Positions 1 to 64,000 of a DNA stretch of 64,000 nucleotides are shown here, one piece after another. How positions within the stretch are numbered: position 1 is the first letter of the stretch; the number at the start of each line of letters is the position of its first letter. Under the pieces are notes generated by a model. That model did no database searches. It worked only from the letters and a program-made list of their open reading frames with translations, and was not told the origin of the DNA. The translations under genes and the position numbers were made by a program. Origin of the DNA: Owenia fusiformis (lineage: Eukaryota > Annelida > Polychaeta > Sabellida > Oweniidae); NCBI GenBank assembly GCA_903813345.2, contig CAIIXF020000006.1, forward strand, positions 186,001 through 250,000, given 5' to 3'.

Positions 1-347
1 TTCCTCTGCATGTACTCTACTGACTTCTGTATATACAGGTTTTACTGTAGTATGTAGTACACCTTCTTTCAGATTTATAGCATTTGTTTTTCAATAAATT
101 CGAGATGATTTCAAACCAACTGCTGAATACAATGATTAATTTTAGATTAATTTCAAAACTTACTTGAATAGTATATTTAAAGTTGAGAAGAACATTAGAT
201 AAGTCAGGTGCATTAATTTTTTTCATTTATATATATGGAGAGTATAGAGGTTTATAAAGTGAAATGAAGGGGGGGGGGGTGTTTTCCATGTGTAGACAGG
301 GGTGATTGAGTTCATCATTGAAATTCAACTTAATGCAAATCAATTTA

Positions 348-539
348 CAGTAAAACAGTTATAGTAAAACTTGTCAAGTGGAAGACCACTAGAAGTGGAA
401 CACCTTTGTTAGTAGAACACTTTTCAGAGTATCAAGACCAACTAACTTAATGTTAAATTAACCTCTATAAGTTGAACACCTCGCAAATGGAACACCCTTT
501 AGAGGTACGAAGTGTGTTCCATTTAGACAGGTTTTACTG
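348..539. mobile_element. Short TA-flanked MITE (CAGTAAAAC family), copy 1
   Basis: A 192-bp unit starts CAGTAAAAC and ends GTTTTACTG, with TA on both sides, as expected of a Tc1/mariner-type non-autonomous element. The interior repeats a motif of the kind AGTGGAACACCTTT in both orientations. Related copies lie at 7399-7610 and 32795-32919. No coding capacity. The left boundary is less certain because AGTAAAAC occurs twice there. Confidence 0.6.
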
Positions 540-836
540 TATTTTCAAAATTTGGGGAATGGTGGATCGGGGTTGCAATATTGATTTTTCTTAGTAGTCA
601 GCATTTATAAATCATCCCCAACTTGATGTAGGTTTCTGTTCCATGTTTATAGCATGTTATACAGTCAGAACCATGGTGCTATTATCACAATGGCTCCATT
701 GTGATGCTGAATACTAGTTAATGCATTATAGTGATACTGAATAGTAGTTAGAATTAAAGATTTGACTTATGACACATTCTGCACCCACAAACATATTAAT
801 CTGAAGCCTATGTCAAAGGGAAGTCTTCAGCATTAA

Positions 837-1142
837 CTCATTCAATACTGGGGCAAAAAGCACTAAAATACTGAAGAATTTTTGAAAATTGCCATATATG
901 GTACCTCTGAGATAATATATAAAGTATATACATGGGCATACATATGTAGTGTTATATATCATTTTAAAGCATATGATATACTCTTTCAGAATCAATAGGT
1001 TTTAAAGTCCCAATTTTATAAGTTGTCATGGTTACAAGATTCCAAAAAATACATTGGGTTTGTGCTTGGACGTGATATCGCGTCCTCCGTAGTCAACGTA
1101 TGTGCTTTATGACCTCATATCACGTCATTCGTAGCGAATGAG
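837..1142. mobile_element. TTAA-flanked MITE with CTCATTC ends
   Basis: TTAA at 833-836 and 1143-1146 flanks a 306-bp unit beginning CTCATTC and ending GAATGAG. The precise TTAA on both sides fits a piggyBac-type target duplication. The right part contains the CpG-containing words GTGATATCGCGTCC and CACGTCATTCGTAGCG. It lies in the MAN1B1 intron upstream of 1411 and has no ORF. Confidence 0.55.
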
Positions 1143-1410
1143 TTAATGCAATCCTGAATGTCAAAAAGATGAAATATTGAATCTTTTGTCTAAAACAGTT
1201 TATCTATTGTACCAAAACATACATACCATATTATTTTTGATATGGTTGCAGTCAAACATGTCAAATTGGGATTTACAAACCTGTTGAGATAAAAACCTTG
1301 CGATAATATTATATATTTATATCAAATCATTTATCTGTTTATATAAATATTATATATTTACAAATATGAAATACATTATAATATATTTACAAAATATTTT
1401 CTACTTCTAG

Positions 1411-3732
1411 GACCACTTAGTGTGTTACTTCGCAGGGACTTTAGCATTAGGAGCAGTGAATGAATGTCCCTCAGAGCATTTAAATCTTGCTAGACGTCTA
1501 ACAAAAACATGTTATGAGATGTACGCTCAAATGCCTACAAAGTTAAGTCCTGAGATAGCACATTTCAATATGATTCCTGGTGTAAAGGAGGATCTGATTA
1601 TAAAGGTATGTAGCTCTTTAAGTGTAAACATATATTTTTGACAGCTTGATAATATGTTTTTCTATCTCAGATGAAAAGCTTTTTATAGTCTCACGGAGTA
1701 TTATTCTTAAGAATTCTTTTCATCACAGTTAAAAAAATGTCATATGTTTTTGGGTGTGTTAGAATAAATCTATATTCATTTTATGAGCTAATAATTTTGA
1801 ACAGTTTTCTATGATGTTTAAAGGGGCAATAAGGACTGTAGAGAAAATAGGAAAGTTTTTTCATTTTTTCTGAGCTATCAAGGCAACATTTGGTTTAACA
1901 TCTTCTTTGACATACCTATTTTCTTAAAATGTATGGATAAATTATCAATTTTAGCATTAAGTAGTGTAAATTCAGTTCAAAGCTTCAAAAAGGGGACTTC
2001 CACTTTTATATTTTTAAGATCCATCATGTTTCAAGAGGAATATCAGCTAAAATAATGTTTATCTAGGGCGTTTCTTTGAAGATAATAAAAATAGATGTTA
2101 GTCTTGATGAAATATTCAAACTTAAATATATTTTGACACTGGTCCATGATCGTTGAATGATTCCTCTGCACTAATTATTGCACCTGCCTTGTTTATTCCA
2201 TAGGCTAAAGAATTGAGATAGAATTGAGAAATAGCGCTATATTGTGCTATCTATGTTTATCTGTATAGCATACTTCTCTTTAGAGATAAATGGATTCAAC
2301 GCTGATGCCATCTTTATATTGGTCAAAACCCTACGGTTTATTTGTATGGAAAGTTGGGAGAAGCAATATATTCAAAACAAACGTACCACATGTTAATGGC
2401 AACCATTAATGAATTGATCTTAATCTTCATTATTCATTAATTACATCATAAATTAATAATACAACTGTATAATGAACCCAATACAATATATATGGGGAGT
2501 GTAGTTATGTTAAAAACTCACATTAAGAAAATACCTAAAAGATTAAAAAATATAAAAGGAACTGATCTTTGGTACACAAGGGTGGGGACATCTATATTCA
2601 GGACATTTTTGGTACATTCTGACACCATTTGGTATAAGTGATTTATAATGATCTCAGTTTTCTCAGAACACAGCACAGGGACTTTGTGTGCAGACATTTT
2701 CACTTCACTTATAATGGCGACAAGCTTATATTAATATTTGCATTGTTAAAAAGTTCAGATAAAGTTGAACAATCTAATGATAAGGGCATATTGTGCTTGA
2801 TATGGAGAAATTAATTATTTTTCATCCTGAATCAGATCCTTTTACAGTAAGCTCTGAACAGGAGAAATAGACATATAGTTTTGATGCTAAGATCTAAATG
2901 ATCCCAAAAGTAGCTGCCATAGCCTCTAATTGGAGTTTCATTATGAAATGAATGATAGGTACTTATGAAAGCATAAAATTCAGGTAATACCTGGATTTTT
3001 ATCTATCATATCCTCAGTGTTCTGATTGGCTAGGCCTAGTTGAAAAGATCTTCTCTATATCTCAGAGTGTAGATGAAGCTGTCTTTCTATATGAATATGA
3101 TCCTCACATATTTAATTTCTATAAAAATGATTGATTTAAGGAAATATCTCTGAAAATGTCAAATCAATCTGTCAAGTGGTTTGTTTGAAAATGCGCCGAT
3201 GGTCAAGTACAATGCTCCTGCCAACCTAGTTGATGACAATATACATAGTACTTTTATTCAAAGTTTCAGCTAAGGGGGAGGGAATAGTGTTTAAACAAAA
3301 AATTATTTGTTTTTCTCAACTGCTGATACATGGAAACCATCCTTTGAGATATTTCTTTTGTTTAAAGAAGCTAACCCAGTGTAATCTTTCTTCTTCCAGG
3401 GAGCAGACAGTCACAATCTACAAAGACCAGAGACGGTTGAGTCATTATTTTATATGTACAGACTTACAGGGGAGCAGCAATACAGAGAGTGGGGCTGGAA
3501 AATATTTGAAGCTTTCGAAAAACATACCAAAGTACCAGGAGGTGGTTATACCTCTATACATAATGTTAAAGATGCTCAAAATCCTCGCCCTAGAGACAAA
3601 ATGGAAAGCTTTTGGCTAGGAGAAACATTAAAATATTTTTATTTGTTATTTAGCGATGATGAATCTTTATTACCTTTAGATAAATATGTGTTTAATACTG
3701 AGGCCCATCCTCTACCTATTTATACTTCATAG
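1411..3732 (+). CDS. MAN1B1: ER mannosyl-oligosaccharide 1,2-alpha-mannosidase, 3' two coding exons
   Basis: Glycoside hydrolase family 47, the ER enzyme that trims one mannose from N-glycans and helps mark misfolded glycoproteins for degradation. Seen: exon 1411-1605 (65 codons, from [16 protein letters not shown]) and exon 3400-3732 (111 codons, stop TAG), joined in phase 0 by a GT-AG intron. The second exon contains [10 protein letters not shown], whose second Glu is the family's catalytic base, [18 protein letters not shown], and the terminal FNTEAHPLP, whose Thr binds the catalytic calcium. The PRDKMESF and [13 protein letters not shown] strings fit MAN1B1 better than the Golgi MAN1A enzymes. 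Upstream exons, including the membrane anchor, lie left of the window. The protein ends PIYTS, normal for the family. The neighbouring PPT2 gene is convergent. I am sure of the family and fairly sure of the subfamily. Confidence 0.93.
1606..3399 (+). other. Last intron of MAN1B1
   Basis: A 1.8-kb GT-AG intron (donor GTATGT, acceptor after TTCTTCC). I see no repeat boundaries, RNA gene or exon in it. Confidence 0.8.
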
Positions 3733-6442
3733 CAACAGAAAAAACAGTTAAGAGTTTAAAAAGCTTGATATTCCAGTTAAAAGATGACATAGCCTATGTA
3801 TGTGTGTTTAAATGTTTTGCTTCAAACACACTTTTTACATCAAGTTTACTCATCATTATTCTCCCATAACCACCAATAATGTAATACTTTATAACAGTAG
3901 CTAGTCTAGCTACAAACCCCTGTGAACCCCTCCCCCCTCTACTTGACCTCACTCCTCAAACTTGTTGGGATGCATATTTGGGGGTTTAAAAGGGCTTCTA
4001 GCAAGACTAAACTGAAACCTGAAGGTAAACTTTTTGTCATATTAAAGTCTTTTTTATGAATGTTTTTTGGGAGAGCTTAGTATACTGTAAGAAGTAGTTT
4101 TGTTTAATAAAACATGTGCAACTGTAGAACCGTAAATTGAGCTCACTCAGGGTATATTAGTATTGTGTATATAAAAGTGAGACAAGCTAGTAGAGTATGT
4201 GTTAAATGAGACATATTTGAGAATGCGTCAAACAGTCTCCTTGGAATATGTGTCTAATGAGACATGTTGAAGTATGTTAGAGACACAAAAGATGAGACAC
4301 ATCAAAGTATTTCTGCACTGAGATATATTGATATCTGTCTCATGATAATTGTAAGACAGACACATCGATGGTGAAACTGAGTGTCCAGTAATATTTATGC
4401 AAAAAATATGTGCCATGGGAAATAAATAAATATTTGAGAGAGTTCATTCTCTTCCAGAGTTAGTAGAGGCTGTTAAACCCTCAATGCTGAAGAATTGAAA
4501 TTTGAAGGAAGTATTTGTGGCAATTGAATCACCTGAACTTCCCTTTTTACATTTTGCTTAACTTAAAGTTAAACAAATAGTTTATGTATTTCATTTTGTA
4601 TGTGCCTTGAATTATTTTATCATGTGAAACGTTGACAGCTGGATTTTCACCACAAATAAATATTATTACTATTATACAACAAGTTATTTTCTGATAGAGC
4701 ATTAAGCATAAACGTTGTACTAGAAATTTATTGAGCAGGCCTCGTGAATTGTTGATTTGTGTTCAGATAGCATTATCTTTGAGTGCAATTTGTAAATAGT
4801 CACTGTAATATAATATTCAAGGGGCATTCAAGAAATATACTGAAAGTAGGTTTTATAGATGGCACATGTATGCGCCTGAACCACACATAGACTTGAGTAT
4901 TCATTAGGCCTTACTTTGTTTTGAGTTCTATCATGGAATTCAAAGTTGGTGCATGCTACATTGCCAAAGTTGAACCTTGGATTTAACATGATCACCATCA
5001 TTTTGTGTTATGGAAAATAAAGTTTTTTGAATATATGTATTTGAATGTATCAATATGAATAAGGCACAACTTTCACATTTGGAAGTTGCCTTAAATGTGT
5101 GAACTAGATACAATTTTACTTAATCAGTAACAGCACCATGGTATGCATGGTATGGTATGTACCATGGTATGTCTAAAACTAGTGATATTGACAGACCCTT
5201 AAGCTGGCTAGATATGGAATATGTCCAAGTATTGGTTGTGTAAGTTACATATCATGAAACTATTTTAGGGTTATTTTTTATGAGAATTACTTTTACTTTT
5301 GGCCATCTAAGTTCTTTTATCAAACAGTCTGTGGTTCTTTATGAGATCAGACTATTGTTGCATGTAGTCTAAAAAGCATTGTACAATCCATTATAGGAGT
5401 TCCAATATGTTAATCAAGAGTTTAGAGGTATATGTATCTTGTAAATGTTGCTAAGCCTGTCAAAAGTAGAACCATGAGCTTGTGATTTCGAGAGTGTTTA
5501 TTCATTTTTCTGTTTCTGCATTCCAACTGCGTGTATCATGTTATAATATTAAAATGTAAGCTTGAGGATATAAAGTGTAAACCTATCATTTGAAACAACT
5601 CTTAAATTGATTATAGAAATTTAAAGTTGAATATTTATTGATGGCTGTACAGGTGTTAGAGCTTTACAAGTTTGATCTATGGTTTGTCAAATATGTTTTC
5701 TGTAATTTTAATTTAAAATACCAGATTGTTTACTGTGATCTATAATAATCTTTATAACATACCACCTATGACTGTATGATGATGTATAGTGTAAACTGTT
5801 CACAAGACAGCGGGCCAATATAACTTTTGAAACTTTTTCATTGACGGTGTTCAGCAATTGGTGTATGGTGTTTGGAGGTCAGTGTCTGTAACAAATGGTA
5901 AGTGGTGACATTTTGCATGTTAATGCCTTGTAATTAATTTATAGAGAAAATGTTGAAAGGTTAAAAAACAATATATGTTGAAATACTAACCAAATACCAT
6001 GAATTATAATGATAAACATGAAATGAAAGCGTTTGTATTAGTATTCATTGAACATCATCCACAATTATAGAAGACTTGAGAATTTTCAGGAAATTATAAT
6101 TGATTTCTAATAAATGTTGAAAGAAGAATAAGATGGGTAATTTTGTCCATCCACTATTTTTGGTGTTCTAGCCCAGCTTTGAACCGTTATAGTGAAATGA
6201 AGTTATTAATATGGAAGTAAACATGTATCATGTATCAAGAAAACGTGTATCATGAGAGAGTTAATTATGAAATGTATAATATATTATATGAGAAATGAAA
6301 ATAATATAAAATAACAATAAAATATTATAGGATACCATTAATTTTATTACTGTTCTGACATATCCCCATATGACATGAAGAGTCGAGTTTAACGTTTATA
6401 AATAGCCATATTTATTCCATTAGGGTACAATATCCAATAGTT
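3733..6442. other. 3' UTR and spacer between MAN1B1 and PPT2
   Basis: AT-rich, non-coding in all frames, presumably the MAN1B1 3' UTR followed by spacer. Apart from possible poly(A) signals and a short CATGGTATG repeat near 5137-5172 I see nothing specific. Confidence 0.6.
4106..4111 (+). terminator. Candidate poly(A) signal of MAN1B1
   Basis: AATAAA lies about 370 bp after the stop. Another AATAAA is at 5016-5021, and further A/T-rich matches occur near 4421 and 4653, so the real cleavage site cannot be chosen from sequence alone. Confidence 0.35.
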
Positions 6443-7203
6443 TATAGATAAGGGTTATGTACTGGGAGGTTTTGGATATGGGGTTTATCCAGAGGGAGAT
6501 ATGCATATCTACCTGAGGGACCGAAGGTAGATTTATAGGATATCCTATGATTTTGAGGAATATCATTTTTATCTACGAGGTGATATTGATATCTGCCCGA
6601 GAGAGCAAAGCGAACGAGTGCATACATCAATATCACCGAGTAGATTAAAATGATATTCTGAAAAAATCATAGGAAGTTCTTATTATCCTACACTTACAAG
6701 GAGTGTACTAAATGTATAATATCATTGCAAAATGAATTTCATGCAAAATAGAGTCAATTTGGTGGGAAATCAACAAGCGGAGTATATCGTCACAATATCC
6801 TCCGCATATTGGGTTTTCCGGAGTATATCGTCACAATATCCTCCGCCCGGAGTATATCGTTACGATATCCTCTGGATAAATGCCAATAAATATCAAATTT
6901 ATTTTTTATTGTTATTATACGTTTAGTACACTAAGTGTAGGATAAGTGCATATCTCATGAGGGATGAACCCCATATCCAAACCGACCGTACATAACTGCT
7001 TTATCCTATACCAAGTAGAGTTCTCAGTGAAATTACCGAAAGCGGGAAGATATGCACCGAAGCGGGAAAATATGCACCGAAGTGAGAAGATATGCACCGA
7101 AGCGGGAGATATGGAGGTTCTGGATATGGAAACCTCAAAATCAGGATACGGGATATATCTTACCAGCTTATCTCCCTAAAACTCTACTTGGCATAGGATA
7201 AGG
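6443..7203. repeat. Nested palindromes and short tandem repeats
   Basis: Sequence around 6443-6505 (GGATATGGGGTTTATCC) is repeated inverted at about 6950-7009. CCTACACTTA...GTGTACTAAA at 6689-6713 is inverted at 6922-6945. CTATACCAAGTAGAGTT near 7007-7021 is inverted near 7181-7200. Between them, three copies of a near-palindrome beginning GGAGTATATCGT lie at about 6779-6870, and four copies of a 20-bp unit containing ATATGCACCGAAG lie at 7040-7110. This is a fold-back structure with no coding sequence, probably one or more nested non-autonomous transposons. Confidence 0.7.
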
Positions 7204-7398
7204 GGTTTTATTCTATTGAAGGTTTTTGGTTATTCACTGAAAAGTAAATTCTCCATGTTGATCATTACTCCTCGTGAATAACTGAAAATTAACTGAATAA
7301 CGTGAACACCAATATATTGAATAGAATATCCTAAAAATCATATCACATTCCCTCTAAATTTGTTAAAAAAAATTACATTTACTTTAAAATAAAGTATA

Positions 7399-7610
7399 CA
7401 GTATAACCTGTTTTAGTGGAACACCTTTGGTACTAGAACCTCTCGTGTTTGACTTGTTATGTGTTTCACTTATAGAGGTTCAATTAACTTTAAGTCGGTT
7501 GATCTTGGGACTCTGAAGTACTCTACTTACAAAGGTGTTCCACTTATAGAGGTGTTTCACTTATAGAGGTGTTCCACTTATAGAGGTGTTTCACTTCAAA
7601 GGTTTCACTG
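7399..7610. mobile_element. Short TA-flanked MITE (CAGTAAAAC family), copy 2
   Basis: TA at 7397-7398 and 7611-7612 flanks a 212-bp unit starting CAGTATAACCTG and ending CAAAGGTTTCACTG. Internally TTCCACTTATAGAGGTGT is tandemly repeated. Same family as 348-539 and 32795-32919. Confidence 0.65.
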
Positions 7611-7612
7611 TA

Positions 7613-8774
7613 TTATTAATTTATTTACCCTGTTGTTGCTACTTGTGAAATGATGCAACATCAAATCGTGGACTTTTGGTCTTATCAAACAGGGCTCTTG
7701 TAAAAATATGGTCTGAATACATACACATACATACATTATAACTTTTATTGACATATTGTATCATTACATGATAACATTAGTCATAACTACATAAAAAATA
7801 AATGTTCTTAGAAAAGGTAATGCACCAGAAAAACTTTTAAATAAAGTATATCTACATAAGCATCTCCATTGAACACAATTTCTGAGACAAACAGCTATCA
7901 ACAGTGACCACTTGACTAGTATTGTTGACTATTCTATAAATGGGTTGCACACTGAATAAATAGAGTAGTCATCAACAATGCTTCATAGACACATGCCGTG
8001 ATGATGTGTGCTTCAAATATGGAATAAGTGCCACCTATACATTACACCCAGAAACATTAACTAAAAATCAAACTTCAATAAATTACATTTACATCTTACT
8101 GCTGTATAAGTTATTTAATAAAAAATTACAACTACTATACATTCAATGGATGCTAAACAGACAACATGATATCTTGAGTTTGCCCCATGTTATCCAGCGA
8201 CGTAGCCAGGAAGAAAAAAGCAATCAGGTGAAAAATATTTCCAAACCTTGCCTCGCTTGCCTGGCAATAGAAAAACACGATGATAACCCTTACATAATGA
8301 GATTGTTCACAATTGAATCAAAAATTGATGATTTTAGATTAAAAATCAATAAAAGTTATACAATTAATTTACATCCTGTCCTCGCTAGAGGAATATTTCT
8401 CAAAATCATCCTGGCTATGCTAGAGGTATCATAGCAAAGGCAGGGGGCTATGAGTATTGGTGAACTTGGTAACATGATCAACTCAATGTGGAGCCCAAAA
8501 CACTCAAGATATGATGGGGTCTTTTACCTATGAACTTGATAATAGAGAGGTTTTCGCAAAACATTTTCAACTCAACAAATCTTAAATCTGTAATGCATTC
8601 ACCAGATTTATGTGTAGTTGTTCAATTAAAACAAGATGTGGTTGCGGATATGTTTAACTATAACCCTTTGTGCGAATTTTCTCTATTTATGCAAATATTC
8701 TACATATTCATCATACATGTACATTTGAATTACAATTGAAATCCCTGAGCATGTTATATTGGTTACATTCATTC
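7613..8774. other. Spacer downstream of PPT2
   Basis: AT-rich sequence with no recognisable gene. An open frame at 8006-8434 has no recognisable domain and lies where the PPT2 transcript should end, so it is not called. Confidence 0.55.
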
Positions 8775-8780
8775 TTTATT
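8775..8780 (-). terminator. Poly(A) signal of PPT2
   Basis: AATAAA on the minus strand, about 150 bases after the PPT2 stop codon, is the first such hexamer downstream and well placed. Confidence 0.55.
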
Positions 8781-8929
8781 GCTTATTGGTGTTTTACTAG
8801 TAGCGTTTTGGTTTCATTCATCACAGTATAATTGCCATTTTGCCCATATGAGCACTGTTGCATTTCATAACAGAGCCATCTATTGCCTCCAGTGAACCAT
8901 CAATTCTGAATGCACTTTTGAGGAATGTT

Positions 8930-11900
8930 TTATGTGAGCCATTGTTTTATGCAACAATCAAAGACAGTGCTATTGTCATGCCAAGTGATGTGCTTCACTC
9001 CTGGTATACTGTATGTGTGGAGACTGCCTCGTTTGTCTAATGTTTGGAGACCAAAGGAATCTGTATGATACCACTGGAAAAGGATTAAGCATTTACTGAT
9101 GAAACGCTCATAGAAGTTATTGTTTCTTTTACTGAAAACCTTGGTAAGACAAGCTTTAAGGTGAAATTAACTAACATTGTACAAGGCAAATGGACATTTT
9201 GGAAAAAATTCTAAAAAAATCGAGAAAATTTTAAAACAAAAAGTTTTATGATGAAACATTTCTAAAAGAAATTGATGTTGAATATATCTAACCTTTGTGT
9301 ATTTTGTATTTATAACAGTGTGTTCATCGTGGTCTTGGAAAAATCCAAATTGACTGAAAAATAAGGCATAACAGCATTCATAATAGCAGAGCAGCAAAAA
9401 TTCTAGACTATTCTATCATTTAGTCATCATTCAATCTTTGAACCCTATAGTGTCTTATATTAGTTTTCATGGTTGTTCAACAAGAAGTGAAAAAGTTGTC
9501 TTAGTTTAAGGACACGCCAAGCATAGTTTGTCAGAGATCATCCTGATACTTAGTACTTACCTAGATTGCCAGGGTGTAATAACCCCATCATCTGGACCAC
9601 CAATAAGCACCAGATTTTTAATCATCAAAAAATTATTTTTGTATTCTGCAAGAATAAAATTACCAAGTTTCAAATACAAAATATCAATGCTCTATATGTG
9701 TCCCAGATATTAGAAAGAGGGCTCTGCTTCACATGCTGACCCATTTGGTGCCCCAAAAAGATATCCAACTTGTAAGTCAATTTTCAATGCAGTGGAATGT
9801 TCATATTTATTCATTGCTAATTCAGAATTTACAAAGACATTATAAAAGAAATAGTTATATTTTTCCAAGCCAAAATTGCCAAAATGAACCAACAGAAAAA
9901 GATGGGATTGAGAAATACAATAGGCTATAAGAAGTAATGATTAGTATATGTATTTTACTATTTTAAACAGGATCATTAAGCTTGGACCAGGAAAGAAAGA
10001 CCAATCCCAGTGCTCTGTTGTGACCAATGAGAAGAGCAGTCAACCACAGTATGTGTGTACATGTGACCATACTGGATACATGAGACTCTAAAATAAAACA
10101 TTCCAAGAGTTCTCTGCTGAGACTGGATTCACAGATGATTACACAAACCATCTTCACCCTACATGAACTGGATTACTCATACTTCAGTACTTTGATAAGA
10201 CCTTTGTGACATAAGTATTGCCATTTTGGATAAATCAAACTTTGTGGTTTTTACATGTTATCATTTATAATTTGTACTCAATACTGTACATATAATATAT
10301 GTATATCTTTTAATAAAAAACACTAACAAATACTTGTATTTTGAATTAATAATCTGTACACATACCTTGACTTTTTGGATGAGCGGTATCATTATTTAAG
10401 ATTGCAAGAAAGTTTGAGAACTTCTTAAACAGGGGTTGGTGGTATGGATCTAAAAATAAATTTATAATTTCTATAGTACACCATAAAAAGGAAATACTAG
10501 GCGAATAATGCTGGAATTAAATATTCTTTTTATGAAACATCTTTGAATTGATTCCCAGGTAGCTATAGAGGTCAGATTACCAACCAAATGAAATTGCCCG
10601 TTTACCAAGCCCTCTAACTACAAAGTTTAGTTAACTTCCTGGTTCGGCATTCTGTGTTTTATGACCTTAAAGGTGGTTAGGATTTAATGAGTACATGTTA
10701 ACTACAAAAATAACTAGACAACAGCAACGTCAAAGCATAGCAAATCCCATCAAATAGCCATGGCTGGCATTTTTACAAACAAAGTACAGGGTGGTCAGAA
10801 AAATGGAAACCCTAATACCATTTTCCTCATATCTTTGTCATTTAAAAAAACAACTCCCTGATATTTTACACTTTTGTACATCATTCAATTTGCTACTAGC
10901 CTACTTTATTTCATGACCATCAGATTGATAGTCACAATGTTACAGTACTTTAAAGAACATGCCCAGTGGCCACTATTGCTTTGTGGGGAAACCTGTACTC
11001 ATCGTCTAAAATGTCCCTACCTATGGGGATATGGCAGAGATAGAGTATATGAGAATGACCTCAGGACAATTGCAAACCTCAAAAGTGAGATCATTTGTGT
11101 CATTCAGGCCATACCTGCTGAGGAATGCATTCGGGTCATTGACAACTGTGCTGTTTTGCCTACAACGCGATAATGGCCAAATCTGAAGCATGTTATTCAA
11201 AGTGCTGTAAAATTGTGACTATCAGTCTGTTGGTCATGAAATACTGTAGGGTGGTAGGAAATTGATTGATGTACAAATGTGTGAAATATCAGGGAGTAAT
11301 TTAATAAAGTGACAAAGATATAAGGAAAATGCAGGGTTTCCATTTTTTGACCACCCTGTATATAGCAAAAATGGCAGCCATTTTCTAAAATGGTCACCTT
11401 CTACCAAAAGTGTCACTAGACAGTGTGCCATGCTTATAGTATTCACATACCAAATATGAACAAAATCGCTCCACTACTTTTCGAGTTATAGTAAAATACA
11501 CTGTACGTTAAAATGGCCCATTTTTCAAAATGGCCGCCTTCTATCAAAAGTGTCATTCGACAGTGTGCCATGCTTATAGTAATCACATACCAAATATGAA
11601 CTAAATCACTCCACCACTTTTCCAGTTACAGCAAAAATCGTAAAATAACGAGTAAAGGCCACAATTTTTCAAGATGGCTGCCATGTGCTTATTATCTTAT
11701 CTATATCTACATTTCTAGCTTATTAATGTCCTATATAATTTTTTTTACATCTAAAACATATTGCTACTACTGTTTTACATATTGCACCTAAATTACTGTA
11801 AATCGTCAATAAAATGGCTGCCATTTTGAAATGAGTTGCAATTTTGAAAATCAGCTTTTGAGCAGAACTTCTACTCCCATAGGGTATATGTGTACGAAAT

Positions 11901-14900
11901 ATGAACAAAATCGGGCAGACGGTATTTGAGTTATTGCCTGGACGGACAGACGGACGGAGGCGTTCCCTATATCCCTCCAAACTTTGTTCGATGGGATAAT
12001 AAATTTTATATATTTATTTATATTGTAATGACCCGACTTGGTGTTGGCGGTTTAACGAGCGGTAATTAAATTGTCAGATCATCACATAAAAATATTCTAG
12101 GGTTCACTTGTAACGATCAAGTTACTATTGTGTTATAGCCTTGTCCACGGCAGCCTTCTGCAGTGGTTTGATTAAATTATCTTTTACAAAGTTCAAAAGA
12201 TGGCAGCACTTGAACAATATGTCATCTGAATGACATAAAAATAGATGGCAGCATCTCACTATGCTCAGCCCATAATTGAACATAAGAAAAACATGTAAAT
12301 TTCTATAAATATAAAACAAAACTTATTTATTGATCCTTTGTACAAAAGTTGGTATTAATCTGAGTGTAAATGAAAAGTTAAATCTAGAATAATTGTGAAA
12401 TATGATAGGAAGTGGTATTTGCAAGAGTAGCGGCATTCCGCGTATTCCTAACGGTACTAATGAAGCACTTTATACAGAATACTAAGAACTGACAATCAAG
12501 GCCTGTTAACTGTGAACAATGAAAACCATACGTTTGGTTCTATATGAAAACCTAAAGCAGACTTCTGCCATTTGAACTTATGTCCAAATAAAAATGCAAG
12601 ATCCTCAAAATGTAATAACAATTACTGCCCCTCTATTAACCTCAGAATTTATGCACAGAATACTTGCAAATCACAAAACAGAGAACAACAGACTAAAATA
12701 TGTACACTAACACTAAACCTAAGTAACTATCACTGCATGATCAGTCACAATGCATACTCATGTTCTGAGCCAATGCATCAAACGCCTTTTTCATGTAGCA
12801 TCACTACACTATACAGTGGTCCAAAATAACTAACAAATACATGTAATTCACATGTTGGCTTATGCATAGACACAAAATGTCCAATGTCACAGTCTTCTGT
12901 GACATAAGGAACAACCTAGATTAACACATAACTAAAGTAAAACTAACACAGATATATTGACGGAAAAAGTTTGAGAATGCTCACAACTTTTCATAACAAT
13001 GGCGAATCACGTGCATTCCACGTGTATCCCCGGGAATCACGTAAATGACTCAATCTATTAACAGAAAACACGAACAATAAGCACCAAATATCTACATGCA
13101 TCCTTGTCAAATCCTGAACAAAGATACAATTCACAAATAGTACTTAAACGATACCCGATGTTCAACTAAAATCTACAGAAAAGTATGCAAAATTCTTGCA
13201 TCATAAACATGTGCGAATCTTCAGCCTTTTGCCAAAGTTTTCAAGATCAAATTAAAAATACACGAACAATAATTAATCAAAGTGTGCGGCTTTACCGACA
13301 CATAAAGTTAACATTGCAACTAAGAAAACAAACTAGAAATGAATCGCAGATGGCCACATAATAAGCTGCGACTTGAACCAAAAGTTCGAGGATTTCTCGA
13401 CAGGCACTGTCTGAAAATGGCGAAAATGTCTTCCCAGATTCTGAGACTTGAACCTTCAATTATCTACCAAAAATAAAGCTTAACTCACCACTGGATGTAT
13501 CTCAACATTGTTGACGATAATCCACAACAACGTTAATCCTGTTTTTGAATGAAATAAACCAAGAATATCCAAAATAAAACCAAGTTAAAACACAATTAGA
13601 AAGTTCGACTCGGCGTTCCAAGTCCAAGAGAAATATGATTCACCTAGCTAGATCATGCAACAACTTCGTGTTCCGACATCAGCGTTTTGATTGGCCGGCT
13701 CAAGGCTGTTTGTCGCTATAACAAATAAACGCCATCTATCGGCAGAAATATTACTACTTCCGAGCGCACAACTCGCTAGTAAAGTACCTTGAAACCATAT
13801 AAAACAGAAAGACCTTATTGTTACGATGATTTAGATTGATAATTAAGACTTAATGACACCATCTAGTGAAGTCAAATGTAAATGACAACTCTTAGGAACG
13901 CTTTAATATCGGGACTGAACTCGATGGTTGTCACAATATCTATTATATATATATTTGCTATTCTATCTGATAAATGTGTAACTTACCATTCCAATAATTT
14001 CCAATGGAAAATCTTTGACCAAAATTGCTATATAAGATTCTGAAAAATAAAATAAAAAAGTTAAATCTCCTTTTCAAAATCATGTATATATGCACCTCTT
14101 ATGATTTTTACTTGTAATGCCAATTAATGAACAAGAAATGTTTTGAGACCTTAATATTTCCAGAATATACAAGTTGTTACAAAGTCTATGCATAGTGCAA
14201 ATTGCATCACTGTTATAAATTTAATGAACTTACTCATACAGTGTCTCCTTCAGTGCTCTTGGAAACAAATATTTCAAATAATTTGTATCTGAAAGGACAA
14301 ATAAAATATGATATGTTGGTATAGGGTTTATATCTACTATACTATGGTCATATAAACGAAAGTTTTTCTAAATTTGAAATTCTTGAATACAACTCATATG
14401 ATAAAATCATGAATGTTAACCTACATGTATTAGGCCAGGAAAAGAAAAATTATGTTTCATAAACAAACAACATCAACCATGTGATTGTATGACTGGCTTG
14501 AAGTATAAAGTGCTTGAAAAATCTCAATAAAATCATATCAATTGATTCTTATTTATTTGATCTATGCTTCGGACTGCCTATGCTATCATAGCAACACAAC
14601 TTTTTAATGGAAGGTGTATCAGCACATAGTACTATTATAATATAAAAAATAATAGTTCATACCACCATACTGTCCTGCTAAAGGCGAACTCAAGCCAATA
14701 AAGTTGACAACATTGTGATCAGGAACTGACTGGATTATAGCTCGACATATAAGTCCCCCTGAAATCAAACTGACGTTTTAAATTTCATATCCATAATATC
14801 AATGAGAGGTCACTACAAATTCTATTCTATTTGGCTTTTAAAAGGATATCATCACATACAAAATGAGTGCTACTGTAGCTTTCAGAATTACCTTGAGAAA

Positions 14901-17068
14901 AGCATATCATATGCACCCCCTCAGGGTTTTCTTTCATGATTGGCTTGATCTTTGCTGTAATGTTCCCTACTTGGGTCCACATTGAATCCAGACTGCTTAA
15001 TCGGTCATACATTTTGATAACTGTCACATTGGTACCAGGATGGGCCTGTAAAATATAAAAATTAAGCATATTTAATGAGAGGGATTGATATCACTTTCAT
15101 ATACTTTTGTATGTAATTATTAATCCCTATGAAAATGAAAAATATTTACTCTAATGACCCGAGGCACCTATGGGGAGCTGTAGTGTAACAAGCCAGATAC
15201 TGGATATGAAATGGAGTGTTTTTCCATCCCATAGACTGATGCTCTACCGCTGAGCCAATAGGGGCTAGCCACTACAGCTAGGCTGTAGTAGCAACTTGCT
15301 ATTGAGGGTCATCACATTACCATTTTGTTATAATTGACAATTATAATCATCAAAATTACATAAAAATTCACATCATTCAGATCTACCTCTTTCAATGAAC
15401 TGGAAAATGTTTTATTACTTAGAACATGGGCTTTCAACTAATTGAAAGCCCATGCTTAGTACTACTTACTAATGTATACGTATGTCACACATTCAAAGTC
15501 AATCTGACTCTCCTATATCAAATGACATGTTAACATACTTATTTAAACATTTCAACCAACTTCCTAATATCAATGAGTAAGAAAAGTAACACACATTTCA
15601 AGGGGATAAATCTCATGTTCTGCAGTATGATATCATGGTAGAAAAATTTCCTCATTAAATACAGAAACCGAAACAAGGAAGTCCTTTCTCAGTTTATATG
15701 TTTGATGACATAAACAGGCATAAAGCAAGATTTTTACATCACATATAACAGATAACAGTAAAAAAAATGCCATTGTCCCATCTACTGCTGTATACCCCAT
15801 ATACCCTCATCCTTATCATCTATCACATCATCGATTGCACGTTGGATGTAGTTCAACGTCGTTAAACTCAATAACGGCGTTATTTATTATTAAGAATTTT
15901 CTTGGGGCCATTATTGAGTTTAACCTCTTTACTATTCTTTCCATTGATGCAAGTTTTGGATCCACCGAAACCATTTTTCCGCGATAACATGCAACTGATA
16001 CTTGACAACAATATAAAAACACATAACATCAAGCGATTCAACACAATATTATTGTATTAAATGGTCATTTATACAAGTAAAATGAGGTTAAACTTACCAA
16101 TCTCTAAAATGACATTTCCGCATGTCCTTCATTGTGTCTGTTCGTCCCGGGTTAAAATTTAAACTATTGAAACGAAATTGTTGTCAAATAGATTGATAAT
16201 TATCACGCGATTACTCGGGATAAAATAGCCATTTTTGAGGATAGCAGGTATCTTTGATTGATTTATATAGCGCTTGTATACACACAAAATCGTTATTAAT
16301 TGCAAACCTACTGTTCGTTGATGCAGTGTCGCAATGACGGTTAATTCCTGATACGATTTGCAATTTCGATGTTACCGGAGCTGACCGATATTTTCGTAAA
16401 ATTCCAAACCTGTCTCCAATATTTTCGTAATTATGCATCAATATGGTCTAAGGGGGGTACGGGATGGTGTGTATGTATTTATAAGGTATGTATGCATGCT
16501 TGAATCACATTCTTTATGTAATATTTCCATGTTTTCGGAGTTTAATTAGTTCCGCATGTCGAAACCTGCTGAACGATTAAATGATCGCAACAAGGGCAAA
16601 ATCATCATGGAAGTTAGACCTAGCCGGGCCATAAGACATGTCAGATAAGAAACGAGGCCCAGGCTAGGTCTAATGTTGTTGGACTACGTTGGATGCAGTT
16701 GTAGACAGTAAAATTATCTGTTGTACTTATTGACCTCAGATCTTGATTAGGGTTACAAAATAATAGCTTTGTAGTATTTCAGAAGAAATGAAAAAATTCT
16801 AACTTCAATTTTTCTCCATGAATATTATAAAAAAGTTTGGTTGGAAGCACACCAACCATAAAGATAAAAACTATAGAACCTTGGCAATAAACTTCTGCAT
16901 ACAATCCATCTCAGTTGGTCCAGCCAGTATCCCGTGCATAAGTATGACATGTCTGTAGCTCTGGTTTATGCTATTGCTGATACTCTTTCCTATTCCGTTA
17001 GTAAAACATTTCTTTGAACTCACAAATGAATGTGAAACAATAAAAATCAAGAGTAATCTCAAATCCAT
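8930..17068 (-). CDS. PPT2: Lysosomal palmitoyl-protein thioesterase 2, complete
   Basis: An alpha/beta-hydrolase that cleaves S-acyl thioesters in the lysosome. Coding exons on the minus strand: 17068-16880, 15045-14892, 14758-14663, 14288-14234, 14039-13987, 10449-10366, 9645-9561, 9353-9293, 9073-8930; all use GT-AG and phases agree, giving 306 residues, close to the human enzyme's length. Seen: a hydrophobic N-terminal signal sequence ([18 protein letters not shown]), oxyanion-loop region HVILMHGI, nucleophile Ser113 in HMICFSQGG, the acid Asp in [15 protein letters not shown] (229/230), and catalytic His287 in [24 protein letters not shown] and [14 protein letters not shown] also match PPT2 rather than PPT1. 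The start chosen is the first ATG in frame, followed directly by the signal peptide. The 3.5-kb intron 5 holds a mariner derivative and a probable solo LTR. It is divergent from PHYHD1. Confidence 0.95.
10787..11358 (+). mobile_element. Mariner-type deletion derivative with long terminal inverted repeats
   Basis: The unit begins CAGGGTGGTCAGAAAAATGG and ends with the inverted equivalent. The two termini match inverted over roughly 85 bp, and the flanks are TA at 10785-10786 and 11359-11360. Inside, 10874-11173 is open, and its second half reads [20 protein letters not shown] then [16 protein letters not shown], the C-terminal end of a mariner/IS630-type transposase. The catalytic triad region is missing, so the copy cannot mobilise itself. 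It sits in PPT2 intron 5. Confidence 0.85.
11369..11995. repeat. Duplicated repeat with AAAATGGC modules and GGACGGACAGACGG tail
   Basis: Two tandem copies of about 141 bp (from about 11369 and 11511) share AGTGTGCCATGCTTATAGTA and CACATACCAAATATGAAC. A third, diverged module follows and ends in a GGACAGACGGACGG-type tail near 11938-11960 and GGGATAATAA near 11992. Its look is that of a retroelement 3' tail or SINE-like repeat. It has no coding sequence. Confidence 0.6.
12024..13935 (-). mobile_element. Probable solo LTR
   Basis: On the minus strand the unit begins TGTGACAACC and ends GGTCATTACA, that is TG...CA, and is flanked by the 4-bp direct repeat ATAT (12020-12023 and 13936-13939). 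No internal protein coding region, primer-binding site or partner LTR is visible. At 1.9 kb it is long for an LTR, and ATAT is a weak duplication in AT-rich DNA, so this is a moderate inference. Confidence 0.4.
15130..15300 (-). repeat. tRNA-like (SINE-type) fragment
   Basis: On the minus strand CTATTGGCTCAGCGGTAGAG matches a Pol III A box in tRNA context. No good B box follows, so it is a decayed tRNA-derived repeat or a chance likeness. The flanks contain the inverted words GCTGTAGTG and CACTACAGC. It lies in PPT2 intron 1. Confidence 0.35.
15425..15454. repeat. Perfect 13-bp hairpin
   Basis: CATGGGCTTTCAA, a 4-base loop CTAA, then the exact reverse complement. It lies in PPT2 intron 1. 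No function is evident. Confidence 0.7.
15862..15924. repeat. Inverted repeat in PPT2 intron 1
   Basis: GTTAAACTCAATAACGG and CCATTATTGAGTTTAAC face each other with about 30 bases between them; 16 of 17 positions pair. It may be the ends of a very small MITE. Confidence 0.55.
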
Positions 17069-17280
17069 GTTCACTTTCTCTTTGTTAGGGTCAAAGTTCA
17101 CTGAATTCACTCCGTATGAATTTTTATACCTGGGTCATCTAAAATTAAACAAAAAATATATTTGAATGAATAAATATCCAGAGGTACACTGAGGAAAATA
17201 TAGAGTCTTTTTGATGATTCTTGTTAGAGAAATGCCTTCTCTTATCATTTGACCTACTTTATCTCCTGAACATTTTCAAG
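17069..17280. promoter_or_regulatory. Putative bidirectional promoter of PPT2 and PHYHD1
   Basis: The two start codons (17068 on minus, 17281 on plus) are head-to-head about 212 bp apart, leaving room only for both 5' UTRs and a shared core promoter. No convincing TATA box is visible in either direction. This assumes that the short first exon of PHYHD1 is correctly placed. Confidence 0.5.
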
Positions 17281-32287
<15,007 letters not shown>

Positions 32288-32775
32288 CCTGAAACAACAC
32301 ACTGGTTTTGACTTAAGACGCATCAAAACTAGAGTGACAGTCATTACAAATAAGTATTAACATTGAACCTTGATTAGGTTGAATTGTGATAAATCAACTT
32401 GGATTATATAATTAGCATTGATGAATAGCAAATGGAATACTATTTTGTCAATCCATTTCGGATCACAGCTTTGGCAGTTTGAATTTTAGTCAGTGTGCAT
32501 TATGAAAACAGTATGTTACAGAAACAGCATTGAATGATACAACAAATATTTCATTCCTGTAGCACACTTGGAAGGTACTTGGTACGATATCACATTCCAT
32601 TTGGGGAATTCTTGTGCGACTTTAAGAATTGATGTTCCATTGCATTCAACAGAATGAAATATTTGTTTGTCTTATATGCCAGTCACTGCTCACCTATTCA
32701 GAGTTGAGTTTGAAGAGACTTTATGCATATGTAGTATTGTACTGCAAGTCATAGTTAATAATAGCAATATGTGTA

Positions 32776-32781
32776 AATAAA
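32776..32781 (+). terminator. Candidate poly(A) signal of PHYHD1
   Basis: AATAAA about 490 bp after the stop. A cluster of AATAAATAAATAAA at 33757-33770 is an alternative. Confidence 0.3.
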
Positions 32782-32794
32782 TATGCATTAAGTA

Positions 32795-32919
32795 CAGGAA
32801 ACATGTAAAGTGGAACACATCTGAAAGTGGAAAACTTCAAAGTTCCAATTGAAAATGAACTTCCGAAAGTACACACTATTTTGAGGAACCGAAGGTGTTT
32901 CATTAAACAGGTTTTACTG
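32795..32919. mobile_element. Short TA-flanked MITE (CAGTAAAAC family), copy 3
   Basis: TA-flanked 125-bp unit ending AACAGGTTTTACTG; the left end, CAGGAAACATGTAAAG, is diverged. Internal AGTGGAACAC matches the other two copies. Confidence 0.5.
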
Positions 32920-32965
32920 TATAGTATTACTAGAGATTCAAAAACTTGATGCTAGATATCAACAT

Positions 32966-33385
32966 CACTGTTCCCATAACTAGTAACTTTGACGGAACGT
33001 CAATGTAACAAAATGGATAAACTTCCTGGTTACCAGTTTTTTGTTTGCTCGATTTGAACATACAATAAGTCAAGTTGCAGTTTATAATTTGGCACAAAGC
33101 TAGAAAATATGGTCTAGTTTTAATAAGTTTCTTCGATTTGGAATTTGTTTTGTAAATGAAGTTGCAATTCATATATTTAGTCCCTCGCTTTTGTTACATT
33201 GACGTAAAGTCCATTATATTTCCAATGTATGTTACTTTGATGACTTACGTCAATGTAACAAAAGCGATGATCTAAATGCATGAATTACAGCTTTATTTAA
33301 AAATCAAATTGAAAACTCGTATCCAGGAAGTTCATCCATTTTGTTACATTGACATTCCGTCAAAGTAACTAGTTGTGGAACAGTG
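32966..33385. mobile_element. CACTG-ended fold-back element
   Basis: A 420-bp unit begins CACTGTTCCCATAACTAGT and ends with the inverted equivalent over about 60 bp, including TAACTTTGACGGAA. AACAT flanks it on both sides. An inner inverted pair repeats ACGTCAATGTAACAAAAGCG, so TGTAACAAAA words occur four times in alternating orientation. CACTG termini resemble CACTA/Chapaev-type elements. Confidence 0.65.
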
Positions 33386-33390
33386 AACAT

Positions 33391-35283
33391 AGAGTATATC
33401 GGAGGAAAATGTGCAATTATTATTTGAATGGAATCTTTTTCATCAAGTTGTAGATTATTTGCAATACCACTTTCCTGTGTTCAATTCTCTACTAGGACTG
33501 TAATTTTGAATTTTTTTTATTTTTACTTGTGTTCAATTTCTCAAAATGTCAAATGACTTTTGTCATTATTTTATTCACAGTAATTTACTTGAATATTCTT
33601 TTAAATTAGAATTCATGATCACTCATCACAACAACAATATTCCTATGAAGACAACAAACTGATTCAATTTATATGTGCCTTTATTTTCTAATTTATAAAG
33701 GTTTTACAAAGACAGGAAGACCTAATATTATGTTACGTTATATAATATATATTTTAAATAAATAAATAAATTGATGAATATCACATTTTAGCAAGAACAC
33801 TATTTGTTTACATTATAAAGTACTATATTTACAAAAGTAAGAAAATAAAATGTCTAATATCAACAAAGGAGACAAAGCAGCATTTTAGAAAGTTAGAAAT
33901 AGAAAGTTCAAAACTTCTGAATTTTTACAACATTAGAAAGATCGGAGGAAATATATAAAACAGACCAATTCTACAACAAACCTTTCAAAAGTTGGAGGGC
34001 AATATATTCATATACCATCAGAAAATGTTCCTCAATGATGTCAAAAGGTCACTGTCTACTGAGGTCATTGCGAAAGTTAGTTCTTCAAAACTAAAAAGTG
34101 ACATATAAATGAATGTGAGATAAAGACCTTCAAGGAAGAAACTTCCCACTTATAATATATTAAAGCTGTAATATTTTTGAAAATTTTTGCTCTAATTGCA
34201 TAATACATACGTAGTGTTACAATATAACCTGATCCCGACTTAACCTTGGTGCGATCCATGCACAAATCTCAAATATCAATAATGCAAATTAAGTGTAAAA
34301 TAGAAATAAGTGTGTTTTGTAGTAAGTAGATGAATATATCGAAGGTTAGATATTATATTAATATGTAGTCATGACTTATATTATAACATATTCTACATAC
34401 AGAATAATCTACACACACTAATAACACATTAGTTTGAACACAAATGAATGACACACAAGCATATGTGTATATTGATTTTTGAATTATGCACAAGACATTA
34501 CACAATAATGATACATACTTTAATAGTATTTCCGAATAAAAATAGGGGTGAAAGCTAAAAAGTAGGCCACTGCCCCAGTGCCCCCACATATTAACTATAA
34601 ATGTATAACATTATAATTATTATATAATTCAGGTGACCTGGTTTATGAGATTGCACAAGGATAAAATATGATGCACAAAACATACATATGTACAGTCACA
34701 TATAATTGCTAATATCATCTTCTGTCGCACAATACAACTGAACTATAAAATGGAAACTGTAATATACTTGAGTCCCCCTATATAGTAGGTATCTACTAAC
34801 AATATTATAATATCAGTGGATTGAAAAAGTGGTAAAAACTATACTAACTGGACAAGTTGTGTTTAAGTACTTCTTTGTAGTGATATGGCCCCTTAGATGT
34901 AATTTTAGGAGTATTCATGTAATAACTTAATGTGGAGAATATCAGAGAAGTCCATCACTTAAATATGTATTTCAGTTCATTAGAAAACTAATGTGCGGCC
35001 GTGAATAGGGGTTGTTCAATAGATGTTAAATTTAGAAGTTCACTAGTCTTGCTTCAAACCCTTTTGACCCATTATTCCAATACATCACACTCAAATAAGT
35101 TGAACAATGAGATGAACAAACAAGGGGGAGATCCTGATACCTAATTACAACATTAAGGCTCTCTTGATACTAATCTAGTATCAAGAGGACCAGTACTCTT
35201 CTCTTGAAGTGCCAATGTCCATCTTAGATTACTCTGGATTTGGATGTAGCCAAGACATAATCTGAGAATATCGGATCTGAGTT
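33391..35283. other. Spacer between the convergent PHYHD1 and WW-CUE genes
   Basis: AT-rich 3' UTR/spacer for two genes whose ends face each other. No exon, RNA gene or bounded repeat was recognised. TTTATT at about 33680 could be a distant poly(A) signal for the minus-strand gene. Confidence 0.6.
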
Positions 35284-38200
35284 CTATACTTCATTGTAGT
35301 GTCCGGGTCCCTTAGCTAACTCTGGATTTGGACCTGTGTAGAGAGAATGATCTGGTCCATGGTAGAGTTTGTGGTCTGGTCCCTCAGATGCAGAGTGCTC
35401 ATTGTCTCCACTATGTAAATTAGGGTCAGGACCATGTCTGTGGGCCTTCTGTGGACCAAACTGAGGAACATAGGTGTCACTGCAATACATTGGTGTTAAC
35501 CTTTATATAAATGTTAGTGCCATTATTATATGGTCTCCATAATGGAGGGGCATGACAGGAGTGGATGCTTATGATGGACAGTTGTACACTTGGAAGGGCA
35601 TGACAGGAGTGGATGCTTATGATGGACAGTTGTACACTTGGAAGGGCATGACAGGAGTGGATGATTATGATGGACACTTGGAAGGGCATGACAGGAGTGG
35701 ATGATTATGATGGACACTTGGAAGGGCATGACAGGAGTGGATGATTATGATGGACACTTGGAAGGGCATGACAGGAGTGGATGCTTATGATGGACACTTG
35801 GAGGGGCAAGACAGGAGTGGATGCTTATGGTGGACACTTGGAGGGGCATGACAGGAGTGGATGATTATGATGGACACTTGGAAGGGCATGACAGGAGTGG
35901 ATGCTTATGATGGACACTTGGAAGGGAATGACAGGAGTGGATGCTTATAGTGGACACTTGGAAGGGCATGACAGGAGTGGATGCTTATGATGGACACTTG
36001 GAGGGGCAAGACAGGAGTGAATGCTTATGGTGGACACTTGGAGGGGCATGACAGGAGTGGATGATTATGATGGACACTTGGAAGGGCATGACAGGAGTGG
36101 ATGCTTATGATGGACACTTGGAGGGGCAAGACAGGAGTGGATGCTTATGGTGGACACTTGGAGGGGCATGACAGGAGTGGATGATTATGATGGACACTTG
36201 GAAGGGCATGACAGGAGTGGATGATTATGATGGACACTTGGAAGGGCATGACAGGAGTGGATGCTTATAGTTGACACTTGGAGGGGCATGACAGGAGTGG
36301 ATGCTTATAATGGACACTTGGAGGGGCATGACAGAAGTGGATGCTTATGGTGGACACTTGGAGGGGCATAACAGAAGCGGATGTTCACCATGGACACTTG
36401 GAGGGGCATGACAGGAGTGGATGCTTATGGTGGACACTTGTGGATTGATAGGGTTAGATAGGATCATTCTTGTTTTAGTTTCAATCATTGTTACATTCTA
36501 TAAATATCACATTTGACATGTGCATCTGAGGCATTTTATTCTATAGTAGCATTCTTTGTTATTTTACATTGTTCATGTTTACATTACTATATACAGAATG
36601 ACTGAATGATTTCTAATTCTATAGTATCTGCCAGAAGCATAATTCTTAGGAGAGCTTTTAAGTGTTAAAGCGAACACAACTTTACAGATTTATATGAACA
36701 AATAACTTTTTTGAACTAGTATAGGATGCCATGTGAGGTTAAATTAAACTGGGTATTCTATCACAGAACATAAAGAGTTAACTTACAGAAGGTTTGATTT
36801 ATCATGCCCTTGCACCAGGCTGCCATCAGGACCAGCTGCATGGGTTCTCAGTGCTGACACATACTGTCCAGTTGTTGCATGCTTCTTTGGGCTTTTCTGC
36901 TTGGGGATTACATGTGTATGAACATTGGCAGTCCTAAAATATCAGATTGTATATACATGTACATTCACAGTCCTGAAATATTGTATGTAGTATGCACATT
37001 GGCAGTCCTGAAATATTACATTGTATGTAATATGCACATTGGCAGTCCTGAAATATCAGATTGTATATACTGTAGATACACTTAATTTGGCTACCATTTT
37101 AATTTGAGGGATTGGTGGATTGAAAAATCCGCCAATTTTCAGATCTATTTTGGAAAGTCCCTAGAGAATTTGATATTTGCAATTGTTTCACTGGTGTAAG
37201 TATTCCCATTTGGATGTCAGTACATAGCCAAGACTTACTGAAAGCAGAACACATGAATTTGAAATGTTTATTTCCAGATCTATGATAAAACTTGAGCTCA
37301 GTCCTGATTCCGCAAAATTAAATAGCCGCCAATATTTGAAATTGAGCAAATCCGCTAAATTAAGTAGCGTCAAAATAAGTATATCTACAGCACATGCATA
37401 TTGGCAGTCCTGAAATATTAAGTTGTATGTACACTGGCAGTCATGTTATAAATTGTATGTATATTAGGTGACAGGTCATCTCAACCCCAAGTCATCTCAA
37501 CCCAGTCCAACTCAACCCCAAGTCAGCTCAACCCCAAGTCAAGTCAACCCCAGTAAAACTCAACCCCAAGTGAACTCAACCCTGTAAAACTCAACCCCAG
37601 TAAAACTCAACCCTATTCATTTGTGCAATGTCAAATTTAATTTTTTTATGATGAATAAGTTAAGTCATTCATTTCTGAAAATCTAGCATTTTGCATGATA
37701 AACGGTTACCTCAAGGATAGTTCATCAAGTTGTCACTATTATTTAATGAAGACATCTTTTGAAATCAAATTTTAGATAATTTAGAAATAATTAACAATGT
37801 TATATAACTTTTTATTTATATGAACATGCATTAACAAAGTCATTAACATTTACTAATTGATAGACTGAAAGCATATAGGTGTAGCCAGGAGGGGTGCGCA
37901 CACACCCTCCCCCAATTTTGAAGGAAGTTGCATCATTTTGTCAAAACATATCTTTTTTGGCTCGCTTATGCCACGAGCCCCTAACTGAAAATCTGATTTT
38001 TGGGCGATCACATCCCTCCTGACTGAAAGCTGGCTATGCCCCTGGAAAGCAATGGTCATGTTCCAGTTTTCCAAATAATCACGATTGTCAACCTCATAGG
38101 GATTACAACAAAACAAATGTATTAGCAAGATAATAAAATGACCCATATTTTAATCCTATTAGTACCATGTTGAGATTTTGGAGATAAACTCATTATTAAC

Positions 38201-41200
38201 TATAATCTAAAAAGGCAGTGGTCTAAGAATGAAAATCACAAACTGAATAATCAGAATTATTTTTATGAAATAAACTTTCTTATAAGTTTATCAATACAGG
38301 TATATAGAAATACAGGGGTTGAGTTTTACTGGGGTTGAGTTTTACAGGGTTGAGTTGACTTGGGGTTGAGTTTTACAGGGGTCGACTTGACTTGGGGTTG
38401 AGTTGACTTGGGGTTGAGTTTTACTGGGTTGAGTTGACTTGGGGTTGAGATGACCAGGAAGCTGTATATTAGCAGTACTAAACGATTAGCTAAGTAAAGA
38501 CTGCTTAGGCCTCTTACAAGTATTGCAGTTTTAATTATAAGTTTAAAGTAACTTAAGAATACATATTCTAGGCAAATGTATATAATATGTGCCTCACTTG
38601 GTTTTAGCTTTAGCCTTGGTTGTGTTTGTTTTCTTGGTTGGGGAGGTGGCTCTCTTATTACTCTTACTCTTATTGGATGTGGAGGTTGAGGCACCAGGTG
38701 TGGAGCTACAACAGAACATAATATGCTGATTTACATAAATTGAAATTGCAGTGGAATCTGTGTATATGAGACATTTTTAATCCCTCAAAATTGTGTTCTC
38801 TTTGAAAGGTGCTGCATACAGATTCTTTTACATTGAGTTAATGGATAAGTACACTTATTTCATTGTTATTCCAAGTTCAACTGAACAGTGTTTGATACAC
38901 AAATAAGTTGAATGGTGCACCAAACAGCTAACTGCAGTAATTTTCATTCTAAATAACCCTAATACATATTCGTAATTCATAATGATATGTTATTACAAAA
39001 TTGATAGACTTGATCATTAACCTTCTTTTCCAAAATTTTAAAAGCTTGAGTCAAGTTCCAAAATTGGAAAAGAAAACTAAAAGCAACAAGCTAACTTTCT
39101 TCATTTTTTCAAGCTACAGTAATAACGGAAATGTCTATTGATTGTGTGATATACATATCATTATATTATGAAACAAAAATACTTTTGAGAATAGTTATAA
39201 GCCATTCAATTGAGCTGGTGAAATCGATTCTCCATTCTAGCTGTTAAATATACTAAATATAGACAAAATAAGCTAATTATAATAACCCTAGCTTACCTTG
39301 AAATTGATGTTTTGGGAGTAGTTGCAGAAAATGTCACTTCTGAAAGTGAGACATCACCTGAAAAATGTTTAATACAATGATCAGTCACTATCATGCTTGT
39401 TACTTAATGAATGCTCAAATCTGGGTCACATGACAAGATCAGGTGGTATTCACTGGACAAGCAAAAGCGGGGAATTAATAAATTTCCCCCTTACTTTTAG
39501 CAAGTGAAAGCCTGCCTTATAATAAACAAGAAAAAAAAACTCTAAATGGATTTTTTGTCTTTCAGGGACCTTTCTGTTTGTAACTATTTCAATCAGTTGA
39601 AAATTAATGAAGAAAGAATATACATCTTGGATATATTAACTCCCCCAACACACACAAACCTACCTGTAAGTGGTCTAGAGCTGGCTTCTGAGCTAGCAGA
39701 TCTAAAATAAAGCAAGCAAATATGAAGTCATTTACATACAGTATCTATCAAATCATTCATTGCACTATTTGAAATTAATGTATTTCAGAGAGCAACAATT
39801 CTAGTCATGATTAAGCAGGGTAGTCACATTATTTTCATAAAAGTATCTATTAGTGTTTCTTATTAAGAAAATGTTTCAATTGATGGATCTTTTGCTAATG
39901 ATCAAGCATATCAACATCTGGGTTTCATTGATCCAGAACAACAGCAGACTGTACTCACACTAACATACGATGCTGTCATATTTCACATTTTTGTGATTTT
40001 GAAATATTTGTGGCAATTAATTTTCTCGAATTTGTCACTTATCAAAAACGTTTCCAGTCCTTTCTTGAATTTTTTGAAAATGTCTTTGTCTTGCTATATC
40101 ACCCTTTGGACTTCAATGACAGCAATGCTGATACTCTCCTCACTCAAAGCTTTTGTTACAACCTGAAGCTAGCTTGTTAGGAGGTTTATTTTGATTGAAA
40201 TGTTTATGGAAATTAATTATTTTAAAGATACCTCACTTTTGTCGCCCAGCACTATGAGAAAATACTGTCAACACTGAGTAAAATGAAAACCTGGGAATTT
40301 CGCAAATATTGTATTTTGCAAATTAGAACTATTGGAATTTTGCAGCGATTGTATTTCATGAACTTTCCAGAACTCCCGAAAAGTGAAGTACGAAGAGTAG
40401 CACGGGAAAATTACTATATTCTGGATTACTCTTTCTACCTAATACTGGTGATTACAAAAGGGACTTATTAATTAATGTTAAACAATATTTACACTTCACG
40501 AGTAGGTGAAGACATGCTCTCAAGAAGATGGCGTGTTTTAGTCTCATCAAACTGACAGGCATCAAGGGCCATTTCAATCACTGTCTTGGCCTGTGTGGAG
40601 AACTCTTGTTGCATCTTTTCTTGCACTATAGAACAAAGGAATTATCTTATTTCATTTACAAGTATTTATACAAGAAATACATCAAGGCCCAATCACTACA
40701 AAGGAATTCCTATCAACCCTTGTACTCGTACATATGGCATTTATTGACTCTCTGATGTCTTACAATGATTATTGGTCCTGATATATGAATACTGTATTAT
40801 TATTTGAACAACTACAAAGTGCAACTCTTTATCACCCTGATATTTAAAGTAGCAGCCAATTTTTCGAATTTCAGTTAAGTATAGGTCAATAGTTTTCTAA
40901 GTTGAACCTAAAACTTTACAACTGATTGTCACTTTTTACTTCACCTGACCCAAAGTGTGACATAAAGAATCAGGAACCAACCATACCCTGCTAGTGTTGA
41001 CCCACACAACATCTGTATAATATGCAGCGCATATAAGTAATACTATAAAATTAATACTTAATACTTACAATGTGTCTTTACAGCTTGGCTGAGTTCAGAT
41101 CTTTTCGGAGATGCCCTAGCTGGTGATGCACGGTTTGAACTAGATGGTTTAGGTTCAGGTTCAAACATTTTCTTCAATTTTTCAGATGCTTTGTTCTCAT

Positions 41201-44200
41201 CATTGTTTACACTGTAATGAAGGCAAAAAGAGGCAGTTAGCAGTTAGCATCTGAGACTTTCACTTTGTTCAAAATTTGCTCAAAATACTTCCCATTGCCA
41301 CTTTATTCAAAATTTCTCACCCTGCAAGTATGTCTTTAACCAGAGATTCATCTGCTGATGGATACAGTGCCTTAAGTCTCCGTACAGCCTTGTTTCGTTC
41401 AACTATCTTAGGGTCCACACTCTTGGTATACCCCTGCACTGTTAAATCCATGATTGCCAGGCCTTCAACGTTAGCATTCCTATTAGAAATAAGGAATGTA
41501 TGCATTAATAGGTGTATTATCTGAACATACTAGCAACTGTTATTCCTATGTCTATATACTGTACTTGTATGCATCAAAATCTTGATAGCATTGAATGAGA
41601 ATAAAATATGCATATAGCGAATCGTGATATTATATGTCATGCATGATAATCACATTTTTACAAGTAAAGACTGAAGAGCTGGAATACTTAACAGCTGTCT
41701 CTCAAGCACTGAAACAAGTGAAGCCTGCATCCAGTTCAAATTTTGAAAATTAACTTGCACCCATGTGACCATTCCTATGCAAACCATTACCCTGCACCCA
41801 GTCAGCCACTAATTTAATATTTGGATAATATTTTTGACCAGTTTTTAACAAGCTATATATCAATGCATACATACTTCTCTAAAGCTGCTGCTATAACTGG
41901 CTCTCCGACTGATGGAAACATTTCCTTTAATTTCTGCAACATCTCCTGATCGACTGTTGCTAGACCAAGACTGCCATCCTGGAGACATATGAATGATAGG
42001 ATATATATTTGATCCATGACCAGGTTACATAAATCACCAACTGTTATCCTATTTTCTTATACATGTACATGTAATTACTTTAAAGTTTGTGTTAAAAAGG
42101 TGGCTAGAAGTGATCAACAAATGTTTAAGCACATGCCTAACTAAACTGAGACTTAAATAAGAGACAGAATCACAGTAATCTTTATACTCAGCAAACAACT
42201 TTCTGTTTCCACTTACATGTTAGCAATAACATGTAACATTCAGTGAAGAAGATGTCAAAGCTCCTTTAAACACAGTATTATGGAATATGCAATGCATCCA
42301 GGGCTATCGCTAGGCTTTTAGACTGTGGCGCCCCCAAGGAAAATTGGCTCTCAGTATTCTTTTGACTCGTGTTGACAAATATGATATTAATATGATGATT
42401 ATCTTCAGATAAAACATTTATTTGGGACACATACCATGGCAATAATATCACCCTATTTGTCAATGGCAGTCAAAATATGATTACCAAACTATAGTGGGAA
42501 CTAACTCCTCTTGAGATAGACTTGCACTGTATGTACTTACATCACTTTCACTTTCATCCCCTGCTGTTCTGTCTATTTGAAACTCATTGGTAATCCTACA
42601 GTTCCAGCACTGTTCCCCTTGAACCTGTACCTGAAAAACAAATTATGGAGGTGTATAATAGACGTAAATAATTCATCATTGTTCCGTCCATTTGAAAATC
42701 ATTAGTGATTCCACTGTCCCTGCACTACTGATTCAGTCCCCTAGAACATAATAAACTCTCTACTATGGACACATGGACTTATAATGATGTCACTTCTAGA
42801 CTAAATTACATTTATTATGTTCCCGGTAATGAAGAGATGTGGGAATGTGAGCACTGGATGAAATGTTCATGGCCTCTTATGGCGGACATCTTAAAATACT
42901 GGTCGATTAAAAGATTGAAGAGTATAATACTGCAATTAGAGACAACCACATCTTTTTTGCTATATGATGTATTGGGAGAATGTTTCCGTTGATGTTTAGA
43001 ATCGATTGAGGTAACAAATATATGCATAGCTAGCGCCATTTTTTGACATTTGAAAAATTCGCAATAATTAATAATTTTATAGGCTTATTGTTAATTCTTG
43101 TCAAAAATTCTATTCTTTCAAAAGCATCTATCTTGTGTAATAGATAAACATGTACTAAAAAGAGCACTCTAGTATTAAGCACTTAAGTGATAATGAACCA
43201 AATGAAGCATTCATAATGATACACCCGTAATACGCATAAAACATGTAAATCTGGCATCATTGTTTAATGATCCCCTGCAGGCCTGGTCTTAATGTGCCAT
43301 ATGTGTTTAATATTTGTCTGTTTTACTTTGAAGATCCTTGTCATTTGAAATGTCAAAGAAACGCTTTAAAATAGTGAAAACTTGATGAATTATCCATACC
43401 TTTTTTACACCACATGCTGTACATAAGGGAGTTCCAGATGATTTTTGTTTCTCGTAGTACTCTTTTCTAGGGTCTTCCCAGGTTGTTTTATGTGTTGTGT
43501 GGTCTATGTAGAAACTGCAATAGAAATAAGAGAGCTGGTTATATTGTTCCATGTAAATCATTTTAAAGATACTAGTGTCATAGCTATTAAGTACCCTGCA
43601 TGCAGAGTCTAGTTAAACTACACTCTGCCTAGTAGAGACCATATTACAGTTTAGTAGCCCCGCCCCCACGACGGGTACCGGTGACAATTTGGGTAAATCA
43701 CTTTTGACCTACGCGCCGACCTTCCACCAATCAGCGAGCTTGAAGAAACATGCGCCAAATGCATTCTAATTAAATATGCGCATGTCCTTGGTCAATTCCG
43801 GGCTCAACGATGACGTCAGAAGGAATAACCATATAAAGAACGTCGGTCAAATTTGGCCGACGAACACTGATTGGCACGGTGAGTTCACAGGTTTATTTTA
43901 GTTTGGAAGAGTGAAGACGAAGCTCTCTTTTAAGAAGTGAAGTCAAACGAATGCAAAGGGTAGCTATTAAGCAAATTACTACTGAAAAACATTTTCTGAT
44001 TCTATAACATTTTAAAAATGCGAAACAAATGTTTAGTAAATTTGTTGTACTTTAACTTATAGTACCCTTGTAAAGCCATGTCAAATGCAGGAATCCATGG
44101 CCTTAGATGTACCAGCATCAAGAGTACCACTGATATAAATAGTGTTTCTTAATAAATAAATAAAAAAATTCTTGCAATGAATCAACCATGCTATCCATGT

Positions 44201-46978
44201 TATCCTGTGTCAAACCTAGTTTCTCAGAATATCTGAGACTATTATATGGTCATTACACTTGGGATCAACTGGATTCAAACCACCAAAACTGCAGAAGTCC
44301 AGCGGCTTTATCCATTAGGCCATAGAGACAAGTTAATTTAAACAAGCAAATTTTAAGCTATATTATGAATTATAGAAAACAGTCGAATCACCGCATAAGA
44401 TTAATAAAAAAAATAGTCAATAATCATTTTAATAATATTAAAATACATATTTAAGTAAATATTCTAAGCCAAAATCAGGTTTATTGATATAAATCCAGTT
44501 TTCATTTACTAGATAATCTATTTCCTGTTATGACACGTAAAAAAACATGGCCTCGACAAAATATTTCTTGCTTCCAATTTTCAAAATGATATATATCCAT
44601 GAATCAGTTATTTTGGCATTTGAACCCATATTTTCTTGAAAAGTATTCCTTGAAATCTCAAATTTCGGTCTCTGAAGTATTTGAAAGTCAGTTTAATGAG
44701 AGGTTTTTGATACATTACGTCTGAAACGTCTAAAATCACAGACAATCAGCAGAACCGAAAACCAGACACCAGCAAAGATTTCAGAAAGCCGCCGAACAAA
44801 GGCTACCCAAAATCACACACGGGTTGCAGAACCAAACGAGACAATTCATCCAGAATCAAGATGCAAGCAAACCTGAAGCTGAACCACAACATAACAACAT
44901 TGCAACACCAACAAGACCAGCAGGGGCGTAGCCACATATACGCAGAATACGCAGCCGCGTACTATTGAGAGTCAGAAACCAAAAGTGCAAATTGAAATAA
45001 ATCATTTATTTAATCCAACAGTGTTGTTATGTTGTTATGTTTTTAATTGTCAAACAAGTGATCAGAGTTTATTTAAGCCCAGTCTGCCTTTGAACCCAAT
45101 GCAAACATCTTTTTTGGGCTATTGTGAGGATGGACTGCGTGTTCCCGTCATATCCCCAGATCATATCATTCTAACGAGGGTGCACTTTTCTCCGTTGTCT
45201 GCAACTATGTTGAAAACGGGTAATACACGTCGCACGAAAATGGGGACAATGCATTAGCGTAACATTATTGCGTCAAAATACCAGAACAAAACAATAGGGC
45301 GCAAACAGCCTTACAACGTCAAAACGACAAGCGTCACGTTTTTTAAAAGTTAAATCAACCGAAAAATGAAATACTTTATCCTTATTTAATCATGATAAAA
45401 TTCACAGGGTAGCAAGATCTCGAGGATAATATTTCTAAAATGTTATTGAATTTTGAAAAACGGTCAAGATATCCACTTATGGCGTTAGTAAAAATTGATA
45501 TGTATGGAATTTGGGGTGAAAAATCGTAGCGTCACATTTTTTCAAGTCTCGAAAATCAGCTCTTATTTTAATATTATTTGCAAAATAAACAAACTTGTTT
45601 TTGTTTTGTAAATTTCGCAGTGACGATATTGTACAGCTGTACAGTTAATTTTTTGTTTCAAATCAGACCTGAAGAAGGTTAAATGAAGGTAAACTTACTG
45701 CTCGTCCCCTTCCCTTCAATACAATTCAAAAGCGTTTAGACTAGGTGAGAGATGAAATATAATATGTAGTCAATAATGATACAATTCAAAAGCGTTTAGA
45801 CAAGGTGAGAGATGAAATATAAATGTATTCAATAATGATACAATTTAAAAGCTTTTAGACTGCTAGGTGAGAGATGCAATACAAATGTATTCAATAACGA
45901 TACAATAAGTGAGAGAATGGATGATCGTCAAGCATACTCTCACGCCAACATGACAACGTAGATTGATTAAGATAAAGAAGATTGATACAGTATTTGTATC
46001 ACTTATCAGATAGATTAACACTTAAAAGTACGTACAATTATTCTCGATCGACACCAGAGGATTTAAATCACAAGTTACAACTCAAAGCAGTTAAAGATAC
46101 TGTAAGTCTTAATTACGCAAAACAAGTAACGTTAAACGTTTCGGACCCTTTAAATAACAAGGTCCCGGGAACAAGGTACCATAAACAACGAGTCTAAACA
46201 ACTCGTTTAGGTGTTTTTCAAATAATTATCATAGCATGGGTTAGCGACTCGGTATTGTCCTAGGGTCTGTAGATCCCGGCTGTAGAAACTTCAAAATGGA
46301 AATAGATGAATAATTACGTACGTTTTTCTACTTTTATTGTTTGTACCTGGAGTTCATGGCTTGGAAATCTACGAGAAAATCTTTTACGACAACTCAAACA
46401 CTATTTTAAATACTATAGAATAGCACCTAGAATCGCTCAGAACGCGCCAAATAAGCCCAAAAATCCAAATTTTTACGGGGGAGCATGCCCCCGGACCCCC
46501 CCTAGTTTGGCTCGGCCTGCGGCCTCGCGTACTACCGCCACTAATCCTGGCTACGCCCCTGACCAGTCTCAGAAACATAGCAGATCCACAAACAAAACAT
46601 CTAGGAGAGGTAAAAATTCTCTCGACTTGTATGACTCTGATTGCATCGGTATGTATATTTTTGTATTAATAATTGCAGTACCAATTATCTATCAAATGAA
46701 GTACTTCATCATTGTTGTTTTGAGATGGCAAGGAATTTTTTATGGATTTTTTATTTGATTTTTCAGTTGGTGTAGGCAATATTACAGGTTATTTTCCATG
46801 TAGTTCATAACTGACTGGTATAAGATATTGCCATATTTGAGAGAAATATATAGTGTTTCGAGAAAACTTACTGTCTTTGAGTATTGGCATCATATTTGGC
46901 CTCCCAGTTCGGTGGAAGTGGCTTAGCCCACCAATTATCTTGCGAAGCCATCTTTGAGTAAGCCTCGTTTCCAGTCAT
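35284..46978 (-). CDS. WW domain, zinc motif and CUE-repeat protein, unnamed
   Basis: I do not recognise a named orthologue. Coding exons (minus): 46978-46872, 43514-43400, 42630-42541, 41978-41875, 41479-41321, 41211-41069, 40625-40495, probable microexon 39972-39959, 39701-39664, 39357-39297, 38705-38598, 36933-36787, 35479-35284; about 470 residues. Seen: a WW domain (Trp25, Trp48, Pro51; HFYIDHTTHKTTWEDPR), a four-Cys motif CTAC (67-70) and CWNC (82-85), CUE domain 1 around 113-155 with MFP, CUE 2 around 166-210 with LYP, a third CUE/UBA-like helical stretch near 250-280 (MALDACQFDETKTRHLLESM), a Ser/Lys-rich linker, and a tail with GPDHKLYHGPDHSLYTGPN-like repeats. WW domains bind proline motifs and CUE domains bind ubiquitin, so a ubiquitin adaptor is inferred. 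The ATG at 46978 follows an in-frame stop; ATG at 46951 is an alternative start. Exon 7 to 8 splicing is uncertain. Confidence 0.8.
35545..36440. repeat. 40-bp minisatellite, about 22 copies
   Basis: The unit is about 40 bp and contains GGCATGACAGGAGTGGATG and TATGATGGACACTTGGA. The first copies carry an extra 9-base insertion (CAGTTGTAC). It lies in the last intron of the WW-CUE gene, beginning about 65 bp after the final coding exon on the plus-strand side. Frames through it are repeat artefacts. Confidence 0.9.
36903..37070. repeat. Degenerate ~48-bp tandem repeat
   Basis: About four copies of ACATTGGCAGTCCTGAAATAT with variable linkers; another pair resumes at about 37389-37445, interrupted by the MITE at 37070-37390. 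It abuts, and slightly overlaps, the acceptor end of a coding exon of the WW-CUE gene. Confidence 0.7.
37070..37390. mobile_element. MITE with CTGTAGATA ends
   Basis: Begins CTGTAGATACACTTAATTTGG and ends TATATCTACAG; the termini match inverted over roughly 35 bp with mismatches. It appears to have split a tandem-repeat array, since repeat copies lie on both sides. Non-coding. Confidence 0.6.
37474..38455. mobile_element. Fold-back element with tandem-repeat ends
   Basis: The left end (37474-37617) is an array of CAACCCCAAGTCA / CAACCCCAGTAAAACT units and the right end (about 38316-38455) is the same array inverted; outermost sequences are GGTCATCTCAACCCC and its complement. This is the structure of Foldback-type transposons. 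The 700-bp core includes CATGCCCCTGG-like repeat sequence near 37880-38045 but no protein gene. Confidence 0.75.
42675..42742 (-). pseudogene. Decayed duplicate of exon 3 of the WW-CUE gene
   Basis: In the intron just upstream of exon 3 (42630-42541), a minus-strand stretch matches that exon at most positions. Translated in the matching frame it reads ITNDFQMDGT against ITNEFQIDRT of the real exon, but a stop lies just before and the second Cys of CWNC is lost. It is a tandem exon duplication that has decayed, or never became usable. Confidence 0.6.
43658..43880 (+). promoter_or_regulatory. Promoter-like cluster in intron 1 of the WW-CUE gene
   Basis: In order on the plus strand: CCCCGCCCCC GC box (43658-43667), CCAAT (43727-43731), CRE TGACGTCA (43811-43818), TATAAAG (43832-43838), then about 45 bp later an ACG|GTGAGT splice-donor match at 43879-43880. 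The spacing is that of a TATA promoter with a short first exon starting near 43862. The region is CpG-rich compared with its surroundings. No downstream protein exon was recognised; it may drive a non-coding transcript or derive from a retroelement. Confidence 0.4.
44140..44333 (-). repeat. tRNA-Arg-derived SINE
   Basis: On the minus strand TATGGCCTAATGGATAAAGC is an A-box region of a tRNA-Arg type and GGTGGTTTGAATCC is a B box about 30 bases on. A tRNA-unrelated body follows, and then a T/A-rich end containing TTTTTTTATTTATTTATT near 44150-44170. That order (tRNA head, body, simple tail) is SINE-like. Confidence 0.6.
45718..45905. repeat. ~62-bp tandem repeat, three copies
   Basis: Unit contains GATACAATTCAAAAGCGTTT and GGTGAGAGATG. 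It lies in intron 1 of the WW-CUE gene. Non-coding. Confidence 0.75.
46384..46570. repeat. Dispersed repeat with GC-rich end
   Basis: A GC-rich block (GGGGGAGCATGCCCCCGGAC, then a C-run and GGCTACGCCCCTG) stands out from the AT-rich surroundings. Similar endings occur near 37885, 44932 and 51046-51175, so this is probably the conserved end of an interspersed repeat family. The frames through it are not a gene. Confidence 0.45.
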
Positions 46979-47357
46979 CAACAAATGACGTCACTAATCT
47001 GTAAAAAGTCCGCGAAATTCAAATTGTCATAAACTTTATTTCAAGAACTTTAATTTCAAACTGCCAAATTGCCCTGAATGATGAATCTTTAATTATTTCA
47101 AGAAATATTATATCATTTGAAGATATCTGATATAATATCATGAGATTATTATTTATTATTTATCAAATTGAATAAATTGGTCAGAATCTGTTGTATCCCG
47201 AACACAAAGCGCCAACCCCATGCCGCCGACCCTCAACAAATCGATACAAACACAAAACAGTTTTTATCTTTCTTTACAACCCTCTTCTCGAAAGAATGCT
47301 TACAAAGCTAGTTAAAACCTGGGAGTTATTTGTTTTTGAGGGAATGATTTCGCAGGA

Positions 47358-47458
47358 GCTTGCCCCAAGTCGGTATTTTTTACTTTATCTGATCTTGAAT
47401 TATTACCGGCGGTCATAATAGAAATCAAGATAAGTAAAAGAGACCGACTTGGGGCAAG
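47358..47458. repeat. Long hairpin
   Basis: CTTGCCCCAAGTCGGT at the left and ACCGACTTGGGGCAAG at the right are exact complements. Pairing continues with mismatches for about 36 bp and leaves a loop of about 25 bases. It may be a small MITE or a transcribed hairpin. Confidence 0.65.
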
Positions 47459-47839
47459 GCTAGCAATCAATCAGTCTGTTAAGAATCTTCAAATCCGGAC
47501 ATGAACCCTTCGAAGTTCAATTACCATGTTGATTTGATACCAAGGCGACCACCTTTTAAAGTCCCCGAAAAGTGAACCGGTTTATGCCCTTCCCAGAATG
47601 CCCTTCGATGCATATTAACTTTAAAGAGTCAGATCGTAACTGGGTTTGAACACAGAGAACTATTTACATATTGTTTGTATAGTTTTTAGTATTTCTGATA
47701 AGACAAATTAAAATATGTTCAGATGCGTGAGTAAAATAAAATATTATCTGTCCAATGCAAAAAAGATCTACTTGTATATAGTCTACCATATACAATATAT
47801 GAGAAGAATATAATATATACAATGGATGTCTACAATATA

Positions 47840-48530
47840 GATATCCCGGGATAGATATGCATTGCCATATTGAAAAGGCTCTACATATACAGTTTGAACA
47901 AAATAATCTGAGGGATTCAGGTCTGGTGAGTAGGGTGCCCAGTTGTTATCTGTCCCACGACTGATGAGTGGATCTTCAAAATGATTCTGAAGCCACTTCA
48001 AGGTGATGTTAGTTGCCTCAACTTGTGTGTGACAGATGTAACTCCATTTTGTTGAAACGATTGGGATGCCTTATCAACACAATTTCTTTGAAGAACCCTC
48101 TAAAACTATAGCAAAACATTATAGCAGCGCTCTGTGTTTATGGTTCACTTTGCCCTTCCTCTTTCAATGGAGTACTGGGCCTAATGATTCCATTTTTATT
48201 CAAAGCACACTATACAGTGCATCTGGCACAATGAAGTGGTCTCTTGGCCACTTCATCAGGACAACAGGATTACCAAAAAAACAAAGCTCTTGCTATTAAC
48301 GTGACCATCATCGCTAAACCAAACGTCATTGCAAGTTTATCAAGTTCAGAGACGTGGTGCCCATTTGGAGATTTGAATGGCCAGCAAATGGGCCATACAC
48401 TTTCTATAGTGGAGAAACGTTGTCAATTTAAAGAACATTAAACTAACATTAATTGCTTTCTTTTATCAAACATTGTTGGTTGTAAGGAGATATTTACTGT
48501 TAGGTAGGGAACGTTTTTTTGTACACCCTG
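47840..48530 (-). pseudogene. Mariner-type transposase relic
   Basis: On the minus strand, in several frames, one meets NSKSFVFLGNPVVLMKWPRD, then WLQNHFEDPLISRGTDNNWA followed by PYSPDLNPSDYF; the last is the hallmark containing the third catalytic Asp of mariner/IS630 transposases. Frameshifts and stops break it. An end-like TACAGGGTGTAC lies inverted at about 48521-48532, marking the 5' end; no matching left end was found. It is unrelated in its ends to the copy at 10787-11358. Confidence 0.75.
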
Positions 48531-49575
48531 TATCAGAGACGTATCGGCCTATACTTTAAGAGAGAATCAGATCTAGCGAGCAGGCCAACAAAAATTGTTT
48601 CAATTTTAGGATATGGTGACCTAATTACAATTTTAGAATATTTCTGCCTCATATCATTTCTTGTCATGTCTATTTTCTAAAATTCCCTGAAGTGCATACT
48701 TTATTTCAGGAAACTTTTACGAATTTTAGATTTTTACGATACAAGTAATGTATTGTTTTTCTATAAGAATGGTTACCATTCTAATTATAACACATTTTTC
48801 ACCATGCCATTTTTAGTGCACTTTGAATCCATTATTTCTTTAAGGATTTAATACCACATCGTGAATCTTTTTGGAGATATTTTATTTAGGATAATAGATT
48901 GGTAGGTCAACTTTTCATGCCTTTACTCAATTTTACATGCCAAATTTACTCTTTTGCCAAATTTGCTCACTTACTTGATTTCACCAAAGCTTAAATTTTG
49001 CCAAATTTTCACAAATTTTGCTAGATTTGCCCAGATTTGCTCAAATGCCAAATCTGCTCAAATCTTTCGAAGTTTACTCAAATCGTGCCAGATTTATATC
49101 ATAAATATTAAACCATTTCTACGTTTTTCCGCAATCATTAATCAGCTAATTGGTTAATATGCTTTATTTGTACGCTTCAATTCATTTTGAAGGTATTAAA
49201 TCAGTATTCCAGGCCTAAAAAGTGCAAACCTATTATCGCCAATCAAAATACATCGATTTTCTGTATTCCAATCTTTTCATCTTTTCAAAATAATCTTTAC
49301 AACGGGCTTTACAAACACTTTTCGAACCACCTCAAATATCTTAGGTAATCAAAAAACGATGAATTACTATTTTGATGGGAGGCTTCGCATTTTTAGGCAA
49401 GATTTGGAGGGGGCACGAACCCTCCGAACCCACTCATCCTATTGACCTGGTAGTATAAAATTCAGTTTAAAATTCAGTATAAGATTCAGTTTTTGTGCAC
49501 CATAGGCCTACTCGTTTCACAGTTTAATTTTCAATCAATGAAAACTTTAATTACACCTTGGAAATCCGAGATGTC

Positions 49576-49712
49576 CCGGTTTAAAAGGGTAGGTATATGG
49601 TGACCTAATTACAGTTTGTTTCCTTATGTTATTTATACACAGTCAGGGCAAGTAAGGGCCGTAAGGAAAGGGGGCCATAATCCCCAGGGGACCATAATTT
49701 CTTTTACACCGG
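49576..49712. mobile_element. MITE with CCGGTGTAAAAG ends, copy 2
   Basis: Begins CCGGTTTAAAAGGGTAGG and ends TTCTTTTACACCGG; internal sequence matches 30609-30781. Confidence 0.65.
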
Positions 49713-49959
49713 CACGGGGTTCATTGATCTTTCATTAAAAGGGGTTGTTCCAGTTTGGGGGTTCGTGATAACGAAGGGGGGGGGTCACACGAGCCCAAAT
49801 AACCCCCCTCCCTGCCTACGCCCATGCCCCTATAGATCTGATTCTGCCTTTAATTTGCCGGTATAAGCCTAGCCGACAGCAATACGTGCAAATATTCCAC
49901 GGTAGTATAGTCTCTAGAATGTGAAGTGTCATGGCGGCAGAGACGCAGAGACAGTGGTC

Positions 49960-50126
49960 CCCGTGAAAAGAAATTATGGTCCCCTGGGGATGATGGTCCC
50001 CTTTTCTTATGGCCCTTACTGGCCCTGACTGTGTATAAACAATAAGGAAATTATTGTATTTAGGTCACCATGTAAATCAAGAGAGAGTGGGACCAAAATT
50101 TTATAGGACCACCCTTTTACACCCGG
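49960..50126. mobile_element. MITE with CCGGTGTAAAAG ends, copy 3 (inverted)
   Basis: Inverted copy of the same family, ending CCACCCTTTTACACCCGG. Nearby flanking GACAGTGGT occurs on both sides (about 49950 and 50138), possibly an 8-9 bp target duplication just outside a slightly larger unit. Confidence 0.6.
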
Positions 50127-50329
50127 ACAGGGTGACCTGGACAGTGGTAGACGTTGTCATCTTAGGATGCCCATATAACACGGAGCATATACGTCTCAAG
50201 ATCACAAAGATATTCGAATGATCTTGATTGGACATCATGGTGCAATCGTAATTTTACAGAGTGGCTCCAAGGAAACAAGTCCCTTTAACCGAGCACAACC
50301 ATTCCCGAACACAATTGCAAGGTTTAGTT

Positions 50330-50600
50330 TAGTTTTTATCCGCTTGGGTCGCATTCAGAATTGGACCAATCAGAAGTCGTATTGTTGGGGTGAGCGCGGA
50401 TTTTCGACTGGCCTGGCTCCATCGCCATTTTGGATTACGAGATGTAAATACTGTGGTTAAAGTGACATTTCGTAGTACATACGTGAGATCGATCCATGAT
50501 TTTCCGGAGAAAGAGAGGTGATGGTCCAATCCCACATTCGCACTTGATTTACAATGTCCAGACATGGTTTTTTTTGGGTGAGTTTTAACTTTTTTCGCCA
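50330..50600 (+). promoter_or_regulatory. Candidate promoter region of the Myb gene
   Basis: A short CpG-containing stretch with GGACCAATCAG (CCAAT, about 50364) and GAGCGCGGATTTTCG lies upstream of the first recognised Myb exon. The missing first coding exon must end in phase 2. An ATG at 49932 (ATGGCGGCAGAGACG) is one possible start and another at 50553 is less likely; neither is proven. Confidence 0.25.
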
Positions 50601-51178
50601 ACTCATTGTTCCGCCAAATTTTTTTAGATTTGTCAACATTATGCTATTTTTGGTTGTTACACCTGCCAGGTAGGCCATCAAATGTCATAACTTAGGGCAT
50701 TTTGATCCCTGAACAAGGTTTACTAAAAATAATGTAATTTTTATGTGCAGAACGGAGGATTGCTGGAAAGTCAGTGTATTAAAATTTTTTACAACACCCC
50801 AAAAGTTGTTGCCATGCCAATTTTTCAGGAAATGAAGGAGTGACCAACTCAGCTCAGCATTCTTATTGATATTCACGGCTCAACAGCTCTATAATAGCAA
50901 AAATCTTGAAATAAAACAGTGTACATACGATGTAGAGTATACCTCGAAAGACTCGAGAGCAATATAAATTCACCTTTTGAGAACCTGCTTTCTGAAGTAC
51001 TGTAGGCCATAGCCGAGCTTACACACATCAGCCGTGTGTCAAAATATGCATAGGCGTAGCGCCCGGTACGCTGGGTACGCACAGGCGTACCAGATGGTTG
51101 CAAATTCGCTCTAAATACAAGCCCATGATACAACCAAATTTCAAAATTTTCCCGGGGGAGAACCCCCAAACCCCTTAA

Positions 51179-51582
51179 GGTTCAGCTGGAAAGTGACATT
51201 TTGGTAAAAAATTGCTATACCTGCACATGTTATTTTCTGGTACATAATTAAGTATGAAGGCATGTGTGTATTTCCTTGCTTTTTTCAGGAAAGTATCATT
51301 ACACTGTCTACTTTTAGTAAACCTGGAAACAGGTCAATGGTAGCTCCTGTGTTGTCTGGAAACTTTGAAAGAAAATTTGGAAAAACAGGAAGTGTGAAAT
51401 ATCAGAATTCCCTGGAGTTCCCTTTGAACGCCTACCAGATATTCTAAAAGAAGACAATGTAATGATACTTTCCTGAAAAAAGCAAGGAAATTGATACATG
51501 CCTTCATACTTTATTTTGTACCAGAAAATAACATGTGCAGGTATAGCAATTTTTTACCAAAATGTTACTTTCCAGCTGTACC
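51179..51582. mobile_element. TTAA-flanked fold-back MITE, tandem unit 1
   Basis: 404 bp, flanked by TTAA at 51175-51178 and 51583-51586. Ends GGTTCAGCTGGAAAGT and ACTTTCCAGCTGTACC, with inverted termini running about 130 bp inward. The second unit, 51587-51990, shares the middle TTAA. Frames on both strands inside are mirror images of each other, not genes. Confidence 0.85.
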
Positions 51583-51586
51583 TTAA

Positions 51587-51990
51587 GGTTCAGCTGGAAA
51601 GTAACATTTTGGTAAAAAATTGCTATACCTGCACATGTTATTTTCTGGTACATAATTAAGTATGAAGGCATGTGTGTATTTCCTTGCTTTTTTCAGGAAA
51701 GTATCATTACACTGTCTACATTTAGTAAACCTGGAAACAGGTCAATGGTAGCTCCTGTGTTGTCTGGAAACTTTGAAAGAAAATTTGGAAAAACAGGAAG
51801 TGTGAAATATCAGAATTCCCTGGAGTTCCCTTTGAACGCCTACCAGATATTCTAAAAGAAAACAATGTAATGATACTTTCCTGAAAAAAGCAAGGAAATT
51901 GATACATGCCTTCATACTTTATTTTGTACCAGAAAATAACATGTGCAGGTATAGCAATTTTTTACCAAAATGTTACTTTCCAGCTGTACC
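51587..51990. mobile_element. TTAA-flanked fold-back MITE, tandem unit 2
   Basis: Same length as unit 1 (404 bp) and differing from it at only about three or four positions that I can see. TTAA follows at 51991-51994. Head-to-tail with unit 1. Confidence 0.85.
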
Positions 51991-51994
51991 TTAA

Positions 51995-53519
51995 CGATCG
52001 TTTTTTGCTTCGCTCAACTATTGTTCCTGTGGTGGCATACTACTTTGAAATATAGCGCTATGCCCATGATATGTACAGACTTTATTCGCTGAACACACAC
52101 CTTAGTGTTTTTGCAATTTGTCATGATCATACATCGATGCATCGGCAAATTTTAGCAGTAAACACTTCAATGCACATCAGTTCACTAACTTTTTTAGAAA
52201 CTGAAGCTTATGTGCACTAAAGTAAAATACTGAATGCAACAAATAGGTAATACTTCTGGTAATATTTATGCTGTGTAAAAACAACTGTAAAAAGTAGAGG
52301 TCATTTGTGCATTTTGACAAGCTAAAACATTTTTGAAGTGAAAGCATACCAGAACATTCGAGATGAACAAATGAATGAGACATTGAAAATGTGATAGGAA
52401 AAGGTGATATTTAGCAGATTTACTAAAACCTTGATGTTTTGTTAAGACATTGATGTATCATCAGAATCACTCTACAAATCTATAATTTACAATATCCTCA
52501 GTGGTTGGGAATTACTCCAATCCTATATAATTTGTAATTGTTCATCAGCAACATATTTTTCTTTAGTAGGCATACTGAGTTCTTGTAATTTCTTACTAAG
52601 CTGTTAAATGTGAAAGTAGTTTCCTACTGTCAAAATTAAAACCTTTCCAAAATTGCAGCAAAAATTGACTAATCTACAATGATTTTCACCCGGAACAACT
52701 AATTTTAAATGATATCATCATGATGTAGGATAGGTTTGAATTGTTAGGGCAGTGGGACTAAGATTTCTATTGTCAGAGTTTTGTGGATCTGGGAAAGACA
52801 TATGATCAGTAACCGAACATTTGAATGAATTGTCATTTGACCCATGTTTTTTTATGATGTTTGTATCAATAATTATATGATGAATTGAAGGATACATCAT
52901 AATGATCATCTATGCAATGTCACATCCAAATTGAATCGATATTAGCTTTTCCACTCCTTAGTTCCTTTTTGAATGTTCCTAGTTCTATGTAAGAAATAAA
53001 ATGTTTTATCAAGTGCCAGTTTATAAAGTGAGTACTAATCAGTAAGTACTTCATATTCTCTCCAGTAATCCATTTTATTAATTGGGTGTTACTGTTAGTC
53101 AAGTTCAGACTGTGGCAACAATCTTGGCTAGTCAATATGTTGTGGATGAAGCTGAATAGGCTGTGGTGCTACACCATCATCTTAAAGCCTTACCAGAGCC
53201 CTTGGTATCTTGGTCACACCTTGATGACCGTAGCTCAGTTATCAAAACTTAAGCTCCTCGGGTTTATGTACTTTAATGATCCTCAAAAAGATTATGGACA
53301 GATCGCATGAAAAAGGGGAGGGCTTCAGCAGGTGAATGATGCTGATTTTTGGTTGCAGGTGAAAACATCTATTTCTGTTTAGAGGTCCATCTTACTTGGC
53401 ATAAAGACAAATAATGATGACTCCATGTATGAATTATACAGATTTTGTATGACGTAACCTAAAAATATCACTAAGGAGTACATTACAAAACTTTTCACTA
53501 TCCTGAAATCCTTTTTCAG
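51995..53519 (+). other. 5' part of the Myb gene, no exon recognised
   Basis: AT-rich, no bounded repeat. A short stretch near 53095-53300 has longer open frames, but no domain could be named. Confidence 0.5.
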
Positions 53520-56500
53520 ACGCCGACAACTGCAACACAGTTACGACAGTGACACAGATTCGGATGATACAGATCATGTAGACCATGATTATAATCTACC
53601 CAAAGTTCGAGGGAAAAAGTTCATCAATAAAGGTCGCTGGACCAAAGAAGAGGTAAGAATTGTTTCAAACGTCAAATAAGTTCTGCTCATGTTCTCATAG
53701 ATTTTTGTCATCTGACAGTTTCAACTTGCTCAAAAGAAGACAGAATATCTCAATTCATATGAATTTTCACAGTATAATTTCAGTTTTAAGAATTTTACTT
53801 TAAACACATTGGTTATAAAAATGTTTCACCACATATAAGTTGATATGTTTTTAAACTAGCTTTACTTTAGGCTTGGGAGTAAAAAGTGCATAATTATATT
53901 ATATTATCAGTTTATATAACTCCATGCCACTTTAATCACCCTTCCATATATGATCTTGGTTAAAACATTGCAGTACTAAGAAAAGTAATCTTGTTACAAG
54001 TCCACTTTAATATTGTACTGATTCATCCATTATTAACAAATCCAAACATTGTAAGTTTGTTCAAGATTTGGAGGAAAATTATGTTTATATGTCAGAGTAT
54101 TGACTCAAATAACTTCCTCAAACAAATGCTTTAGTAAAAACAAGTAATGTTTTGTTAGCAGTGATATTCTGATCAAATCCAAGTCAGACCCTTGTAATGA
54201 AATATATTATTAAGATGTTATGAGGTGACATATTTAATGATCTATAAATATGATGTTATATATTATCTAAATTTTGGCATTAACCTATTAGCCTCTTAGT
54301 TTTTTTTCTGAAATTAACTGAAAATTTGGATTACTTAAATTTGATTTTGTTTTATGCTATTGCAAAAATTACTTTCTGAAATATAATTCATTACATGCGG
54401 ATGGGCGTAGGCAGGTGAGGCAACTATGTCACCAAAATATTAGAGAAACATATAATTTCAGTCTAAAGTCCAAAAGTTGTAATATACCTCCTTTAGCTTA
54501 AACCTGCACATCGCTCCAAAACGCAATCTTGGGTTGTTTCGGGGGTGAACTTTATCATTTTGAGCTTAATGAAAGATTATAGAATGATGAACAAATGGGG
54601 CAAATCTTGTGTAGAAATACTTACGATAAATGTGTCATTTCAAAGATTATTCATTGAATTGCTTCGATCGGCGCCGACGATATGATTTTGAAAAGGTTTC
54701 TAAATGAAGAACGTGACGTCACTTCCGAATCATAGCATTCAAATTAAGTAGCGTTTAATTACCTCCACCATTCATAATAAAACGGTAGTCTAGCGGTACA
54801 ATTCTCGCTTAGCACGCGGGAGGCCCGGGTTCGAATCCCGCATTCGCCTTTTTATTTTTTTAACGAAATGATTGTTCTTTGATATAACGCAGAAAAAAAC
54901 AATTTTTATTTACATAAACTTTATATTAGAGCTTAAAAATGTAAAAACAATATATGTCAACATATTGCGTTTTGGAGCGATGTGCAGGTTTAAATTTGAC
55001 TCGCCTATTTATTTTTGCCTCTTCAAATATTTAGTCCTGGCTATGCCAGAAATTATTCTTAGAATTTGTGATGTACTATATTTTTCACTCACTAAAGGCT
55101 CTTAAAGGAAGGGTCATGGTTTGGGATAGACAATTAGACATGGTCCATGATGGGAGGACTTGCTTGCATACATGCAGACTTTCTAAGTTGTTATAACAAC
55201 TTATACATAATGTCCAGCATGGATCAGTCAAATTCATGATTCAAACAGGTTTGAAATGAGCATATGCAATGCAGGTGCATAGATATTTCATGTTTGTTTG
55301 ATGCATTACAGACATAAGACCATGATTAAGATTTAGGAAAATAAACTTTGAGTTATCATACTCCTTAAAATTATGCGAAAGCTGCATGAGTTTACTGTTA
55401 CCAAAAGCAGCAGGTGCAAGACCTGATCAATATTTGCATAAAACATTATCAGAAATGAAATTAATATTAACAATGTGATGGTATTCTCATATATTCCTTT
55501 GTTTTTATTCTGATTCGGAGGCAATTAATTTGATGGTTTAATCCCAGGGGGAATAGGTTTGATATTAATGCATTGTTATTTGTCACAGTTTTAATTGGGA
55601 AAATTACATCTGCCTTTCCATGAGTCTTTTGTCTGGTTTTTCAAAATGGTCGGGATTAAGATTTGATTGATCATTAGGGAAGTTGATTCATCTGCAGTCG
55701 ACTTATTTCAAGTTTTAACGACAATGGAAAATTCGCTTGGTCTGGATTCAGTTTTATAATATGCGGAATTCTACTTAGGTAAATATTTCAGTCAACAAAT
55801 AGAATCATCATAATGGCTAAAGTTTATTAACGGTTTTCCAACATCTGCATGTATGTTGTAATTGTGCAACAATTCTATAAAAACATTCAACTTCTGTAAC
55901 AATAATTTGTTAAATAAGTTCTTGACATGAAATGTAGTCCATGTTGTTTTGCTTTAGTGGTTTAGTTAAAAACAATCAAATATTCGTGTTTCATATTAAC
56001 TTTTCAGTTTGCTGTTTAGATATCGCAGTTGTTCTGCTGAAAAACATAACTTGTATATTTAATAAAAACACCCCTAGTATAAGACAATGGTTCACGTAAC
56101 ATAACTTTCTCAGATGTCATCCTATACAAGTGTCAAACTGTCAGATTGGTTGAGTGACCTCGACAGAACATAACTGTGCAGATCCATATGTGAATTGTTT
56201 CAATTTTCTGGAATTATTCATTCCATTTCACTGAAACAGGGTGATAATTATAACTGTATATGTACCTGTAATAACCCTCATTATTTCTCAACATTTTGGT
56301 GAATCATTTTCAACAAAATCAAACTCTTAACAGTATGTAATTAAAACTATGAGTGATTCCTGGGGTTATGATAATTTTTCACTAATTTTCTCTAATTTCA
56401 CCATGTGTTTTTTCAACTTTATATTTACTTGAACTGTGCATGTCAGAGGTCATCTTGGAAAATTCCAACAGATGGGAAGGTAGTCTTTGTTTCAGAGGAA

Positions 56501-59500
56501 ATAGGGACTTGAGGGTACAATTACATGTTACATGCACAAACCTCATGAGTGCAGTAGAGGGAAATTAAGAAATTAAAATGAGGGAGCAATTCAAACTTTT
56601 CGTATAACAGTATATATAATTTTTTTAATGTATTGACACAGTACATGCATGTCCATCACCAGTTGAAAGGACACTGCTTTTGTCATAAATGCCCTATGAA
56701 AATGAGAGATTTTAATTATTCATAATAATCAAATTATAGTTGATAGTAAACTTCCTTTAACTAATCACACACATATGGGCATACTATGAAACTTGATTAC
56801 ATGTTGAGATGGTCCCTGTAAAATCAAAGGTATATCTCTATGATTGAAGTTGACAAGATTGCTGTGTAATTAGGTCGTGTTAATTAGGATATTTGCATGA
56901 TAACTGACTTAATGTGTCTGGCCATGCCATTGATTGCATACCAGTATATAACAGAACACTTCAAGTAACGCATCATAAATCAACTGGCTTTGGAACTGGA
57001 AGGGTTCACTGGATTTTTCTTGTAAGCCATTTCAGCTACTATTTTCATTGCTGGATTGAAACAAGAGTATATATAAGATCAAATTGGATTATAGTAACCA
57101 TAAAGTATTCACTTCAAGGATATGAAATTAATGCAACTTAACAGGACATAGCATACAATTAAAACAAAAATTGGAATTAAAGGTTTGTGAAATAATACTT
57201 TCTTGACCAACTAAGGTCCAAAGAGAAATTACATTAAATGTAAAAGTAGATGTAAAATAAATAACTGTGGTGTGTGGTATGGTGGTACGTGAGAACTGGA
57301 GATTCTTTTTTCTGGATTAGAGTATGGTTTCATTATACTCGCAGTAGTCGGAAGCTGACAAAATCTAAACCTCTATGTCACTTACTTTCTAGGATGATAA
57401 ATTGAGAAGAATCTTAGAAGCAAATCCTAACTCAGACTGGAAGATGATTTCCCAATACTATTCAGACAGGTCTGATATACAGTGCCAGACTAGATGGCAG
57501 AAGGTCCTCAACCCTGAGCTCATCAAGGGACCTTGGACAAAAGAGGTAATTCAAAATTTAACTTGTGCCTGACATTTCTGCAAAATCAGTTCAATTTGTG
57601 GTAAAGTTTCAACTTTTTTTGTTGAAATGTTTTTACTCAGAAGCTACCTCAAATGTCATTTTTTATTTTTTTATTTATTTATTAATTATCCTCATTCATT
57701 ACATAACATTTACAAAATCTTCAATCGCCAAATACATGCATGGCATTATAGAAGAATTGATGGAACTTAATGAAATATAATATAAGGAGCAATGTTAACA
57801 GTAGTTTTGGGGTTGTGGGGGGGGGGGTGCTTGGCGTGGGAAACAGTTAATGGAGATAAAAGATGTTTAAGGAGGGAAAATCATATATTGGCTTTTATAA
57901 AGGAAGCTAGCCTGGTCATCATTTTCGAATTAAGTTCGATAGAGATTTCAGTTGAGCCATATTTCAGAACTTCAAGATATTTATGCTGAGAGATTTGCCT
58001 GTCAAAAATTTCAGGGACCAGGTTTTTCAGGTATTGATTAAATTCATCCCTGGCATGTGTCAAATGAGCACAGTGGAAAAAGAAGTGTTTAACTGTTTGT
58101 GGATGTCCACATGAACAGTTTGGGTTGTCAATATTGCTAAAGTTATGAGCATATAGTTGGGCCTTAAATAAAAAGTCGGCCCTGAATTTATTTACTATTA
58201 TCTCATGGCTCCTTGTGAGGTTCAGTTTGCTGGTTGTGATGACATTTATTGGATTTTTGAAAAGCAGTTTTTGATGTTTCTTGAAATTCTGGATAGTAGC
58301 TTTACTCTTTAATGTATTTGGCAGGGCTAACCAGTTGGAGATTGCAGAGGGTACCGCTGAATTTCTGTACCGTTCAGAGCATTTTGGTATAATGAACTCA
58401 TCAGTGTTACGCAAGTTTCGAGTTTCTGGTTATTTGAACTTATCAAATATGTCATCAAGAAATTTAGGGTTAGGACCATGTACTATTTTGTACATAAAGT
58501 TGTTTATAAACATTTTTCTTCTAGTGTCAAGAGATGGCCATTGAAGTAGCATTAGTACTTTATCTGTGCTGCTCCCGTGAATACAACCTGAGCAGTAGAT
58601 AGCAGCTTTATAATATAATCTATCGAGCATTTGGAAGAACTATTGTAAATGATGGTACCATAATCAAAATGGGGCAATATGAAGGAGTTGAAGATTGTCT
58701 CCAAATGACTAGATCCTATTTTGTTTTTGAGTTTTTTAAATGGATTCAACATTTTTGTTACGTTATCATAGATGTTACTTATATGGTGCTTGTGTGTTAA
58801 GCATGGATCAAACGTGAAACCGAGGTGTTTATGGGAATCAGCTCTAACTATTTCCATATTATTAAGATTAGATGGACTGATATCATTAATACGTGTTCTA
58901 GGTTTATGAAATATCAGTTCATGACTTTTTCTGGTTTTCCTCAAATGTCATAACAGACAACAGAAGTAATGAGATTACTAGTGGACTTTTTTAACAATAG
59001 TAATATTTCTTTATTGACTCGTAACTAAATATTCCAGGAGGATGATAAAGTTCTGCAACTGGTGCAGAAGTTTGGACCAAAGAGGTGGACCCTCATATCC
59101 AAACACCTGAAAGGACGCACTGGCAAACAGTGTAGAGAAAGGTAGAGATTTTGAAGTTATTTGTAAAGAAATATTAATTACATATGTTATTATGTGAGTG
59201 ATTCCTGAGAAAATGTCCGATATGATATGTCCAATAACAGATTTTGACTGATATGGGATTCAGTATAAGATTTTGATTAACACAGAATCAGATTCCTGGT
59301 GATGGCTGATAAGGGTTTGATTGAACAAAATATTCAAATTCTTGTTTGATTATCTTACAGGGAAAGTTTTTAATTATGTTCCAGCCAAACCCTTTCAGAT
59401 AAGCAAACAGCAGATTACATGTATTATGATCTGAAGTTGTCATGGTTGTTGATCCAGATAACAAGCCCACATAGTAGTGTTCAACATTATTTAATCACAT

Positions 59501-62500
59501 ATAAACTATTACATTTACACTCAACTGTTAAAGTGTGGACTTGACCCATGTGAAAATTGACATGTACATGCATATTGGCCATTGGGTCTGTTGCGTGCTA
59601 GATGATTTTGTGCATGCATGATGTCTGTATCCAAATGTACCATCTACCATGTATATAAATAGTATATAATGTTTGATATTCAAGTTAATCACCTCATTTA
59701 ATCCCAGAATTAATTTTTATTGCCAATTGAAATCACGACATGCAATAAAAGTACAATGAACATAACTTTACAAACTAATCTGCTTACGTTCCTAATGGTT
59801 GATTAACTAAGATATTATTCATCAACTGATTCATTTAATCCTAGATGGCACAACCATCTGAACCCAGAGATAAAGAAGACAGCCTGGACTGAAGAAGAGG
59901 ACAGACTGATCTACACATTACATAAGAAGATGGGCAACCGCTGGGCGGAGATTGCAAAGTACCTTCCTGGAAGGTGAGATTCAATTTTGAATTTTGTGCA
60001 CATTATTACATTGACAGATTTCAACATAAGTTTACATCATGCATATAATTTATGCACATACCAAATTCTTATTCAATGATAATACATCAAAGAAAGGTCT
60101 TGCAAAAAGGCATGTAATGAAAATCATTAAAAATTCATTGTTGATTTTCAGGACTGACAATGCCATAAAAAATCATTGGAATTCCACAATGAGGCGGAAA
60201 TATGAAAATGAAGAAATAGAATCCAAGAAACAAAGAAATGCTGGTGCATATCCATTTAATGCTGCATACACTCCAAGTCAACCAAATAGTATGCAGGGTT
60301 TACAGCCAGTGAGGCTCTTCCAGAATGAATACCATGCAGAGGTAAGGTGTATTCATATTTTCACAATGTTAATGCTCTATATTTGATGTGTATGATGGAA
60401 ATGGAAATCAGAATTAGCTCAAAATAACCCCAAGACTTTTCTCTACATAAAAATCTTGTGAGAAACTTGGAACGCAAAATTGAACTTTTCATACAAAAAT
60501 GTTTTTTAAAATCGCCCTAGATTCAGATCTTACAAGCCTTCAGTAGAAATCACTATTAATAGAGCATATCTTTTCAAGGGTTCACAAATGAGCAGCCATA
60601 CTCAAAGCCAGCAACAGCAGCAGATGCATGGGGAGAAAACAACAAAAGTCGCAGGCGGCTTTAGCTATGACAACACTATGCAGCAACATACCCCACAGGC
60701 CCAGCAGTATCAGAACTACAATGATCAACAGACCAAGACTTCAGATAGCATGTCCCCTGGTGTACAGAAATGGCTACAGATGGACACTGATGGGTTACTC
60801 TCTCCTTTGAAGTATGTTTATGATTTGAGTTTGAATGATTTTATTTAGTCCAAATAGAAAATGTAGATTAAAATCTCAAAATATGATATCTCACATATGC
60901 TTTTGTATAAGAAAAAACTTCAAAAATGTCTGCCATTTGACTTTTTTGCAATTAAATCTGATAATCTGAAATTATTAGTTTTGTGTAGCTTACATTATAT
61001 TTGTTGCATTTTTCCATATAGCAGACATCCTGTATAAAAAATACATTAGCTAATTGAATAGCTTTTTGTTTAGGTGTATACCAGACCTGTATAATCAGAT
61101 ACAGCAGGAAACAGATATGACGACATTCCAGTTACTGACTGGCAGTAAATCTATGACCCCCATCAAGTTTAGTAGCCTGAAGCAGGGCTCAGTAGGTAAG
61201 ACAGAACAATACAGTTTGTCAATCGTCTGTCATCTGTTTGAAAAATAATCAAGAAAATATCTTTAAATTCAGATGATTGTTCAGTTTTCATCAGTTACTT
61301 TTCAAACCTTGAACAACACATTCTGAAGACAACCTTAGATTGAATTTAAAATTTTCAGCATGTACTGTACATGTAAATATCACTATAACAAAAGTTTTCA
61401 CAAAAGGTCTGTAAACTTTATAATGTACTCTGTAAATGATGTTAACTTGACTGGTCATAATAAGAAATGATAAGAAACATCCTTATGAAAAAAGGATATC
61501 GCTAAGTGTTTGTGGTCTGTTGAAATCCACTGAATCACCATGCATTTAAAATACTTAACCCCCGTTCAATGAATGTCATCCAGGTTATCGTTTTGATGGT
61601 CACGCCATATCTTCTCTAAAAGATGAATCTGGTGGTTGTCTCATCAGCATCACATCTCCTTTGGTATCAAAACTCACAACCCCACCAACAATCTTACGTC
61701 GTGGGAAGCGTCGGCGGAATTCTGAATCTGGCAACAAGTCTGACCTTGAGACGCCAAGTAATGGAAAAGAAATGCCTGTTATGGTGGGCACTATTAAAGA
61801 AGAAATTGAGGATGTGAAACCAATCCCAGAAATTAAATCTGAACAAGATTTTGACAGAGTTGATGGAACTATTGGAGAACTGCCTAAAACCCCAAAAGGA
61901 ACTCCAATCAAAGGACTGCCATTTTCACCATCACAGGTATGAGAAATATTGGACACCCTTTGGCCAACGTTTTTCTCATATGGAGGTTAAAATAATTTCA
62001 CAAACTACAAATGTCTTAATTGCGTCTTTCAATGTATTTGGCAAAATATGGGTTGTTGAATTTTCTAAAAACTGAAAAAATGAAAATCAAAGAAGTTTGT
62101 AATTTTTCACTTCCTTTTACCATCTATGTTATCCACTGTTTTTGTAAAGAACTGGCGTTTGTATTTGACATCTGCATAAAAATTATTTCACTGTCAACTG
62201 AATGCAATAACTTCAATGAGATTATGTTTTGTAACCATCAATGCCTCGGCTGTGTTTTTACCTGCTATTTTCTGTAATGTCATCCACTGTTCTGTTTTAG
62301 TTCCTGAACAGTCCAGGTATACCACTTGGAGATGGGACTCTGACCTCTACTCCTGTGTGTCAGCCGAGACAAGCTATCACCCCACAACCTGTCAAACAGG
62401 AACCACAAGCTAGCACGCAAGTAACTGACAGGTAGGTAGTAATGCAGATGTGCATGATGAAATGGTAAATCTTATACTACTCACATTTCTTTGTGGGTAT

Positions 62501-64000
62501 ATTTACATATTACATGCCTCAATGAATTAGAATTGAAATGGCATTTCCTCAAAATATATTTTTCAATTTTTTGTGAAAGTGCAAAACTACCTTAAAACAT
62601 TAAGGTTGAACTTATTCATTGGCACCTAGTTAGACATTCAAACACTGACAAACTAGGTAAAGGTTGACATTTTTATTCTGATACTGTGTTTATTCTGGAT
62701 TAGTGGTTCATATTTGCTAAACAAAACTAAAGCTTTTGTGTGGGTTGAAACCAAGGAAAATCATTTATTTTTCCCTATAACATATTATTTGAATCAAACA
62801 GGAATTTGTTTTTATGTTTTTCAGTGATGGAAAACCATTTGTGACCCCAAAGACAATAAGGCGTTCACTGTTGGAACTGACTCCCAGGACACCAACCCCC
62901 TTCAAGAATGCCATGGCAGAACTGGAAAAGAAAAATGGTGCATTGAAACCAGTAAGTACACTTGCAACTTGTTTGAAATAGATTTCTACATACATTTCTA
63001 CATTTATCTGGCTATCCCGGTAGATGAATATAGTTATCAGACAGTTAATAGATATAATCAAAATATACAATGTTCGATAGATATATGTCCAAATGCTCTT
63101 AAAATTTAGACAGTGGAACTTAATTTTAGACAAAAGCTATTTTCAACTATGGTTCCAGACATATTTGTATGTTTTTCTCAGCTTAATTCTGTATAGTTGT
63201 TTGTTTCATTGGGTAGGTGACTACATTACGTTTGTTTGTTTGTTTCATTGTGTAGGTGATTATATTATGTTTGTTTGTTTCATTGTGTAGGTGATTATAT
63301 TACGTTTATTTGTTTGTTTCATTGTGTAGGTATCAGCAAACCTAGATGACCTTGACGCTGTTATAGAAGAAGATATGGCACCTAATGTTGAAAGCCTCTT
63401 CCAAAGTTCTACCGACAGACAAGAAATTGGCACTTTGAAAAGAAAAATTTTCAATAAAGAGGTAATTGATAATTCGCTTTTGGTTGTTTAAAGTAGCAGT
63501 TAACACTAGTATGCTAAAATGTTGGGAGCAATCTTTTCAAAAAGCATGTTTTCTTAACAATCGTAATTTTGTTTTCTGAAATATATCAGATATTCTTGAT
63601 CATATGATGAAGCTGTTGAAGATTTAAGACTCGGAGGTATCCAAAATTATGACAATTTTTGGACTCTGTAAGCTCTTCTTTTAAGTTTCAATTCATGAAT
63701 TCCATACCTTTTTATTTGTAACCTTTCATTGTTTTCAATATTGTTTACTCTATGTAGTCTACTTGCTCCAAGAATAAACACTGACAGTACTGCACACTGT
63801 AGAAAAACATGAATTTAATTTATACCTATCACAATAATTTTCATGTCAGCAAAAAATAATTCAGAAAAATGGTAAATAAGATTTGATAAACTAATATTCA
63901 GTGGACGTGCATTCATAGGAAGATTTTACATTATATTTTTCAGAATTCCCCAATGAAAAAGGCGCGTAAGTCCCTAGATAACAAATGGTCCACCCCTGGT
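53520..64000 (+). CDS. MYB: Animal Myb transcription factor (R1R2R3), lacking first exon and extreme 3' end
   Basis: A DNA-binding transcription factor of the c-/A-/B-Myb family. Coding exons: 53520-53652, 57393-57545, 59038-59141, 59845-59973, 60152-60341, 60579-60811, 61074-61195, 61584-61936, 62301-62431, 62825-62951, 63330-63461, 63944-64000+; phases agree, about 620 residues. Seen: acidic YDSDTDSDDTDHVDHDY, then three repeats: R1 from GRWTKEEDDKL, R2 KGPWTKEEDDKV to RERWHNHLNPE, R3 KTAWTEEEDRLIYTLHKKMG to GRTDNAIKNHWNSTMRRK. The C-terminal half has GYRFDGHAIS, PPTILRRGKRRR, GTPIKGLPFSPSQFLNSPG, LTSTPVCQ, LTPRTPTPFKNAM (the segment that binds the MuvB core in B-Myb) and NSPMKKARKSL. These fit the cell-cycle B-Myb type. 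The first exon, needed for the ATG and ending in phase 2, is unplaced. Introns hold a MITE with a tRNA-like unit and a LINE fragment. Confidence 0.95.
54502..54989. mobile_element. TTAA-flanked MITE carrying a tRNA-like sequence
   Basis: TTAA at 54498-54501 and 54990-54993. The first 26 bases (ACCTGCACATCGCTCC, then AAAACGCAAT) recur exactly inverted at the right end. The 488-bp unit includes the tRNA-like segment at 54779-54849 followed by T-runs. No protein frame. It sits in the first mapped Myb intron. Confidence 0.8.
54779..54849 (+). tRNA. tRNA-like gene or pseudogene, Gly-type body with AGC (Ala) anticodon
   Basis: TAGTCTAGCGGTACAATTC is the A box and D arm. The anticodon arm TCTCGC-TTAGCAC-GCGGGA has AGC at 54811-54813, and CCGGGTTCGAATCCC is the T arm with a B box. 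The body resembles animal tRNA-Gly(GCC), but the anticodon reads Ala. The 5' acceptor half (AAAACGG) does not pair with the 3' half (ATTCGCC), and the last T-stem pair is C-C, so it is probably non-functional, though the Pol III boxes and the T-run terminator just after 54849 are intact. Confidence 0.6.
54994..57392 (+). other. Remainder of first mapped Myb intron
   Basis: AT-rich non-coding sequence with no bounded repeat or exon that I can support. Confidence 0.6.
57655..58950 (-). mobile_element. Non-LTR retrotransposon 3' fragment (decayed reverse transcriptase C-terminus)
   Basis: Minus-strand frames 58944-58552, 58630-58430 and 58414-57881 together read as the C-terminal part of a LINE ORF2: HKHLGFTFDPCLTHKHHI and SFILPHFDYGTIIYNSS from the end of the reverse transcriptase region, and the CSCGHPQTVKHFFFHCAH cysteine/histidine motif typical of CR1/Jockey-like C-termini. 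Frameshifts separate them. An A-rich tail (T-rich on plus) at 57658-57690 marks the 3' end. It is 5'-truncated and inserted in the intron between Myb repeat exons R1 and R2. Confidence 0.8.
63196..63329 (+). repeat. Tandemly duplicated splice-acceptor region in Myb
   Basis: Four copies of TTGTTTGTTTCATTGTGTAG followed by GT, with AG at 63215-63216, 63254-63255, 63289-63290 and 63328-63329. The last is the one in frame with the downstream exon; the unit length alternates between 39 and 35 bp. Confidence 0.85.

Follow-up and report, generated by a model that had tools for sequence, protein, structure and literature searches.

Gene structure and genomic surroundings

A gene predicted to encode a WW domain together with CUE-type domains lies on the minus strand of the window, by which is meant the whole 64,000-nucleotide stretch of Owenia fusiformis DNA that was analysed (C6:186001-250000 of G000, the genome searched, with 498 Mb in 525 contigs). 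Twelve minus-strand exons between 46978 and 35284 (window coordinates) join without a stop codon into 466 codons followed by a terminal TAG, and all 11 introns are of the GT–AG type, with each junction in phase. This agrees with the preliminary description of the locus, in which the exons had been joined in phase into one frame, and the features listed there are all present in the joined translation, namely Trp25 and Trp48, C67TAC70, C82WNC85, the MFP and LYP motifs and the GPD tail. The coding part of exon 1 (46872-46978) begins with Met1 at 46978, and Met10 follows at 46951-46949. Graded by the Kozak rule, the start context of Met1 is poor and that of Met10 is good (AAGATGG), and the protein is therefore probably 457 amino acids long.

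Codon usage, trained on four long open frames from other loci (418, 435, 581 and 683 aa), favoured the true frame in 11 of the 12 exons, the exception being exon 10, where one other frame scored slightly higher (8.0 against 6.9). Open stretches of equal length that scored as high numbered between 0 and 25 of 1500 for each of 11 exons and 70 of 1500 for exon 2, with the 1500 stretches taken from window positions 4001-33000, which are assumed to be mostly non-coding. Exons 8 (39664-39701) and 9 (39297-39357) encode a Ser/Thr-rich linker and exon 10 (38598-38705) a low-complexity linker rich in Ser, Thr and Lys, all three being placed by the spliced model and codon usage.

Splicing raises the score of the WW domain from 23.6 bits for exon 2 alone to 44.2 bits, and that of the CUE domain from 28.7 to 37.5 bits, so that the junctions between exons 1 and 2 and between exons 4 and 5 are backed by homology; the junction between exons 11 and 12 is backed by a likely homologue with the same phases on contig C8. 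An earlier study of domain architecture cautions that where predicted animal proteins differ in architecture, errors of gene prediction are often the cause (PMC3927609). An error of this kind is disfavoured by the in-phase splicing and the higher domain scores for the part from the WW domain to CUE1, and less so for exons 8-10. The 12-exon gene model is convincing as described. Searched with the whole protein at E-values up to 0.001, the genome returned only the gene's own exons (10 of 10 matches on C6), and by this search the gene is single-copy.

Two of the introns contain repeats. In intron 10 lies an element of 982 bp (37474-38455) with GGGGTTGAGTT(GACTT) units and inverted ends of 140 nt that are 95% complementary, and at least 30 further copies span no less than 88% of it with identities of 84-92%, 40 of 1099 candidates having been scored. 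Judged by this sequence, it is an abundant non-autonomous TIR-like element. Intron 11 holds a minisatellite (35634-36440) in which a 40-bp unit is present in 20 copies with 92% matches. Elsewhere in the window, the plus strand encodes the C-terminal part of a family 47 glycosidase of the alpha-mannosidase I type at 3385-3729 (Pfam 179.4 bits), and exons that by eye are Myb transcription factor-like at 60030-61942 (Pfam Myb 12.9 bits against a cut-off of 24.4, a part having been scanned). Two open frames on the minus strand at 57881-58947 look by eye like the reverse transcriptase end of a non-LTR retrotransposon, with no Pfam match above the cut-off.

The WW domain and the four-cysteine motif

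The WW domain (residues 21-51) is intact only once exons 1 and 2 are spliced, its first half lying in exon 1 and its second half (43514-43469) at the start of exon 2 (43400-43514). It matches Pfam PF00397 above the cut-off of 26.9 bits and over the complete profile (1-31 of 31), which bears out the WW domain proposed earlier and makes its assignment from sequence firm. The best solved relatives, among the best 60 of 113 matches, are the WW domains of WWP1, NEDD4L and Itchy. The Tyr, Ile, His, Thr and Trp positions fit class I, the PPxY-selecting class, and a preference for PPxY is predicted.

Exon 2 also holds the first CxxC pair, starting at 43423, and the second (CWNC) lies with an acidic stretch in exon 3 (42541-42630). 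The resulting four-cysteine motif, at residues 67-85, reads CTAC-x11-CWNC (CX2C-x11-CX2C), and its spacing suggests that it is likely a zinc site. Matches of the motif to Pfam were sub-threshold only, with Vps36-NZF-N at 13.5 bits and Zn_ribbon_3 at 10.9 bits against cut-offs of 27, and the 27-aa core alone gave zero Pfam matches. An identity as NZF or zinc ribbon was dropped, as nothing reaches the cut-off. Compared with Pfam up to E=10, the 466 residues gave WW, CUE and a chance-level WDCP match only, with no enzyme domain, and no other family rose above the cut-off in Pfam and NCBIfam.

The CUE-like domains

Exon 4 (41875-41978) carries helix 1, the MFP motif and helix 2 of CUE1, whilst exon 5 (41321-41479) opens with a stretch at the place of CUE1 helix 3 and continues with helix 1, the LYP motif and helix 2 of CUE2. 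The end of CUE2, at about 41163, lies in exon 6 (41069-41211) and is followed by a Ser/Pro/Arg linker. These placements draw on the spliced model and Pfam for exons 4 and 6, on ungapped comparison for exons 4 and 5, and on Pfam and an exon model for exon 5. CUE1 (residues 115-144), with MFP at the end of helix 1 (KEMFPS), scores 37.5 bits against Pfam PF02845, where the cut-off is 21.1 bits, over profile positions 2-32 of 42 only. CUE2 (residues about 168-208) remains below this cut-off, with 12.0 bits alone and 15.6 bits in a longer piece.

The genome list contains at least nine CUE loci besides the window gene's own, of which six (without L012, L013 and L014) were used to build an HMM, seven (without L013 and L014) formed the alignment for hhalign, and the four that fit without gaps served in the ungapped tests. 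In the HMM CUE2 reached 4.6 bits, a score that 43 of 5000 shuffles equalled or bettered, and the hhalign probabilities were 92.1% for CUE1 and 24.6% for CUE2. In the ungapped tests the core from helix 1 through MFP or LYP to helix 2 was equalled by none of 5000 shuffles in either CUE1 or CUE2. The helix-3 part, on the other hand, scored -4.25 in CUE1 and -0.75 in CUE2 at the true register, and even at its best place 1843 and 1546 of 5000 shuffles, respectively, were as good. As a control, the four true CUEs were each left out in turn and gave helix-3 scores of 12.33 to 19.00, equalled by 0, 2, 4 and 34 of 5000 shuffles; since all four pass, the test is capable of detecting a real helix 3. The low profile scores of CUE2 thus arise because its core resembles CUEs and its helix-3 part does not.

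It is the helix-3 part of a CUE that carries the di-leucine half of the ubiquitin site. In place of a di-leucine, CUE1 reads LT in an ungapped alignment to TOLLIP, and CUE2 reads LK. A search of the PDB aligned CUE1 without gaps to the TOLLIP CUE, but only at E 0.33, with an allophycocyanin, which is unrelated, ranking higher (0.22). When modelled alone, exon 5 gave a beta hairpin where helix 3 of CUE1 would be expected, and a pair of helices with a break at the LYP of CUE2, which is where a CUE would have one; the mean pLDDT was 81.8 (65.8-71.2 for the other four models), and as a prediction from a single sequence out of context it is given little weight.

From these comparisons the assignment of CUE1 as a CUE domain is firm, and CUE2 is likely a second one, which would fold as a CUE. 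The presence of a WW domain and at least one CUE in one predicted protein is well supported. The two MFP/LYP CUE-like domains of the preliminary description are in this way upheld for CUE1 and, as regards its core, for CUE2, whilst the helix-3 part matches CUEs in neither.

A third CUE/UBA-like helical stretch had also been proposed, at residues 241-277 (40623-40513) in exon 7 (40493-40625), and this part of the description did not hold. The stretch has no match in Pfam, is at chance level in the HMM of six genomic CUEs (2327 of 5000 shuffles as good), and has an hhalign probability of 0.3%. Modelled alone, it forms two helices, and there is no interruption at the place expected for FP, which reads FS (mean pLDDT 87.5, one sequence), and Foldseek found no chain with this model. 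In the ungapped test the expected register was the best and 30 of 5000 shuffles were as good over the whole length, which is weakly in favour of a CUE. On Pfam, the HMM, hhalign and the exon model, the third domain was dropped. Of the two adjacent GTs at the end of exon 7 (GTGTAAAT), the second serves as donor, and if the exon is left unspliced the frame stops directly after SPTREV (40489-40495). Since this stop lies right behind the donor, the tail could conceivably be missing from a short isoform.

The C-terminal tail and its counterpart on C8

Residues from about 353 to 466 form a tail encoded as a two-exon YVS…GPD module. Exon 11 (36787-36933), with YVSALR...GPDGSLVQGHD, contributes the first half, and exon 12 (35284-35479) the GPD/GPN repeats and the stop codon, both being assigned from the spliced model and from likely homologous exons on C8. 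When the tail of exons 11 and 12 was searched against the genome, its own two exons came up together with a match at C8:10372338 at E 0.19 and a chance-level match on C5 at 7.9. The C8 locus holds a second two-exon copy, YVSKLHCKPVGPNEDLVKGQD, then an intron and GPN repeats, with the likely counterpart of exon 11 at G000:C8:10371867-10372010 and that of exon 12 at G000:C8:10372314-10372472. Within 20 kb around this copy, the E-values from tblastn were 0.22 for exon 11 and 2.8e-4 for exon 12. In the window gene and the C8 copy alike, exon 11 has phase 2 at either end, and with this phase at its start the tail requires preceding coding sequence.

The alignments between the window and C8 tails beat 10000 of 10000 shuffles each, with 55 against a best shuffle of 51 for exon 11, 80 against 69 for exon 12, and 128 against 65 for both. 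The margin for exon 12 is flattered, as shuffling destroys its repeat rhythm; exon 11 is not repetitive, yet its margin is small. Genome-wide searches at E-values up to 10 speak against homology: exon 11 finds itself only, the C8 exon recovers no more than its own sequence and a match on C5 (E 1.61), and the joined C8 tail no more than its own sequence and a match on C1 (E 5.61), the window gene being absent from both of the latter. Homology of the tail module between the two loci is therefore considered likely on the basis of position, phase and the shuffle test, and not of a genome-wide E-value. Against Pfam, the window tail matched only IN_DBD_C at 11.9 bits (cut-off 21), which was taken as chance, and the C8 copy matched nothing.

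The C8 tail locus (10371867-10372472) shares with the window gene the two-exon YVS...GP-repeat module and its phase-2 boundaries, but differs in its surroundings, as tblastn of the 466 residues over 40 kb recognised no WW domain, zinc motif or CUE in the 29.5 kb upstream. The next-best match around the copy was a low-complexity repeat (E 1.8), and a WW-like stretch matched at E 4.9 is interrupted by a stop codon. In the genome-wide lists of best candidates, C8 has no CUE, and its nearest WW is 54 kb away on the other strand. A scan of about 8 kb near the copy by splice sites and codon usage gave no candidate above 6 bits; the same scan missed the C8 exon 11 within its range, and four exons of the window gene score below 6, so that its negative result carries no weight. 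About 8 kb upstream of the copy, at C8:10362728-10364068 (L018), lies an open frame of 446 aa that by eye resembles a packaging ATPase of the Maverick/virus type. The tail is a candidate for a domain that has no name, probably carried by two genes, and other animals can readily be searched for it.

Function and alternative readings

The reading that we tentatively prefer is that of a soluble adaptor in which no enzyme domain is recognised. The WW domain at its N-terminus, which in sequence comes nearest to those of NEDD4-type ligases, would dock on PPxY-containing proteins, CUE1 and perhaps CUE2 would bind ubiquitin weakly via MFP and LYP, the four-cysteine motif would serve as a structural zinc site, and the GPD-repeat tail would act as a separate interaction module. 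Such an adaptor could hold or sort ubiquitylated PPxY proteins or the NEDD4-type ligases that act on them. As a whole this is plausible, though short of probable. Ubiquitin binding by the predicted CUEs is possible, and its strength would probably be weak; MFP and the di-leucine are both reported to be essential for CUE–ubiquitin binding (PMC6688830). Against ubiquitin reading stand the helix-3 part unlike CUEs in both domains, the hairpin in the exon 5 model and the sub-threshold score of CUE2. The 'multivalent ubiquitin adaptor' of the preliminary description reaches further than these results, which give a WW domain, CUE1 and a likely second CUE, with the third domain removed and a helix-3 part that resembles CUEs in neither of the others.

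The same helix-3 result bears on a possible, though more doubtful, reading in which the WW domain acts as in the adaptor but the CUE-like domains bind a protein other than ubiquitin via helix 1. PMC6688830 reports that canonical CUE domains can bind non-ubiquitin partners, including a coiled coil, and that helix 1 of SMARCAD1 CUE1 binds KAP1, with the di-leucine adding little. The retention of the helix 1–MFP/LYP–helix 2 core without helix 3 would fit this mode, and as the control with four true CUEs firms up the loss of helix 3, a little weight shifts from ubiquitin reading towards it. CUE1 nevertheless retains an intact MFP and a score well over the Pfam cut-off, and SMARCAD1 CUE1 itself has a full di-leucine (PMC6688830), so that loss of helix 3 is no marker of a KAP1-type mode. 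An improbable further reading would have the locus yield both a short WW–zinc–CUE protein ending just after exon 7 and a separate or alternative product with the tail module. The stop right behind the exon 7 donor would suit it, as would a C8 tail module for which 29.5 kb of upstream sequence shows no recognised WW or CUE, but exons 8-12 are joined in phase and have the character of coding sequence, and the phase 2 start of exon 11 and its C8 counterpart calls for coding sequence ahead of the tail.

Compatible with any of these readings, and rather probable, is that the protein belongs to a widespread but uncharacterised invertebrate family, already recorded under names such as 'uncharacterized protein' or 'WW domain-containing', in which case it would be ordinary but for the missing name. 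The many introns, the ordinary codon usage and the diverged tail counterpart suggest that nothing here is freshly assembled. Among the pattern matches in viral contigs (3 and 153) and in prokaryote genomes (63) no relative was confirmed, an outcome that is unsurprising for an animal gene and tells little about it. In the literature on WW with CUE or tandem CUE domains, drawn mostly from outside the subscription journals, no WW–CUE protein was named in the titles and abstract openings of the papers listed. Humans are not known to have a WW–CUE protein. It is unlikely, though worth stating, that the adaptor represents a separate animal family in which PPxY recognition is coupled directly to the reading of ubiquitin with no ligase domain involved, and whose unnamed C-terminal GPx-repeat interaction domain occurs in two or more of this animal's genes.

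Comparison with known proteins

TOLLIP and CUEDC1 have an MFP-type CUE domain, as does CUE1 here. The same genome contains separate TOLLIP-like and CUEDC1-like loci (named by eye), which implies that the WW–CUE gene is neither of these, and C2 was not found in the protein. SMARCAD1 likewise has two CUE-type stretches in series, and the LK of CUE2 may be set beside the LL/LK given in PMC6688830. The present protein, however, gave no Pfam match to an SNF2 ATPase motor up to E=10 in 466 aa, and has a WW domain instead.

The NEDD4-family E3 ligases (WWP1, NEDD4L and Itchy) share with this protein a WW domain with a FYIDHTTHKTTWEDPR core. The window protein differs from them in having one WW domain only and in that neither C2 nor HECT was detected, HECT giving no Pfam match up to E=10 across the 466 residues. 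Vertebrates seem to pair PPxY and ubiquitin reading through separate proteins. Should the protein described here bind PPxY motifs as well as ubiquitin, it could act as a reader of what NEDD4-type ligases produce on the very substrates that they recognise.
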